64,000 bases of DNA from Nonlabens sp. Ci31 (GTDB lineage Bacteria; Bacteroidota; Bacteroidia; Flavobacteriales; Flavobacteriaceae), in NCBI RefSeq assembly GCF_012974865.1, contig NZ_CP043633.1:1993001-2057000 (forward strand), written 5' to 3'. Below the pieces are notes generated by a model, which saw only the letters and a list, made by a program, of their open reading frames with translations, searched no databases and was not told where the DNA came from. A program made the translations under genes and the position numbers. Positions 1-64,000 of this stretch are shown here, piece after piece; position 1 is the first letter of the stretch; each line of letters opens with the position of its first letter.

Positions 1-58
1 CACTGCAACTGCTAAGGCTGCTATTGAAAAAGTAGGTGGACAAGCACAAACAGTTTAA
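1..58 (+). CDS. rplO: 50S ribosomal protein L15, C-terminal end only
   Basis: The frame starting at base 2 encodes the last 18 residues of a protein, ending in IEKVGGQAQTV and a TAA at 56-58. The rest lies before the window. The assignment rests on position: rplO directly precedes secY in the spc operon, and the Ala/Lys-rich tail is typical of flavobacterial L15. Only 9 bases separate it from secY, so the two are co-transcribed. Confidence 0.8.
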   Translation, partial: TATAKAAIEKVGGQAQTV

Positions 59-67
59 TTTTTCTAG

Positions 68-1402
68 ATGAAGTTAATTGAAAATTTAAAAAATATCTGG
101 AAGATAGAAGAACTAAGGGATCGTATTATAATGACCTTTAGCTTGCTACTTGTTTATAGATTTGGTGCTCAAATTACCTTACCTGGTATTGATTCAACTC
201 AATTAGTAGGTTTAGCCTCTAATTTCAAAGATGGGATAGGAGGTATTCTTAATGCCTTTACAGGTGGAGCTTTCGCAAAGGCGTCGGTTTTTGCTTTGGG
301 TATTATGCCTTATATCTCAGCCAGTATTGTTGTTCAATTAATGGGTATTGCTATTCCTTATTTACAAAAGCTTCAAAAAGAAGGTGAGTCAGGAAGGAAA
401 AAAATTAACCAAATTACCAGATGGCTTACCATAGGTATTTGTCTTATACAAGCTCCTAGTTATATGCTTTCATTGAGTTCACTAGGTGTTCCTGATTCAG
501 CATTTATGATGCAAGATCAACAAACCTTATTTTTAGTCTTAAGTACTATAATTTTGGTCACTGGTTGTGTGTTTGCTATGTGGCTTGGTGAAAAAATAAC
601 CGATAAAGGTATTGGGAACGGTATATCGTTGTTAATAATGGTAGGTATTATTGCTACGCTGCCTCAAGCATTTATTCAAGAAGTTGGTTCTCGTATAGAC
701 GGCGTAGGAAGTTGGTTCCTTATTATCGTAGAGGTTGTTATTTGGCTCTTAATCATTGCAGCTTGTATTATGCTGGTTATGGGAGTAAGAAAAATACCGG
801 TTCAATACGCTCGAAGATCAGCGACTGGCGGGTATGAGAAAAATGTTTTCGGATCTCGTCAATATATTCCGTTAAAGTTAAACGCTTCTGGGGTAATGCC
901 TATTATCTTTGCGCAAGCAATAATGTTTGTTCCTTCGGCAATAGGTCAAATGGATGCGTCGTGGGCAAAGTCAATTGGAACAGCGTACAGTGATATATTT
1001 GGTTTTTGGTACAACCTTACTTTTGCCTTACTAATAATTGTATTTACATACTTTTATACGGCAATAACGGTACCGACTAATAAAATGGCTGATGATTTGA
1101 AGCGCAATGGTGGTTTTATACCTGGTATACGTCCAGGGACTGAAACGTCAGAGTATTTAGATCGTATCATGTCTCAAATCACATTGCCTGGTTCTTTGTT
1201 TTTGGCCGCAGTGGCTATTTTTCCAGCAGTTATTTCATTAATGGGAGTTACCCAGTCATGGGCTTTGTTCTATGGGGGTACGTCTTTATTAATTATGGTA
1301 GGTGTCGCAATAGATACGATGCAACAAATAAACTCTTATCTTCTTAATCGTCATTATGACGGTTTGATAAAGACTGGTAAGAATAGAAAAGCAGTAGCAT
1401 AA
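68..1402 (+). CDS. secY: Preprotein translocase subunit SecY
   Basis: This is the channel-forming subunit of the SecYEG translocon in the inner membrane. The 444-residue product has the usual ten hydrophobic segments and family signatures, including the N-terminal [18 protein letters not shown] stretch, [15 protein letters not shown] plug region near residues 60-70, and the cytoplasmic-loop motif IPVQYARR near residue 245. Its length is normal. It sits between rplO and infA as in other Bacteroidota, and its TAA shares a base with the infA ATG at 1402, which points to translational coupling. Confidence 0.98.
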
Positions 1403-1617
1403 TGGCAAAACAATCAGCAATAGAACAAGATGGTTCCATTATAGAAGCGCTCTCAAACGCTATGTTTAGAGTGGAGTTGGAGAATGGACATATTGTAACT
1501 GCGCATATATCAGGTAAGATGCGTATGCACTATATAAAATTATTACCTGGAGATAAAGTAAAATTAGAAATGAGTCCTTACGATTTATCGAAAGCAAGGA
1601 TCACTTATAGATACTAA
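1402..1617 (+). CDS. infA: Translation initiation factor IF-1
   Basis: The 71-residue protein is a single S1-like OB fold that binds the 30S A site during initiation. Visible family motifs are the start [34 protein letters not shown] in the middle and the end RITYRY. Length is typical. The start codon overlaps the secY stop by one base, and the stop is one base before the rpmJ start, so it belongs to the same ribosomal transcript. Confidence 0.98.
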
Positions 1618-1618
1618 T

Positions 1619-1735
1619 ATGAAAGTAAGAGCGTCAATTAAAAAGAGAAGTGCTGACTGTAAGATAGTTCGTCGTAAAGGGCGTCTATACGTCATTAACA
1701 AAAAGAATCCTAAATTTAAACAAAGACAAGGTTAA
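1619..1735 (+). CDS. rpmJ: 50S ribosomal protein L36
   Basis: A 38-codon frame starts with ATG one base after infA and ends with TAA at 1733-1735. The product begins [15 protein letters not shown] and ends NPKFKQRQG, with the basic zinc-ribbon layout of L36. Three of the usual zinc ligands are not all present: only one Cys (residue 14) is seen, which suggests the zinc-free (C-minus) form of L36. It lies between infA and rpsM, the standard place. Confidence 0.95.
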
Positions 1736-1738
1736 GCT

Positions 1739-2113
1739 ATGGCTAGAATTGCAGGGGTAGATATACCTAAAAACAAACGTGGAGAAATAGCATTAACTTA
1801 CATTTACGGTGTAGGTAGGAATCGCGCAAAGGATGTTCTTATTGCTAGTGGTGTTAGCATTGATAAAAAGGTTAACGACTGGGATGATGATGAGATAGGA
1901 AAGATCCGTGCCGCTATTGGTGAATTCACCATAGAAGGTGAGTTGAGATCTGAAACTCAAGTCAACATCAAACGTCTTATGGACATAGGTTGTTACAGAG
2001 GTGTTCGTCACAGATCTGGTCTTCCATTAAGGGGACAACGTACTAAGAATAATTCTCGTACACGTAAAGGAAAACGTAAGACTGTTGCTAACAAAAAGAA
2101 AGCAACTAAATAA
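1739..2113 (+). CDS. rpsM: 30S ribosomal protein S13
   Basis: The 124-residue product is S13 of the small-subunit head. It starts [19 protein letters not shown], contains the helix-two-turn-helix region and the signature [20 protein letters not shown] (residues about 83-102), and ends in a lysine-rich tail that reaches the P-site tRNA. It is spaced 3 bases from rpmJ and 12 bases from rpsK in the alpha-operon order S13-S11-S4-alpha-L17. Confidence 0.98.
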
Positions 2114-2125
2114 TAAGTAACTGAT

Positions 2126-2515
2126 ATGGCAAAGTCTAAAACAGTAGCTAAAAAGCGCAAAGTAATTGTTGATAGTGTAGGGGAAGCTCACATTTCTTCA
2201 TCATTCAATAACATTTTGATTTCGCTTACAAATAAAAAAGGTGAGGTGATCTCATGGTCATCTGCCGGGAAAATGGGTTTTCGTGGTTCTAAAAAGAATA
2301 CTCCATATGCAGCACAACTTGCCGCTGAGGATTGTTCTAAAGTAGCTCACGAAGCTGGTTTACGTAAAATTAAGGCATATGTTAAGGGACCAGGTAATGG
2401 TCGTGAGAGTGCTATACGTTCGATTCATAATGCAGGAATTGAAGTAACGGAAATAATTGATGTTACTCCTTTACCGCATAATGGTTGTCGTCCACCGAAA
2501 AGAAGAAGAGTTTAA
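2126..2515 (+). CDS. rpsK: 30S ribosomal protein S11
   Basis: S11 forms part of the platform of the 30S subunit. The 129-residue product has the Lys-rich start and the family sequences [19 protein letters not shown] and [13 protein letters not shown], and it closes with the typical [22 protein letters not shown] tail. Length matches the family. An 84-base spacer separates it from rpsD, longer than the other gaps in this operon. Confidence 0.98.
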
Positions 2516-2599
2516 TTTAATTTTAATATCGAGTAGTTATTAGATCATTGAAGGATATAGACCTGAATTCATGATACACAACTCACAAAATTTATAAAA

Positions 2600-3205
2600 A
2601 TGGCAAGATATAGAGGTCCTAAGGCAAAAATTGCTCGTAGATTCAGAGAACCAATTTTTGGCCCTAGTAAAGCTTTGGAGAAGAAAAATTATCCTCCAGG
2701 TATGCACGGTAACGCAAGACGTCGTGGAAAAGAATCTGAATACGCGGTTCAGTTAAAGGAAAAACAAAAAGCTAAATATACCTACGGTATCTTAGAAAAG
2801 CAATTCAGACTTATGTTTGAAAAGGCTACTCGAAGTACAGGTATAACGGGTGAAGTTTTATTACAGTTATGTGAATCTCGTTTGGATAATGTAGTCTACA
2901 GAATGGGAATTGCTAGAACTCGTAGAGGTTCTAGACAGTTGGTTTCACACAGGCACATTACCGTTAATGGACAACTAGTAAATATCCCTTCGTACCAATT
3001 GAAACCTGGTGATGAAGTTGCTGTTCGTGAAAAATCTAAATCACTATCTGCTATTGATGATTCTTTGTCTAGTAATGATCGTGTTTACGATTTTATTACT
3101 TTCAATAAAGCTTCTTTAAAAGGTGCATTTGTTAGCGTTCCAGAACGTTTGCAAATTCCCGAAAATATCAAGGAACAGTTGATCGTAGAATTGTACTCTA
3201 AATAA
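2600..3205 (+). CDS. rpsD: 30S ribosomal protein S4
   Basis: The 201-residue product is the 16S rRNA-binding assembly protein S4. The N-terminal domain (residues 1-95) starts [20 protein letters not shown], and the S4 RNA-binding domain follows with [28 protein letters not shown] near residues 92-120. The N-terminal zinc-binding cysteines found in some S4 proteins are absent. It precedes rpoA by 23 bases. In many bacteria S4 autoregulates this operon by binding its mRNA; no such site was worked out here. Confidence 0.98.
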
Positions 3206-3228
3206 TAACCAACTCATTAAGTAATCTT

Positions 3229-4221
3229 ATGGCAATATTAAATTTCCAAAAGCCGGATAAAGTAATCATGATTGATTCAACTGATTTCGAAGGAAAATTC
3301 GAATTCAGACCTTTAGAACCAGGTTACGGACTTACCGTTGGTAATGCACTTAGAAGAGTACTTTTATCTTCATTAGAAGGATTTGCAATTACCTCCATAC
3401 GTATTGAAGGTGTAGATCATGAATTTTCTACTATCGAAGGCGTTGTTGAAGACGTAACTGAAATTATTTTAAATTTCAAACAAGTTCGTTTCAGAAGGCA
3501 AATCGACGAAGTAGATAGCGAAGTAGTAAATGTATCATTCTCAGGTAAAGATCAATTTACTGCAGGTGATTTACAGAAGCATATTTCAGGCTTTCAAGTA
3601 TTGAATCCTGATATGGTGATTTGTAATACAGAAAGCAGCGTAAGTTTGAACCTAGAGTTGACTATTGAAAAAGGTCGTGGATATGTTCCTGCTGAAGAGA
3701 ATAAGAATGCAAATGCTGCCATCGGTACCATTGCAATTGATTCTATCTTTACGCCTATCAAAAATGTAAAGTACAGCATTGAAAATTACCGTGTGGAGCA
3801 AAAAACCGACTTTGAAAAGTTAGTTTTTGAAATCATTACAGACGGGAGTATTCATCCTAAGCATGCGCTTACCGAAGCTGCTAAGACGTTGATCCACCAC
3901 TTTATGTTGTTTTCTGATGAGAGAATTACTTTGGAGGCAGATGAAATAGCACAGACAGAAACTTATGATGAAGAAAGTCTTCATATGCGTCAGCTTCTTA
4001 AGACTAAATTAGTAGACATGGAACTCTCAGTAAGAGCGTTGAATTGTCTTAAGGCTGCCGAAGTGGAAACACTTGGTGATTTAGTTTCTTACAATAAAAA
4101 TGATTTGATGAAATTCAGGAATTTTGGTAAGAAATCACTAACAGAGTTGGAAGAATTAGTAAATATCAAAGGTTTAAACTTTGGTATGGATCTAGCGAAA
4201 TATAAATTAGACCGTGACTAG
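3229..4221 (+). CDS. rpoA: DNA-directed RNA polymerase subunit alpha
   Basis: This 330-residue protein is the alpha subunit that nucleates RNA polymerase assembly. The N-terminal domain (about 1-230) includes [22 protein letters not shown] and the dimer region. A linker follows, then the C-terminal domain (about 250-325) with [23 protein letters not shown] and [14 protein letters not shown], which contacts activators and UP elements. Length is normal, and the position between rpsD and rplQ is the standard alpha-operon place. Confidence 0.98.
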
Positions 4222-4251
4222 GTTGATCCTAGTTGAAGAATATAACAGAAA

Positions 4252-4722
4252 ATGAAACACGGAAAAAAAGTAAATCACTTAAGTAGAAAAACGGCACACC
4301 GCAAGGCTATGTTGTCAAATATGAGCTGCTCTCTAATTGAGCATAAGCGTATTAATACTACTGTAGCAAAAGCAAAAGCGCTTAAACAATTTGTTGAGCC
4401 TTTAATAACTAAATCCAAAGAAGATACTACTCACAATAGAAGATTGGTATTTGCTAAACTTAGAAGTAAGGAAGCAGTTACAGAACTTTTTAGAGACGTA
4501 GCTTCTAAAATTGGGGATCGTCCAGGCGGTTATACGAGAATCATAAAAATGGGTAACAGACTTGGTGATAATGCTGATATGGCGATGATCGAATTGGTTG
4601 ACTATAATGAAACTTATAAGTTAGAAGCTGGTGCCAAAAAGGCAACTACTCGTCGTAGTAGAAGAGGTAAATCAACAACTGCTGAGCCAGTTACTGAAAC
4701 CAAAACAAATGAAGAAGAATAA
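4252..4722 (+). CDS. rplQ: 50S ribosomal protein L17 with a C-terminal extension
   Basis: The first 120 or so residues match L17: start [20 protein letters not shown] and the later motif [22 protein letters not shown]. The 156-residue product is longer than the about 127 residues of the E. coli protein because of a low-complexity tail rich in Thr, Arg, Lys and Glu (last about 35 residues). Such tails are common in Bacteroidota L17. It is the last gene of the ribosomal run, and a strong terminator follows. Confidence 0.97.
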
Positions 4723-4743
4723 TTTTCTTTATAAATTGTAGAA

Positions 4744-4780
4744 AAAGGATCAATGAATATTTCATTGATCCTTTTTTTTT
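4744..4780 (+). terminator. Rho-independent terminator of the ribosomal operon
   Basis: The arms AAAGGATCAATGAA and TTCATTGATCCTTT flank a three-base loop and are followed by a run of nine or more T. The hairpin sits 22 bases after the rplQ stop and separates the ribosomal transcript from carA. Confidence 0.9.
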
Positions 4781-4784
4781 GAAT

Positions 4785-4792
4785 TATTTTTG
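4785..4792 (+). promoter_or_regulatory. Candidate -7 box upstream of carA
   Basis: TATTTTTG fits the flavobacterial -7 consensus TAnnTTTG and lies 14 bases before the chosen carA ATG, just after the rplQ terminator. No clear -33 TTG is seen because the upstream bases are the terminator's T run, so this is tentative. Confidence 0.4.
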
Positions 4793-4806
4793 AATATAAA
4801 TTGATT

Positions 4807-7208
<2,402 letters not shown>

Positions 7209-7225
7209 TAGTTCCCTTTTAGTTT

Positions 7226-7241
7226 CGCTTTCGCGAAAGCG
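7226..7241. repeat. Perfect 16-bp palindrome CGCTTTCGCGAAAGCG (intergenic copy)
   Basis: The palindrome lies between the eno stop and its terminator. It is one of six perfect copies seen in the window. Confidence 0.85.
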
Positions 7242-7246
7242 GAACA

Positions 7247-7282
7247 CAAAAAAGCCATCTGTAATATAGATGGCTTTTTTAT
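7247..7282 (+). terminator. Rho-independent terminator after eno
   Basis: Arms AAAAAGCCATCT and AGATGGCTTTTTT surround a seven-base loop, with the T run in the right arm. It ends the carA-eno transcript. Confidence 0.9.
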
Positions 7283-7427
7283 TTGTTCGTAGGGTACAAA
7301 ATTGGACTGTACTTATATTATAAATCGATGAAATGCATAAAAAATCAATAAAAAGTAAGAATTAGAAGATATATTTAAAAAACAAGGTCAAACTGTTGTT
7401 TATTAGTGGTTCCAAAAACTAACTCAG

Positions 7428-10400
7428 ATGAATCGAATTTTATTTTTTTCTTGTCTTTTACTAGTACCTTTTTTTAATACCGCCCAAGTGATATGGGAAA
7501 CAGCTGATCAACAAGAGGTTGCCAAAATACCTTCTGAAGAAAGAGGTATTCAACCACATACCTTTAACCTGATTAAAATTAACCCGCAAGCTTTAAGCGA
7601 TAAGTTAGTAGCTGCTCCAGATCGTTTTTCTGGAACAAATGGGATTGCAATCGATTTTCCTACTGGAAATGACACCTTTGAAACTTTTATGGTTTATGAT
7701 TCTGGAGCTATGGCCAAAGGATTAAAAAGACAGTTTCCTAAGGTTCGTTCTTATTTTGGTAAGAGTGTGGATAATAATCTGAATACCATTTATTTTACCA
7801 TCACTCCTCAAGGCTTTAGGGGTTTAATTACTGGGGAGAAAATTATTTATATGGACCCTTATGCTAAGAGTGTTCCTAATATTATCATGTCATACAACCG
7901 TAAGCATGTAACTAGAAGAGGTACGGAGTCCTACGAATGTCAAGTAAGGGATGAATTAACAGCCGGTCAGCAACTAGACATAGAGGCTGCTATTACGGCT
8001 AAGGCTTTTCAAGACAGACAGTTCAGAACCTATGAAATTGCCATTGCTGCTACTGCCGAATATACGGCTTACCACGACGATGCTAATGCAGGAAATGGTA
8101 ATGCAGTAGCTGATGCATTAGCTGCTATAGTGGTAACTGTAACAAGAGTTAACTCTGTTTACGAGAACGAAATGTCTATGAGATTTCAACTAATCTCAGG
8201 AAATGATCAAGTCATTTATACCAACAGCACTACAGATCCTTATGATAATTACTCAGGTGGAGCTATGTTGGGTCAAAACGTAACTACATTACAAAGTGTG
8301 ATAGGCGTTAATAATTACGACTTAGGGCATGTTTTCTCCACTGGTGGTGGAGGTATTGCAGGAACCAGTCCTTGTGGTACAGGTAAAGAACGAGGCGTTA
8401 CAGGAATCGTTACACCAGAATTTGACCCTTTTGATATCGACTATGTATCTCATGAAATAGGCCATCAGTTCGGGGCTTCTCATACCTTTTACAATGGTTG
8501 TTTTGGAGGTAGTCCTTCTTCACGACCATACGAGACAGGCAGTGCCTCAACAATAATGGGATATGCAGGGATTTGCGCTCCTAATGTGCAAGATAATTCT
8601 GATGCTTATTTTCACTTGATTAGTCTTTTTGAAATGCAAGGAAGTATAGATGGTGATACTTGTGATGATCAAATTTCCTTAGGTACATCAAACCCTACGG
8701 CTCCTAACGCTGTGTCACCAGGGGGTAAGACTATTCCAAGATCCACACCATTTAAACTTACATCCACTTCTAGTATAGCTCCAGACGCTGGTGAGACCTA
8801 TACTTACAATTGGGAAGAATTAGAAAATGGAAGTGCTAATGCAACTGGAGCAACTCAGCCACCAGTTGCTACTAATACAACTGGACCTCTATTTAGAAGT
8901 AAGTTTGCTACTACTAGTCCTACTAGGTATTTTCCCAATCTGCCAGATCTAGTAAATAATATAGATCCAGTATGGGAAGAACTGCCTAGTGTTTCTAGAG
9001 AACTGCAGTTCTTCTGTACGATTAGAGATAATAATCCTAATGGAGGTCAGACGGACTATGCGGGTACTACATTACAAGTAGGTACCGCCGGGCCCTTTCT
9101 TGTAAATGCACCTAATGGAGGAGAAATTTGGCATGAAGGCGAACTTAAAACGGTAACCTGGGCAGTGAACAGCACTAATAATACGACCTATTCAACTACT
9201 GTTAACATCTTGCTTTCTCTTGATGGAGGGTTGACCTATCCAGTCACTTTAGCGTCAGGAACTAATAATGATGGTTCTCAGTCGGTAACTATTCCAACAG
9301 GTGTAAAAACAACACAGGCAAGAATCATGATAGAGGCTGCCAGCAACTACTTTTTTGATATTACCAATAATGACTTTGAGATCAAAGAAGGTACTTTTGA
9401 ACTCACCGCTGCAAGTGATGATTTCTCTGTTTGCCAACCTAGTGATGGAGCTACCACTTTTGAATACAATGCAGCACCTGATTTTAATGAAACAGTAAGT
9501 TTTAGTGCCGTAGGTTTGCCAGCAGGTTTGACAGCTAGTTTTACACCAAGTTCTACTTCTACCGATGCCACAGTGAGTGTTAGTATTAGTGGTACGTCAG
9601 GTGTAGATGCTAATCAATATGATTTTAGCGTGGAAGCACAGTCCATATCGGTGACTATATCTAAAGACTTCACTTTTAAATTATTTGATACTGTAGTAGG
9701 AGATGTCATCCAAGTTACACCAGTAAATGGAGCGGTAAACCAAGTAGCTAATCCTTTACTGCAATGGGAAGATCTAGCCAGTGCATCCAGTTATTTAGTA
9801 GAAATTTCAGAGACTAGTGATTTTTCAATCATTGCAGAGTCCAATACCGTTTCTTTTCAAAACACCTACCAACCAACAGCACTGGTAAATAGCAACATAT
9901 ACTACTGGAGAGTGACTCCTTCTAATGATTGTAACGCTGGGACAACTGTTTCTATCAGCTTATTTCAAACCGCACAAGATGTTTGTATCACCTATGACAA
10001 TGAAACTTATGAGAATACTGCTCAACCGGCAAACCGACAAGACGAATGGAATACTAGTATTAATGCAGTTGCAGCAAAAGTGGTTGTTACTGACGATATA
10101 GAAGTGACTAACCTCAGTTTCTATATGAATGCCACTCATGGCAATACAGGACATGTAAAAATGCAATTGAGTGCTCCTACAGGTAGGTTTGCTGAAGTGT
10201 ACAATAGAGAGTGTGCAAGCGGTGTTAATTTTGATTTGATCGTAAGTGATCAAGGTACTCAAAATTTTGGTTGTGCACCGGGCTATACAGGAGCTTTAAC
10301 TGGTAATCAACGCCCTGGTCAAGCCTTCACTAGATTTAACAATGCCAGTGCTTTAGGAGAATGGGTGTTGCTTGCAACAGATAGAACTTCTGGGACTGGA

Positions 10401-12653
10401 GGTACATTCAATCAGTTTTCGGTAACGGTTTGTGGAAGATTACAATATGTAAATGATATTGATAACAATAGAAACCTCGGATTAACCACCAGCTTTAACG
10501 CTACTAATGTGATCAACAATACGGCCTTAAGATCAGTACAAGCAGGATTTACGAATGCCAACTTGGTTTATGTGGTTACTAACGATGTGGACTATGGACA
10601 AATCCAGCTTAGCGGAGTAAATCTAAACATAGGAGATACTTTTACTCAAGGGGATCTGGATAACAATCGCATTCAATATGTACACACCTCTTTAGAATTA
10701 GTAGCTGCTGACTCCTTTGCGTATACCGTATTAGGAAATGCAAATACAGTCTTGCCAGGAGAAGTGTTTAATATCACAATTGAAGACCCTACGCTTATTT
10801 ATGATGCTGGTGTATGGACACCATTTGCTCCTCATGCTGAAACAGGAGGTTTAAATGCGCAAGTCTTACTAGGTACGGCGCCTGTTGCTACAGATGCTGT
10901 TATCAACGACCTAGCAGTAACTGCAGGAGTACTTTCTATAGCATCAAATGTGGTACTTACCCTGAATGGAAATCTAAGTGTAGAGGGAGAAATAGATGGT
11001 ACTGCAGGTACGCTGCGATTAGAGGGAGCTGCTGCTCAAACTATAAGTGGAGCTGGGTCACTAGAGCTGGATAGACTAGAGGTAAACAATGCTTCTGGAG
11101 TAAGTTTTAATGCAGTTACTAATATCTACGATGTGTTAAGGCCTCAAGCTTCTGTATTAAACGCAAATAACAACATCGTATTTAAAAGTAATGCTACAAC
11201 AACAGGGCAGTTAGATGATGCTAGTGCAGCAACTATAAATGGAAGTGTTAGAGTAGAGCGCTATATACCTGCAAAACGTGCTTTTAGATTTCTGGCCTCT
11301 TCTGTAAATTCAACAGGAAGCATTAGAGAAAACTGGCAAGAAAATGGAGCAGTAGCTGCTGGATTGGGAACACATATTACAGGTCCTAGCGCAGCAAACG
11401 GTTTTGATACTACTGGAAGTGGAGCCTATTCCTTATATACATTTGATAACGATAATTATACTTGGAGCGTGGTCCCTAATACAAATTCAGAGCAACTTCT
11501 TATCGGAGCTCCTTTAAGGATGATGGTAAGAGGTGACCGTACTACAGATTTAACAAACAACAATGCTACAGCATCTGTTACTACCTTGCGATCAAGCGGT
11601 GCAGTGCATACAGGAGATTATGTAAGATCTTATGCTACGGACAATGGAGAGTTTGCAATGATTTCCAACCCATATCAAGCAGCTGTTGATTTTAAAAATG
11701 TTTTAAACGACGCTGCTACTTCTGGTGTGAATGTCAACTTTGTTTATGTATGGGATCCTACACTTAATATACGTGGTGCTTATGCAACCATAGACATGTC
11801 AACGGTTAATGGTACTGCCTTTCCGGGATCGAGTGGTGCTAATAAATTTTTACAGCCAGGACAGTCGGTATTTGTTCCTACTACAGGAGCTTCTGGAATG
11901 ACTTTTAAAGAAAGTCATAAAGCAGTTGATCAACCGCTTACTCCGGTTTTCGGCGCCTATAATCAAAGTTCCTTTATCACCATCTCCTTAAAAGATGCTA
12001 GCGCGATAGAGCTGCTCGATCAGGCAACTATGCAATACAGCAACGGATTTAGTAATATGGTCACACAAGAAGATGCTATAAAATTTATTAATCTAGACGA
12101 AACACTTGCTTTGACAAGTGGTGCAGACCAATTAAGTATTGAAAGACGTCAGTTGCCAGTGGATGGTGATATCACTCCTTTATACCTTTCTAACTATAGA
12201 AACAACTCCTACACTATGGATCTGGAAGTTTCTTTGAACGCAGGATTGATCGCCATATTAGTAGATCAAGAAACAGGAACACGTACTTTATTGCAAGATG
12301 GTAACAATACCGTAAGTTTTAGTGTAAGTGCCTCTGGTAGTTCAGATAATAGATTTCTAATAGAGTATGCTAACAATACCTTAAGCTTAGAAGAAGACAG
12401 CTTGATAAATGCTATTTCAGTTTATCCTAATCCTTTGGTAAATAATAGCTTCCAAGTGTCGAGTGCTTACCTACTAGGTAAAGAGGTGCAACTGGGTATG
12501 TACAACACCTTAGGTCAGAAGGTTTATGAGAATACTGTTGTTTTTAATGGTACACAAACCATTACTCCTTCAGCGATTCTCAGTTCAGGTATGTACTTGT
12601 TAAAAGTTAGTACAGGAGAGGAGACTGCTACGGTACAACTTATCGTAAAATAA
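7428..12653 (+). CDS. Secreted reprolysin-like zinc metalloprotease with T9SS sorting domain
   Basis: The 1741-residue protein starts with a signal peptide (about 1-19). The catalytic domain carries HEIGHQFGASH, with zinc ligands His342, His346 and His352 and general base Glu343, and a Met-turn near Met377, so it is a metzincin of the reprolysin-like type. Later parts are an Ig-like/fibronectin-like region (about 540-840), a proprotein-convertase P-like domain (about 850-1003) and a cadherin/CSPG-like repeat (about 1005-1120). The final 75 or so residues, starting at YPNPLVNNSF (about 1666) and ending in GMYLLKVSTGE...LIVK style, form a type A T9SS sorting domain. It is therefore predicted to be secreted by the gliding-associated type 9 system. 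Its substrate is unknown. Confidence 0.9.
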   Translation: MNRILFFSCLLLVPFFNTAQVIWETADQQEVAKIPSEERGIQPHTFNLIKINPQALSDKLVAAPDRFSGTNGIAIDFPTGNDTFETFMVYDSGAMAKGLKRQFPKVRSYFGKSVDNNLNTIYFTITPQGFRGLITGEKIIYMDPYAKSVPNIIMSYNRKHVTRRGTESYECQVRDELTAGQQLDIEAAITAKAFQDRQFRTYEIAIAATAEYTAYHDDANAGNGNAVADALAAIVVTVTRVNSVYENEMSMRFQLISGNDQVIYTNSTTDPYDNYSGGAMLGQNVTTLQSVIGVNNYDLGHVFSTGGGGIAGTSPCGTGKERGVTGIVTPEFDPFDIDYVSHEIGHQFGASHTFYNGCFGGSPSSRPYETGSASTIMGYAGICAPNVQDNSDAYFHLISLFEMQGSIDGDTCDDQISLGTSNPTAPNAVSPGGKTIPRSTPFKLTSTSSIAPDAGETYTYNWEELENGSANATGATQPPVATNTTGPLFRSKFATTSPTRYFPNLPDLVNNIDPVWEELPSVSRELQFFCTIRDNNPNGGQTDYAGTTLQVGTAGPFLVNAPNGGEIWHEGELKTVTWAVNSTNNTTYSTTVNILLSLDGGLTYPVTLASGTNNDGSQSVTIPTGVKTTQARIMIEAASNYFFDITNNDFEIKEGTFELTAASDDFSVCQPSDGATTFEYNAAPDFNETVSFSAVGLPAGLTASFTPSSTSTDATVSVSISGTSGVDANQYDFSVEAQSISVTISKDFTFKLFDTVVGDVIQVTPVNGAVNQVANPLLQWEDLASASSYLVEISETSDFSIIAESNTVSFQNTYQPTALVNSNIYYWRVTPSNDCNAGTTVSISLFQTAQDVCITYDNETYENTAQPANRQDEWNTSINAVAAKVVVTDDIEVTNLSFYMNATHGNTGHVKMQLSAPTGRFAEVYNRECASGVNFDLIVSDQGTQNFGCAPGYTGALTGNQRPGQAFTRFNNASALGEWVLLATDRTSGTGGTFNQFSVTVCGRLQYVNDIDNNRNLGLTTSFNATNVINNTALRSVQAGFTNANLVYVVTNDVDYGQIQLSGVNLNIGDTFTQGDLDNNRIQYVHTSLELVAADSFAYTVLGNANTVLPGEVFNITIEDPTLIYDAGVWTPFAPHAETGGLNAQVLLGTAPVATDAVINDLAVTAGVLSIASNVVLTLNGNLSVEGEIDGTAGTLRLEGAAAQTISGAGSLELDRLEVNNASGVSFNAVTNIYDVLRPQASVLNANNNIVFKSNATTTGQLDDASAATINGSVRVERYIPAKRAFRFLASSVNSTGSIRENWQENGAVAAGLGTHITGPSAANGFDTTGSGAYSLYTFDNDNYTWSVVPNTNSEQLLIGAPLRMMVRGDRTTDLTNNNATASVTTLRSSGAVHTGDYVRSYATDNGEFAMISNPYQAAVDFKNVLNDAATSGVNVNFVYVWDPTLNIRGAYATIDMSTVNGTAFPGSSGANKFLQPGQSVFVPTTGASGMTFKESHKAVDQPLTPVFGAYNQSSFITISLKDASAIELLDQATMQYSNGFSNMVTQEDAIKFINLDETLALTSGADQLSIERRQLPVDGDITPLYLSNYRNNSYTMDLEVSLNAGLIAILVDQETGTRTLLQDGNNTVSFSVSASGSSDNRFLIEYANNTLSLEEDSLINAISVYPNPLVNNSFQVSSAYLLGKEVQLGMYNTLGQKVYENTVVFNGTQTITPSAILSSGMYLLKVSTGEETATVQLIVK

Positions 12654-12687
12654 TATTTGTTAGTTTTTGGAGCTTACAAATAGCATC

Positions 12688-12718
12688 ACGGCGGCCTTAG
12701 GGTCGTCGTTTTGTTTTT
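12688..12718 (+). terminator. Rho-independent terminator after the metalloprotease gene
   Basis: ACGGCGGCC and GGTCGTCGT form nine pairs (two G-U) around a TTAG loop, followed by a T-rich run. It lies 35 bases after the stop codon. Confidence 0.75.
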
Positions 12719-12734
12719 AGATAGTTGCTTATCT

Positions 12735-12750
12735 CGCTTTCGCGAAAGCG
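12735..12750. repeat. Perfect 16-bp palindrome CGCTTTCGCGAAAGCG (intergenic copy)
   Basis: This copy lies between the metalloprotease terminator and gltA, in a 260-base gap that otherwise shows no gene. Confidence 0.85.
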
Positions 12751-12915
12751 GGATTCCAACCTCCTCTTGTCAATTTAATAGCTTTTACAGGCTTAAATTA
12801 CAATATCCGTGTATTAAAACTAAATATTTTATTAAATTATGGAACTTCATATCCCAAAATCTATGAAAATCAATGGTTGTGCAGTATTTTCGCAAATACA
12901 AAACCAAAATTTAAC

Positions 12916-14202
12916 ATGGCAGACAAGGCGATATTAGAGTTTGATGGCAAGAAGTATGAATTTCCTGTAATCACTGGCTCAGAAGATGAAAAGGCAATAG
13001 ATATAAAAACGTTGAGAAGTGCAACGGGCGGACTTACTACACTAGATCCTGGTTATAAAAATACAGGAAGTTGTACAAGTGCGATAACCTTTCTAAATGG
13101 AGAAGAAGGTATTCTGAGGTATCGAGGTTACTCGATAGAAGAACTAGCTGATAAAGCTAATTTTCTTGAAGTTGCCTATTTATTGATCTTTGGGGAGCTA
13201 CCTACTCAAGCTGAACTGGATAAATTTCATACAGATATTAAAGCAAAGTCTCATGTAGACGAAGATGTAAAGAAAATCTTAGACGGTTTTCCAAAGTCTG
13301 CTCATCCTATGGGAGTACTTTCTTCATTAACAAGCGCACTGATTGCTTTTAATCCAGCTTCTGTAAATGTAGATAGCAAAGAAGATATGTACAAAGCTAT
13401 CGTGAACATCATGGGGAAATTCCCAGTTCTTGTGGCATGGGCGTTAAGAAAAAGAACAGGACAGCCACTTGATTATGGAGATGATAGTTTAGGTTACGTA
13501 GATAACATCCTTAAAATGATGTTTAAAAGACCTAATTCTGAATATAAAATAGACTCTGTTGTTTCTAATGCATTAGATAAATTATTAATCCTTCATGCAG
13601 ATCATGAGCAAAACTGTTCTACAAGTACCGTACGTATTGTCGGTTCTTCACAAGCAGGTCTTTTTGCGAGTTTAAGTGCTGGTATTTCTGCACTTTGGGG
13701 TCCACTTCATGGTGGTGCTAACCAAGCGGTTCTTGAAATGCTAGAAGCGATCAAGGAAGATGGAGGAGATACTAAGAAATACATGGCCAAAGCAAAGGAT
13801 AAAAATGATCCTTTCCGTTTAATGGGATTCGGCCATAGAGTATATAAAAACTTTGATCCACGTGCTAAGATCATTAAAGTAGCAGCTGACGAAGTTCTTG
13901 AAGCATTAGGAGTAGATGATCCTATCTTGGCTATCGCAAAAGGACTAGAGAAAGAGGCGCTAGAAGATCCTTACTTTGTAGATCGTAAATTATATCCTAA
14001 CGTAGATTTCTATTCTGGTATTATTTACCGTGCTATGGGAATTCCAGTAGAGATGTTTACAGTAATGTTTGCATTAGGGCGTTTACCAGGATGGATCGCA
14101 CAGTGGAAAGAAATGCGGGAGAATAAAGAGCCTATAGGGAGACCACGTCAAGTATATACAGGTGAGAACTTAAGAGCATTCAAAGAAGTTTCAAAAAGAT
14201 AA
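12916..14202 (+). CDS. gltA: Citrate synthase
   Basis: The enzyme condenses acetyl-CoA and oxaloacetate in the TCA cycle. The 428-residue product is of the type I (GltA, Gram-negative hexameric) kind with an N-terminal beta-rich segment (MADKAILEFDGKKYEFPVI). Active-site residues are visible: His227/His230 in LHADHEQN, His307 in GFGHRVYK and Asp364 in the DFYSGIIY motif. The frame stays open 13 codons upstream, but the ATG at 12916 gives the usual N-terminus. It is followed by its own terminator. Confidence 0.97.
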   Translation: MADKAILEFDGKKYEFPVITGSEDEKAIDIKTLRSATGGLTTLDPGYKNTGSCTSAITFLNGEEGILRYRGYSIEELADKANFLEVAYLLIFGELPTQAELDKFHTDIKAKSHVDEDVKKILDGFPKSAHPMGVLSSLTSALIAFNPASVNVDSKEDMYKAIVNIMGKFPVLVAWALRKRTGQPLDYGDDSLGYVDNILKMMFKRPNSEYKIDSVVSNALDKLLILHADHEQNCSTSTVRIVGSSQAGLFASLSAGISALWGPLHGGANQAVLEMLEAIKEDGGDTKKYMAKAKDKNDPFRLMGFGHRVYKNFDPRAKIIKVAADEVLEALGVDDPILAIAKGLEKEALEDPYFVDRKLYPNVDFYSGIIYRAMGIPVEMFTVMFALGRLPGWIAQWKEMRENKEPIGRPRQVYTGENLRAFKEVSKR

Positions 14203-14241
14203 ATTATTTATTTAATTTTTTGAAATAAAGTTGACATACAC

Positions 14242-14278
14242 AACTCCTGAGAAGCGCTGCTTTTTAGGAGTTTTTATT
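14242..14278 (+). terminator. Rho-independent terminator after gltA
   Basis: CTCCTGAGAAGC and GCTTTTTAGGAG pair over 12 positions (with G-U pairs) around a three-base loop, followed by a TTTTTATTT run. Confidence 0.88.
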
Positions 14279-14370
14279 TGGAGTTTACATTAAAATTTTG
14301 AAAAAACATCTGTTCATTTTATTCTGCGAATTCAAAAAGAATAGGATGTTTTTATTATTAAATTCGCAAA

Positions 14371-15291
14371 ATGGAAAAAATAGATCTTCATGTAACTGAC
14401 GAGACTTCACGGCTGAGAAGTGTCGTTTTGGGAACTGCTCGCAGCAATGGTCCAGTACCATCAGTAGACGATGCATACGACCCTAAATCTCGCGAACATA
14501 TTATTGCGGGAACTTATCCTTCCAATGAAGATATGGTCAACGAAATGGAAGCTGTAGCTGCTGTGTTGAAAAGGTATAATGTGAGCGTTCTTAGACCAAA
14601 ACAAATAGAAAATTGCAATCAGATCTTTACCAGAGATATTGGTTTTGTGATTGACAATATGTTTGTAAAAGCAAATATTCTTCCCGATCGAGAAGAAGAA
14701 TTGGATGCCATCCAGTATATAGTTGATCAAATGGATCCTGACAATGTGATAAGACCACCAGAAGAAGTACATATAGAAGGCGGTGACGTGATGTTATACG
14801 GCGAGTATATATTTGTTGGGACTTACAGAGGTCGGGACTATACAGATCATATCATCGCTCGTACTAACGTAGAAGCGGTAGCATGGTTAAAAGAAACCTT
14901 TCCTCATAAAAAAGTAGTAAGCTTTAACTTGCGCAAGGATAATTTAGATCCTTATAATAATGCGTTGCACTTGGATTGTTGTTTTCAACCAGTAGGAGAC
15001 GGCAAGTGTATCATCCATAGAAATGGCTTTTTACAAGAAGAAGAATACCAGTATTTAGTAAACTTCTTTGGCCGCAAAAACTGCTTTGAGATCACTCGAG
15101 AAGAAATGTATCATATGAATTCAAATATTTTCTCTATCGCTCCAGATGTGGTGGTATCAGAAAAGAATTTTACGAGATTAAACGCTTGGTTGCGCAGCCA
15201 TGGGATCACCGTAGAAGAAGTTCCTTATGCAGAGATTTCTAAACAAGAAGGACTTCTGAGATGTTCTACTTTACCCTTAATTAGAGACTAG
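14371..15291 (+). CDS. Dimethylarginine dimethylaminohydrolase / arginine deiminase family hydrolase
   Basis: The 306-residue cytoplasmic protein has the five-bladed guanidino-modifying fold signature. Candidate catalytic residues are Cys298 in RCSTLPLIRD near the C-terminus, His200 in NNALHLDCC, and Glu136/Asp139 in HIEGGDV. These enzymes hydrolyse arginine derivatives through a thiouronium intermediate. The exact substrate (arginine, methylarginine or another) cannot be read from sequence. The stop codon abuts the ATG of ctlX, so the two are translated together, suggesting consecutive steps in arginine/citrulline use. Confidence 0.82.
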   Translation: MEKIDLHVTDETSRLRSVVLGTARSNGPVPSVDDAYDPKSREHIIAGTYPSNEDMVNEMEAVAAVLKRYNVSVLRPKQIENCNQIFTRDIGFVIDNMFVKANILPDREEELDAIQYIVDQMDPDNVIRPPEEVHIEGGDVMLYGEYIFVGTYRGRDYTDHIIARTNVEAVAWLKETFPHKKVVSFNLRKDNLDPYNNALHLDCCFQPVGDGKCIIHRNGFLQEEEYQYLVNFFGRKNCFEITREEMYHMNSNIFSIAPDVVVSEKNFTRLNAWLRSHGITVEEVPYAEISKQEGLLRCSTLPLIRD

Positions 15292-16221
15292 ATGAGACAG
15301 ATAACCGATACTATTTTAATGGTACGCCCAGTGCAGTTTCGATCGAACGAAGAAACTGCTGTAAATAATTATTACCAAGACGGTAAGATTAAGATCCTAG
15401 ATCAAGATAAAAAAGCACAAGATGAATTTGATGCTTTTGCAGCAGCACTAGAAGAAAAAGGGATTCGTGTTTTAATCGTACAGGATCAAATAGAATTTGA
15501 CACACCAGATTCCATATTCCCTAACAACTGGATTTCTACCCATGAAAATGGAGATATAGCTTTATATCCCATGTTTGCAGAAAACAGACGTCGGGAAAGA
15601 AGACCAGACGCCATGGAATTAATGGAAGCAGAAGGCTTTCAAATCAATAACGTTATCGATTACAGCAGTGCTGAGGACGAAGGTTTCTTTCTTGAAGGTA
15701 CGGGAAGTTTATTGCTCGACCGGGTAAATCGCAAAGCATACTGCAGTATTTCACCTAGAGCAGATGAAGAACTGATGATCGAATTCTGTGAAGATTTTGA
15801 ATATACACCAGTAATTTTTACCGCTTATCAAACCGTAGAAGACAAAAGACTGCCTATTTATCATACCAACGTAATGATGGCTTTAGGAGAAAATTACGCG
15901 GTGATTTGCTCAGACTGTATAGATGATAAAAAAGAGGCTAAAAATGTCCTCAAACACCTTAAAGAAGACGGTAAAGAAGTCATTGTTATTACAGAAGATC
16001 AAGTCAATGCTTATGCAGGCAATATGATGCAGGTACACAATGATAAAGGTGAGCGCCTTCTAGTCATGAGTGATCAAGCTTATAAGTCGCTTACAGCTTC
16101 TCAAATTACCAGACTAGAAAAGTACAACGAGATCATCCATCCTTCTATTGCTACCATAGAAACATTAGGCGGTGGCTCCGTAAGATGTATGATGGCTGAG
16201 GTGTTTTTGCCCAAAAGCTAA
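15292..16221 (+). CDS. ctlX: Citrulline utilization hydrolase CtlX (amidinotransferase fold)
   Basis: The 309-residue protein belongs to the same superfamily as its upstream partner but to the CtlX branch. Visible motifs are RPVQFRSNEETAVNNYYQ near the N-terminus, FPNNWISTHENG (about 80-92), EGTGSLLLDR, YHTNVMMALG with the likely catalytic His, and GGGSVRCMMAEVFLP with the C-terminal Cys. CtlX is described as a citrulline ureidase that releases ornithine. It starts on the base after the preceding stop. A bidirectional hairpin follows. Confidence 0.85.
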   Translation: MRQITDTILMVRPVQFRSNEETAVNNYYQDGKIKILDQDKKAQDEFDAFAAALEEKGIRVLIVQDQIEFDTPDSIFPNNWISTHENGDIALYPMFAENRRRERRPDAMELMEAEGFQINNVIDYSSAEDEGFFLEGTGSLLLDRVNRKAYCSISPRADEELMIEFCEDFEYTPVIFTAYQTVEDKRLPIYHTNVMMALGENYAVICSDCIDDKKEAKNVLKHLKEDGKEVIVITEDQVNAYAGNMMQVHNDKGERLLVMSDQAYKSLTASQITRLEKYNEIIHPSIATIETLGGGSVRCMMAEVFLPKS

Positions 16222-16243
16222 TTCAATAGGACCACTCTAAAAA

Positions 16244-16275
16244 AAAACAGGAGTTTTAATGCTCCTGTTTCTCTT
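16244..16275. terminator. Bidirectional terminator between ctlX and the CpcT-like gene
   Basis: AAACAGGAG and CTCCTGTTT flank a short T-rich loop, with A-rich bases before and T-rich bases after. It lies between two convergent genes and can serve both strands. Confidence 0.8.
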
Positions 16276-16296
16276 TAAAGAAATATTCATAGTAAA

Positions 16297-16956
16297 TCAA
16301 TCTAGATTAATATCACCATAATCTAAATCTCTTAATGATCCTTTGTTGAAGATGTAACCACCTTTTTCTGCACCCCAAATTTGGTTGCCGTCTGCATCAA
16401 AGCCTCGGTCCCAAGAAATGAATTGATATTCTCTAATCAGTACTAGGCTGGTCGTATAAGTAGCTCCATTCCTAACGCTCAAACAGCTGTTTTTTCCAGT
16501 AGCGCCAGAATAAAAACCATCTTTGTCTTTTTTAATAGTTATCTCGCAACCTTCTCTCAGTTCTAAATACTCTGGTGTTAAATATTGGAACGCTTTAGGA
16601 TTTTTGAATTTACCGTAATACTTTTTTTCATTAGGAATCGTATAGACTTCACAAACAATAGCGTTGTCATCTTTTCTAACGAGTTTGTACATGCTCACTC
16701 GATACGGCTGATCCTTTTGAGAAGCTAGAGCTTGTTCTACATACAGCCATCTCTCTCCACTATCTTTCCATACAGGATGCATTTCAAGTGAAATGTTATA
16801 GTAACTAGAATCTATTTTGTTTTGCATACTGCTATTGTAGCTGCCGCGTATCATTTTATAAACTTTATCTAGCTCTTTATCCTTAGTAGAGTATTGGTCA
16901 GAAGAGCAAGATATTAACAGCAACAAGGGAATGAGAAGAAAACAACGTGATTTCAT
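16297..16956 (-). CDS. CpcT/CpeT-family lipoprotein
   Basis: The 219-residue product begins with a lipoprotein signal; the lipobox LLIS-C puts the lipidated Cys at residue 17. The mature part has the CpcT/CpeT layout: an N-terminal IRGSYNSSMQ, then SLEMHPVW, RWLYVEQALAS and PYRVSMYKLV. In cyanobacteria this family attaches bilins to phycobiliproteins, but Bacteroidota lack these, so here the role is unknown and may be binding of a lipid- or bilin-like ligand at the cell envelope. The gene is alone, convergent with ctlX. Confidence 0.75.
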   Translation of the reverse strand: MKSRCFLLIPLLLLISCSSDQYSTKDKELDKVYKMIRGSYNSSMQNKIDSSYYNISLEMHPVWKDSGERWLYVEQALASQKDQPYRVSMYKLVRKDDNAIVCEVYTIPNEKKYYGKFKNPKAFQYLTPEYLELREGCEITIKKDKDGFYSGATGKNSCLSVRNGATYTTSLVLIREYQFISWDRGFDADGNQIWGAEKGGYIFNKGSLRDLDYGDINLD

Positions 16957-17008
16957 AAAAGAGATTTGATATTAAAAATAATTAATATTTGGTAAAGTCT
17001 AGATATGA

Positions 17009-18436
17009 TTATTTCCCAGTCGCAATATGCCTGATCATTCCAGAAAAAATAAAGTAATGAAATGGAAGCATGGAATACCAGTACAACCTACCCCAAATAC
17101 CTCGTGGTCTGAAAGTAGCTGTTTGATGTACCACGTTGTTTTCATCGATTTCAAATTCTAGCCAAGCTTCACCTGGTACGCGCATCTCGGCAAAAAGCAG
17201 CAATCTTTTTTCTTCTTTGTCTGCCACAAGAACACGCCAAAAGTCAAGCGCATCTCCAGCGTATATTTTATTTGCATTAGTGCGACCACGTCTCAATCCT
17301 ACGCCTCCAAAAAGCTTGTCTACAGCACCGCGTATTTTCCATAAAAAAGTAGCGTAGTAATAGCCGTTTTTGCCACCTATAGACCAGATGCGCTCTAAGG
17401 CAGCTGCAGCATCTGAGGTTTCTAGTTTCTGTGCATCTTTAAGACACCCATAGCTAGGTACCTTTTTATATTTGTTGAGACTGCGTTTAAACCTGCCGCT
17501 GACCATGGAGTCTTTCCAACTGCTCACCACTTGGTTTTGCTCGATTTTTGCAAATGCCATATCCAGTGCCTCTTGATAATTGTACCGTTCAATACCTAAT
17601 CTTTCGGCCAGGTCGTTTTTTGAGGCAATGACTTCTATCGCCATACTGTCAACCAGATTTTGAGCCAGTTTATAACTGGTGCTGGTAACAAAATACAACC
17701 AGTAACTGCTCAGTTTAGGAGTCATGACGGGAACTGTAAAAATATAGAGTTTTAACCCGCGATTTTGAGCATACCCCAACATCATTTCTTTGTAGGTCAG
17801 TATACTTTTCCCGCCTATATCAAAGCTCTGATCATAACAATCTTCTCTTCCTAAAACACCCATTAAAAAACTCATGACATTACGTATGGCAATAGGATGT
17901 GTTTTGGTATTGACCCATTTAGGAGTGATCATTACCGGTAGTTTTTCACAAAGATCTCGCACGATCTCAAAGGAGGAGCTGCCACTACCTACAATTATTC
18001 CTGCTCGTAAAACCGTAAGATTAAAATTACCGGTGTAGAGTATGTCTTCTACTCGCTTCCGCGAAAGCAAATGTTTACTAAGTTGTTCTTCATTGACAAT
18101 TCCAGAAAGGTAAATGACCTGCTGACAATTGGTTTCCTGAATCAGTTCCACAAAACGCTCGGCACATTCAGCTTCCATTTGATCAAAATTATCGGTACTA
18201 GAAGACATGGAATGGATCAAATAGTAAGCGACGTCGATATCCTTAGGTAACGCATGATCTGCATGTACGTTAAGAAAATCAATTTCTATAATGTCAATTT
18301 GGTCTTTGATCTCTTGAGGTACAGAAAGTCTCGCGGCACTGCGTACCGCACAAACAACCTCATGGTCTTCTTTTAATAATTCATAAAGAAGGCGTACGCC
18401 TATATAACCGTTGGCTCCTGTAAGTAATACTTTCAT
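17009..18436 (-). CDS. SDR-family NAD(P)-binding protein with C-terminal DUF2867
   Basis: Residues 1-290 form a Rossmann domain of the atypical SDR/NmrA kind: GANGYIG at residues 7-13 binds the dinucleotide, and an ALPKDIDVAYYLIHSMSS segment follows. Residues about 330-475 match the DUF2867 region, with FWRVL and a closing hydrophobic segment. The whole is 475 residues, the usual size for this fusion. The substrate is unknown. A degenerate copy of the CGCTTTCGCGAAAGCG palindrome (18053-18068) falls inside the frame and encodes LSRKR. Confidence 0.85.
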   Translation of the reverse strand: MKVLLTGANGYIGVRLLYELLKEDHEVVCAVRSAARLSVPQEIKDQIDIIEIDFLNVHADHALPKDIDVAYYLIHSMSSSTDNFDQMEAECAERFVELIQETNCQQVIYLSGIVNEEQLSKHLLSRKRVEDILYTGNFNLTVLRAGIIVGSGSSSFEIVRDLCEKLPVMITPKWVNTKTHPIAIRNVMSFLMGVLGREDCYDQSFDIGGKSILTYKEMMLGYAQNRGLKLYIFTVPVMTPKLSSYWLYFVTSTSYKLAQNLVDSMAIEVIASKNDLAERLGIERYNYQEALDMAFAKIEQNQVVSSWKDSMVSGRFKRSLNKYKKVPSYGCLKDAQKLETSDAAAALERIWSIGGKNGYYYATFLWKIRGAVDKLFGGVGLRRGRTNANKIYAGDALDFWRVLVADKEEKRLLLFAEMRVPGEAWLEFEIDENNVVHQTATFRPRGIWGRLYWYSMLPFHYFIFSGMIRHIATGK

Positions 18437-18489
18437 AATTTAAATATACCATTCAAATCGTGTAACTAAGGTATAAGTTTGTTAAAACA

Positions 18490-18521
18490 AAAAAGCGCCA
18501 TCCTAGTAGATGGCGCTTTTA
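18490..18521 (-). terminator. Rho-independent terminator of the ABC/M1 operon
   Basis: AAAAGCGCCATC and GATGGCGCTTTT pair perfectly around a six-base loop. It lies 20 bases past the stop of the minus-strand permease-peptidase gene. Confidence 0.85.
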
Positions 18522-18541
18522 TAAAATAGGGAGTCTATACG

Positions 18542-21500
18542 TTAATTAGTAGCCTTCTTTTCTTGGTCAGCTATTTCATTCACTTTTTTGCGATTGTCAT
18601 TAGTGCTTCTGTCAATTAATTTGTAGTACGGATCAATCCCTACTTCTACAGGTTTTTGAGAAACTATAATATCCGTATCGTTGAAGATATCAGATATTTT
18701 CACTTTTTTCAAATACAAAACATCTTCTTCTCCAGTTTCTTCGTTTTCTTCTCCAAAGATTCCTATTTCAATATAGTCGGCAAGAGGTAAAGAAGAAATC
18801 GCACTTTTCTTTCCTTCAGGAGTAAAACTAAGACTGTCTCCTGCCACTGAAGCATATGTTTTTTCACCTTTCTTATCAGACCGGTATTTACTTACTAGAC
18901 TTTTAATGTTTACCAAATATTGATCTTCGCTGATTTTGCGATAAGTGGCATCGGTTACTTCATTATCATAAAGAGTAATGGTTTCAAACATATCCTTTAT
19001 GAGGTACTGTAAAGAGTCTGGGGTTACCTTTCTCAGGTCTTCTACAAATTCTGGTGCAGTAGGGTATGGAGCACTTTTGAATTGGTACTTCTCAGCAAAT
19101 CTTTTTGCAACATCGTTGAATTTCTGTTCCCCTATATAATCACTCATGGCATACAATACCACAGATCCCTTTTGATAATGAATATACTGCTGGTTTTCAT
19201 TATACATCAATGGGTTCTCTTTAATGGATTCTCCAGCACGACCACTTAAGTAACCTTCCATAGATTCTTTAAGGAATTTACGCATCTGGTTTTTCCCATA
19301 TACCTTTTCCAATACTTTTAAAGAGCTGTATTCTGACATGCTTTCTGAAAGCATAGTCATTCCTTTAGCTTTTGCTCCTATTACCTGATGTGCCCACCAC
19401 TGGTGCGCCAGTTCATGTGCTGTTATAGCCAGTGCATAATCTACAGCATCTTTGTTAGTTTCATCTACATCGGCAATAAAACCTACTCTTTCACTAAATG
19501 GAATCGTGTTGGCAAAAGCCTGTGCAAAGCTCCCGAACTGCTTAGGGAATTCTATGATACGTGCCTGTCTGTGCTGGTAGGGTGTATAGTTTTCATTGTA
19601 ATAATCCAGACCTTGCTTTAAGCCATTCATCATGCGATCTAAGTTATAGGTATGATCAGGATGGTGGTAAATTTCCAAATTGATTCCTTTATAGGATTCT
19701 CTTTTCACCTCATATTTTCCACTTAAGAAAGAGTAAAAATTCAACATCTTAGAGTCCATTTTGTAGTGGAAATACTTGCGGCCATTTTCCTCCCATTCTC
19801 TAATAAGGTAACCAGGCGCAATCGCAATTTGATCAGGGCTTGTGCTTACTGTAGCTTCAAAATCAATCCAGTCGCTATTGCCACCTATATAGTTATTATC
19901 TGTTGCGCCAGGGGCATCTGGAGCTGGCAACCTGTCTTTAGGAGGTAGGTTATACTTCTCTCTTATTTTTACATTGCGTATTTCAAAAGCGTCGTTATAA
20001 CCTATAGAAGGATACATTCCTTGGTTCACAAATGTCCCATTGCTATAAATAGGCGAATTACTGTCTAAGAATTTATTAGGTTCATTGTGCATGGTGAATT
20101 TAAAGACAAGCGTGTCGCCAGGTAGTAGTGCTTTTTCAAAAGCATACATTCGGTAATTGTAATCTTCATTATCATATACCGTTTCTGACTTGCGATCTAG
20201 GGTAATTTCTGTAGGGTAGTCGGTAAGATTTACATGTAGGGTGTCTATGGCTAGGTCACTTTGGTTCACCATAGTATAGGTAGCTCCAGCTTTAAAATCT
20301 CGGGTTTCAGGAACCATATCCATAAAGGTGTTTACCGCTACTAATCGAGGTTGAACTGCCGTAGCAAATTTCCCTAATTCTTTCTCTCCATTCACACGTA
20401 GTTCTTCTTGTTCTTTACCGGTTAAGATCTCGTTATCTACATTGTTTATTTTCCAGATGTAGCCACCTATAGATAGAAATCCAACTAAAGAAACTGCTGC
20501 TACTGTGAGGAGTGTTTTTGTTGCTCTCGCTTTCGCGAAAGCGAAACGTCCTTCCATATCAGTGCTCATTCCACGTCTATAGAATAATAAAGCAATACAC
20601 GCCAGTACAATTCCAAAGAGTATCCAGTATACACGATAGGTGTAAAAGCTAGGTAAATCATTTCCATAGCCCATAAAATCTGAGGCGCTAGGGGCTCCAC
20701 CAGAGTTAAAATCAAATATGGCTTGAGTAATACCTATAGCCCCTTGAACGAGCGGTACAGCAACAGCTATGATCAATAAAATAGCCAGTCCTAACCATTT
20801 GTTTTTAATTAAGGTATGGATCATTAGGGCTAAGAATATCCACGGAACATAACTCCATACGTTTAACATAAAAGTCTGGAACAGGTATAAATCTAATTGG
20901 TAGTCGGTAAAACTACTAATGGTTTGATAAATGACGCCACAAAAGATCAATACCAATTGTAAACTCGCCACCATTAAGAATAGAGCGACAAATTTAGACA
21001 GTAAAAACACCCAGTTTTGAGTAGGAGTAACATCTACTATTTGGTTGATATGTGCTGCATTGGAGCGGTCCATTAAGAATCCAGAATACAGGTGGATCAA
21101 CAGATAACTAAATAGAGCTATATAAGAAGCAGGCTCTGCGAGCATGACCCATGTTTTAGGTAAAATACTGGTATTGTATAAAAGCCCTGTGTTGAACATC
21201 AAGACCATAGTAAGTACAATAGCTAAGAAGGAAATAATGATAAACGGCCACCCGAATATGATGTACTTCGCATCACTTTTAGCAATGTGCCAAAGCGTTT
21301 TTAATTGCCCGAAAAAAGAAAAATCCGTTTTGGCAACAGGCATCTCTACCTTGTTGATTCCACTGGTGTTTTCTTTGGTCATGCGCTGGGATTTCTTTTT
21401 AGAAAAACTGATGGTCAAAGCGTTCTGAGCAAATTTGAACTTTGCGATGACAAAGCTCAAAATCAATAAAGCAATTCCAGCCCATAATAAACGATTCCAC

Positions 21501-22231
21501 ATAATCATTCCAGAGAATGGTAATAAGAGTTCATTTTGCTCAGCAGGTGTCCAGTATTTGGTGGTTTCACTGATCGCAATATTCCCCAACGGATCTGCCA
21601 TCGAGAGCCAAAACGGATCTTCTACTTGGCCTACAAATGAGGTGGTTACTAGTTGGATGATAATCAAAGTAAGAATCGTCATGAATCCTATATTCATGTT
21701 GCGGGTAAATACAATAATTGCAAATACTATAGCGCTGTAGAAAAGTATGTTAGGTACTAGAACTACCAAAAAGGGTTGTAGATAGTTCCACAGTTTAAAA
21801 GGTCCTAAGAGTTCAGGGTTAGAGCCAGGCAAATAACTACCGATAATAAGGCCTACAATCAATGATAAAATGACCAAAAGATTAATAGTAAATCCCGCTA
21901 AAAATTTAGCCAGCAAGTATTCCACTTTTCTAATAGGATAGGAGTACAATACGTTATGCATATTGTTTTTAAAATCTCTATGTATGGTGGTACCTGTAAG
22001 ACTAGGGATGAGTAAATAGGCGAGTAAGGCTATTTGCGAAATAAGAGCTACGATAGATGCAGGACTATTCAAATAAGAATTGCTGGTTACCGTAACATTA
22101 TCACTGCTAAATACCCCGGTAGCAATAGCCATGATAACACCTCCTAAAAGAAAGAAGATTGCCGCAAATATGTAAAAAAGAGGTTTCTTAAACCACGTTT
22201 TTATCTCGTGAGAAAATATGGTTGTGAACAT
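18542..22231 (-). CDS. ABC-2 permease fused to an M1-family metallopeptidase
   Basis: The 1229-residue protein has about twelve membrane segments in residues 1-600, in the pattern of ABC-2 exporters, then a large extracytoplasmic part. That part carries HELAH at His939-His943 with a downstream SESMSEY that supplies the third zinc ligand, as in M1 aminopeptidases. I see no clear GAMEN exopeptidase motif, so peptide specificity is uncertain. The gene starts two bases after the ATPase gene ends, so the two form one transporter unit. One perfect CGCTTTCGCGAAAGCG lies in frame at 20528-20543 and encodes part of FAFAKA. Confidence 0.88.
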   Translation of the reverse strand: MFTTIFSHEIKTWFKKPLFYIFAAIFFLLGGVIMAIATGVFSSDNVTVTSNSYLNSPASIVALISQIALLAYLLIPSLTGTTIHRDFKNNMHNVLYSYPIRKVEYLLAKFLAGFTINLLVILSLIVGLIIGSYLPGSNPELLGPFKLWNYLQPFLVVLVPNILFYSAIVFAIIVFTRNMNIGFMTILTLIIIQLVTTSFVGQVEDPFWLSMADPLGNIAISETTKYWTPAEQNELLLPFSGMIMWNRLLWAGIALLILSFVIAKFKFAQNALTISFSKKKSQRMTKENTSGINKVEMPVAKTDFSFFGQLKTLWHIAKSDAKYIIFGWPFIIISFLAIVLTMVLMFNTGLLYNTSILPKTWVMLAEPASYIALFSYLLIHLYSGFLMDRSNAAHINQIVDVTPTQNWVFLLSKFVALFLMVASLQLVLIFCGVIYQTISSFTDYQLDLYLFQTFMLNVWSYVPWIFLALMIHTLIKNKWLGLAILLIIAVAVPLVQGAIGITQAIFDFNSGGAPSASDFMGYGNDLPSFYTYRVYWILFGIVLACIALLFYRRGMSTDMEGRFAFAKARATKTLLTVAAVSLVGFLSIGGYIWKINNVDNEILTGKEQEELRVNGEKELGKFATAVQPRLVAVNTFMDMVPETRDFKAGATYTMVNQSDLAIDTLHVNLTDYPTEITLDRKSETVYDNEDYNYRMYAFEKALLPGDTLVFKFTMHNEPNKFLDSNSPIYSNGTFVNQGMYPSIGYNDAFEIRNVKIREKYNLPPKDRLPAPDAPGATDNNYIGGNSDWIDFEATVSTSPDQIAIAPGYLIREWEENGRKYFHYKMDSKMLNFYSFLSGKYEVKRESYKGINLEIYHHPDHTYNLDRMMNGLKQGLDYYNENYTPYQHRQARIIEFPKQFGSFAQAFANTIPFSERVGFIADVDETNKDAVDYALAITAHELAHQWWAHQVIGAKAKGMTMLSESMSEYSSLKVLEKVYGKNQMRKFLKESMEGYLSGRAGESIKENPLMYNENQQYIHYQKGSVVLYAMSDYIGEQKFNDVAKRFAEKYQFKSAPYPTAPEFVEDLRKVTPDSLQYLIKDMFETITLYDNEVTDATYRKISEDQYLVNIKSLVSKYRSDKKGEKTYASVAGDSLSFTPEGKKSAISSLPLADYIEIGIFGEENEETGEEDVLYLKKVKISDIFNDTDIIVSQKPVEVGIDPYYKLIDRSTNDNRKKVNEIADQEKKATN
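20528..20543. repeat. Perfect 16-bp palindrome CGCTTTCGCGAAAGCG (inside a coding region)
   Basis: This copy lies in the permease-peptidase gene, in a loop just after a predicted membrane segment, without breaking the frame. Confidence 0.85.
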
Positions 22232-22233
22232 GA

Positions 22234-23133
22234 TTACGCGATTTCAGGTTGAGCACTAGTACTATTGCGATTCAAAGTGGTGAAATACACATCTTCAAGA
22301 CTTGCGGTAGCGGGCACAAATGCAGCTCCTGGAGTACTGTCTCCGTAAACACGAACAGTAAGCATGTTATCTTCATTATAATTAGAGGATATCACGTTGT
22401 GTGTGCGTTGTATCTCTTCTATAGCATCTCGATTTACCGTAGTGGTCCATACTTTGCCCGCTAGAGTAGCGACCATTTCTTTGGGCGTGCTTTGAGCAAG
22501 AATCTTCCCACCATTCAATATTGCCATGTCGGTACATAATTCCTTAACATCATCTACAATGTGGGTAGAGAAAATAACAATGTGGTTGGTTCCTATTTCC
22601 CGTAATACGTTCAGGAAACGGTGACGCTCTGCAGGATCAAGTCCTGCGGTAGGCTCATCTACAATAATTAATTGCGGATTATTCAACAATAGTTGAGCGA
22701 TGCCAAAACGTTGCTTCATACCTCCAGAATATCCTGCGACATGTTTGTGTTGTACATCAGTAAGGTTGGTTACTTCAAGAGCTTTGGCCACAATAGCATT
22801 ACGCTCTGATTTACTGGTAATACCTTTTAAACTGGCAAAATAATGCAATAAATCATGCGCACTCATTTTAGGATATACGCCAAATTCTTGTGGTAAATAA
22901 CCCAAGGTTTTTCTAAATTCAATCTTATTGTTTAAAACGTCCAAACCATCTAAATGTATGCTTCCTGAATCAGGAGACTGCAGTGTAGCTATGGTTCTCA
23001 TAAGAGAAGATTTACCAGCACCGTTAGGACCTAAAAGGCCAAACATTCCAGCTTTAATATCTATAGTTACATCATCTAACGCTTTTACACCATTAGGATA
23101 CGTCTTGGAAACATTCTTTAAAGTAAGAATCAT
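22234..23133 (-). CDS. ABC transporter ATP-binding protein
   Basis: The 299-residue ATPase has Walker A GPNGAGKSS (residues about 35-43), the signature YSGGMKQR, Walker B LIIVDEPTAGLD and the switch His in FSTHIV. Residues 230-299 form an extra C-terminal domain as in CcmA/DrrA-type ATPases. It is the first gene of a two-gene unit with the permease-M1 peptidase, and so probably drives that transporter. The exported substrate is not evident. Confidence 0.93.
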   Translation of the reverse strand: MILTLKNVSKTYPNGVKALDDVTIDIKAGMFGLLGPNGAGKSSLMRTIATLQSPDSGSIHLDGLDVLNNKIEFRKTLGYLPQEFGVYPKMSAHDLLHYFASLKGITSKSERNAIVAKALEVTNLTDVQHKHVAGYSGGMKQRFGIAQLLLNNPQLIIVDEPTAGLDPAERHRFLNVLREIGTNHIVIFSTHIVDDVKELCTDMAILNGGKILAQSTPKEMVATLAGKVWTTTVNRDAIEEIQRTHNVISSNYNEDNMLTVRVYGDSTPGAAFVPATASLEDVYFTTLNRNSTSAQPEIA

Positions 23134-23336
23134 GTGATAGAATTTTATGGTTTGTAGGGTTAGTATCTCCTAACCTTCATACGTTACAGTTTTTATAAGG
23201 GAAAAACCAAAACAAAAAATAAACCACAAAATCCAAAACTAGAACATACAACTCCATACCTCGTTGATAAGAAAAACATCACTTTCAGCCAGTTGAAAGA
23301 ATATTTCTAACTTTCCCTAATCCCTAATCCCTAATT

Positions 23337-23762
23337 TTAAAGATCATCAATATATTCAAATCCTTGATCGGTTTTTAACTGCTGGAGTTTATCAAAAAAT
23401 TTGTGAATGCGTTTGTGGTCGGCTTTTACTTTTACAAAATAATTATCTCTATGAATACTGTATTCTTGAGCGCGACCTTTGTAAATGGTCAATTTATAAT
23501 AGGGAATAGGTAGTGCATAAGTCTCTAGTAAAGACCTGAACCTAACGATTATTCCATCTTGTCGTATCTCAACATTGCAGCAGTTTATGTTAATATCGAG
23601 CACCATAAGGTTGTGAATTTGTATGCTGGTGCTCGTCATAAAAAGTTTTGGAGAACCAGATCCTTTTAATTTCCAGCGTTCTTTTAACGTGAGAACGGCG
23701 CCTACTTCTTTAGAGATTTCTCGATCAATTTTCGGATTGTTATAAGACACGTTATAAAGCAT
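23337..23762 (-). CDS. Conserved hypothetical protein (141 residues)
   Basis: I do not recognise a named family. The product has no signal peptide or membrane segment. It starts MLYNVSYNNPKIDREISKEVG and has mixed charged and beta-prone stretches, with a Lys-rich helix near residues 115-130 (HKRIHKFFDKLQQLK). A -7 box (23767-23774) lies only four bases before the ATG, so the message may be leaderless. The gene is divergent from argS. Codon use looks like that of the neighbours, and the frame is open over its full length. Confidence 0.7.
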   Translation of the reverse strand: MLYNVSYNNPKIDREISKEVGAVLTLKERWKLKGSGSPKLFMTSTSIQIHNLMVLDININCCNVEIRQDGIIVRFRSLLETYALPIPYYKLTIYKGRAQEYSIHRDNYFVKVKADHKRIHKFFDKLQQLKTDQGFEYIDDL

Positions 23763-23766
23763 AAAG

Positions 23767-23774
23767 CAAAGTTA
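23767..23774 (-). promoter_or_regulatory. -7 box of the 141-residue hypothetical gene
   Basis: On the minus strand this reads TAACTTTG, a full match to TAnnTTTG. It is four bases from the ATG at 23762, which would put the transcript start at about the first base of the codon. Confidence 0.55.
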
Positions 23775-23857
23775 GATTTTTGGAACAGTTATTATTTTAG
23801 TAAATTCAAATGCTCATTCTATTAGTTCGTTGAATCTCTAAAGCCTTTCATAATCCT

Positions 23858-23865
23858 TATCTTTG
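23858..23865 (+). promoter_or_regulatory. -7 box of argS
   Basis: TATCTTTG matches TAnnTTTG and lies 20 bases before the argS ATG at 23886. A TTG at 23830-23832 is a possible -33 element, though the 25-base spacing is wider than usual. Confidence 0.6.
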
Positions 23866-23885
23866 CGGGCTTAAAAATTTTACTT

Positions 23886-25670
23886 ATGACGCTGTTTCAA
23901 CAACTAGAAAAGGCTGCGAAGGAAGCTGTAAAATCTATTTTTTCTATAGAGTTAGAACAGGTAGAGATTACGCTTACGCGAAAAGATCAAAACGGAGACT
24001 TTACCATCATGGTATTTCCTATGTTGCGTCATATTAAGGGGAATCCAGCTGCGATAGGCGAGCAAATTGGAACTTATTTAAAAGAAAACACAGACCTGAT
24101 CACGGATATCGAAGTCATTAAAGGTTTCTTGAATATCAGCGTCTCCTCAATAGCCTTCTTGACCGATTTTAATCGCATACTAAATGAGGAGAAGTACGGC
24201 ACCACTGAAGTAGATACGACCCAACCTGGGGTGATGGTGGAATACAGTTCGCCTAATACCAACAAACCACTTCATTTAGGACACGTTAGAAATAACTTGC
24301 TAGGTTTTTCTGTAGCAAATATCATTAAGGCCACTGGTCGTAAAGTGAATAAAACTCAGATCATCAACGATCGCGGGATTCATATTTGTAAATCCATGCT
24401 GGCTTGGGAGCAATACGGTAACGGAGAGACACCAGAATCTACTGGTTTAAAAGGCGATAAATTAGTAGGAAACTACTATGTAAAGTTTGATCAAGAATAT
24501 AAAAAGGAAATAGCAGTACTTATTTCAAAAGGCAAGACCGAAGAAGAAGCAAAGAAAGAAGCTCCATCTTTAATGGCTGCTCAACAAATGCTTCAAAAAT
24601 GGGAAAAAGGTGATGCTGAGGTTGTAGCGCTTTGGGAAAAAATGAACGCATGGGTATATGATGGTTTTAAAACCACTTACAACAATTTAGGAGTCGATTT
24701 TGACAGCTTGTATTACGAGAGCAATACCTACTTATTAGGTAAAGATGTCGTACAACAAGGGCTGGATAAAGGGGTGTTTGAAAAAGACCCTGATGGATCT
24801 GTATGGATCGATCTCACCGAAGATGGACTGGATAGAAAAATCGTATTGCGCAGCGATGGTACCGCAGTTTACATGACACAAGATATAGGAACTGCTATAC
24901 AGCGTGTAAAAGATCACGACATCAATTCTATGGTGTATACCGTAGGTAATGAGCAAGACTACCATTTTAAAGTACTGTTTTTAATCCTACAGAAACTTGG
25001 TTTTGATTGGGCAGAGAACCTGTACCACCTCAGTTATGGAATGGTAGAGCTTCCATCTGGGAAAATGAAATCCCGTGAAGGAACTGTTGTTGATGCCGAC
25101 GAATTGATGGAAGAAATGACTTCTACTGCTAAAGCCATCGCACAAGAACAAGGGAAATTAGAAGGGCTTTCTGAACAGGAGAAAGAACGACTGTACGACA
25201 TGATCGGATTAGGAGCTTTAAAGTATTTTATGCTGAAAGTGGATCCTAAGAGAAGCATGTTGTTTGATCCAGTAGAATCAGTAGATTTTCAAGGGAATAC
25301 AGGCCCATTTATTCAATATACACATGCGCGTATCAAATCTATTTTACAGAAAACAGGATTTGATTCAAGTAAATTAAACAGCGCGATAAATTTAGAACTG
25401 ATGGATAAGGACAAGGCAGTAATTATGTCCTTGCAACAGTTTCCAGAAGTGATTCAGAGCGCTGCAGATAAATACAGTCCAGCGCTAATAGCAAACTATG
25501 TGTATGAATTGGTAAAAGAATTCAATTCCTTTTATCAAAATGTGCCCAAAATCGTAGAAGAAGAAAATGCCGACTTAAAGCAATTCCGTTTGTTGTTGTG
25601 TTACAAGACGGCAGCCGTTGTAAAAAGTGCTTGTGCCTTATTGGGGATCGAAGTTCCTGAGCAAATGTAA
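23886..25670 (+). CDS. argS: Arginyl-tRNA synthetase
   Basis: This class I synthetase charges tRNA-Arg. The 594-residue protein has an N-terminal Add1 domain (about 1-110), the HIGH-type motif HLGH in NKPLHLGHVRN (about 125), and the KMSKS-equivalent KMKSREG near residue 392. The C-terminal DALR anticodon-binding domain (about 475-594) ends CALLGIEVPEQM. Length is normal. A degenerate palindrome-like CGCTTACGCGAAAAG sits near its start at about 23970. Confidence 0.97.
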   Translation: MTLFQQLEKAAKEAVKSIFSIELEQVEITLTRKDQNGDFTIMVFPMLRHIKGNPAAIGEQIGTYLKENTDLITDIEVIKGFLNISVSSIAFLTDFNRILNEEKYGTTEVDTTQPGVMVEYSSPNTNKPLHLGHVRNNLLGFSVANIIKATGRKVNKTQIINDRGIHICKSMLAWEQYGNGETPESTGLKGDKLVGNYYVKFDQEYKKEIAVLISKGKTEEEAKKEAPSLMAAQQMLQKWEKGDAEVVALWEKMNAWVYDGFKTTYNNLGVDFDSLYYESNTYLLGKDVVQQGLDKGVFEKDPDGSVWIDLTEDGLDRKIVLRSDGTAVYMTQDIGTAIQRVKDHDINSMVYTVGNEQDYHFKVLFLILQKLGFDWAENLYHLSYGMVELPSGKMKSREGTVVDADELMEEMTSTAKAIAQEQGKLEGLSEQEKERLYDMIGLGALKYFMLKVDPKRSMLFDPVESVDFQGNTGPFIQYTHARIKSILQKTGFDSSKLNSAINLELMDKDKAVIMSLQQFPEVIQSAADKYSPALIANYVYELVKEFNSFYQNVPKIVEEENADLKQFRLLLCYKTAAVVKSACALLGIEVPEQM

Positions 25671-25769
25671 GGTAGTCATGGAGTCTGTGAGTGGTGAGCT
25701 CGTGAGTGGCGAATTTTTGATTATGTGAGCTTTGAGTGGTGAGTTTTTTTATGACAAACTTATGGAATG

Positions 25770-26000
25770 CCAAGTGTAAGCTACTCCAGAAAACAGGGCT
25801 CGAACCTTTGTCATTCCAGAAAATTTCAGAGCGCATTTTTGAATTATAGCAACGTACCAGAACTGAAATTAGTCTGGAATCCATTTTGGATCTAGGTATA
25901 GGAAATCATTAAGAAGGTATAATGGATGCTAAGCAAATCAGCTTTACTCTATTGCTACAGGTTAGACTTTCTTCACACTGATTTTCCAGCAGGAGCATCT
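25770..26000. repeat. 231-bp direct repeat, copy 1
   Basis: Bases 25770-26000 recur at 26051-26281 with one difference seen (T at 25910 against C at 26191). Each copy contains an inverted repeat: arms TCCAGAAAATTTCAG (25815-25829) and CTGAAATTAGTCTGGA (25863-25878). No good open frame of its own is present. The flanking 25680-25750 has degenerate GTGAGTGGTGAG repeats. Confidence 0.9.
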
Positions 26001-26050
26001 GATGAACAAACTAGGTTTCCATCACCTTTGGACTTTCCACAAAACAGGTC

Positions 26051-26281
26051 CCAAGTGTAAGCTACTCCAGAAAACAGGGCTCGAACCTTTGTCATTCCAG
26101 AAAATTTCAGAGCGCATTTTTGAATTATAGCAACGTACCAGAACTGAAATTAGTCTGGAATCCATTTTGGATCTAGGTATAGGAAATCATCAAGAAGGTA
26201 TAATGGATGCTAAGCAAATCAGCTTTACTCTATTGCTACAGGTTAGACTTTCTTCACACTGATTTTCCAGCAGGAGCATCT
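26051..26281. repeat. 231-bp direct repeat, copy 2
   Basis: This is the second copy, offset by 281 bases and separated from copy 1 by 50 unique bases. A short decayed match (GTCTGGAATCCAT, about 26654) farther on may be the remains of a third copy. Confidence 0.9.
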
Positions 26282-26317
26282 AATTGAAACTAAAAACTGA
26301 AAATCGCGACTGAAAAC

Positions 26318-26482
26318 TTACTTCAGTGCATCCATTTTCTTAGCAATCACATCAGCTGCGGCATATGCTTTATCACTTGCAGTGCGGTCTGAAGTAGAGA
26401 GGGTATGGAATTCTTTCATGAGTTTTTCATATTGCTCTTGCAATTTTTCCATCTCACTTTTCTTTTTAAATAATCCGAACAT
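26318..26482 (-). CDS. Lacal_2735-family small protein
   Basis: The 54-residue product starts MFGLFKKKSEMEKLQEQYEKLMKE and continues with a second helix-forming half (TASDKAYAAADVIAKKMDALK). It matches the small Flavobacteriia family known by the locus-tag name Lacal_2735. An in-frame start 12 codons upstream exists, but MFGLFKKK is the family's usual beginning. The protein is predicted to be two amphipathic helices; function is unknown. Confidence 0.8.
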   Translation of the reverse strand: MFGLFKKKSEMEKLQEQYEKLMKEFHTLSTSDRTASDKAYAAADVIAKKMDALK

Positions 26483-26682
26483 CGTTTTTTTTTTAGGTAG
26501 TCGAGAATATACAAACAACTTTCCACAATTGCTATCCCATTAACAGTGACTTTACCATACTTTTAGATAAGAGTAAGAGTTGTCCCAAATGGTTTTATAT
26601 CTGTTCCTGCTTTTTCAGTCCATAATAGAATTATGATCTGATTCTAAAATTTGTCTGGAATCCATACTCCAACATCAACGTA

Positions 26683-27936
26683 CTATATATTACTTCTTTT
26701 AATGCTCACGGCATTTGCAAACCATTGAAAAGCAAAAAAGCTGATCAAAAAGGCAGTCACAAAAATATTCATAACGTCTTCTGTAGTAAAACTAATGTAA
26801 AGAGCGATTCCTGCGATCAGTGTCATGATTCCAGCGGCGAGCGGCATCATTAATGCGGGTTTGGTTTCCCTATAAAACATGCTCCACGGGATCATTAAAA
26901 TAAGTCCAGCTATAGCAACCATTAAGAATCTGAAATCGTCTAAGAGAAGATAACTTGCCACTCCTGATAGGGAGATAAGGATACAAACAGCCGTAAAAAT
27001 AACCGCTTGTTTTTCTTTTTTATTTAAAAGGAACTTGGCATATTTATTAAAGCTGAAAAGCAATTTAGATAAAGGACCGATAATCCATGTGCTCAATGCA
27101 ATTAAAGCTAGAAGAACTACTATAGGAGTTAGAAAAGGTTCTAATGCGGGAACTGTTTCTGCTGCATAGCTAATGGCTCTGGTTCCCAAATAAAATCCTA
27201 TGATAAAAAGCCACTGGTATTTGGCGCCCATATTTCCTAGCCAAAACTGATATTTCAAGAACCATCTGTAGACAAAATACCTGGCTTGCAAGGCTTGCAT
27301 CATTCCGGCTTGAGCATAAGAGTTATTAGGGTCGTAACGCAAGGCTTCTTTAAAATGATCTAGAGCTGCTTTGTGATCGCCCATTTCCAGTTTGTTCCAA
27401 CCGTAGTTGGTATGCGTATAAGAATCTTCTGGATTTTCTCCCAAAGCACCCTTTAAAGTTTCTTCTGACGCTGCTCTTTTATTCTGTTTGAGTTGTGACG
27501 TGCTTTTCACATTTAGGGCAAGCAGGTTAGCTGGATCTAGTGATAATGCTTTTTCAGCGAGTTGCTCTGCTTCTTTATACCGCTTTCGCGAAAGCGAAAT
27601 ATGAGCCAGCATCGCATAATTTTGGGGCTCTTGAGCATCTAGTCTAATGGCTTCTTTAAGTAATTCCTCCCCTTCATCATAACGCTCCACGTTCAGCATG
27701 ATTCTTGCTTTAGTGGCAAATAATAGTGCCATGGAAGGCGAGAGCCCTAAAGCAATATCTATAAAATGCTTTGCTTTTTTAGGATCGTCTTGGGCAAGAT
27801 TGACCTCTGCGAGAAGGTGCAAACAAGAGATGCTGTTGGGATCTTGAGTGAGCGCTTGGTTGAGGATTTCTTCCGACTGGGAAAATCTTCTTTGCTGGTA
27901 GAGCAAATAGGCTCTTTCATATAAGGCTTCGGTCAT
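26683..27936 (-). CDS. TPR-repeat membrane protein
   Basis: Residues 1-230 hold about six tetratricopeptide repeats (for example ALTQDPNSISCLHLLAEVNL, ALSLDPANLLALNVKS and ALRYDPNNSYAQAGMMQAL). Residues about 230-417 contain four to six membrane segments. The start shares one base with the stop of the upstream TPR-AAA+ gene, so the pair is coupled. The N-terminal repeats would face the cytoplasm and could bind the ATPase (inference). A CGCTTTCGCGAAAGCG palindrome lies in frame at 27581-27596 and encodes SLSRKR within a repeat. Confidence 0.85.
   Translation of the reverse strand: MTEALYERAYLLYQQRRFSQSEEILNQALTQDPNSISCLHLLAEVNLAQDDPKKAKHFIDIALGLSPSMALLFATKARIMLNVERYDEGEELLKEAIRLDAQEPQNYAMLAHISLSRKRYKEAEQLAEKALSLDPANLLALNVKSTSQLKQNKRAASEETLKGALGENPEDSYTHTNYGWNKLEMGDHKAALDHFKEALRYDPNNSYAQAGMMQALQARYFVYRWFLKYQFWLGNMGAKYQWLFIIGFYLGTRAISYAAETVPALEPFLTPIVVLLALIALSTWIIGPLSKLLFSFNKYAKFLLNKKEKQAVIFTAVCILISLSGVASYLLLDDFRFLMVAIAGLILMIPWSMFYRETKPALMMPLAAGIMTLIAGIALYISFTTEDVMNIFVTAFLISFFAFQWFANAVSIKRSNI
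27581..27596. repeat. Perfect 16-bp palindrome CGCTTTCGCGAAAGCG (inside a coding region)
   Basis: The palindrome is read in frame in the TPR protein between two helices of adjacent repeats. Confidence 0.85.
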
Positions 27937-29279
27937 TACTTTTTAATTTTTAAGTAATGAAGTATATCATCATAAAGCCCAGATTCATTAGCGTATACCG
28001 CAAAGTTTTTTGCGGTGACAAACCATTCTTTGGTGCTGGGCTTGTGTTGTTTTAAGGATCTTAGAAGGTCTTTGGTAGTGAGTGGTTGAGGTACGCCAGA
28101 CTTGATCGCATCTTCTAGTTTATTCTCTATAGCGATATCGATGACTGCTTCTATATCAGCACCAGAGTATTCCAATGCTTTTTTTGCCAGCGCTTGCGTA
28201 TCTATTTCTGTAGTGGGTTTTTCTTCTAGCTTTAGATCAAAAATGGCTTCTCTTGCTGGAGCATCTGGTGGCGGTACAAAAAGTATGCGATCAAATCTTC
28301 CAGGACGACGGAATGCCGTATCCAGATGCCATGGCATGTTAGTCGCTCCTAGTACTAATAAGCCCTCGTTATCGTTAGAAATACCGTCTAGCTCTTGTAA
28401 AAACTGATTGATCAGGTTTTTTCCAGCGCTTTGTTTCATATCACTACGGCTGGCGCCTAGTGCATCGATCTCGTCAATAAAAAGAACACAAGGGGTGTTA
28501 TTTCTTGCGACTTCAAAAATACGGTGTAGGTTTTTCTCTGAATTACCGATCCACATATCCAGAATATCGTTGAGGTTTAACGATATGAACTTGGCATTGA
28601 TTTGCCCAGCAGTAGCTTTTGCAATATAGGTTTTACCGCAGCCTGGGGGTCCGTAAAGTAGAATTCCACCACCTATTTTCTTACCGTATGCTTTATATAT
28701 TTCTGGATGGAGTAGGGGTTGTACAATTTTAAGGTCTATCTCTCGCTTGACATTTTCCATGCCGCCTACATCCTTAAAACTGATTTCTGGTTTTTCTATA
28801 AAAACGCTTGATTCATTAAAGCCGTCGTCATAATCATCCTCGTAATCGTCCTCGTCGTCCTCGTAATCTCCAGTGCCATTAGAAGGCATTCTCAGTACCT
28901 TATCTAGCTCATCATCACTAAATTCAGGATGGTATTTTAGTAAATCTTGATAAGCATCAATAGCTTGTGCCGTGTCGTTAGATCGCACTAAAGACCTGGT
29001 GTAAAATAAATGGGTGTCCAGATCTTTATTTCCTTCTTGGATCAGGCTTTCTAAGATCACAATTGCCTTAGAATAGTTTTTCTGTTTATAAGAAATAAGC
29101 GCCAGTCCTATTCTCGCCTTAGGCTCTGCTTTGTATTGTAAAATAATCTCGTATTCTTCCTCTGCTTCCTCCAGCATATTTGCCAGTCGTAGGGATTCTG
29201 CAAGATGCAATCTCAAAGGGATATTGTCTGGAGAAAACTCCAGTGCTTCTCGTAAATTTTGAATTGTCTTATCGTCCAT
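27936..29279 (-). CDS. TPR-containing AAA+ ATPase
   Basis: The 447-residue protein has an N-terminal TPR region (about 1-130), a very acidic linker (DYEDDEDDYEDDYDDG, about 139-154), and a CDC48/FtsH-like AAA+ module. Walker A is GPPGCGKT, Walker B LFIDEIDAL, and the arginine-finger region RRPGRFD. A C-terminal helical lid follows. It has no protease domain and no membrane segment, so it is likely a cytoplasmic remodelling ATPase. It overlaps the TPR membrane gene by one base, suggesting the two products work together. Confidence 0.9.
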   Translation of the reverse strand: MDDKTIQNLREALEFSPDNIPLRLHLAESLRLANMLEEAEEEYEIILQYKAEPKARIGLALISYKQKNYSKAIVILESLIQEGNKDLDTHLFYTRSLVRSNDTAQAIDAYQDLLKYHPEFSDDELDKVLRMPSNGTGDYEDDEDDYEDDYDDGFNESSVFIEKPEISFKDVGGMENVKREIDLKIVQPLLHPEIYKAYGKKIGGGILLYGPPGCGKTYIAKATAGQINAKFISLNLNDILDMWIGNSEKNLHRIFEVARNNTPCVLFIDEIDALGASRSDMKQSAGKNLINQFLQELDGISNDNEGLLVLGATNMPWHLDTAFRRPGRFDRILFVPPPDAPAREAIFDLKLEEKPTTEIDTQALAKKALEYSGADIEAVIDIAIENKLEDAIKSGVPQPLTTKDLLRSLKQHKPSTKEWFVTAKNFAVYANESGLYDDILHYLKIKK

Positions 29280-29298
29280 TTCTCTTCTTCAATCTTTT

Positions 29299-30132
29299 CT
29301 AACTTTTAAACCTCCATGCTACAAATCTGGACTCTTTATTACCAGTGGCCATTTCTATAACTTTTACTTCTGCTTGAAGTTTTTCCAGTTGCTTTAATGG
29401 TTTTTTTAAGTTTTGCTTACGCGAAAGCAAACAAGTAAACCATTCTACTTGGCCTTTATAAGCAACGGACTCTTTAATCATGCGCTTGATAAAAAGGGCT
29501 TCTCCACCATTGCACCAAAGCTCGTGTGCATGACCAGCAAAGTTGCGTCGCTCTTCATAAGTACCTAGCTTTCTCTGTTTGGACATATTTGCCTTTACCG
29601 CTTCTTCCTCACTCCCATAAAATGGCGGGTTGCATATGGTGAAATCATAACTTTCGCCTTCCAGAATCACTCCTTTAAAGATATTGCCTTTATCAATCTG
29701 CTGGCGTATTTCTATAGCGTCAATTTTGGAGGTGTTTTTTTTAGCGAAAGCGACACTTTCATCATCTACATCACAACCTACCATCTTCCAATCGTAAATC
29801 GAATTTCCCAGAATAGGATAGATCGCACTCGCACCACAACCTATGTCCAGACCATTTTTGCTTCCTTTTCCAACCAGATCTGCCAAATGATGTATATAGT
29901 CTGCGCGACCAGGGATAGGCGGATAAAGGGAGCCTTCTGGAAGTTTCCAGTATTTGATTTTATAATGGTGTTTTAATAAGGCGGTGTTGAACTCCAAAAT
30001 AGAAGCCGCATCACTAAAATCAATAGTTGCTGTGCCAGTGGGGCTTTCAACAAGGTGATTTTCTAATTCTGGATGCGTAACGATTAGTTTTTGAAAGTCG
30101 TAACCGTACCTATGTATGTTTCTTAAATGCAT
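29299..30132 (-). CDS. rlmF: 23S rRNA (adenine-1618-N6)-methyltransferase RlmF
   Basis: The enzyme methylates N6 of A1618 in 23S rRNA. The 277-residue product starts MHLRNIHRYGYDFQKLIVTHPEL as in RlmF, has the SAM-binding motif GLDIGCGASAIYP and the N6-methylase catalytic motif NPPFYGS. Length is slightly below the E. coli protein's. A -7 box four bases before the ATG suggests a leaderless message. A degenerate palindrome (about 29415-29428) encodes LLSRKQ in frame. Confidence 0.92.
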   Translation of the reverse strand: MHLRNIHRYGYDFQKLIVTHPELENHLVESPTGTATIDFSDAASILEFNTALLKHHYKIKYWKLPEGSLYPPIPGRADYIHHLADLVGKGSKNGLDIGCGASAIYPILGNSIYDWKMVGCDVDDESVAFAKKNTSKIDAIEIRQQIDKGNIFKGVILEGESYDFTICNPPFYGSEEEAVKANMSKQRKLGTYEERRNFAGHAHELWCNGGEALFIKRMIKESVAYKGQVEWFTCLLSRKQNLKKPLKQLEKLQAEVKVIEMATGNKESRFVAWRFKS

Positions 30133-30136
30133 GATG

Positions 30137-30144
30137 CAAAGATA
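30137..30144 (-). promoter_or_regulatory. -7 box of rlmF
   Basis: The minus strand reads TATCTTTG. Its distance of four bases from the ATG would start the transcript at the start codon. No in-frame Met lies close downstream, so the start call is firm. Confidence 0.55.
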
Positions 30145-30646
30145 CTTTTTAGTGAGCTGTTTTCAGCGGTTTTATAGCTTTAAAAGTTCCTTTACCTAGC
30201 CCTCCAGGCTAAGAGTTTTTGTAGGGAGACCACCTTAACATCAGTAACGACTGCAAAGACTTGCTGACTTAGGTTTTGAATTTAAGTTACTGTGAATGTA
30301 TAACTTACGAACAAAGGGCTTCCAGTTTTTATGTTTTTTGAAGACCGACGATCTCCGGTTCTTACTTGGCAGAGCCTTTTGACAATAAACGGCCGATGTT
30401 TTTTTTGAGGGAAGGAATACATTTACTTGAAATTTATCCATTCCAACCTATCAAAAATAAAGTAGCTTTCTGTTTAAAGGCAAGTTTATTTTTTTTAGAT
30501 TCCAATTTAAGCTTTAAGTGAGTCGTCAACTAGTAGGCCGCCGTTATTTCGTCTTTATATTTTGCGCAGCAAAAGCGATCTGAAGTCTTTTGTCTGACTT
30601 CTGTCGTCAAAAAGTCTGTTGCTATAAAATCATCATCATAAAAACG
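30145..30646. other. Gene-free stretch between rlmF and the DEAD-box gene
   Basis: No convincing gene. A 66-codon minus-strand frame (30241-30441) has no recognisable features and a poor start, so I do not call it. The helicase promoter lies at the right end. Confidence 0.5.
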
Positions 30647-30654
30647 TACATTTG
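30647..30654 (+). promoter_or_regulatory. -7 box of the DEAD-box helicase gene
   Basis: TACATTTG matches TAnnTTTG and is 15 bases from the ATG at 30670. A TTG at 30619-30621 may be the -33 element. Confidence 0.6.
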
Positions 30655-30669
30655 CAAAAATGTTCAATT

Positions 30670-32019
30670 ATGAAAACCTTTGTTGATCTGAACCTCAAAA
30701 CACCCTTACAGAACGGGTTAGAGGAATTGGGTTTTGAGACCATGACACCAATTCAAGAAGAGGCTTTTCCCGTCATTCTTTCTGGACGTGATATGATAGG
30801 AATCGCGCAAACAGGAACTGGTAAAACTTTGGGTTACATGTTGCCATTGCTACATGAGTTAAAATATGCTCAGATAGATGACCCTAGAGTCTTAGTTCTT
30901 GTTCCTACTAGAGAGCTGGTAGTGCAAGTCACAGAAAATATTAAAGAGTATTCTAAGTATATGAAATTAAGGGTATTGGGGATCTACGGAGGCACCAATA
31001 TCAATACTCAAAAGAAGGCCTATGCAGAAGGCGTTGATGTTCTGGTGGCGACTCCAGGACGATTATACGATCTTATCGTGAGTCAAACGGTCAACTTTAA
31101 GAACTGTAAAAAGGTGGTGATTGATGAGGTAGACGTGATGCTGGATCTAGGTTTTAGATTTCAGCTGACTAATATTTTTGATCATTTGCCTAAGCGACGT
31201 CAGAACATCATGTTCTCAGCAACGATGACAGATCAAATAGAAGATTTTATAAAAGCTTACTTCTATAATCCAGATAAGATTTCCATAGCTGTTTCAGGTA
31301 CGCGATTAGAAAATATCGAACAGTCTTGTTATGCAGTAGAGAACTTCTACACCAAAGCAAATTTGCTTATGCACTTAGTAAGTGATCAAGAGAAGTTTCA
31401 TAAAGTACTGGTCTTTGTAGGAAACAAAAAAAGTGCCGATAGACTTCAAGAAGTCATGAGTCCACATTACGGCGGGGAGATTTCTGTTATTCACTCTAAC
31501 AAGACTCAAAATTACAGATTGAGGTCCATTGAGCTTTTTGATACTGGTGAAAGCCGTATTCTAGTTTCTACAGATGTTATGGCTCGTGGTCTGGATCTGG
31601 ATAAAATCTCTCATGTTATCAATATGGATGTGCCGGCATTTCCAGAAAACTACATGCACCGTATAGGAAGAACTGGTCGTGCCGAAGAAATAGGGCGGTC
31701 TATTCTGTTTTATACAGAGAAAGAAAAGGAAGATAAAGAAAGGATTGAGGAGCTCATGAATTATAAGATTCCTGCGCTCGCTTTTCCTGAAGAAGTAGAG
31801 ATTTCAGAGCAAAAAACTCCGGAAGAAAAACCTATAATACGGGAGATTTTCAATCCGCATAAAGCAATTGAAGATGAGCGAGGTGCTGCTTTTCACGATA
31901 GGAGTGAGAAAAACTCCAAGACCAATGAAGGCGGTAGTTACCGTCGCATTATAGCAGCAAAGTATAAAAAACCTAAAACCCGAGGTGATAAAGGAGCTAA
32001 CAGGCGCCATAAGAAATAA
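30670..32019 (+). CDS. DEAD/DEAH-box RNA helicase
   Basis: The 449-residue protein has the DEAD-box order: Q motif (PIQEEAFP), motif I AQTGTGKT, Ia PTRELVVQV, Ib TPGRL, motif II with DEVD in place of DEAD, motif III SAT, then motif V ARGLD and motif VI HRIGRTGRA. A basic C-terminal tail (about 420-449) follows. The DEVD variant is known in this superfamily. The ATG at 30670 is preferred over an upstream in-frame TTG because the promoter box overlaps the latter. A strong terminator follows. Confidence 0.93.
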   Translation: MKTFVDLNLKTPLQNGLEELGFETMTPIQEEAFPVILSGRDMIGIAQTGTGKTLGYMLPLLHELKYAQIDDPRVLVLVPTRELVVQVTENIKEYSKYMKLRVLGIYGGTNINTQKKAYAEGVDVLVATPGRLYDLIVSQTVNFKNCKKVVIDEVDVMLDLGFRFQLTNIFDHLPKRRQNIMFSATMTDQIEDFIKAYFYNPDKISIAVSGTRLENIEQSCYAVENFYTKANLLMHLVSDQEKFHKVLVFVGNKKSADRLQEVMSPHYGGEISVIHSNKTQNYRLRSIELFDTGESRILVSTDVMARGLDLDKISHVINMDVPAFPENYMHRIGRTGRAEEIGRSILFYTEKEKEDKERIEELMNYKIPALAFPEEVEISEQKTPEEKPIIREIFNPHKAIEDERGAAFHDRSEKNSKTNEGGSYRRIIAAKYKKPKTRGDKGANRRHKK

Positions 32020-32024
32020 GCATA

Positions 32025-32063
32025 AAAAAAGCCGTTTAAGAAACTTTTCTTAAACGGCTTTTC
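32025..32063. terminator. Terminator between the helicase and the DUF6263 gene
   Basis: AAAAGCCGTTTAAGAAA pairs with TCTTAAACGGCTTTT around a short loop. The genes on both sides are convergent, and both flanks have suitable A/T runs, so it probably works in both directions. Confidence 0.9.
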
Positions 32064-32079
32064 TGTTTTTTTACATGGA

Positions 32080-32976
32080 TTACTCGATAACCGTTGTAGT
32101 GGTAGAGGTCATAGTCATTTTCAATTCTTGAGGCATGGTCTCAGATTTTTCAATCAATACTGTTCCATCAAGACTCTGCTCAAAATTAGCTTTTTTGATC
32201 CAGCCTGTTTTTTTATCAATGGTATAGCTTGCTTTTAATGGACCCGCCAAATCGTACTTTGCCTTCATGCCCATTAAATCGGTAGTGGCGTCTTTAGGCG
32301 TTGCAATCATAGCAGAAGAGTTGATGATATACGACTCATCTGTGACGCTTTCCAAAGTATAAGTGGTTGTAGATTCAAAAGTAGCTATAGAACTAATCAT
32401 AATCACTTGGTCCCAAGAATCACCGATATTGACCTCTTTTGTCGGCAATATTTGAGTGATTTTATTGTAGCTATCTATTTGCTTTTCAGCACTCATTTCT
32501 TTTTTCATAGCCCCTTCAATCTGTAATAATTGCATTTCTGGCAATTCCATACCCTCTATTAATCCTACAAGCTGTGCGCTATTATCAAAGCTTAATATTT
32601 CTCCCTTATTATTCATGGTGATTTTTATAGGGTCTTTAATCATGTTTTTAAACATCTGATTCATTGGGTTAGAAGAAGCTCCATCAGAAGACATTGTCTC
32701 ACTTCCCATAGCAGATTTAGTAGTGTTGGACATACTTTTAACAATAATATCTATAGAATAAATACCATCCTTAATGCCTGTTACTATATAATCGGACTCC
32801 GTAGAAATGATAGTCGTGATATCTTGAGGCATGCCGTTAATAACTTGCTTTTGCTCACTAGTAACCACTAAGTTTTGTGGGTATACTCCATCTTTTTCAA
32901 GATTGTAAACAATATCGTATTGAGCTGTTGTGATCATGCAACAACATAAAGCGATAAATAATAATGTCTTTTTCAT
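32080..32976 (-). CDS. DUF6263-family exported protein
   Basis: The 298-residue product starts with a signal peptide (MKKTLLFIALCCCMITTAQ, cleaved after about residue 19). The rest is beta-rich with many Thr and Ser, and the segments VNIGDSWDQ and KASYTIDKKTGWIKKANFEQ fit the DUF6263 pattern seen in Bacteroidota. Function unknown; likely periplasmic. It is a single gene. Confidence 0.75.
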   Translation of the reverse strand: MKKTLLFIALCCCMITTAQYDIVYNLEKDGVYPQNLVVTSEQKQVINGMPQDITTIISTESDYIVTGIKDGIYSIDIIVKSMSNTTKSAMGSETMSSDGASSNPMNQMFKNMIKDPIKITMNNKGEILSFDNSAQLVGLIEGMELPEMQLLQIEGAMKKEMSAEKQIDSYNKITQILPTKEVNIGDSWDQVIMISSIATFESTTTYTLESVTDESYIINSSAMIATPKDATTDLMGMKAKYDLAGPLKASYTIDKKTGWIKKANFEQSLDGTVLIEKSETMPQELKMTMTSTTTTVIE

Positions 32977-33386
32977 GTTTTTTAGTTTGGCGGGCTAATA
33001 TAAGATCAGAAAATGATTTAGAAGTGATTTTAACGATTTTCTAACGATAGGTAAAGGTTCCTAAACACAGGTTCTTTTTTTGCAATGTATCATCCATATA
33101 TAGGAATGCCTTAATAGCTCTTTCTTGTTTTTGGTTACCTGTGCCGTTCTGAATATGTTTTTAAGAGATGGAGAGCCTAAGGCAACCTGTTCTTTGTATA
33201 TAGTGTCTCAAGAGTTTCCGATATTGTTAGGGATTCCGCTTTCGCGAAAGCGAGATAAAAAGCAAGCATAACACTAATTAACGTTAAACGGTACAAAAGT
33301 GGTCCAATAGTTGAAAAGTGGTGGTGTGATATGTCCGAAAATCTAAAAAGACTTAACTATATTGCGCACCTTAATTTAAAGAGAAA
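32977..33386. other. Gene-free stretch before the OmpH-like gene
   Basis: No gene is seen. The stretch contains the palindrome at 33237-33252 and, at its right end, the upstream region of the OmpH-like gene, where no clear TAnnTTTG box is visible. Confidence 0.5.
33237..33252. repeat. Perfect 16-bp palindrome CGCTTTCGCGAAAGCG (intergenic copy)
   Basis: One of six perfect copies in the window; it lies 135 bases before the OmpH-like gene. Confidence 0.85.
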
Positions 33387-33908
33387 ATGAAAAAATTACT
33401 TTTAGTATTATTCCTAGCAGCAGGAACGGCGATGGCACAAACAGGTTATGTAGCTTCTGAAGCTCTTTTACAATCTATGCCAGAGTTTCAAACAGCTCAG
33501 CAGGAAATCAGCAAACTAGCAGCATCATTAAAAGCAGATGATACGAAGGCAGAAAACAATGTAAAAGAAAAAATGGCACTTCTTCAAGCTAAGGTTCAAG
33601 AATTACGTCAGACTGCGACAGATGAAGTGGCTTTTAATCAAGAATTAGAAATCTATAAGTCTCAGGCTTCCGCATTAGAGAATGAATTGCTGAATAGTAA
33701 AAAACTAGCTGAGTTAAAGTTAGGGGAAAAGCAAAATAAATTATTGACTCCACTTTCTAAGAAGCTCAACGAGGCTATTAAAAAAGTGGCTCTTGCTAGG
33801 GGTTACAATATTATAGTAGATCTTAGCGCCGTAGCTTACGCGACAGAAGAAGCTAATATCAGCAAGGCTGTAGCTTTAGAATTGGGTATTCCTGTTCCAA
33901 CAGAATAA
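33387..33908 (+). CDS. OmpH/Skp-family periplasmic chaperone
   Basis: The 173-residue product has a signal peptide (MKKLLLVLFLAAGTAMAQ) and then GYVASEALLQSMPEF, the typical OmpH start with a serine/threonine-rich strand. A long charged coiled coil spans about residues 30-125, and the family's C-terminal strand with YNIIVDLSAVAY follows. Skp-type trimers hold unfolded outer-membrane proteins. The usual neighbour bamA is absent, so this may be an extra paralogue. Confidence 0.9.
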   Translation: MKKLLLVLFLAAGTAMAQTGYVASEALLQSMPEFQTAQQEISKLAASLKADDTKAENNVKEKMALLQAKVQELRQTATDEVAFNQELEIYKSQASALENELLNSKKLAELKLGEKQNKLLTPLSKKLNEAIKKVALARGYNIIVDLSAVAYATEEANISKAVALELGIPVPTE

Positions 33909-33929
33909 GATTTCCAGTTTTATTTATTT

Positions 33930-33964
33930 AAAAAGATCACTTCTAACGGAGTGATCTTTTTTTA
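33930..33964 (+). terminator. Rho-independent terminator after the OmpH-like gene
   Basis: AAAAGATCACT and AGTGATCTTTT flank an eight-base loop, followed by seven T. Confidence 0.9.
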
Positions 33965-34033
33965 TGTTGCTTAGTGAAATAAAAGTTTATGTTAAAAAGC
34001 GGGTCATCCATAAGACTTATTTATGGTAATCAT

Positions 34034-34041
34034 TATATTTG
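34034..34041 (+). promoter_or_regulatory. -7 box upstream of the SulP/carbonic anhydrase unit
   Basis: TATATTTG matches TAnnTTTG and lies 28 bases before the TTG start of the small protein at 34070. Confidence 0.5.
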
Positions 34042-34069
34042 TTTATATATATCATAAGCAGTAATTCAA

Positions 34070-34396
34070 TTGAAAAACTTATTTGCAAATCATAATTTTA
34101 TAGGAAACATATTTGTTTTGCTTATTTGCGCTTTGTTTTTAGGACAACCTGTTGTTGAGGTGTGTTTAAATAGGAACTATGACGTGTCTATTTTAGACGT
34201 CGAGGTAGATGGAGTATCTGATGTGGAAGAGTACACGGACACCGATTTAGAAAACGAGAAGACCATTACTGATTTGTTATTATTTGAATCCAAAAACGGC
34301 TCATTTATTCCAGTTTATACAGTTGATTATACACCTCCTCTTTGGTGTGATTGCTCTCAGGAGATATTGATTCCGCCCCCGGAATTATTTGTCTAG
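34070..34396 (+). CDS. Small exported hypothetical protein preceding SulP (TTG start)
   Basis: I do not recognise a family. The 108-residue frame has no in-frame ATG; the only useful start is the TTG at 34070, giving MKNLFANHNF. Residues 11-26 are strongly hydrophobic (a signal or anchor), followed by an acidic middle (DVEVDGVSDVEEYTDTDLE) and a short tail with CDC and IPPPE. It begins a run of three plus-strand genes with SulP and carbonic anhydrase, behind a good -7 box, so it is probably expressed. Confidence 0.5.
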   Translation: MKNLFANHNFIGNIFVLLICALFLGQPVVEVCLNRNYDVSILDVEVDGVSDVEEYTDTDLENEKTITDLLLFESKNGSFIPVYTVDYTPPLWCDCSQEILIPPPELFV

Positions 34397-34498
34397 AAGC
34401 AACTCGAGATCATTTTAAAACTTTATTTATCAAAGCATTGATTTGCAAGTCAAATCATGCTTCATGTTCCTGTTGTTTAAGGAACCATATCCCATTTT

Positions 34499-36118
34499 AT
34501 GAATTCATCAAATCCGTTTAAAAATTTAAAAAAAGATATTCCAGCAAGTATTGTCGTGTTTTTTGTGGCATTACCACTTTGCTTAGGTATAGCACTAGCT
34601 AGTGGCGCACCGCCATTTGCTGGACTCATCTCTGGTATTATAGGAGGGATTCTTGTAGGTTCTTTGAGTGGTTCTCAATTGGGTGTAAGTGGTCCGGCCG
34701 CAGGGCTTGCAGCTATAGTGGCTGTCGCAATTACTGATTTGGGTGGTTTTGAGATCTTTTTAGTAGCCGTTGTTATAGGTGGTTTGATTCAAATCGTTTT
34801 TGGCCTTTTGAAATTAGGTATTATAGGGTATTATTTTCCTTCCTCTGTCATAAAAGGGATGCTTACTGGTATAGGGATCATCATATTTTTAAAGCAGATC
34901 CCACATTTTTTCGGACTAGATAAAGATCCAGAAGGCGACTGGAATTTCTTCCAGATAGATGGAGAAAATACCTTTAGTGAGATTTTAAGTATAGGAGAAT
35001 ATATCAGTCCAGGAGCTACACTAGTTGGGTGCATAGCACTTGCCATTTTATTGTTGTGGAGTAATGTGCTCCAAGAAAAATCAAAATTTTTTGAAATTAT
35101 ACAAGGTCCTTTAGTTGCTGTAGCTGTGGGTATTATTTATTATATCATCACTAGCGATGCAGTGTACTGGAATATATCAGAAGCGCATTTAGTAAATGTA
35201 CCTGTCCCTGATGGTTTTGATTCCTTTATAGGGCAATTTAAATTTCCAGACTTCAGTCAGATAACTAATGTAGATGTGATTATTACAGGATTTACGATAG
35301 CCATAGTTGCTTCATTAGAAACATTATTATGTGTAGAGGCTACGGATAAGATAGATCCTCTTAAAAGAGTTACACCTACTAATAAAGAATTGATTGCTCA
35401 AGGAGTGGGAAATGTAGCATCTGGATTCATAGGAGGACTTCCTATTACACAAGTAATCGTTAGGAGTAGTGCAAATATTCAATCTGGTGGAAAAACTAAA
35501 ATGAGTGCCATTTTGCACGGTTTCCTTTTATTAGCGTCGGTCATTTTAATACCGACTCTTATGAATAAAATTCCCTTATCAGTTCTTGCGGCTATATTGC
35601 TTATTGTAGGATATAAGCTAGCAAAGCCCAGTATATTTAAACAAATGTGGAGTTCTGGATGGCGTCAGTTTATTCCCTTTATTGTGACGGTACTATTGTT
35701 GCAATTTAATTTCTTACTAGGTGTAGGAGTAGGTCTGGCATTAGGAATTATCATCACACTTTTCCAAAGTTATCAAAACTCTCATTTTCTTCATGCTGTA
35801 GAAAGCGATGTATCAGGAAGACATATAGTTAAAATGGTTCTTGCAGAAGAGGTTACTTTCTTTAATAAAGCGACGATATTAAGAGAGCTAGATAACCTAC
35901 CTAGAAACACTTATCTGGAATTGGATGTAAGTAATACCAGTTATCTGGATTATGATGTTGTAGAGATTCTAGATGATTTCAGAGAAAAAGCAATTTATAA
36001 GGAGATTGATATCAAATTGATTTCAGAAAGAGGAATAGTAGAAAACCCAGATAGTTTTATAGAATTCTTTAAATTGAGACCTAAGCAAGACAAATTTAAA
36101 TTCAAAAGATATAAATAA
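34499..36118 (+). CDS. SulP-family anion transporter, probably bicarbonate
   Basis: The 539-residue product has about 10-14 membrane segments in residues 15-415 with SulP signatures (PASIVVFFVALPLCLGIALASGAP, then GSLSGSQLGVSGPAAGLAAI). The C-terminal about 110 residues are a degenerate STAS-like domain. SulP carriers move sulfate, bicarbonate and other anions. The direct one-base overlap with a beta-carbonic anhydrase gene argues for bicarbonate here, as in BicA-like systems (inference). Confidence 0.9.
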   Translation: MNSSNPFKNLKKDIPASIVVFFVALPLCLGIALASGAPPFAGLISGIIGGILVGSLSGSQLGVSGPAAGLAAIVAVAITDLGGFEIFLVAVVIGGLIQIVFGLLKLGIIGYYFPSSVIKGMLTGIGIIIFLKQIPHFFGLDKDPEGDWNFFQIDGENTFSEILSIGEYISPGATLVGCIALAILLLWSNVLQEKSKFFEIIQGPLVAVAVGIIYYIITSDAVYWNISEAHLVNVPVPDGFDSFIGQFKFPDFSQITNVDVIITGFTIAIVASLETLLCVEATDKIDPLKRVTPTNKELIAQGVGNVASGFIGGLPITQVIVRSSANIQSGGKTKMSAILHGFLLLASVILIPTLMNKIPLSVLAAILLIVGYKLAKPSIFKQMWSSGWRQFIPFIVTVLLLQFNFLLGVGVGLALGIIITLFQSYQNSHFLHAVESDVSGRHIVKMVLAEEVTFFNKATILRELDNLPRNTYLELDVSNTSYLDYDVVEILDDFREKAIYKEIDIKLISERGIVENPDSFIEFFKLRPKQDKFKFKRYK

Positions 36119-36747
36119 TGAAAGTACATACTAAAGAATCGCAAGCTACCATGACGCCGGAGAAAGCGTTGCAGTTTTTAACTGAAGGTAACGAGCGATT
36201 TCAAAACAACTTAAAAGCAAACCGAAATTTATTACAACAAATAAACGATACTCGCGATGGTCAGTTTCCTTTTGCGACCATTCTTAGTTGCATAGACTCA
36301 CGTGTGTCGGCAGAGTTGGTTTTTGATCAAGGTTTAGGCGATATATTTAGTGTTCGTATTGCTGGTAATTTTGTAAACGAAGACATTTTAGGAAGTATGG
36401 AGTTTGCTTGTAAGCTTGCTGGGACGAAGCTTGTAGTGGTTTTAGGACATACCAGTTGTGGTGCTATAAAAGGAGCCTGTGATCATGCAAGACTAGGCAA
36501 TCTTACCAAGCTTATAGAGAAAATAGAACCGGCAGTATACGCAGTAAACGAACCTCAAGAAGAAGCTTTACGCAATTCTAAAAATTTAGAGTTTGTAGAC
36601 GCTGTTTCTGTAAAAAACGTAGAGCTTACTATTGAGAGAATACGCAAAGAAAGTCCCGTTTTAAAAGAACTAGAAGAAGATGGGGACATTAAAATAGTAG
36701 GGGCAATGTACGATATCGCTACTGGGGCTGTAGAGTTTTATAGTTAA
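36118..36747 (+). CDS. Beta-class carbonic anhydrase
   Basis: The 209-residue enzyme interconverts CO2 and bicarbonate. Zinc ligands are Cys58 (CIDSR, with Asp60/Arg62 dyad), His111 and Cys114 (GHTSCGAI). Residues 15-45 hold the usual FLTEGNERFQNN helix. It is coupled to the SulP gene through a one-base overlap of TAATG, so CO2/bicarbonate turnover and anion transport are co-expressed. No signal peptide is seen, so it acts in the cytoplasm. Confidence 0.95.
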   Translation: MKVHTKESQATMTPEKALQFLTEGNERFQNNLKANRNLLQQINDTRDGQFPFATILSCIDSRVSAELVFDQGLGDIFSVRIAGNFVNEDILGSMEFACKLAGTKLVVVLGHTSCGAIKGACDHARLGNLTKLIEKIEPAVYAVNEPQEEALRNSKNLEFVDAVSVKNVELTIERIRKESPVLKELEEDGDIKIVGAMYDIATGAVEFYS

Positions 36748-36777
36748 TAGCAGTTGTATTTTTGAGTTGTAATCATA

Positions 36778-36812
36778 GAGCCCTCCTATTATCATGGCGG
36801 GCTTTGTTGTTT
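36778..36812. terminator. Hairpin between carbonic anhydrase and patatin genes
   Basis: AGCCCTCC and GGCGGGCT pair with one mismatch around a nine-base loop, with T-rich bases on the plus side. It lies between convergent genes. Confidence 0.65.
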
Positions 36813-36816
36813 ATTT

Positions 36817-37569
36817 TCAATCAAAAATAGTTGTGTTTTTTAAATCTTGTAATGCTGACTTATAACCTATTTCAAATATATCTTTCATCGCTTTAAAGCT
36901 GAACAAGCCATAGTTAAATAAATCAGGCTCTATCAATAAATCACACTGACTAAATTTTATTTTGTCTTGCTGATACTGATTGATGGTGTAAGCCCTACCC
37001 GCCACATCGTAAGAGTGCTTGAGCTTTTGCTTTGTAAGATCTACTTTATTCACGTAGCTGCCTATTTTAAGGTCACAATCATCTAATAAGTCAATAGGAA
37101 AATTATTTAAAACACCACCGTCTACATAGGTGTTTCCTTCAATTTCTACTGGTGTGAATATTCCTGGAAAAGCAGCACTTGCCAGTATGGGTAAGTACAA
37201 CTCGCCCTCTTTAAATATTCTGAGTTTTCCAGCATTAAGATCAGTAGCTGTCACCGTTAGCGGGATCTCTAAGGAATCAAAACTATTTTCAGGGATATAG
37301 GAAGCTAAATGATCTATAAAAACAGAAGAATTGATAAATCCAGCTTGTCCAAAAGCAAATATTTTAGGATCGAAGAGGTTGGATTTTTCAAAGAAATGAA
37401 AGATTTCTTCCATTCCTATTCCCTTTGCATAGAGGGCACCTACTAATGCTCCAGCACTTGTGCCAGATATTTGATTTACATTGATACTGTGCTCCTGAAG
37501 AGCTTTAATGACTCCAGCATGTGCGACACCTCTAACGCCACCACCAGAAAGTGCTAAACCTATTTTCAT
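36817..37569 (-). CDS. Patatin-like phospholipase
   Basis: The 250-residue hydrolase has the patatin dyad: the oxyanion loop GGGVRGVAHAG (residues about 9-19), nucleophile Ser in GTSAG (about 37-41), and the Asp in DGGVLNNFP. It lacks a signal peptide, so it probably acts on membrane lipids from the cytoplasm. Its ATG overlaps the stop of the upstream small membrane gene in ATGA, so the two are coupled. Confidence 0.92.
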   Translation of the reverse strand: MKIGLALSGGGVRGVAHAGVIKALQEHSINVNQISGTSAGALVGALYAKGIGMEEIFHFFEKSNLFDPKIFAFGQAGFINSSVFIDHLASYIPENSFDSLEIPLTVTATDLNAGKLRIFKEGELYLPILASAAFPGIFTPVEIEGNTYVDGGVLNNFPIDLLDDCDLKIGSYVNKVDLTKQKLKHSYDVAGRAYTINQYQQDKIKFSQCDLLIEPDLFNYGLFSFKAMKDIFEIGYKSALQDLKNTTIFD

Positions 37570-37826
37570 TTTCCCTCTTTTACTTGGTTGTGCTTCTCTT
37601 CTTTTTTTAAAAATAGGTAATACCCATTTACTATTAAAATGCCTGCATTAGTTACAATGATAGGCAGGTTAGGCGAGTCAAATAGAAATCCGTACAGTAG
37701 AAATAATACGCAACCTATGGAATTCACAGTGCGTAGAGTGATGATGTTTTTCATAAAGAAAGAAAATAGCACGACTGCACTTGCTGCATAACCTACTAGA
37801 TCTAATGTTTCTGTACCTAATTCCAT
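37566..37826 (-). CDS. Small membrane protein of the YgjV/SemiSWEET kind
   Basis: The 86-residue product has three hydrophobic segments (about 9-25, 33-49, 55-74) and a charged tail (KKEEKHNQVKEGK). The spacing and the residues LRTVNSIGCVLFLLYG and LPIIVTNAGILIVNGYYL recall bacterial YgjV-like or SemiSWEET three-helix proteins, but the PQ motif of SemiSWEET is absent. Translation is coupled to the patatin gene. Function unknown. Confidence 0.65.
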   Translation of the reverse strand: MELGTETLDLVGYAASAVVLFSFFMKNIITLRTVNSIGCVLFLLYGFLFDSPNLPIIVTNAGILIVNGYYLFLKKEEKHNQVKEGK

Positions 37827-38032
37827 AACTTATACTTGAGTATGCAATAGTACCGCTTAAAAGTCATATAGTCAGTAAAGAGCTATTTGTAATCTTGTTT
37901 ATTAAAACAGCCTTCTTTTTAAAATGATTACAAATAAAGAAAGCTTCTACTGTATTTATAGACCTATTTAATTCTTGTATTCCTGCTTTTTTAATAAAGA
38001 AAATCAGGCGTATAATCTTGTTATTTAATGAC

Positions 38033-38040
38033 TAAATTTG
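38033..38040 (+). promoter_or_regulatory. -7 box of hemJ
   Basis: TAAATTTG matches TAnnTTTG. It covers the upstream in-frame TTG (38038), so that codon cannot be in the message and the ATG at 38080 is the better start. Confidence 0.6.
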
Positions 38041-38079
38041 TGGATTCACACCATGCTTATGCTTTATGTTACCGCGTTT

Positions 38080-38631
38080 ATGGAAATTGATTTTTATCCT
38101 TATATAAAATCCTTGCACCTCATTTTTGTTGTTACTTGGTTTGCAGGACTGTTTTACATCCCTAGATTATTTGTCTATCAAATAGAAGCCCATGCAAAGC
38201 CAGAGCCTGAAAAAGGTATTTTACTTCAACAACTGAAGATCATGACGAGCAGGTTGTGGTATATCATTACGTGGCCTAGCGCTGTTCTTACGACAGTTTT
38301 TGCGATATGGTTACTTATTTTAAACCCTTATTGGTTGCAAGCTGCTTGGATGCAGGTAAAATTAGGTTTTGTGGTTTTACTCTTTATTTATCATATAAAA
38401 ACTCATTTTATCCAAAAGGAATTACAAAATGATGTGGTCAAATGGACTTCTAATGGCATGCGCATCTACAATGAAGGTGCTACGCTTATTTTGTTTGCAG
38501 TAGTGTTTTTAGTCATTGTTAAGAGTGCGATCAACTGGATTTACGGTTTGATAGGACTTTTAGTTTTTGCTGTAATTTTGATGCTCCTTTTTAAGCTTTA
38601 CAAAAGGCTTAGAGAAGGAAATAAGGAATAA
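38080..38631 (+). CDS. hemJ: Protoporphyrinogen IX oxidase HemJ (CopD family)
   Basis: HemJ oxidises protoporphyrinogen IX to protoporphyrin IX for haem synthesis. The 183-residue protein has four to five membrane segments and the family sequence YIKSLHLIFVVTWFAGLFYIPRLFVYQIEA with the conserved His and Arg, later WMQVKLGFVVLL and YHIKTHF. The frame is open 14 codons upstream, but the -7 box overlaps that part. No haem genes are next to it. Confidence 0.87.
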   Translation: MEIDFYPYIKSLHLIFVVTWFAGLFYIPRLFVYQIEAHAKPEPEKGILLQQLKIMTSRLWYIITWPSAVLTTVFAIWLLILNPYWLQAAWMQVKLGFVVLLFIYHIKTHFIQKELQNDVVKWTSNGMRIYNEGATLILFAVVFLVIVKSAINWIYGLIGLLVFAVILMLLFKLYKRLREGNKE

Positions 38632-38648
38632 ATATCTTGTGATGATCT

Positions 38649-38664
38649 CGCTTTCGCGAAAGCG
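38649..38664. repeat. Perfect 16-bp palindrome CGCTTTCGCGAAAGCG (intergenic copy)
   Basis: The symmetry extends by two bases on each side. It lies between the convergent hemJ and HMA genes and may double as a transcription end. Confidence 0.85.
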
Positions 38665-38731
38665 AGACAGTCCACAATTTTCTGTTTAGAAAGAAAATAG
38701 AAAGCGGTACAATGAACAATAAGATACACCT

Positions 38732-39469
38732 TTAGAATCCCTGCAACAACATAAAGACGGCCATAACGATCATGATTGCATTTTCCATAAAAGTAGCCTC
38801 AGTCATGGGTAATTTAAGCGCTGTTCCCAAACAGGCGCATGGAATAGATTTTTTATCTAGTAGTGTTTTTGTCACACCAATAGTAGTGATTCCTAAAATG
38901 ATCAATGTAGCTATAAGGGCTATATCTATTTCAAATCGTATTAAAAACATAAATCCGAGTGCCGTTTCTAGAAAAGGATAGGCCCATCCATAAATCGGAA
39001 TAATCTTAGCTAACGGATCATACATGGAAAAACTTTTTGAAAAGCCTTTTACATCTAGCATTTTAAAAAAGCTAAAAACGATAAAGAATAAACCCATAAA
39101 ATCCAGCATGGCTTCGTCCCAGTTTTCTCTTTGATAGTTGAGCAGCACTGTTGCAACCGTCAAGTAACCTAATATAAGAAACAAGGGCAGTAGTTGTTCC
39201 CACTTAGACTTTCCCGATTTTATAATCGAGCTGGAACTCGAACTAGAATCAATAACCTCAGGCTTTGTCATTGCTGTAATTACGTATTTTTTAGGGAGTG
39301 CTTCTTGAATGGTTTTAATGCCTATGTGATATGCCATAAGAATAACAGCCTGCTCATTTTCTAAAGTAACCATGGCTTCTTTAACACCAGGAATAGCATT
39401 GAGCCTTTTTTCCACATCGCTGCGGCAACCATTACAGGTCATTCCAGATATTTGATAGGTATGTTTCAT
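38732..39469 (-). CDS. HMA-domain protein with a MauE/DoxX-like membrane domain
   Basis: Residues 1-70 are a heavy-metal-associated domain with the ligand pair in GMTCNGCRSD (Cys12/Cys15). After a Ser-rich linker, residues about 90-245 form four to five membrane segments, in the style of MauE/DoxX redox proteins, with a PCACLG motif between segments. The layout suggests a membrane protein that receives Cu or a similar metal, or a disulfide carrier. It overlaps the stop of the lipoprotein gene by one base. Confidence 0.8.
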   Translation of the reverse strand: MKHTYQISGMTCNGCRSDVEKRLNAIPGVKEAMVTLENEQAVILMAYHIGIKTIQEALPKKYVITAMTKPEVIDSSSSSSSIIKSGKSKWEQLLPLFLILGYLTVATVLLNYQRENWDEAMLDFMGLFFIVFSFFKMLDVKGFSKSFSMYDPLAKIIPIYGWAYPFLETALGFMFLIRFEIDIALIATLIILGITTIGVTKTLLDKKSIPCACLGTALKLPMTEATFMENAIMIVMAVFMLLQGF

Positions 39470-40191
39470 TAGATCTTTGGTAGATAAAGTTGTAAATCTA
39501 CACCTATAAGTTGATCTATATGCCCTGCGATGGGATGTTCTTTATCTGTCTTAAAATGCATGTGTAAGAATGTGGTGTGGTGTGTATAAATCGCTTGGTG
39601 CTTTTCAGAATAGAAGCCTATAATCTCTACATCTTCCTCCTTTAAAATGCCATTTGATCCAGTTTCTTGGTGCTTTTTATGATTGTGCACGTTGTCACCT
39701 TTTGGCCAGTTGATCACATGCCAGTCTAAAGATATTGCTTTCCCCTTTAATAAAAACGGAAATGGTAGGTCGACATCTAACCCATTTTTGAGTGCGGCCT
39801 CTTTGATTTGCCTTTCTAGTTCTGCGTTATTAGAGAACGGATCCAGTTCAACTCCATAGTTCCATTCAGGAACTTGAGCATAGACTAGCAATGATGCTTT
39901 GTGATTAAAACTGGACGCTATCTCCACGTTGTTATTTGGGCCTGATTTACTCACATAAGAAACTCCATCAAACACTTGAATTTCTCCTTTGAGATGTTCT
40001 AATGCACCTAGAGCATACAGATGAGGTAATTGCTTTAAAGAATCTAGAGACATTGTTGCTTCTAAATTTCCAGACATCATATTTCTTAAGGCGCCCTGAT
40101 GTTTTACGGTGCTGTCTGCGGTTGGTTGATCAGCACAACTTACCACACTCGTGGCGATAATTAGCAATAGTAAAAGTTTTAGTTTATTCAT
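39469..40191 (-). CDS. Acetolactate-decarboxylase-like lipoprotein
   Basis: The 240-residue product has a lipoprotein signal with Cys19 in VVSCAD. The mature part resembles alpha-acetolactate decarboxylase: HLYALGALEHLKGEIQVFDG near residue 60 and HHTTFLHMHFKTDKEHPIAGHID near residues 203-225, with the histidines expected to bind zinc. The cytoplasmic enzyme makes acetoin, but a lipid-anchored form would act in the periplasm. Its overlap with the HMA-membrane gene suggests metal handling or another substrate. Confidence 0.78.
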   Translation of the reverse strand: MNKLKLLLLLIIATSVVSCADQPTADSTVKHQGALRNMMSGNLEATMSLDSLKQLPHLYALGALEHLKGEIQVFDGVSYVSKSGPNNNVEIASSFNHKASLLVYAQVPEWNYGVELDPFSNNAELERQIKEAALKNGLDVDLPFPFLLKGKAISLDWHVINWPKGDNVHNHKKHQETGSNGILKEEDVEIIGFYSEKHQAIYTHHTTFLHMHFKTDKEHPIAGHIDQLIGVDLQLYLPKI

Positions 40192-40546
40192 TTTTTAATT
40201 TTAAGGTATTGGACTAATGCAGTAGGGCGCTAATTCGTCACAGAAATTGTTTGAGATTGTACAAAGGTATCAGTACGTATTGCAATTGCTGCTTTTAAGG
40301 TTTGTTTTAGTTGCTATGGCATTTCAACTAATAGAATAAGCTCGTTCTCAAAATCAGTAAGCTGTACATCATGATTAGTTATAAAAATCCAGATAGCAAC
40401 ATAGATATGTGGAGCACTTTCTAAAAAGGTCCAAGCCTTTTCTAGTTGTAAATTCTCATGTCACAAAAGTAGTGATGGTTATTAAAACTAGTGTAGTAAA
40501 CGTTAAACAAATAGATTGGGATTATTTTTATAGCTGTACAAGGATA
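40192..40546. other. Gene-free stretch upstream of the lipoprotein gene
   Basis: No gene is seen; a 68-codon plus-strand frame at 40409-40615 has no recognisable content and runs through a terminator. The left part is the upstream region of the acetolactate-decarboxylase-like gene. Confidence 0.5.
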
Positions 40547-40582
40547 AAAACCCTTAAAATCATTAGATTAAAAGGGTTTTGT
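40547..40582 (-). terminator. Terminator of the universal stress protein gene
   Basis: AAAACCCTT and AAGGGTTTT flank an AT-rich loop. On the minus strand the hairpin ends in TTTTTATCC, about 140 bases beyond the stress-protein stop. Confidence 0.6.
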
Positions 40583-40721
40583 TGTGGAATAAAAAGTGTT
40601 TGGGTTCCTTCTTAAGGGGGTGTTTTACCTGCTATCATTAATAGCATAAAGAAGAATTGCCTTCAATTATTTGTTTTAGCCAGTTTTCAGATATTCTAGT
40701 GACTTAGCGCTAGGATTCTTT

Positions 40722-41540
40722 TTAGATCTTAAAACTCATCACGGGAAGTGGGGAGCTGTTAGCGAGGTCTTCTGAGATACTTCCTCTAAAGAAATGTGAA
40801 AGTCCTTTTCTAGCATGTGTGCTTATCGCTATACAATCTGCTTGAGTTTCCTCTGCATATTGTAGCAAGCCGTCTTCAACCGTATATCCAGAAATAAAGT
40901 CCACTTGATCAGTACCCCCAAAAGCGGCAAATTGTTGTGTCATTTCTTTAAATTCTTTGGAGCTGATAAAGTCGGTGTGAGGTCTATTGACATACACAGC
41001 ATGCAATTTGCTCTCTAAAGTAGAAAATATATTTACAGCTTTCTTATAAGCTGCCACGCTTGCTTCTGTCAGGTCTGTTGCAAAAATCACCGTATTTAGG
41101 TTAAAACTTTGTGGTTTTGATTTTACTGTTAGTACAGGAGTATTACTGTTTCTCACCATTTTTTCAGCATTTGATCCTGCAAAAACACCTTCGTGTGCCA
41201 TCAATCCGTGTGATCCCATTATAATAAGATCTGCATTTACGTTTCGGGCCAATTCATCTACTTCTTTGTAAACCTTATGGTGTTTAATCATTGCTTCTAC
41301 TTGAACTCCTTCTAGGTAGTCTTTATCAAGAAAAGGTTCAAATTTCTTTTTAGAAAGTGCCAGTAGAAACATCATTTCATTTTTATTGTCACTATCAGAG
41401 TGAGAGATCAATGAGTCTGATAATTCGAGCATGTGCAGCACATGTAAGGTAGCATTGTGTTTTTTAGCAAGCATAGCACCTATCTCTAAAGCGTATTCAG
41501 AATATTTTGAAAAGTCTACTGGTATAATAATGTTGTTCAT
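40722..41540 (-). CDS. Universal stress protein, two UspA domains
   Basis: The 272-residue protein is a tandem of two Usp folds (about 1-140 and 145-272). The first has the start NNIIVPVDFSKYSEYALEIGAMLAK and GSHGLMAHEGVFAGSNAEKMVRNS-like ATP-loop signature; the second ends STHARKGLSHFFRGSISEDL. Both loops have the G-x2-G-x9-G(S/T) type pattern of ATP-binding Usp. It is a single minus-strand gene, 680 bases downstream of the P-type ATPase gene. Confidence 0.92.
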   Translation of the reverse strand: MNNIIIPVDFSKYSEYALEIGAMLAKKHNATLHVLHMLELSDSLISHSDSDNKNEMMFLLALSKKKFEPFLDKDYLEGVQVEAMIKHHKVYKEVDELARNVNADLIIMGSHGLMAHEGVFAGSNAEKMVRNSNTPVLTVKSKPQSFNLNTVIFATDLTEASVAAYKKAVNIFSTLESKLHAVYVNRPHTDFISSKEFKEMTQQFAAFGGTDQVDFISGYTVEDGLLQYAEETQADCIAISTHARKGLSHFFRGSISEDLANSSPLPVMSFKI

Positions 41541-42223
41541 GAGGTATAGTTTGGCCTAAATTTACTTCATTCTACAACCAATTTCTTCTAAACAGCATTG
41601 ATATTTATCATAGGCTACTGGTACTTTTGAACATTATAGGAATCTTTCCATCAAGATTAAAAGCACGTAGAGCTGTAGCGTACAGTTGAAGATCTATTTA
41701 GTAACTGATGAAAAGCTTCTATAAAATAAAAGATATTTTGGCCTTTGGTGGAGTTAGAAATCAAGGAAGCGTTCCTCAAAGGTCTGGTATACACCTTTCT
41801 TTGATTGCGATCTTTAGAAAGTGCGCCGGAAGAATTCCTGTGGCTGTATAAAAGAAACACCTGCTCGTAGGAGTTAGTTGTCTTTGTAGCGTTGGAGGGT
41901 TGGGGGCGCAGTGGTGGTTATTTGACCATTACCCGTCCACTCAAATAGCCTTCCATTATAGTGATATTAGAAATGGTAAAATTAGACAGGCTGTTTGATG
42001 AAACCTATCTTTCTAGTATGGGTGAAATAAGTAAAAGAAATCAGCATAGAAAAGCTCCTAGAATCAAGTGCTCGAATCTAGGAGGCTAATATTATAGTGT
42101 CTTAAAATTAAAGAAGAAAAGTGTAGTTTTTACCTCAGTTCTTTGCTGGCCGTTGACGTACTGTCGTAAAATAGCATTTCTAAAGTTTACCTTTAAAGAC
42201 TTACTTTCTATCTCTTTTTTAAT
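41541..42223. other. Gene-poor stretch between the stress protein and P-ATPase genes
   Basis: No convincing gene. A short plus-strand frame starts at about 41708 (48 codons, MKSFYKIKDILAFGG), and a minus-strand frame covers 41657-41860; neither has recognisable features, and the area has the look of decayed coding sequence. Confidence 0.4.
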
Positions 42224-44875
42224 TTAATCAATGACTCTAATGGCTCTTTTTAACAATTGTATTAATAGAACAGGCGCAAAACTTGTACCCACTATTATTA
42301 ACCAAATAGTTGTATCAAGCGTCTGAAGGTCGAGTATTTCATTAAGCGGAGCTACTATATAAAAAACTGCCATAATGATTATACACAATAGCAAAGCGTA
42401 CCACACGAATGCATTACGGGTAATCTCATTTCTTATAAAAGATGTTTTATAAGAAGATAAATTGAAAACATGCCACAATTGAGCTAATGCAAGACTAAAG
42501 AAAGTAATGTTGTTACAAATTTCATGCTCGTATTTAAGGTAATAACTACAATACCAGCTTACCAACATAATAGGCAATGCCATTAAGAAGGCATATACGA
42601 TTATACGTACCCAATCCTTTTTGACAACAATGGCTTCTGCGGGATTTCGTGGACGATTTTTCATGATCAGTACATTGCCTTTACTCACTCCCAGTGCCAA
42701 TGCTGGGAAAATATCGGTAACTAAGTTGAGAAACAGAATCTGCAAAGGAAGAATTGAGAAGGAGAAGTTCAACAAGCCATAACCAAAAATGATAAAAATT
42801 TCACTCAAATTGCAAGAGAGCAAATACACTAAAAAGCGTTTAATGTTTTCAAAGATTGCCCTGCCTTGTTCGATGGCTGAGACAATAGAACTAAAAGAAT
42901 CGTCTTTCAGTACCATTTCAGCAGTTTCTTTTGCTACCTGAGTACCTTTCAGCCCCATCGCAATTCCGATGTCTGCTTTTTTTAATGCCGGGGCATCGTT
43001 TATACCGTCACCAGTCATGGCGACAATATCCCCTCTTTTTTGGTAAAGGCTAACCATATCTAACTTCTGTTTGGGATTTACTCTTGCAAATATGGTGGCG
43101 GCAAATAAATTCTTTTCGGGCTGATTACTTTCCAATTCCTTGCCATTGATAACGAGGTTTTCTTTGTCGGATAATTTTATTTTTTCAGCGATATGAAGAG
43201 CAGTGGCGGGATGGTCCCCCGTAATCATTATCACTTTTATACCGGCATCTCTACAAGATTGCAATGCACCGACTACATCCATTCTTGGAGGATCTAAAAA
43301 CCCGATAAAACCGGCAAAAGTTAAATCTTGCAAGAAATTATCGATTGGGATACTAGCACCTTTCTTGAACGCAAAAGCAAGTACGCGTGTGCCTTGTGCC
43401 TGTATTTTTTCTGCTTTTTGTAAAAATATTTTTTTCTCCTTTTCAGTTAATTTTTCTAGGGTATCTCCCTTACTGTACCTAGTACATTTTTCTATGAGCA
43501 CTTCTACAGCTCCCTTAGCAGCTACAAAGTTAGTGCTGCCATTTTTATGCAAGGTTCCCATTAGTTTAGTCTCAGAGCTAAACGCTTCCTCTGCCACACG
43601 GGGATACTGTTTGTTGATTTTGTCGGAATCGATGTTGTTATCAGCTACAAATTGCAACAATGCAATTTCTATCGGGTCACCTAATTGTTTTTTATCATTT
43701 TCTTTTTCATAGATCACCGCATTGTTGCATAGGGTAGAGATCAGAAGCAGTTGGTCCATAATCGCTCTATTATTATTAGCGCCTATTTTATTTTTCTCAA
43801 CAGCTATGGACTCATCAAAAATGCAAATATCGCTGACTTCAATATTATTTTCAGTAAGTGTTCCAGTTTTATCAGTAAAAATGGTATTGATACCTCCGAG
43901 GGTTTCCACTGCTGCTAATCTTTTTATTAATACATTTTTTTTGGCCATACGCAGCATTCCATATGTTAATGCAATGGTGGCTACGATGGGCAGTCCTTCG
44001 GGAATGGCCGCCACAGCTAGTGCTAGTGACGTTTCAACAATGAGGTAGATATCCTTACCTTGAATAGCCCCTGTAACAATAAAAATTAACGCAAACACAC
44101 TTGTAATCCAAATTAGTTTTTTTGTAAGACCCTGTAGTTTTTGTTCAAGTGGTGTACTACTTTGCTCTGCAGATTCTACCAGAGATGTAATTTTACCCAA
44201 TTCAGTGTACATGCCTGTACCCGTTATAATGGCCTTAGCATTGCCATTTACAACAGCTGTGCCTTTAAAAATCATATTGGTCTGTGCTGCTGTAGGAGTG
44301 TTTTTTTTAAGTGATTCCAGCTTTTTGGTTACTGGTAAAGATTCACCTGTCAGCGCTGATTCGTCTGCTTCGAGTTGATGAAGTTCAAATAAGCGACCAT
44401 CAGCAGGTACCATATCCCCTGCTTCTAACAGCACAATATCGCCGGGTACAATCCTTTCGGAGGGGATTTCAACTATCGAGTTATCTCTTATAACTTTTGA
44501 AACACTAACATCCATCTGTTTTAAAGCACTCATGGATCTGCGTGCCTGTAATTCCATAAAAAAGCCTAAGGCTGCGGTAATAAATAGTACTGCAATAACG
44601 GAAAATCCTTCCAACCAATGTTGGAAAAAAAAGGAAAGTGTTGCAGCCACAACCAACAATAAAATAATAGGACTTTTGAATTGAGCAAGAAGGATTAAAA
44701 AGATGCTTTTTTGTTTTTGTGCTTTGTAGCTATTTAAACCATAGTCTTTAATTCCTTTTTGTACCTGTTGCTCTGTTAATCCACTTTGTTGATTTGCCTG
44801 AAGAAGTTGAGCAATTTTTTCTATATCCTCCGAATGAGGAAATTCAATTGGATAGAAGCTGTTTTTATTTTTCAT
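42224..44875 (-). CDS. Cation-translocating P-type ATPase, Ca2+ type (P2)
   Basis: The 883-residue pump has the N-terminal cation-ATPase domain, the actuator loop TGES, the phosphorylation motif DKTGTLT, and the hinge TGDGINDAPALKKADIGIAMG. Membrane segment 4 has AAIPEGLP and segment 6 FLNLVTDIFPALALG, the ion-site residues seen in P2A calcium pumps. Ten membrane segments are expected. The N-terminal heavy-metal Cys motifs are absent, so it is not a copper pump. Calcium is the best guess, but Mg or Mn is possible. Confidence 0.92.
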   Translation of the reverse strand: MKNKNSFYPIEFPHSEDIEKIAQLLQANQQSGLTEQQVQKGIKDYGLNSYKAQKQKSIFLILLAQFKSPIILLLVVAATLSFFFQHWLEGFSVIAVLFITAALGFFMELQARRSMSALKQMDVSVSKVIRDNSIVEIPSERIVPGDIVLLEAGDMVPADGRLFELHQLEADESALTGESLPVTKKLESLKKNTPTAAQTNMIFKGTAVVNGNAKAIITGTGMYTELGKITSLVESAEQSSTPLEQKLQGLTKKLIWITSVFALIFIVTGAIQGKDIYLIVETSLALAVAAIPEGLPIVATIALTYGMLRMAKKNVLIKRLAAVETLGGINTIFTDKTGTLTENNIEVSDICIFDESIAVEKNKIGANNNRAIMDQLLLISTLCNNAVIYEKENDKKQLGDPIEIALLQFVADNNIDSDKINKQYPRVAEEAFSSETKLMGTLHKNGSTNFVAAKGAVEVLIEKCTRYSKGDTLEKLTEKEKKIFLQKAEKIQAQGTRVLAFAFKKGASIPIDNFLQDLTFAGFIGFLDPPRMDVVGALQSCRDAGIKVIMITGDHPATALHIAEKIKLSDKENLVINGKELESNQPEKNLFAATIFARVNPKQKLDMVSLYQKRGDIVAMTGDGINDAPALKKADIGIAMGLKGTQVAKETAEMVLKDDSFSSIVSAIEQGRAIFENIKRFLVYLLSCNLSEIFIIFGYGLLNFSFSILPLQILFLNLVTDIFPALALGVSKGNVLIMKNRPRNPAEAIVVKKDWVRIIVYAFLMALPIMLVSWYCSYYLKYEHEICNNITFFSLALAQLWHVFNLSSYKTSFIRNEITRNAFVWYALLLCIIIMAVFYIVAPLNEILDLQTLDTTIWLIIVGTSFAPVLLIQLLKRAIRVID

Positions 44876-45359
44876 TTTGGTTACTCCTTGTCTAGGTGAT
44901 TGTGTTGGGACTAAAATATTTGCTGCAAATACTTGTAATTAAATTAGTTACATACGTACTAAAATACCACATAACCACAATTATTTAATGAATAAACACT
45001 TGTTTTTACAACTTTGATTTATTTCTTTTGCCTGAAGGACAATTATATCCAAGGCAGTGATGAATCAAATCAAAGCTGATTTTTACACTCCATAGTCCGG
45101 GTTGTTTCTAGCCTATGAGTTCAACAGCACGATAAATATTACAGCTGGAATAGAAAAAGCTTTGATCGATCTTACCATAAAAAAAAGCGCAGTTCTTTTG
45201 GAGAAAGTTCTTTGGCTATGTATTTTAGGTAAATACAGATTCGGTCGTGAACAGTTGATTTTAAATAGCTGTCTATATTTTGACTTAGGATTATTTTGCT
45301 ATTAAAGAGATAGTAGTGGTAAAAGTCTTGTCTGGAGAAACACCAAAAAATAATTAGCA
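44876..45359. other. Gene-free stretch upstream of the P-ATPase gene
   Basis: No gene is seen. Open frames on both strands (about 45102-45360) are short, overlap each other and have no recognisable features. The left end is the P-ATPase upstream region, without a full TAnnTTTG match. Confidence 0.4.
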
Positions 45360-45881
45360 ATGTCTAGTAATAATAAAGCTCCTAAAAAAAGAATAGAATA
45401 TCGCGGTAAAAATATCCGAGCCTCTAGAACAGGAGGCATTTCTGTTACAGAAACAATTTCAGAAGACGGTTATGGGGCTACCATAAACACCAATCACGGA
45501 CTAAGATTACATAAAAAGCTGTTTAAAGGCGCGAGAATGGGCTTTCAGCGTGGAAACTTCCAATTTATAGGAAGGTATAAAAGTGGTCCATTTAACTTTA
45601 ATATTTCAAAAGGTGGAGTTAGCACTTCCATAAAAAATAAAAGAGGCTCTTATAACCTCTTTAAACCAAATTACTCTAGTTTTAAATTGGCTGGTGTCCA
45701 AGTAAGAGGTAAAAATGCAGCTGCCCTTCAATTAATAGGTATCGTATGGAGTCTTGTCGCAACTGTTTTTAAACTTTTATGGCATATAGGAGTTGCTGCA
45801 TTATGGTTGGTATTCTTAACCATAAAATGGGTTGTAGATTTTGTGATAGGATTCTATAACGGATATAAATCTAGCGGTTAG
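45360..45881 (+). CDS. Hypothetical protein with a DUF4236-like core and C-terminal membrane helices
   Basis: The 173-residue product starts MSSNNKAPKKRIEYRGKNIRAS. Its middle (about 55-105), with NFNISKGGVSTSIKNKRGSYN and many Gly, Lys and Ser, resembles the beta-strand repeats of DUF4236. The last about 50 residues form one long or two short hydrophobic segments (about 120-165). There is no signal peptide, so the basic N-terminal part would be cytoplasmic. No operon partner is visible. Function is unknown. Confidence 0.6.
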   Translation: MSSNNKAPKKRIEYRGKNIRASRTGGISVTETISEDGYGATINTNHGLRLHKKLFKGARMGFQRGNFQFIGRYKSGPFNFNISKGGVSTSIKNKRGSYNLFKPNYSSFKLAGVQVRGKNAAALQLIGIVWSLVATVFKLLWHIGVAALWLVFLTIKWVVDFVIGFYNGYKSSG

Positions 45882-46212
45882 TGGTTCGAGAAAAGTGGAT
45901 GGTCAAGGGGTTAAAAGGTTTTTAAAAATGAAATCAACTTGTCTTTTATTAGGGTCTAATTCTTGAGCATAGGACCATTAATCAGAGTGATGCATCAAAT
46001 TACAGAAAATAGTTTTTATAATTACCTCAGTTCTTCTTAAGTTTAATTCCTTTTAAATTTGGTTATAAATCAGAAAGAAAAAAAGAGGGAATTAAGGATG
46101 TTATAAACGGTGAAGCCTAGACTTTGACAACATTGATAAGACTCTCTGCTTTTACGACTAAATCAGTTTTCCAATGGTCTATCCTATATGAACAGAAGAA
46201 ATTAATCCAAAT
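45882..46212. other. Gene-free stretch
   Basis: I see no gene, repeat or strong hairpin here. It begins a long eroded region. Confidence 0.4.
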
Positions 46213-46612
46213 TTATTGTCCTTCATTTTCAATGATTACGGGAACATTTTGCCTACGATACCCTTTGTTTACATCCAATTCAAAACCTGTTTCTTTCCAT
46301 TGATATTTAGGATACTTTTCGTTGTGTCTTTTTAAATTTTCCTTTCTATTGTTATTATTTTTTACAATAACTTTTTCTAAAACCGGTTGTATTTCGTTGA
46401 TTTTCGTATCAGTGAGTTCAGTCGGTTCAGCCTCTTTAAAAATTCGATACCAACTGTGATCAAATGGGAGTATCCTAAAGTGAGATGCAATTACTTTTCA
46501 ACCGTTCCTTTCGTTTCGGACTGCGTAGTTTCTTTATTTTCGGCATTTTGTTTACAGCTCGAAATTATTATTAGAATTGTTACTATAAAAACCTTTACAA
46601 GGTTTTTCTTAA
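46213..46612 (-). pseudogene. Broken lipoprotein gene
   Basis: On the minus strand one frame reads LVKVFIVTILIIISSCKQNAENKETTQ, a lipobox with Cys, and stops at 46491-46493. A second frame continues DHSWYRIFKEAEPTELTDTKINEIQPV, then QWKETGFELDVNKGYRRQ, and ends at the TAA at 46213-46215. The two halves look like one small lipoprotein of Flavobacteriia broken by a frameshift or deletion and stop. The start codon is also missing. The family is not one I can name. Confidence 0.55.
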
Positions 46613-46856
46613 ATGTTTGGCAAGCTTGTTTTTTATTTTCACCCTTAAGAAAGGAGTTAATTATACTTACTAAGTAACAATAGGAAAACTAAAACCTTGT
46701 TTTGAATACCAGTTCCTTTGCGCGTATCAGTCCTCTTGTCTTTCTTAGGTTGCTTTAGTAGCATTTGAAACACAAGGAACTACTTTCTATTAAAGCTGAT
46801 AGTCATTGCAACACTTGTTAATCAATTCTTATTTACAAGAAATAATACTTACAAAC

Positions 46857-47178
46857 GCGAAAAATTGTTCAGATGTTATTGGTATCGATGTATCAAAAGT
46901 AACCATCGATGCACATATTCATAATTGATCGGTACACCCTGTGTTTCAAATACCCCTAAAGGTTACAAGCCACTTTTTTTTGTACAAAAGCTTACCTAGA
47001 GGATCAGGTCTATTTTTTGATGTTTTGAGAATACAGACCATTTATCTACAAATCTTAGTGTTTATCTTTCAGAACATGGTTTAGATGATGTTGAAGAATG
47101 CCCTTTAGTCATCCAGCCATCTTTAGGTGCTATTAGAACAAATAGACAGGGTTTTAACCTTCAAGTATGCCATAGGAT
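46857..47178 (+). pseudogene. Degraded IS110-family transposase N-terminus
   Basis: One frame reads DVIGIDVSKVTIDAHIHN and stops. GIDVSK with its Asp is the start of the IS110 DEDD catalytic domain. After stops and frameshifts, NLSVYLSEHGLDDVEECPLV and IQPSLGAIRTNRQ follow, which correspond to the NPLxIKRSLGxxRGKTDKxDA region of IS110. The C-terminal half is missing. No element ends were identified. Confidence 0.6.
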
Positions 47179-47255
47179 TTTGACAGTTTATACAGCGTAG
47201 TTTTTTATGAAGTGTTTTTTAAATTATGGAATTTACCTGATTGTAGCCGTAAAAT

Positions 47256-47924
47256 TTAGATTTTTGTAAACTTCCAAAAATCGTTTTTTGGAACAGGAGC
47301 TTCGTAGGTTCTAAAGTCATTGGAATCAGTGACTTGATAGGTTAATTTCCAAGCATGTAGGCAAATTGATAAAGGGAGGTATTCTTGATTTGAACCATAC
47401 TTTTCATCACCTATAATAGGGAATTCCATATGTGCTAACTGGGCTCTTATTTGATGGAACCGACCAGTTTTAGGTTTTATTTCTAAAAGATAGCCAAAAC
47501 TGTTTTCATCTATAACTTGATAGGAAAGAATGCATTTTAGAGATTCTTTAGATTTTAAAGGCACTATATCGGCTCTTTTTTCTAGGTTGTTTTTTACAAG
47601 AAAATTAGTCAAGGTTTTTTTGTTCTTTAACGGCTTTTTTCCGACAATTGCCAAATACGTTTTTTGAACTTTTCGGGTACTAAACAGATCATTGAATTCC
47701 ACAAGAATACTTTTCTTTTTTGCAAAAACCAACACCCCACTTGTCACGCGATCTAATCTATGTATAACCCCAATATAAGGCTTTTGTTTATTTTTTAAAA
47801 GGTGATTCACAACTTGATCCTCTACAGTGTGATTCTCATAAGGACTTTTTTCACTAATAAGTCCAGCCATTTTGTTCACGACTATATAATCGTTGTTTTC
47901 TTGTATTACTTCAAGGTTGGGCAT
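47256..47924 (-). CDS. RluA-family pseudouridine synthase
   Basis: The 222-residue enzyme isomerises uridine in rRNA or tRNA. It has the RluA signature with catalytic Asp in HRLDRVTSGVLVFAK (about residue 56) and the later GRFHQIRAQLAHMEFPIIGDEKYG. It lacks an N-terminal S4 domain, so it is a short RluA/RluC-core type. The exact target position is not predictable. It stands alone in a poor region but appears intact. Confidence 0.9.
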   Translation of the reverse strand: MPNLEVIQENNDYIVVNKMAGLISEKSPYENHTVEDQVVNHLLKNKQKPYIGVIHRLDRVTSGVLVFAKKKSILVEFNDLFSTRKVQKTYLAIVGKKPLKNKKTLTNFLVKNNLEKRADIVPLKSKESLKCILSYQVIDENSFGYLLEIKPKTGRFHQIRAQLAHMEFPIIGDEKYGSNQEYLPLSICLHAWKLTYQVTDSNDFRTYEAPVPKNDFWKFTKI

Positions 47925-48265
47925 TAGCAGTAGTTTTCTTTTTAAATTTTACTAGGGTATTCTTACTTTACCTAATTTCAAGTGATTACAGCTATCTGAT
48001 TTTGTTGACTTCAATAAAATAATGATCATCAAAATTGACATAAAGCACGCTTCTTTATCATTACGGCTTTAATCTTTTGCAGCTCTCTTAAAGCAATACG
48101 TAATTATTTAGAGTCAATGTTAGACTATTTTAGTTTTTTTAGTCAGCGATAAAAATACATTAACTTAATGATTTTACAAAAATCACAAGCTGCTGTATTC
48201 AAATAAGATATTTTTTTTTCATTTAAGTAGAAGTTTTAAAATAGGTTATTTGCAGCTTAAGTTAT
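47925..48265. other. Gene-free stretch
   Basis: AT-rich and without a gene that I can see. It separates the pseudouridine synthase gene from the aldehyde dehydrogenase terminator. Confidence 0.4.
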
Positions 48266-48296
48266 AAACCAAAAAACCCCAGATTTTTCTGGGGTT
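48266..48296 (-). terminator. Rho-independent terminator of the aldehyde dehydrogenase gene
   Basis: AACCCCAGA and CTGGGGTT form the stem. On the minus strand it is followed by TTTTTTGG. It lies 28 bases past the stop. Confidence 0.85.
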
Positions 48297-48323
48297 GTCA
48301 TTGAAGTTAAATGGCACTTATAA

Positions 48324-49826
48324 TTAAAAGAGTCCCATAGGTTTCTTGTCATAAGAGACCAGCATGTTTTTTACAACACGGTAATGATCTAATGCCATTT
48401 TATGGTTTTCACGACCGAATCCTGAATCTTTTACACCGCCAAAAGGAGCGTGGGCGGGATAAGTATTGTATTGATTTACCCAAACTCTACCAGCTTGAAT
48501 AGCACGTGGAACTTGGAATAATTCATGAGCATCGCGAGACCAAACACCTGCTCCTAAGCCGTAAGGGGTATCATTAGCGATAGCTATTGCTTCTTCTGTA
48601 GAGCTAAATGTAGTCAATGCTACAACTGGGCCGAAAATTTCTTCTTGAAATACACGCATGTCGTTTGTTCCTCTCAACACTGTTGGTTGTACATAGTATC
48701 CTCCAGAAAGATCACCTTCATGGTTACCAGCTTCTCCACCGGCTAAAACAACGGCACCTTCTTCTTTACCGATATTAATATAGTCAAGAATCTTTTCACA
48801 TTGTGCTTTAGAAACTTGAGAACCGATCATTGTTTCTGGATCTAGAGGGTTACCTGCTTTAACTAGCTTTAAGCGTTCTTGCATCTTGTCTATGAAAAGA
48901 TCAGCAATGTCTTCGTGAACTAGAATACGAGAAGGTGTCGTACAGATCTCTCCTTGGTTAAGAGCAAACATCAAAGCACCTTCAATAGATTTACTAAAGA
49001 ATTCGTCATCTTGCTCTGCTACTGATGGAAAGAACACATTAGGAGATTTCCCACCTAATTCCATAGTTACAGGAATGATATTTTCTGCTGCATTGTGGTA
49101 TACTTTACGACCTGTTTCTGTAGAGCCAGTGAAGGAAAGTTTAGCTATGCGTTTAGATGTCGCTAAAGCTTGACCAGCTTCGTCACCAAAACCAGTTACA
49201 ATGTTTAATACGCCTGCAGGTAATATATCACCAATGAGTTCCATTAAAACAATAACGCTGGTAGGCGTTTGTTCTGCTGGTTTTACAACTGCTGTGCAAC
49301 CTGCTGCTAGAGCTGGCGCGATTTTCCAAGCTAACATGAGCATTGGGAAGTTCCATGGAATGATTTCTCCAACAACACCAATAGGCTCGTTTAATACGAT
49401 GCTTAATGTATTTTTGTCGTGTTCTGAAATACTTCCTTCGTCTGCACGAATAACTCCTGCAAAATAGCGAAAATGATCAATGCAGTAAGGGATATCTGCT
49501 GCACGAGCTTCACGAATTGGTTTTCCATTATCAATGGTCTCTAAAGTTGCCAGATACTCAAGGTTATCTTCCATTACCTGCGCAATCTTTAATAGCATAT
49601 TGCTTCGTTCTGCAGCTGAAGAGCTACTCCACGAGGGAAACGCTTCATGTGCAGCGTCTAAAGCCAGATCGACATCTTCTTGAGTGGAACGAGCCGCCTG
49701 TGTAAATACCTTGCCGTCTACAGGAGATACGTTATCGAAATACTGACCTTTTACAGGAGCAACGAAGTTACCACCAATAAAATTCCCATATCTTTCTTTA
49801 AATACAGGTTTAGTTACATTTGCCAT
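48324..49826 (-). CDS. NAD(P)-dependent aldehyde dehydrogenase (ExaC/acetaldehyde-type)
   Basis: The 500-residue enzyme oxidises an aldehyde to the acid. It has the conserved [20 protein letters not shown] segment, the Glu motif [10 protein letters not shown] and a catalytic Cys in [11 protein letters not shown], followed by EEIFGPVVA. The NQGEICT form is typical of acetaldehyde dehydrogenases such as ExaC. The AraC-type regulator gene lies 218 bases upstream on the same strand and may control it. An inverted repeat (49856-49880) is in the leader. Confidence 0.92.
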
Positions 49827-49855
49827 AATTGTATGTTTTAAATTTTATTATTAAG

Positions 49856-49880
49856 GAATGCTTATCTAAATACAAGCATT
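49856..49880. promoter_or_regulatory. Inverted repeat in the aldehyde dehydrogenase leader
   Basis: AATGCTT and AAGCATT face each other around an AT-rich spacer, 30 bases upstream of the ATG and downstream of the -7 box. It may be an operator or an RNA hairpin. Confidence 0.4.
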
Positions 49881-49893
49881 TTTAATTCTGATG

Positions 49894-49901
49894 CAAATGT
49901 A
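49894..49901 (-). promoter_or_regulatory. -7 box of the aldehyde dehydrogenase gene
   Basis: The minus strand reads TACATTTG, a match to TAnnTTTG, about 68 bases before the ATG at 49826. Confidence 0.5.
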
Positions 49902-50044
49902 TGGCTAGCGCTTACTTGTGAAGTTATTCATAAGGGTCAGTAGCTTATGAAAAAAGTTCAGTATAAGGTTTTTTTAAATAAAAAGATATGATTATTATTT
50001 TTAAAACACTGAAATATAGCTATTTAAAATAAAAAATATTAATT

Positions 50045-50878
50045 TTAAAGATCTGTTGGACTAATTCCGAACTTTTTTTTGAAAGCTATACTAAAGTTAG
50101 ACAGGTTATTATAGCCCATATCTAAATAAATATCAGACGCTTTTAAATCACCTCCTTGCAGTAGTTCTTTTGCTTTTTGTAGGCGCCTGTTTTGAAGCCA
50201 TTTCCCGGGAGGTTCTTTATATTCGGAAGTAAAATGACGTTTAAAAGTTGATAGACTCATATTGCAGAGAAAAGCAATTTCTTCCAGTTTTAAGTTGGAA
50301 TTTACATTGCTTTCTACGACATTTATAAACGGTGAAACTTCTTTAGAGATTAATGAGTGCAAGTAGTATTCAAAAGTAGAACCGTACTTGTTGAGCAAAT
50401 ACAACATAATTTCTTCAAATTTTAAAACCAATAAAGCATCACTATAACTATGATCTGTAAAGGTGTAAGACGATAAAGAATTAATGAAAGCAGCAATATA
50501 ATCATCATTTTCAATCACAAAATAGGGCACATCTTCTTTATATGGCTTAACATCGTTAGTGTACTTACTTAAGAAATCGGTTAGTTTTTTTTCAGAAAAG
50601 AAGAAAAGTTTGCAGTAGTAAGCGGCTTCAGTGTCTAATAACTCCGTCCAAAGCCAATTTCCTTTTTTAAGCAACAAAGATTGGGCTTTATTTACGGCAA
50701 CCGATGTGCCAGCAAAATGTACCTGCTTTTTACCAACTTGTAGAAAGCTAAACATATTCATGCTTAAATTGACTTTACTTTTTACGACATCGCTCGACAT
50801 CTTAAAATCGTAGACAAAGATGTCTTGAGTAGTCTTTTTATTCTGAAAATAAATTTCAGGTATGTTTTCTATTGGCAT
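50045..50878 (-). CDS. AraC-family transcriptional regulator
   Basis: The 277-residue protein has an N-terminal ligand-binding part (about 1-170) and a C-terminal pair of helix-turn-helix motifs: LEEIAFLCNMSLSTFKRHF and ASDIYLDMGYNNLSNFSIAFKKKFGISP. The last sequence is the AraC signature. The N-terminal domain is of the kind found in Bacteroidota and plant-like ExsA/AraC regulators; its signal is unknown. It precedes the aldehyde dehydrogenase on the same strand and is a candidate regulator of it. Confidence 0.9.
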   Translation of the reverse strand: MPIENIPEIYFQNKKTTQDIFVYDFKMSSDVVKSKVNLSMNMFSFLQVGKKQVHFAGTSVAVNKAQSLLLKKGNWLWTELLDTEAAYYCKLFFFSEKKLTDFLSKYTNDVKPYKEDVPYFVIENDDYIAAFINSLSSYTFTDHSYSDALLVLKFEEIMLYLLNKYGSTFEYYLHSLISKEVSPFINVVESNVNSNLKLEEIAFLCNMSLSTFKRHFTSEYKEPPGKWLQNRRLQKAKELLQGGDLKASDIYLDMGYNNLSNFSIAFKKKFGISPTDL

Positions 50879-51095
50879 TTGTTTTTTTTCTTCTTTTAGA
50901 TATTGGTTCGTTTAACAATAGGTAGCTGATAGCGTTCTATTTTTGATCAAGTTACAAGAAAATTAAAGGGATACTAACCTTAAATTTACATCTATCTCAG
51001 GTGTAATTTTATACATTGTAGTAGGTCTGACTTCTATACTTTCTGGGTATAGACAAGATTTTGTAATCACTAAATTAGAATCAAATTTTCACCTA

Positions 51096-51767
51096 TTAAT
51101 TCTCAGCCTTAATTATCTGTCGTATCAAATCGAGTAAGTTTAATGCCTTAAAGTCTGGCTGTAAATAATAGGGATGATAAATTTCTTGCTTTCGTTTTAT
51201 GTAAGCTGTGGTGAGTCCTGCTTTTTTTGCTCCAAACAAATCCCAATCGTGTGTTGCAACCATTACAATATTTTCAGTTTGTAATCCTTCCTGTTTAGCT
51301 GCTGAAAGATAAATATCCTTGAAAGGTTTGTAATTCTCGACCTTGTCTGCGGAGTAATAAGAATCAAAAAGGTCCATAATTCCTGCATTAGATAGCTGTT
51401 CTTTTATCATTTCTAAAGACGAATTAGAAACAGCAATAACACGAATATCATTGTTTCTTAAAACACGAAGAGCAGGTCGTACATCTTCATAAGCAGGTAA
51501 CTTTCTAAATGCTCCAAGTATTTCAGCTTTTACCTCGCTACTCAAAGATTTATTGTTCTCGAAAAACAGATTTTCTAAAGCTACAGCTGCTAATTCTCCG
51601 AAATTTCTGTATTCGTCCATAATCCCCATGATAGTTGAACTGTGTAATAATTTTGTAAACCAATATTTTAGAATATATTGATCATCAAAGTGCTTATCAA
51701 ACTGTTCCTTAAGTAAACTCAAGTTTAATAAGGTTTCGTTCATGTCGAAGAATACTGCTTTTTTCAT
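51096..51767 (-). CDS. HAD-superfamily hydrolase, haloacid dehalogenase type II-like
   Basis: The 223-residue protein has HAD motif I as FFDMNETLL, with nucleophile Asp8 but Asn instead of the second Asp, as in type II haloacid dehalogenases. Motif II is VSNSS, and motif III lies around KPFKDIYLSAAKQEG; motif IV is ATHDWDLFGAKKAG. The cap domain is between residues 15 and 95. L-2-haloacid dehalogenase activity is possible, but many such proteins have other substrates. Confidence 0.87.
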   Translation of the reverse strand: MKKAVFFDMNETLLNLSLLKEQFDKHFDDQYILKYWFTKLLHSSTIMGIMDEYRNFGELAAVALENLFFENNKSLSSEVKAEILGAFRKLPAYEDVRPALRVLRNNDIRVIAVSNSSLEMIKEQLSNAGIMDLFDSYYSADKVENYKPFKDIYLSAAKQEGLQTENIVMVATHDWDLFGAKKAGLTTAYIKRKQEIYHPYYLQPDFKALNLLDLIRQIIKAEN

Positions 51768-52585
51768 ACTATTTTATTTATATATTTTTACCGAATAATT
51801 CTGTTTAAAGTATCGTTTCAAGCTTGTTTACAATTTTCTTTGAGTAAGCATAAATGCGGTGTTTTTTTTCAAGAGATGTTGGCTCACGTTTTTAATCGCT
51901 ATGATTATTCCGTCAATCATTTCTTTTTTCATTTGGTTTCTCGAACTAGTTTTCCATAAAATAAAAACCAGCCTTACTTACTACAAATTCAAAAATGGCT
52001 CCTCTTTCTGCGTTTCTTTTGAAATGTCTAAAAGATGAGTTTTCAATTCGTAACCATTCAACTCCGAAAACCCCCTAAATTTTGTAAGATGCTCAAATTT
52101 TGATAGTCCTATAATCCAGAATAGAATTAGTTACTGAGTTTTCCAACTGACTAATTAAAGCCATAATCATTTTTCGGCTCGTTCTATTCTTTTGAGAAAC
52201 CATTTTAATCTATCAGTCAATTTTTTGTCGTCTAGAAGAGTGTTTTATTCCACTTGTCAATTGAAAAAAAAATTCCTTTCGTTTATCCTTTCAATTCTGA
52301 TGAATATGTTGTTTTCCAGAACCTGTCTTCCAACTAGTAAAGGCATTCTTTTGTTTTATCTCAAATGTCCGTTAAGGCATACTAGTTAAAACGTTTAGTA
52401 TAAGAATAGTAGCGAATTTCAAGGCTAGAGCCTTTCAATTTAGCACTGGCTTTGTACAAAGATACTCACTTAGATTTTAGTACTAAATCTGCTACTATGC
52501 GATATTAAAATTAAATCCGACAAGCATTTATGTCGGTGCTTTAATGATGTGTCCTGCATTGTCTGCTTTTACTACTTTAAAAATT
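51768..52585. other. Eroded stretch, possible minus-strand gene remains
   Basis: No intact gene. On the minus strand one frame from 52201 reads MVSQKNRTSRKMIMALISQLENS and stops, and others read ELNGYELKTHLLDISKETQ and FEFVVSKAGFYFMEN before the stop at 51946-51948. These could be pieces of one broken gene of a family I cannot name. Confidence 0.35.
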
Positions 52586-53261
52586 ATGAAAAGGCCTATT
52601 TCAAGCCTACCTTGGAATTTAAAAAAGTCCAAATATCTCAGATTATTATATGTATTTCCTGTATTATATATAGATAGCTTATGTTTTAATTTGGGCTTTT
52701 GGTTTTGGGAATATTCTTAATCAAGATACTACTTCAGAATGGTCTTAAGAATTGGGAATGGAAGAATTCAGTGTTCCAATTATTATATTGTCGATGGTCG
52801 TACTTTTGTCAATTGTAGGTGTCGTAAAAAATTTCGGCTCCACTTTGGGCGAAGAAATTGGTTGGCGTGGATTTTTCATTTACGAACTTAGAAAAATATG
52901 TTCTTTTGGTGGGGTATCAATAATTAGTGGTTTGATTTGGTCAATTTGGTATTGGCCGATTATTTTACTAACCTACAAAGGAAGTGGCCATGTTATATTC
53001 CATATTTCTTCGTTTACTGTAATGGTATTAGGAATGTCTGTTATTTTGGATTATTATAATTTTAAGTCAAATAGTTTATGGCCTTTGGCACTTTTTCATT
53101 CGGTTCATAATATATTCATACAAAAGATATTCACTACGCTAACTTCGACAAACGAGAGCACTACTTTTTGGATAGATGAATACGGAATGATGCTTCCAAT
53201 TATCACCACAATTTTTGCGATGTACTTTTGGCGAAAGCTAAGGCTGAAAATCTGCAACTAA
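52586..53261 (+). pseudogene. Disrupted CPBP-family intramembrane protease (CAAX/Abi type)
   Basis: An ATG at 52586 opens MKRPISSLPWNLKKSKYLRL, which leaves the frame near 52676. The next frame reads AYVLIWAFGFGNILNQDTTS and meets a TAA at 52746-52748. The same frame then continues open to 53261, with catalytic motif 1 as EEIGWRGF and motif 3 HSVHNIF. In motif 2, the usual WHWP-type His is Tyr (WYWP). One frameshift, one stop and a changed catalytic residue make this a likely pseudogene. Confidence 0.7.
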
Positions 53262-53347
53262 ATTTTGAAACTTCACTAAAGTTGGTTTTCGAACCATGGT
53301 GGTCAATATATAATTACGTATTTTAGAGTCCATAAATAGGGCGTATA

Positions 53348-53510
53348 ATGGACATATTTAATGCGTATGGTTTGTTAGAATTTGTAGAGCAGTTTAAAAC
53401 AAATAAAAATAGCAAAGAGTATCTAGCATAAATTATACGGCAAGAGGCTGATAGAGCTGTAAGTGTTCAAAAAAGGCCTATCAAACTCCTAAATTTTTTA
53501 CTGTAACCTA
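53348..53510 (+). pseudogene. IS1595-like transposase N-terminal relic
   Basis: A frame from the ATG at 53348 reads MDIFNAYGLLEFVEQFKTNK and then NSKEYLA before a stop. The next frame runs to IRQEADR, and a further shift gives CKCSKKAYQTPK, the expected zinc-ribbon of such transposases. The order fits the N-terminus of an IS1595-type transposase with several frameshifts. The rest is lost. Confidence 0.4.
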
Positions 53511-53549
53511 TACCTCTAATTTTTTTGATTCCTTTTAAATCTTATTTTC

Positions 53550-54545
53550 ATGGCCATGTTTTGTATAGATAGTGAGAGTCTTGATCCTTATTTTAACCAA
53601 GCGGTAGAGGAGTACTTCCTTAAGAATTTTGATGATAATATTTTCATGCTGTGGCGGAATAACAATGCTATTATCGTAGGTAAACATCAAAATACTCTTG
53701 CCGAGATCAACGTAAAACATGTAAAAGATCGAGGGATAAAAGTAGTAAGACGCCTTACAGGTGGTGGAGCTGTTTTTCATGATTTGGGAAACATCAACTA
53801 TACCTTTATAATGGGCTATGGCGAGAAAGGAGCAAAAGTAGATTTTAAAAAATACAATCAGCCTATTATTGATGTTTTAGCGGGATTGGGAGTAAAGGCT
53901 CATTTTTCTGGAAGAAACGACATCCTAATTGATGACCAAAAGTTTTCGGGCAATGCAGAACACATCTATCATCAAAAGCAAAGAGTTTTACATCATGGTA
54001 CGTTGCTTTACGCCTCAGAGATTCAGGATATATCGGATGCCCTGAATGTAAACCCCTTAAAGTTTGAAGGGAAAGCTCGAAAGTCGGTAAGTAGTAGGGT
54101 GACAAATATTTCTAGCCATCTAAAAGATGATATGGGCGTAGACCAGTTTCGCCAAAAGGTGATGAACCACATTACGGAAATGTACCCTGATGCTATCCTT
54201 TACCAATTAACTGTAAATGATAAAGCCGCTATTCAAAAATTAGCAGATGAAAAGTACAGCACCTGGGCATGGAACTATGGCTACTCTCCCAAGTATGGTT
54301 TAAAGAAAGGAGTAAAAACAAACGGAGGGCACGTGGAGGTGCACCTTAATGTGTATAAAGGGGTAATTACTGAACTCGAAATTTTTGGTGATTTCTTCGT
54401 CAACCGTGACATAGACGAAGTAAAACAAGCTTTGATAGGATTGGAGCACCGCCAGGAAACCGTATTAGATAAATTAAAGGAAATCAAAAGTAGCGAGTAT
54501 TTCAATAATATTTCTGAGGAGGAGTTGGTAGTAGCGTTCTTTTGA
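53550..54545 (+). CDS. lplA: Lipoate-protein ligase A
   Basis: The enzyme activates lipoate with ATP and attaches it to lipoyl domains of 2-oxoacid dehydrogenases and the glycine system. The 331-residue product has the LplA sequences LWRNNNAIIVGKHQNTLAEIN, RRLTGGGAVFHDLGNINYTF and FSGRNDILIDDQKFSGNA, with the lipoyl-binding Lys in the last (about residue 130). The C-terminal accessory domain (about 245-331) is present. It is intact although both flanks are eroded. Confidence 0.95.
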   Translation: MAMFCIDSESLDPYFNQAVEEYFLKNFDDNIFMLWRNNNAIIVGKHQNTLAEINVKHVKDRGIKVVRRLTGGGAVFHDLGNINYTFIMGYGEKGAKVDFKKYNQPIIDVLAGLGVKAHFSGRNDILIDDQKFSGNAEHIYHQKQRVLHHGTLLYASEIQDISDALNVNPLKFEGKARKSVSSRVTNISSHLKDDMGVDQFRQKVMNHITEMYPDAILYQLTVNDKAAIQKLADEKYSTWAWNYGYSPKYGLKKGVKTNGGHVEVHLNVYKGVITELEIFGDFFVNRDIDEVKQALIGLEHRQETVLDKLKEIKSSEYFNNISEEELVVAFF

Positions 54546-55147
54546 GCGGTGCGTACTATTTGAAAATGCAATGTTGTTGAACAAACTTTTTTGTGGATTC
54601 AACGGGAATTTTAGTACCTAATGGATACAGACATCATTCTGTATTCATGGAGCCATCGTTTATGAACGTAATTTTGAATCTGCTGTATTTGTTAAAGATA
54701 AAATGGGTGGAACGCATTCAAGGATTAATAAGCTATAGAATTAGATGATTTATAAGTGGAGCTCTTGGTATTCCATAGTTGGTTCTCCTCTATTATTCTT
54801 ATCATTTCTACTCCGGCAGTGGTTCTTTTGGCTCAATCTAAATTTTTAAATCCCTTACCTTGTATTATTTGCCATTTAGTCATTCTATGGTCTTGTTATA
54901 CTATATCATTGAGGTATTTAGATCACCTTTCAAATTAGTGGATGGGAAAAGAGGAATAGTATTCGACAAAAGCATACCATATTTTAATCGATGTTCTAAC
55001 CTATAGACACCTGCTTATTCAGCCACGGTTAGAAATGGTAAACCAATTAGATATTCCTTTTGCTTGTAACTTCTTCCATTCAAAAGGAAATTAAAGAATA
55101 CATTTTTGCTTCATTTATGCAGTCCTGCATTCAAGTCATAACTGCAC
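54546..55147. other. Gene-free stretch downstream of lplA
   Basis: I see no gene. Short open frames have no recognisable content. The right end borders the transposase tail. Confidence 0.4.
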
Positions 55148-55390
55148 CATATCCTAAAAAAAGCTTACAAAAATAAACCCTTGACCCGTTGGGAAAGGAA
55201 ATTCAATAAACTCATAAGAAAAACTAGGTTCAAGGTAAAGCGTACTTTTGGGGGAATAAAAAGATGGTTCAATGGAGGATTGGCAAGATACCGAGGGATG
55301 GCAAAAATGCATACCCAAAACCTGATGGAGGCCATATCCTATAATTTATACCGTAGTCCAGGGATAATTGCGTCCAATCGTAAAAATTAA
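55148..55390 (+). pseudogene. IS5-family transposase, C-terminal fragment
   Basis: The frame reads HILKKAYKNKPLTRWERKFN, then RFKVKRTFGGIKRWFNGGLA and ARYRGMAKMHTQNLMEAISY, ending in NLYRSPGIIASN. This is the C-terminal third of an IS5-type DDE transposase, including the catalytic Glu region (here RFKVKRTFG, where the usual VERTFG has lost the Glu). The catalytic Asp residues and the N-terminus are missing. No terminal inverted repeats were found. Confidence 0.8.
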
Positions 55391-55890
55391 GGGATAAACA
55401 TCAAGAAAATGACTAACAAAGACAATAAATAGAGAAAAAAATAAGGTTTTCGACAAAAAACTAAGCGAAAATCCATCTGAATAATGGTGTAATTAAATTA
55501 TTGAATTTTGCAATGGTCTTTGTATTTTTATATGATGTCGGTGTTTTGCAAAAGTCTATAGTTCTTAACTACTAGTAATTTGATTCTGAGGCTTTAAAAT
55601 AGCTCATGCTAATCTTAAAATAATTTAATAATTCGTCCTTAAAAAGTTATATTTCACTTGATCCCACCTAGGTTTATACGCCTTAAATCTAAACTCCAAT
55701 AATAAGTTAAGTAGGGTTTGATTTCCAATTTAACTGAAGAAGTTAGGTCAATTTAGATTGCTTCCGCTTTTTCTAACCAATGTAGCAAGACTAGCATAAC
55801 TGGATAGCTAAGATGCAGTTTCAAATTTTGAAAAACCATCAGTCATCATATACACTTCTCTAAAACGGACAATTAATAATTAGAATATAA
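55391..55890. other. Gene-free stretch before uvrA2
   Basis: I see no gene or repeat. The uvrA2 promoter lies at its right end. Confidence 0.4.
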
Positions 55891-55898
55891 TAACTTTG
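55891..55898 (+). promoter_or_regulatory. -7 box of the uvrA2 gene
   Basis: TAACTTTG matches TAnnTTTG. It lies 52 bases before the ATG at 55951. Confidence 0.5.
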
Positions 55899-55950
55899 GA
55901 CTTAAGATCTAACAACAAGGTCTTGGTATATTTTTTCAACAAATGTGAGC

Positions 55951-58488
55951 ATGGGACAATCTAATGAAAATAAGAAACAAAAACAGGGCTTCGTAGCTAT
56001 ACACGGAGCACGGCAACATAATCTTAAAAATGTAACTTTAGAAATCCCCCGCGATGCATTGGTAGTATTTACTGGGGTTTCAGGATCAGGTAAGTCCTCG
56101 CTTGCATTTGGTACTCTGTATGCCGAAGCTGAGCGGAGGTATCTTGAATCTGTATCGCCCTACGCCCGCCGACTTTTCCATCAAATGCCTATCCCAGAAG
56201 TCGACAAGATCGAAGGTCTACCTCCAGCCGTTGCTCTACAGCAGCAACGAGGCTCTGGCACTACGCGATCCTCGGTTGGCTCTGTGACTACATTATCTAA
56301 CTTGTTACGCATGTTATATTCCCGTGCTGGTGATTATCCTGAAGGACAGTCTCTTTTATATGCCGATTCATTTTCAACCAATACACCAGAAGGAGTTTGC
56401 CCTAAATGTCATGGATTGGGTAAAATTCACCAAGTCACTGAAAAAAGCATGGTCCCCGATGATTCCTTAACGATAAGAGAAAAAGCCATAGCGGCATGGC
56501 CCCCAGCTTGGCAAGGTAAAAACCTTCGCGACATTTTGACCACTCTCGGCTACGATGTAGATATCCCTTGGAAAGATCTTCCCAAAAAAGACCGCGACTG
56601 GATCTTATTTACAAACGAACGTCCACAGGTACCCGTATATCGTGACTTAAGCCTAGGCGACGTAAAACTTGCCATCAAAAATAAAATTGAACCTAGTTAC
56701 AAAGGCACGTATAAGGGTGCGAAAAGACATGTTCTGCACACTTTTGCAAATACGCAAAGTACTTTGATGAAAAAACGGGTGTCGCAATACATGATAAGCA
56801 GCGAATGCCCCTCCTGTAAAGGTAAACGTTTACGTAGCGAATCGCTTTCTGTGACTTTTGCTGGTTATGATATTGCCGATATTTCGAGATTACCTCTAGA
56901 GAAATTGCTTTCTATTTTCGCTCCTTATGGCGATGGCACGGCGCCGGCTTTGCTTAAATTAACCAAACAGCATCAGGAAAAAGCAATGGTAGCTCAAAGA
57001 ATCGCCGAAGATCTAGTGGCGAGAGTAGAAGTTCTATTGGAATTGGGCTTGGGTTATTTATCCTTGGAGCGCAGCACACCTTCTCTTTCTCCTGGGGAAC
57101 ATCAGCGGTTAAGACTAGCGACACAAGTGCGTAGTAATTTGTTTGGGGTGGTGTATGTATTAGACGAACCTTCTGCAGGATTGCACCCCGCTGACACCGA
57201 AGCTTTACTAAAAACTTTAGATAGATTAAAAGCTTCTGGTAATTCACTGTTTGTCGTTGAACATGAGTTAGATGTGATTCGCCATGCCGACTGGATTGTT
57301 GATGTAGGTCCAGATGCTGGCGAAGGTGGTGGTGAAATTTTATACAGCGGGCCACCGTCTGGTTTAAAAAACAGTAAACGGTCCAAAACCAGAGAACATC
57401 TTTTTAATGATCTGCCTTTTAAAAAAACCACACCCCGAAAACCTAGTGGCTGGTTGAAATTAAGTGGAGTAACCAGAAATAATTTAACAGATCTTGAAGT
57501 GTCGTTTCCTTTAGGAGTGCTAATGAGTGTCACTGGAGTTTCAGGCTCAGGTAAAAGCAGCTTAGTTAGTCAAGTATTAGTTGAATTAATCTCAACAAAA
57601 TTAGGAAAGGGCCTTTTTAAGGAAGAAGACGAAGAGGATTTACAAAAAGACACCATTGAGACGCTAGGGGGAGAAATCACCTCGGGTTCAGAAGGTATCA
57701 AACGTATGGTGGTGGTCAATCAGAAACCCATTGGGAGGACACCGCGCTCTAATCTGGCCACCTATACTGGCTTGTTTGATGTTGTACGGAAATTATTTGC
57801 TTCAACAAAATTAGCAAAAGCACGCCATTATAATGCCGGTCGCTTTTCATTTAATGTAGGTAAGGGTCGATGTCCCAATTGTGATGGTGAGGGTTTTGTG
57901 ATGGTTGAACTGCTATTCTTACCAAGTGTGTATGCGCCCTGCCCTGTTTGTGAAGGAGCGCGGTATAATCCCGAAACCTTAGAAGTTACATATCACGAAA
58001 AGAATATCAACCAAGTTCTGGACATGACCGTAGATAAAGCAGCCGTATTTTTTGAAAAAGAAGACCGAGTAAGTCGCCCCCTTAAGGTGTTGCAGGAAGT
58101 AGGTTTGGGTTATTTACGTTTGGGCCAGCCAGCAACTGAGCTTTCCGGCGGGGAAGCACAGCGTATTAAACTTGCTAAGGAACTACAGCGACTCAGCCGC
58201 GGGAATACACTTTATATTTTAGACGAACCCACTACGGGCTTACACCCAACAGATGTAGAAAAATTACAACTCCAATTGGCAAGATTGGTGGATGCTGGCA
58301 ATACTGTAATTGTAGTTGAGCACGATATGCAGGTAGTGGCTGGTAGTGATTGGGTTATCGACATAGGTCCTGGAGCAGGAAAAGAAGGCGGAAAAGTGGT
58401 AGCAGAAGGCACTCCAAACGAAGTTGCCAAAAACGAACTCAGTAAAACCGCAATTTATTTATCAAAAACATTAAACGGTCACCAATAA
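55951..58488 (+). CDS. UvrA2-type ABC ATPase (short excinuclease A homologue)
   Basis: The 845-residue protein has two ABC modules, each with Walker A (GVSGSGKSS, near residues 45 and 530), the signature (SPGEHQR and SGGEAQR) and Walker B ([10 protein letters not shown] and [10 protein letters not shown]). Zinc ligands appear as [16 protein letters not shown] and CPNCDGEG with CPVCEGAR. It is about 100 residues shorter than UvrA because the UvrB-binding region is missing, the mark of class II UvrA. Such proteins are often linked to resistance to DNA-intercalating drugs. A GTG two codons upstream is an alternative start. Codons are more GC-rich than the neighbours. Confidence 0.88.
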
Positions 58489-58691
58489 TTATAAAGAATA
58501 GTTTACAAACTAAGGATTTATTATATTTTTCAGCACTGGAAAAAGACTTTGAATGGACCATAGATTTACAGTTACAAAACGCAAAACGAGCAAAAAAATG
58601 AGATAACCAAATCATTTAACCATTACAAGGTATACACAAACCTAAACGTGACAAATCTAGGTTGAATGAAGGTTTCTGAACGGAATACAAA
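58489..58691. other. Gene-poor junction between uvrA2 and the subtilase stub
   Basis: No intact gene. A plus-strand frame ending in ALEKDFEWTIDLQLQNAKRAKK and a TGA at about 58601 looks like the tail of a lost gene of unknown family. Confidence 0.35.
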
Positions 58692-58865
58692 AATATTATG
58701 TCGGGATTTTCTGTCCATCGAGCGCTGCGATAGCATGGTGGAAGGATTAGCTAGATAACTTACTACGTCTGCTTTATCCTTAAAATAGACCAGAGCATGT
58801 AATTCCTGCAATACTAAAGATGTGGCAGAACAGAGAAATAATAGAATAAAGACACCTTGCTTCAT
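58692..58865 (-). pseudogene. Subtilase (S8 peptidase) N-terminal stub
   Basis: From the ATG at 58863-58865, the product begins with a signal peptide-like MKQGVFILLFLCSATS and continues ALVYFKDKADVVSYLANP and TMLSQRSMDRKSRHNI. This is the start of flavobacterial T9SS-secreted subtilases. After residue 58 the similarity ends and a junk frame follows to 58623. The catalytic domain is gone. The neighbouring intron fragment suggests a deletion or rearrangement cut the gene. Confidence 0.6.
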
Positions 58866-58969
58866 GTTACTAATTTAAGCAATTACACCCGATCCTAAAC
58901 ACTCACTACCGTGATACCATGCGGCGAACTGGCCAGCAGAAATACAGGTGACCCCAATTATCGGTTAAC

Positions 58970-59252
58970 AAACAGTTATACAAAGCTTAAAAAGCTAGAT
59001 GAATGGCTGCGCAACCGTCTGCGATACTGCATCTGGCATCATTGGAAGAAAGCAGACAGGAAACGCAAGAATTTAATATGTTTAGGAATAGAAAAAGGTC
59101 AGGCGTATGCTTGGAGTAGAACCCGAATGGGAGGCTGGGCAGTAGCTCAAAGCCCTATACTAGGTACTACAATCACCCTATCTAGATTAAAACGAAAAGG
59201 CTACAAACCTATGATAGGTTATCTGAATAGAACGCAAACTTCGATTTTTTGA
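58970..59252 (+). pseudogene. ltrA: Group II intron maturase, C-terminal fragment
   Basis: The frame reads KLKKLDEWLRNRLRYCIWHHW, then KRKNLICLGIEKGQAYAWSR and TRMGGWAVAQSPILGTTITL, up to the stop at 59250-59252. This is the thumb/GIIM (domain X) end of the maturase, about 90 residues of the 450-600 usual. The reverse transcriptase domain is absent. The open frame extends to 58911, but residues before SYTKLKK do not look like maturase. Confidence 0.75.
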
Positions 59253-59333
59253 ACCGCCGTATACGAGACCCGTATGTACGGTGGTGTGAGAGGCGCACTG
59301 GCAGTTATTTCACTGTCAGCCGTCTACTCGATT
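58970..59333 (+). mobile_element. 3' fragment of a group II intron (copy A)
   Basis: It contains the C-terminal end of the intron-encoded reverse transcriptase/maturase and then the intron's domain V and VI (59251-59333). Domain V reads GAACCGCCGTATACGAGACC, then CGTATGTACGGTGG. From 59251 to 59335 it is nearly identical to 61692-61795 of copy B. The copies diverge after 59335, so the 3' end is put at CGAT (59333), give or take two bases. The 5' part is missing. Confidence 0.8.
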
Positions 59334-59344
59334 ATGTGCAGGAT

Positions 59345-60736
59345 TTACTTCACGGACTTTAATATATAGTTCGGTATCATTTCGTTTGGCGGTGTACTTT
59401 TACCATACAATTGATAAGAATTATAGTTTCCACCAGTAAATACTGTAATCATATCGAGTTCAGGCCAAATATTAATTTTTTGTCCGCCGTTTCCCGAAGC
59501 TAAATATGAGTTATAAGTTCGTCCGTCAACTATAAAATATTTATGTTCCCAAAGATAGCCGTAATCTCCTTTGTCCATATTAAATGTTTTATCAATCCAA
59601 CTTTTTGATATTATTTGATTTCCATTCCACTTACCACCATCTTTAAATAATTTTGCTAATTTAATCAAGTCTCTTGGTGTAAAATACGTTTGACTAAAAT
59701 CGTCACTACTCGTTTGATTTGGTTCAAAAGTCCATTTGTAGTTTGAAATGTTTAAAGGTTCAAAAAGATTTTCTTTTGCAAAATCCTCAATTTTCTTGTC
59801 TGTTGCTATTTCAACTAAACTGCCTAAAGTCAAAGCGCAACCTGTACAATAAGATGATGATATACCCGGTTCTCCAAAAATTGGTAAATCGAGCGTGTAT
59901 TTTACCCAATCTTTACTTTGCATCATTTTTGATTCATTTCCTTTACTTTCAGGATTATTGTTTTCACAATCCATTCCGTGTCGATACATTAAGAAATTTT
60001 CTATTGTAATTTCTTTTTTTCTTTTGTCTAAATTGGCGATATCTGGATATATAGAATTAAAATAGGGTAGTAGTCCATCTTTTTCACTTTTTATAAATCC
60101 TTGGTCAACCGCTATTCCAAGAATTCCGCCAATGAAAGGTTTTGTGGCAGACCTTAATTGATGTGGTGTATTTTCATCATAACCGTAAAAATATTCCTCA
60201 AGTACTAATTTATTGTTTTTATAAATCAAGATGCTATGTACATCGGGAAAATTACCCTCAATGGTTTCTTTGACCATATCGACTATAAGTTTGGGGTTTT
60301 TGAATTCTTCATCCAAATTGCCTGTTGCAAGTCCGTCATCAGTTTCTGTAGGTTTCTTATACTCGTAATTTTCTGGTTTATCGAAAAGTTCTTTTCTCGG
60401 AAACATATTCGATTTATCAATGTCTTTTGTTAGTAACTTGAATTCTTGACCGTCAGATTTATAGCTAATTACTTTCTTTGAGTTGTCCCTCTCAAAAATC
60501 ACAGAACTTCCTTGCATATCTGTAAAACTGTCTATAGCAATAAATTTCAAAGGATATTTCGCATTATCTATTACTGCATAAAGCGTTGTGTCCATCGCTG
60601 ATGCTTTAAGTTCTAATGTCGTATTATCAACATATTCGTATTTTCCTTCGTAGTCGAAAAGACTTTCGTATTCAGATTTCTCTTTCGTTGACGAACAACC
60701 GATAAGTAAAGGAATTATTAAAAGTATTTTCTTCAT
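59345..60736 (-). CDS. Serine hydrolase (beta-lactamase-like) lipoprotein, cassette-borne
   Basis: The 463-residue product has a lipobox Cys14 in LLIGCSS. Residues about 155-463 are a class C beta-lactamase/PBP4*-like serine hydrolase: nucleophile in SATK (Ser196/Lys199), second motif as SYC in SSYCTGCALTLG and a GNGG-type third motif near residue 415. The N-terminal 140 residues are an extra domain. The target is unknown (a peptide, ester or beta-lactam). It lies between a group II intron fragment at its stop and an attC-like element 57 bases before its start. Confidence 0.82.
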   Translation of the reverse strand: MKKILLIIPLLIGCSSTKEKSEYESLFDYEGKYEYVDNTTLELKASAMDTTLYAVIDNAKYPLKFIAIDSFTDMQGSSVIFERDNSKKVISYKSDGQEFKLLTKDIDKSNMFPRKELFDKPENYEYKKPTETDDGLATGNLDEEFKNPKLIVDMVKETIEGNFPDVHSILIYKNNKLVLEEYFYGYDENTPHQLRSATKPFIGGILGIAVDQGFIKSEKDGLLPYFNSIYPDIANLDKRKKEITIENFLMYRHGMDCENNNPESKGNESKMMQSKDWVKYTLDLPIFGEPGISSSYCTGCALTLGSLVEIATDKKIEDFAKENLFEPLNISNYKWTFEPNQTSSDDFSQTYFTPRDLIKLAKLFKDGGKWNGNQIISKSWIDKTFNMDKGDYGYLWEHKYFIVDGRTYNSYLASGNGGQKINIWPELDMITVFTGGNYNSYQLYGKSTPPNEMIPNYILKSVK

Positions 60737-60792
60737 TTGAATTCTGTTTTTGGATAAGCAGGATTTTTATTCAGCTTGCACATAACGTTGAT

Positions 60793-60902
60793 GTGTATGA
60801 GCCGTTGCGTGTTAAAGCACAAGACATTAAAAGTACAAAACTCCGCTGGAAAATTCCCAAGAATTTTCCAGATAGGCACAGACCCAGCAATGGCTTATAC
60901 AC
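60793..60902. repeat. Palindromic attC-like element E1
   Basis: Left arm GTGTATGAGCCGTTGC (60793-60808) and right arm GCAATGGCTTATACAC (60887-60902) form 16 pairs, two of them G-U. The 78-base loop contains the small hairpin TGGAAAATTC/GAATTTTCCA. AACGTTG precedes the left arm. Group II intron B starts five bases after the right arm. Confidence 0.8.
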
Positions 60903-61105
60903 GGTGTGTGTGCCCAGTATGGGCATCTTTACCTTACTGTAAAGTAAGTTATTAATTTATAGGGTGCAAGACATCAGAAGGGGAACCCTTTATCCCTTTC
61001 TTCGTGGATGCGCTGGAGTAACATCTGGAAGCATTAGTAAGTCGCAAGGGTGGTAATCGTGAGGTTACATCTGAAGAAAGCGAGACTACAAAACTCGGTA
61101 CTGAC

Positions 61106-61123
61106 CCTTCGGCTACGCTCAGG
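61106..61123. repeat. Inserted 18-bp imperfect palindrome CCTTCGGCTACGCTCAGG in intron B
   Basis: The sequence lies in domain I of the intron and is shared with copy C (63887-63904). It is of the short repeat type dispersed in Bacteroidota genomes (from memory). Confidence 0.6.
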
Positions 61124-61702
61124 ATAAACCAAGCAGAAACCGTATACAGAGGCATATTTACTTGGGTAAGCAAGCACATCATTGTAACGCCCTAAGAGTA
61201 CCAAAAGGGTAACAATACACAAAGCACATAGCTTTAAGGTTTTTTTAATCTTTCTTTTCCCCTTTCTCTTCGTTAAAATGTTAAACCGTAGCTACACTAC
61301 GATTGAAAATTTTGCCTTGATAAAGGAAAAAATAAATTCCTAAAAATTCCCGAAAAGCTACATCCATTGAGTATGTGTAGATACGGCAGGAATTGAGTGA
61401 AAGAAGATGCCATTACCTGGAGGACGGAGCGTCAAAAAATGATTTGGTAAATCATTTTAGCGAACGGGCCAGCAGGCGCAGGGGATAACCACGAGTTGGT
61501 ATAATGGAGAAGTCAGCAGAAGTCATAGTACCTACAGGAAACGAGTTGCCATCAGATAGGCATAGGTCTCACCAGTAGGGAAGGACGGAACGTAATTCTC
61601 TTCAAAATTCGCATAGGAGCACAAGTTGTAGCCTATGCTTAAATTAGGGGATAGTATCAAGGGTGAAAAGAGCTTTGGTGTGATGAATTACGAACCGCCG
61701 TA

Positions 61703-61722
61703 CCTGCCTGCCGGCAGGCAGG
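61703..61722. repeat. 20-bp perfect palindrome inserted in domain V of intron B
   Basis: CCTGCCTGCCGGCAGGCAGG stands between GCCGTA and TACGAGAC. In copy A the same two flanks join directly, so the insertion is exact. It would extend one helix of the catalytic domain V. Confidence 0.9.
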
Positions 61723-61833
61723 TACGAGACCCGTATGTACGGTGGTGTGAGAGGCGCACTGGCAGTTATTTCACTGTCAGCCGTCTACTCGATTACCTGG
61801 CAGGCTTTGTTCCACAAACTTGCTAGCGTTGGC

Positions 61834-61898
61834 AAAGACATACTCTTTTACAGTTTTGGTGAAGCGTGGATGGCGTGACTGGAAATGTGTATGGCTTT
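61834..61898. repeat. Divergent palindromic element E4
   Basis: AAAGACATAC (61834-61843) faces GTATGGCTTT (61889-61898) with one mismatch. The element is bounded by the direct repeat GCGTTGGCAA at 61826-61835 and 61901-61910. It lacks the internal hairpin of E1-E3 and has a 45-base loop, so it may be a different class of the same kind of site. Confidence 0.5.
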
Positions 61899-61915
61899 AA
61901 GCGTTGGCAATTCCA

Positions 61916-62113
61916 CTATGTCATTAAATTGTAACTTTCACTTGGCGGAAACAGTAATTCAATCCCTTTCGGCTTAATTTTAAATAATGGACCTTTTTCA
62001 ACAACCTTTCCTTTTGAGTTTCGCTTAATTAAATGGTCAAGCGTAATTATTCCTTGTTCAATTAGTAAGTCAAATTGAGAAGTTATTGGCTTTTTTATAT
62101 TCTCATTATGTTA
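61916..62113 (-). pseudogene. Endonuclease-like C-terminal fragment
   Basis: A frame that overlaps the end of the HEPN/Abi gene reads ENIKKPITSQFDLLIEQGII, TLDHLIKRNSKGKVVEKGPL and FKIKPKGIELLFPPSESYN before the TAG at 61916-61918. The sequence resembles the C-terminal part of MvaI/BcnI-like restriction endonucleases, but this is from memory and uncertain. There is no start codon for it, so it looks like the 3' end of a gene whose 5' part was replaced by the HEPN gene. Confidence 0.45.
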
Positions 62114-62775
62114 TCTACCTTACTTTGAATATTATCAATACTCTCAAAAAATGGAATTATTTCAGGTTCTATCCATTCTATAAGCTGATATAGTTTTGTT
62201 CTTATGTTTAGAACTTCATTGCAATCAATATTATTTCCATTGAAACATAGAGGTTCGCAGTGGTTAACTCTATTTCTAAAATTTCGTATGTCGTCTAATT
62301 TAGAATAAATACTTGCCCTATCTTCTGTAGTTGGTTTATTCACAAATATATGAATTGGTTGACCTGCAATAAGAGAATAGTGGTGTCCAAGAAATAATGC
62401 TATCCAGAAACCAAAAGTTTGGTCAGATATTATTTTTCCACTTGTAATAGGAATTCCTCTTCTTGTCAATTTATCTTCTGTCTTTTGAACAGAACGTTTT
62501 AAGAAAAAGTTTGAATGACGTAATGAGTTGTTTCTCATAAAACCATGTTTTTGATTAATAATCCAATCGGTATCAACATAATGGCTAGAAAGTTGAATAT
62601 TTAAACTATTTCTCAAAACAACTTCAAATTGAGTTAAGATAGGATGTGTGGCTTGTGCTAATCTTATATTAGCATTATATAATCTTTTGGCTCGATTCTT
62701 GTCATTGCCAGTCGCATTCAGATATCTATTATGTCGTGGTCTCGATAAATATTTATTTCTTAATTCATTTCTCAT
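62095..62775 (-). CDS. Abi-like HEPN protein, cassette-borne
   Basis: The 226-residue product matches the Abi family (AbiD/AbiF-like): N-terminal YLSRPRHNRYL and ANIRLAQATHPILTQFEVVLRNSLN, central GFWIALF, and the HEPN RNase motif RxxxxH in RNFRNRVNHCEP (Arg167 and His172). Such proteins act as RNases in abortive infection and toxin systems. No obvious antitoxin is adjacent. The gene lies between attC-like elements E2 and E4, and its 3' end overlaps an endonuclease-like tail in another frame. Confidence 0.78.
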   Translation of the reverse strand: MRNELRNKYLSRPRHNRYLNATGNDKNRAKRLYNANIRLAQATHPILTQFEVVLRNSLNIQLSSHYVDTDWIINQKHGFMRNNSLRHSNFFLKRSVQKTEDKLTRRGIPITSGKIISDQTFGFWIALFLGHHYSLIAGQPIHIFVNKPTTEDRASIYSKLDDIRNFRNRVNHCEPLCFNGNNIDCNEVLNIRTKLYQLIEWIEPEIIPFFESIDNIQSKVDNIMRI

Positions 62776-62928
62776 ATATTGTGTAATATCGGAAATTTAT
62801 TTGTATATTTGTTTCATACAGACTTGTTAAAGCCTCTTCCTTTATTGGAACGTAATCAAGTAGAAGATTTAAAAAGGAATTCTTAATTGAGTTCCTTTTT
62901 TTGTTTTCAGCTTGTTGCTAACGTTGTT

Positions 62929-63040
62929 GTGTATGGTTAGTTGCGTGGTTAAGCAACTAATTTAGTAAACAAATACTTGCCAGAGAAAATTCCGAAGGAA
63001 TTTTCCAAATAAGCACTTGCCAAAGCAATTAATTATACAT
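62929..63040. repeat. Palindromic attC-like element E2
   Basis: GTGTATGGTTAGTTGC (62929-62944) pairs with GCAATTAATTATACAT (63025-63040) at all 16 positions, four of them G-U. The loop is 80 bases and has the hairpins TTAGTTGC/GCAACTAA and GAAAATTCC/GGAATTTTC. GCTAACGTTG precedes the left arm. It carries no intron and is the empty site. Confidence 0.85.
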
Positions 63041-63058
63041 GGTGTTGTGGTGTTGTTT

Positions 63059-63526
63059 TTATTTTCCATCCCAGTTTTTCATTTCAGTTTGATATTTTTC
63101 TCTATCGGTCGAGTGGATTCCGAATATTGTAATTCCGCTGTCAAATATTTTAACGTCAAATTCACGTTTTATTAAATATCGGTCATCCAAATCATTTGAC
63201 AGATAAACAAATCCAAAAAATAAAACTCCGAATCCTATCCAAAATATTTTGGCTATTCGTTTCGGAATATTGATTTTCCAAATTCGGTTTATAAACAATG
63301 TTATAATTAACCAAAACACAAAATAAGTCAACAAATTAATTATCATTTCAGTCAGAAAATATTGAGTTGACAAAGATGTGTGGAATCCTTCGCATTTATA
63401 AATCATCGGAAATCCATAAAAGAAAACATCCTTTGCGTCAATTGCTATTCCGTACGACCATTTTGTTATAATTCCGAAAGAAATTAAAGTCAAAGGTAGA
63501 GTCAATCGCAATATTAATTTTTTCAT
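63059..63526 (-). CDS. Small membrane protein, cassette-borne
   Basis: I do not recognise a family. The 155-residue protein has three hydrophobic segments: one near the N-terminus (about 7-24) that may be a signal anchor, one at about 60-80 and one at about 91-108. A soluble tail with DLDDRYLIKREFDVKIFDSG follows. Its stop is 18 bases from the right arm of E2, and its start is 45 bases from E3, as expected for a one-gene cassette. Confidence 0.7.
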   Translation of the reverse strand: MKKLILRLTLPLTLISFGIITKWSYGIAIDAKDVFFYGFPMIYKCEGFHTSLSTQYFLTEMIINLLTYFVFWLIITLFINRIWKINIPKRIAKIFWIGFGVLFFGFVYLSNDLDDRYLIKREFDVKIFDSGITIFGIHSTDREKYQTEMKNWDGK

Positions 63527-63571
63527 TTATTCAATTCAAAAGTGTGAGTGGTAAATGCACCACAACGTGAT

Positions 63572-63683
63572 GTGTATGGTTAGTTGCGTGGTTAAGCAAC
63601 TAATTTAGTAAACAAATACGGACTAGAGAAAATTCCAGCGGAATTTTCCAGATAAGCACTTGCCAAAGCAATAAATTATACAC
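63572..63683. repeat. Palindromic attC-like element E3
   Basis: GTGTATGGTTAGTTGC (63572-63587) pairs with GCAATAAATTATACAC (63668-63683) with one A-A mismatch. The 80-base loop carries the same internal hairpins as E2. Intron C starts five bases after the right arm, as for E1 and intron B. Confidence 0.85.
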
Positions 63684-63688
63684 GGTGT

Positions 63689-64000
63689 GTGTGCCCAGTA
63701 TGGGCATCTTTACCTTACAGTAAAGTAAGTTATTAATTTATAGGGTGCAAGACATCAGAAAGGGAACCCTTTATCCCTTTCTTCGTGGATGCGCTGGAGT
63801 AACATTTGGAAGCATTAGTAAGTCGCAAGGGTGGTAATCGTGAGGTTACATCTGAAGAAAGCGAGACTACAAAACTCGGTACTGACCCTTCGGCTACGCT
63901 CAGGATAAACCAAGCAGAAACCGTATACAGAGGCATATTTACTTGGGTAAGCAAGCACATCATTGTAACGCCCTAAGAGTACCAAAAGGGTAACAATACA
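63689..64000 (+). mobile_element. Group II intron copy C, 5' part, cut by the window end
   Basis: The first 312 bases match copy B (60908-61219) almost exactly; I noted three substitutions. It begins at the same GTGTGCCC after GGTGT in element E3. Its maturase and 3' end would lie outside the window. Confidence 0.8.
63887..63904. repeat. CCTTCGGCTACGCTCAGG in intron C
   Basis: The same 18-bp sequence at the same place as in intron B, so it was present before the introns spread. Confidence 0.6.

Follow-up and report, generated by a model that had tools for sequence, protein, structure and literature searches.

The three palindromic elements E1, E2 and E3 of Nonlabens sp. Ci31 are very probably recombination sites of mobile gene cassettes, part of an integron-like system that has a tyrosine recombinase of its own. 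They lie in a 64,000-nucleotide stretch of the chromosome (hereafter the window), in which an initial annotation had described palindromes with 16-bp arms bounding single genes. The arm coordinates were confirmed in the sequence. The three ORFs concerned are all on the minus strand as proposed, and the stop said to lie 18 bases from an arm is that of ORF 63059-63526, beside the E2 arm. The features are given below in window positions.

60793..60902, minus strand: attC-like site E1, arms 60793-60808 and 60887-60902, loop with inner hairpin
62929..63040, minus strand: attC-like site E2, arms 62929-62944 and 63025-63040
63572..63683, minus strand: attC-like site E3, arms 63572-63587 and 63668-63683
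63044..63566, minus strand: cassette body, from the E3 GTT to the E2 R'', with ORF 63059-63526 (155 aa)
59333..60786, minus strand: cassette body from the E1 GTT, with ORF 59345-60736 (PF00144, beta-lactamase family)
61794..62922, minus strand: stretch from the E2 GTT to the intron flank, with ORF 62095-62775 (226 aa)
60908..61793, plus strand: group II intron, GTGTGCCC...CTACTCGAT, in the E1 R'' (GTGT^TA), opposite to the genes
63689..64000, plus strand: group II intron in the E3 R'', not ending within the window (3' end at genome position 2057570)
58911..59332, plus strand: 3' remnant of a group II intron, with the intron end CTACTCGAT at 59332

Mean column identity of E1, E2 and E3 was 83% in a three-way alignment. 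The arm sequences of E1 and E2 differ, yet pairing is kept on the plus strand, with some pairs as G.T. Folding with RNA parameters predicted the outer stem on the plus strand, with z-scores of -6.1 (E1), -2.2 (E2) and -2.6 (E3); the minus strand gave -2.8, -3.2 and -3.6, in E2 and E3 mainly from inner hairpins. Both strands thus fold well, and z-scores alone do not single out either one. When DNA parameters were used, the best plus-strand fold contained the outer stem in E1 only and lacked it in E2 and E3.

On the minus strand, the GTT at 60786-60784 beside E1 is the start of the next cassette, and the corresponding GTTs are at 62922-62920 for E2 and 63566-63564 for E3. The R'' of E2 is the uninterrupted CACCACAAC (63052-63044, minus strand), and that of E3 is interrupted by a group II intron. 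By eye, the start GTTGTGGTG of cassette 63044..63566 is complementary to R'' CACCACAAC at 9/9 bases. The start GTTATGTGCA of cassette 59333..60786 likewise pairs by eye with all 8 remaining bases of the R'' remnant TGCACATA (59340-59333), which adjoins the truncated intron; the end site of this cassette was looked for past the intron remnant and not found. Such complementarity of a cassette start to the R'' at its own end would be predicted for a site that is rebuilt by a circular cassette. One of the three window units, 61794..62922, was negative in this own-start test (GTTAGCAACA against the R'' remnant CCTGCCAGGTA). ORF 63059-63526 had no Pfam match, and ORF 62095-62775 had a weak PADLOC match to PD-T4-5. 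The intron at 60908..61793 carries no ORF of reverse transcriptase (RT) size; ORF 58911-59252 in the intron remnant reads by eye as an RT C-terminus.

We searched for further copies in the same genome. E2 as a DNA query found 23 places at E<=0.01, including E2 and E3, and some of these copies stand isolated. Sites were aligned from 22 of the 23 matches plus E1, and a covariance model of 23 copies was run on 13 own-genome stretches (232 kb, E<0.01). It returned 61 rows representing 60 sites, one being split over two loci, and E1 was recovered as well (L031:8770-8924). This check had been suggested by the initial annotation, and it bore the proposal out, with many more copies, a single strand per cluster and positions at cassette boundaries. 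Forty-four of the matches make up a single array, some 82 kb long and uniform in strand, that immediately follows a tyrosine recombinase gene (genome 3143983-3145065). This gene shares its strand with most cassette genes, and three matches of the model lie on its upstream side. A structural finder designed on this genome's sites located 36 sites on one strand and 1 on the other in 140 kb, and 1, 0 and 0 in shuffled sequence. In the own-start test on this array, 24 of 36 consecutive pairs matched at 7/7, 7 more at 5-6/7 and 5 below 5/7. With 38 pairs from a looser finder the matches summed to 215, a value that none of 20000 permutations reached, the highest being 136. Over all loci, 58 of 205 pairs fell below 5/7; these failures and the 5 in the own array arise partly because intervening sites were missed.

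E1-E3 form a small outlying cluster (genome 2053.8-2060.8 kb), 1.09 Mb from the recombinase. It resembles CALINs in having sites without a nearby recombinase; unlike CALINs, its sites are non-canonical attC and the same chromosome holds a full recombinase and array. Consistent with the original remark that no integrase lies in the window, the Pfam search that located the recombinase elsewhere in the genome lists no match there.

In the architecture common to the sites, R'' is matched by R' and L'' by L', with AAC and GTT cores and an unpaired spacer. These two cores are built into the finder; the C that precedes GTT in 98% of 200 sites and the purine that follows it in 97% are not. The attC consensus RYYYAAC/GTTRRRY is fitted in part only. 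Under symmetric scoring there were 611 G.T wobbles on the strand opposite the genes versus 38 on the other, and the strand opposite the genes was the more stable in 252 of 268 stems. The wobbles keep fixed positions, at position 10 in 223/268 and at position 15 after AAC in 246/268. We defined a confirmed-cassette set (n=147) by an own-start match of at least 5/7, which in part fixes the R-box counts of positions 4-10 in advance and leaves those from position 11 onward free; a wobble at R-box position 11 was present in 127 of the 147. The longest ORF was on the array strand in 126/147, and cassette cargo included restriction-modification, defence-related, toxin-antitoxin, immunity and beta-lactamase-family genes. 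No extrahelical bases on one arm were seen in these 16-bp ungapped, wobble-containing stems; the finder takes ungapped stems only, and bulged sites would therefore be missed.

At the site boundaries, where the initial annotation had proposed to look for gain or loss of single cassettes, relocated cassettes were found. Identical cassettes of 436 and 422 bp occur in different neighbourhoods, and their identity begins 1 or 3 bases before GTT and reaches into the next start by 3 or 6 bases, which resolves the boundary at GTT to a few bases only. On an Acinetobacter plasmid, tet(X3) was considered as a cassette of this system and is no more than a lead. It immediately follows a shortened relative of the recombinase, and the locus has an inverted repeat and then GTTATGTGCC; beyond tet(X3), however, the finder detected no site, and own-start matching yielded no candidate.

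Eight of nine intron starts fall in R'' boxes, on the strand opposite the genes and antisense to the cassettes, and the introns match the Rfam group II models RF01998 and RF02001. Their upstream flanks (n=8) read TTGT (3), GTGT (4) and TTGC (1), and at 4 of 5 intron 3' ends read, the own-start complement was completed by the other flank. Group IIC-attC introns have a published insertion at TTGT/T (PMC7923331) and similarly occupy the R'' of the attC bottom strand, antisense to cassettes. The host sites here are of a new type, in contrast, and the likeness is one of placement.

The same layout, recombinase and then array, recurs in many Flavobacteriaceae, and the sites are present in most genera of the family sampled. 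Downstream of homologous recombinases, 97 loci with 865 kb in all carried 239 sites on the recombinase strand and 2 on the opposite one. These loci, which are not all from different genomes, include 57 of 70 listed places, our own among them, with the remaining 13 left out. In a set of 42 named loci, 37 sites were downstream of the recombinase and none upstream in 315 kb; L101 (on a contig as long as one of G003) and L127 (31% identity) belong to this set and were left out of the strand and wobble counts. An attI-like position lies beside the recombinase gene, with inverted repeats preceding the first-cassette start (by eye). A candidate for this start was present in 45 loci, and in 34 of them its GTT is 44-141 bases after the recombinase. 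In G113, G014, G068, G087 and G024 the array is 1-9 kb from the recombinase in the expected orientation. No such recombinase was found near the sites of G059 and G071. Of the 46 loci in which the sequence after a homologous recombinase runs for 5 kb or more, 12 yielded no site.

We asked what kind of enzyme heads the array. The initial annotation had advised a search for an IntI-type tyrosine recombinase; a tyrosine recombinase adjoins the main array, but it is not of the IntI type. Catalytic motifs are present by eye, and the protein has its own N-terminal part of about 80-100 residues, for which Pfam and PDB sequence searches gave nothing convincing; this part may be a HARP-like fork/ssDNA-binding domain. 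An ordinary integron with a merely divergent classical IntI is a very unlikely account of these data. It would explain the attC-like R and L boxes, the attI and the cassettes, and among the NCBIfam models the integron integrase TIGR02249 scores second (182.6 bits), behind archaeal XerA NF040815 (190.3 bits). Against this, the score is under the curated 265 bits, and model positions 183-241, the location of IntI's own insertion, are unmatched. The 16 IntI rows of our tree form one clade (100/100) that excludes the flavobacterial rows; Xer also forms one group (100/99), and the 52 flavobacterial-type rows come together with only 88/65 and a long-branch warning. In an earlier tree, from which rows under 250 aa were dropped, the support of 99 for all non-Xer rows is the Xer split itself and so is uninformative on what is nearest to IntI. 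The trees took in flavobacterial-type, IntI and Xer rows as the only tyrosine-recombinase families. TIGR02249 detects IntI in 84 of 296 genomes of the phylum, and its cut-off was reached in 0 of 199 Flavobacteriaceae in a search whose controls were also silent. Furthermore, the same finder gave 9 matches in 20 true-IntI loci (323 kb, both strands), with no wobble pattern.

Two other explanations were weighed. Movement of the cassettes by Xer-type hijacking, as used by phage CTXphi, or by another enzyme, with the neighbouring recombinase incidental, is extremely improbable: two Xer-like proteins are encoded in the genome and some arrays have no such recombinase nearby, but the recombinase heads the array in the same orientation in many genera, at the short distance from the first GTT described above. 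Like XerC/XerD, the enzyme has the catalytic motifs and lacks the IntI insertion; unlike them, it groups separately in the tree, has the extra N-terminal part and is accompanied by cassette arrays. That the palindromes are terminators, REP-like repeats or transposon remnants between genes deserves next to no credence. Intergenic hairpins, nearby stops and some isolated copies would suit this idea, whereas strand uniformity, start/end complementarity across a whole gene, relocated identical cassettes and placement downstream of one recombinase family would all be unexpected.

The cassette system proposed here agrees with integrons in its single-strand array of mostly single-gene cassettes with a recombinase and attI-like site at the head, in R''/L''/L'/R' sites with AAC...GTT, C before GTT, an unpaired spacer and a variable loop, and in complementarity of the R boxes for some 10 bases or more, a boundary at GTT and favoured folding of the opposite strand. 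It differs in its fixed G.T wobbles, with extrahelical bases not seen, and in a recombinase that carries an additional N-terminal part, is without the IntI-specific domain and reads toward the array; in the usual integron arrangement the integrase is divergent from the array. PMC9668308 counts the IntI-specific domain among the characters that define IntI. The integron-like cassettes of the initial annotation are supported well beyond the window, but with a non-IntI recombinase and wobbles in place of extrahelical bases, the system is integron-like and not a classical integron, and one of three window units fails the own-start test.

Judging from proximity and orientation, the recombinase probably acts directly on the sites. 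When the DNA is replicated or taken up, the strand opposite the genes would become single-stranded and fold, R'' with R' and L'' with L', leaving a short unpaired spacer between, and the fixed-position G.T wobbles would stabilise this strand over the other. Strand exchange by the recombinase may then take place at G^TT or beside it, and the partner of the hairpin would be either a further cassette site or the attI that closely follows the recombinase gene. In this way cassettes, each comprising GTT, one gene and a site, could be captured, excised as putative circles and reshuffled.

We found no description of this system in the open-licence literature searched (few subscription journals, preprints excluded), nor in the parts consulted of PMC3053210, PMC8946536, PMC10973501 and PMC2727003. 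PMC9024848 reports that Bacteroidetes previously had only cassette-less integrase genes known, to which it adds one complete integron, in Salinibacter ruber; Bacteroidota are listed among phyla with integrons (PMC8618304); and acquisition of an I2-like domain was proposed as the step that opened single-strand recombination (PMC4792948). Our findings suggest that this is probably a second integron lineage, not derived from IntI, with sites in most sampled Flavobacteriaceae genera and recombinases scattered through Bacteroidota. It would recognise folded single strands through a code of G.T wobbles at fixed positions, and do so in the absence of the IntI-specific domain. Either single-strand cassette recombination would have been invented independently in this lineage, or the lineage would have survived from the stage that gave rise to IntI integrons. 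If this is true, Flavobacteriaceae arrays reach superintegron scale and IntI-seeking tools may miss them, and a cassette system whose recombinase lacks an I2-like domain would make the origin of integrons directly testable.

The initial annotation had described three attC-like palindromes, E1 (60793-60902), E2 (62929-63040) and E3 (63572-63683), and inspection of the sequence found all three at the positions claimed. Their mean column identity is 83% in a three-way alignment, and the claim that the arms of E1 and E2 diverge with pairing retained was borne out on the + strand. Folding with RNA parameters showed the outer stem on the + strand of E1-E3; minus-strand z-scores were likewise low (-2.8, -3.2 and -3.6), and under DNA parameters only E1 kept the outer stem in its best + strand fold. 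For these two reasons single-copy folding is weak evidence, and the case rests on comparisons between copies and genomes instead. Elsewhere in the window, an S4-Flavobacteria ribosomal protein leader (Rfam RF03141) was seen at 2543-2577.

The Nonlabens sp. Ci31 genome is one contig of 3.74 Mb, in which E2 as a DNA query matched 23 places: 16 within 3147672-3227970, on one strand throughout, three inside or just past the window (E2, E3 and one beyond its end), and the remainder in small groups or single copies. A covariance model built from the 23 copies returned 61 rows, representing 60 sites, at E<0.01 over 13 stretches of this genome. Such a search had been proposed with the initial annotation, and it upheld a dispersed family with each cluster on a single strand. 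Among the 49 own-genome model matches listed, 44 fall in 3145823-3227987 (the main array, 1.09 Mb from the window); for one of these (3205154) E is no better than 0.13. When 140 kb was scanned with a structural finder (AAC, 16-bp stem, GTT), 36 sites came up on the array strand and 1 opposite, and shuffles gave 1, 0 and 0. The covariance model also marked a further strand-uniform cluster of six sites at 1290592-1300339 (L033, L034), where the Pfam search of the genome listed no PF00589 recombinase.

The stems carry a strand-specific wobble pattern. Under symmetric scoring of 268 stems, 611 mismatched cells were G.T as read on the strand opposite to the genes, compared with 38 as read on the gene strand. 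After AAC, wobbles occupy positions 10 (223/268), 15 (246/268) and 11 (61/268), and all other stem positions from 4 to 20 are Watson-Crick in at least 88% of stems. Among 147 cassettes whose R box was paired across the intervening gene, 127 have this kind of wobble at position 11 and a single one has a Watson-Crick pair there, with positions 12-14 paired again in 130, 133 and 116. Stem energies favoured the opposite strand in 252/268 stems. Canonical attC sites, as described in PMC2727003 and PMC3053210, combine extrahelical bases with an unpaired central spacer; the unpaired spacer is common to both, whereas here fixed G.T wobbles replace the extrahelical bases. In 20 true-IntI loci (323 kb, both strands) the finder made 9 matches, none with the wobble pattern.

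In an integron, the cassette start supplies the R' box of that cassette's own site. Complementarity between each cassette start (after GTT) and the R'' box at the same cassette's end was scored out of 7. Across 36 consecutive pairs of the main array, 24 scored 7/7, 6 scored 6/7 and 1 scored 5/7, and five failed at 2/7 or below. The mean match was 2.86 between R'' and the next start in the same site (37 sites) and 2.56 for all other R''/start pairs (1296 pairs). In a permutation test on the looser finder's 38 pairs, the observed sum was reached in 0 of 20000. Over 97 loci, own genome included, 147 of 205 own-start pairs scored at least 5/7 and 140/205 at least 6/7, the latter against 12/268 in situ and 104/2776 other pairs. 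The gene cassettes proposed for the window were supported in part: this test was positive for the units with ORF 63059-63526 and ORF 59345-60736, and negative for the unit with ORF 62095-62775.

Group II introns mark the same box. Of the nine intron starts read, five belong to the main array and four to the 2.05-2.06 Mb region. The eight whose upstream sequence was checked as a potential site lie in R'', with flanks TTGT (three), GTGT (four) and TTGC (one); the ninth is at 2060839. At four of five 3' ends read, the flank restores an R'' matching the cassette start, as at 3160622 (GTTAGCACC with GGTGC); the exception, at window 61793, has a flank that does not. Group IIC-attC introns, as PMC7923331 describes them, likewise occupy this box in this orientation, inserting at TTGT/T.

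Cassettes recur as units. At locus L083, cassettes of 436 and 422 bp each occur at two places, 100% identical and with different neighbours; identity begins 1 or 3 bases ahead of GTT and extends 3 or 6 bases into the following start. A 454-bp cassette is present four times at L096 of Galbibacter orientalis, with pairwise identities of 93.6-96.0%. Of 147 cassettes, 126 carry their longest ORF on the array strand and 8 on the opposite strand, and the other 13 have none of at least 60 aa; the median spacing is 31 bases between GTT and the start codon, and 12 bases between the stop and AAC. Among 20 cassette-region proteins scanned, 11 had no Pfam match; matched cargo included beta-lactamase-family proteins and restriction-modification enzymes (two of each), a HigB-like toxin next to an HTH/M78 protein, an immunity protein of the Imm11 type and a secretion sorting domain protein. 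PADLOC matched 4 of 10 such proteins.

The genome encodes three tyrosine recombinases (Pfam PF00589). Two span the XerD model end to end, one exceeding the curated cut-off, and the third (3143983-3145065) is transcribed directly toward the main array. The search for an IntI-type enzyme had a mixed outcome: a tyrosine recombinase does adjoin the array, but it lacks the IntI insertion and has an N-terminal part of its own. Its top NCBIfam matches were the archaeal XerA model (190.3 bits) and then integron integrase (182.6), both under cut-off, and in the tree IntI rows formed a 100/100 clade excluding it. True IntI at cut-off was found in 0/199 genomes of the window's family, with control genomes silent in the same search, and in 84/296 phylum genomes, which served as positive control. 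A classical integron was rejected on these grounds: the missing insertion, the sub-cut-off score, the position outside the IntI clade and the lack of true IntI matches among those 199 genomes.

A homologous recombinase (E<=1e-60) was present in 60/149 genomes of the family and 74/395 of the phylum. Downstream of it, 42 named loci had 37 sites on the recombinase strand and 0 on the other, with none upstream in 315 kb, and 40 further loci had 124 against 0. For 97 loci the strict finder gave 239 against 2 and the looser symmetric finder 268 against 19. Nonlabens sp. Ci31 itself departs from this downstream-only placement: three of its covariance-model matches (3136310, 3137000 and 3140453; L024, L025) fall upstream of the recombinase gene, on the array strand. 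In 34 of the 45 loci having a candidate first-cassette GTT, it lies 44-141 bases past the point where the recombinase (or its match) ends, and in the other 11 at least 664 bases away. One locus, L168, has two copies of a short 66-bp site form downstream of the recombinase, with wobbles at the identical two positions.

Where at least 5 kb of downstream DNA was available, sites were present at 34 of 46 loci and absent at 12 (L074, L125, L165, L169, L175, L182, L183, L191, L192, L197, L198 and L200), all with a homologous recombinase; a different site type or a different role for the recombinase is possible there. The covariance model (E<=1e-6) matched 104/120 family genomes and 103/119 genera, own genome included. 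Among the matches listed, five genomes in one or two contigs (G113, G014, G068, G087 and G024) have array-recombinase gaps of 1.1-9.0 kb, oriented as predicted, and recombinases with 33-37% identity to the query. Also among the matches listed, G059 and G071 have sites and no homologous recombinase at E<=1e-25, bar a single 33% match in G071 distant from its listed sites, and for second clusters in G014 (2.215-2.261 Mb) and G113 (1.875-1.888 Mb) no homologous recombinase was found nearby.

Related elements were seen on plasmids. DNA similarity revealed sites on the Tenacibaculum finnmarkense plasmids CP116298.1 (L270), where the finder confirmed two, and CP116296.1. On a Chryseobacterium sp. 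SNU WT5 plasmid (L268), sites follow a recombinase that carries the annotation 'site-specific tyrosine recombinase/integron integrase'; three of these sites are 140-bp units with a different stem. On an Acinetobacter indicus plasmid (NZ_CP041297.1; L267:6028-8210), a truncated relative of the Nonlabens array recombinase (51.8% identity across query residues 133-358) lies immediately 5' of tet(X3), from which an inverted repeat and GTT separate it; past tet(X3), the site finder and own-start test were negative. The cassette system may have been involved in the history of tet(X).

Two features that define the integron family, the IntI domain and extrahelical bases, were not seen here. The cassette system is nevertheless integron-like in build and, judged from its sequence, most likely works like an integron.
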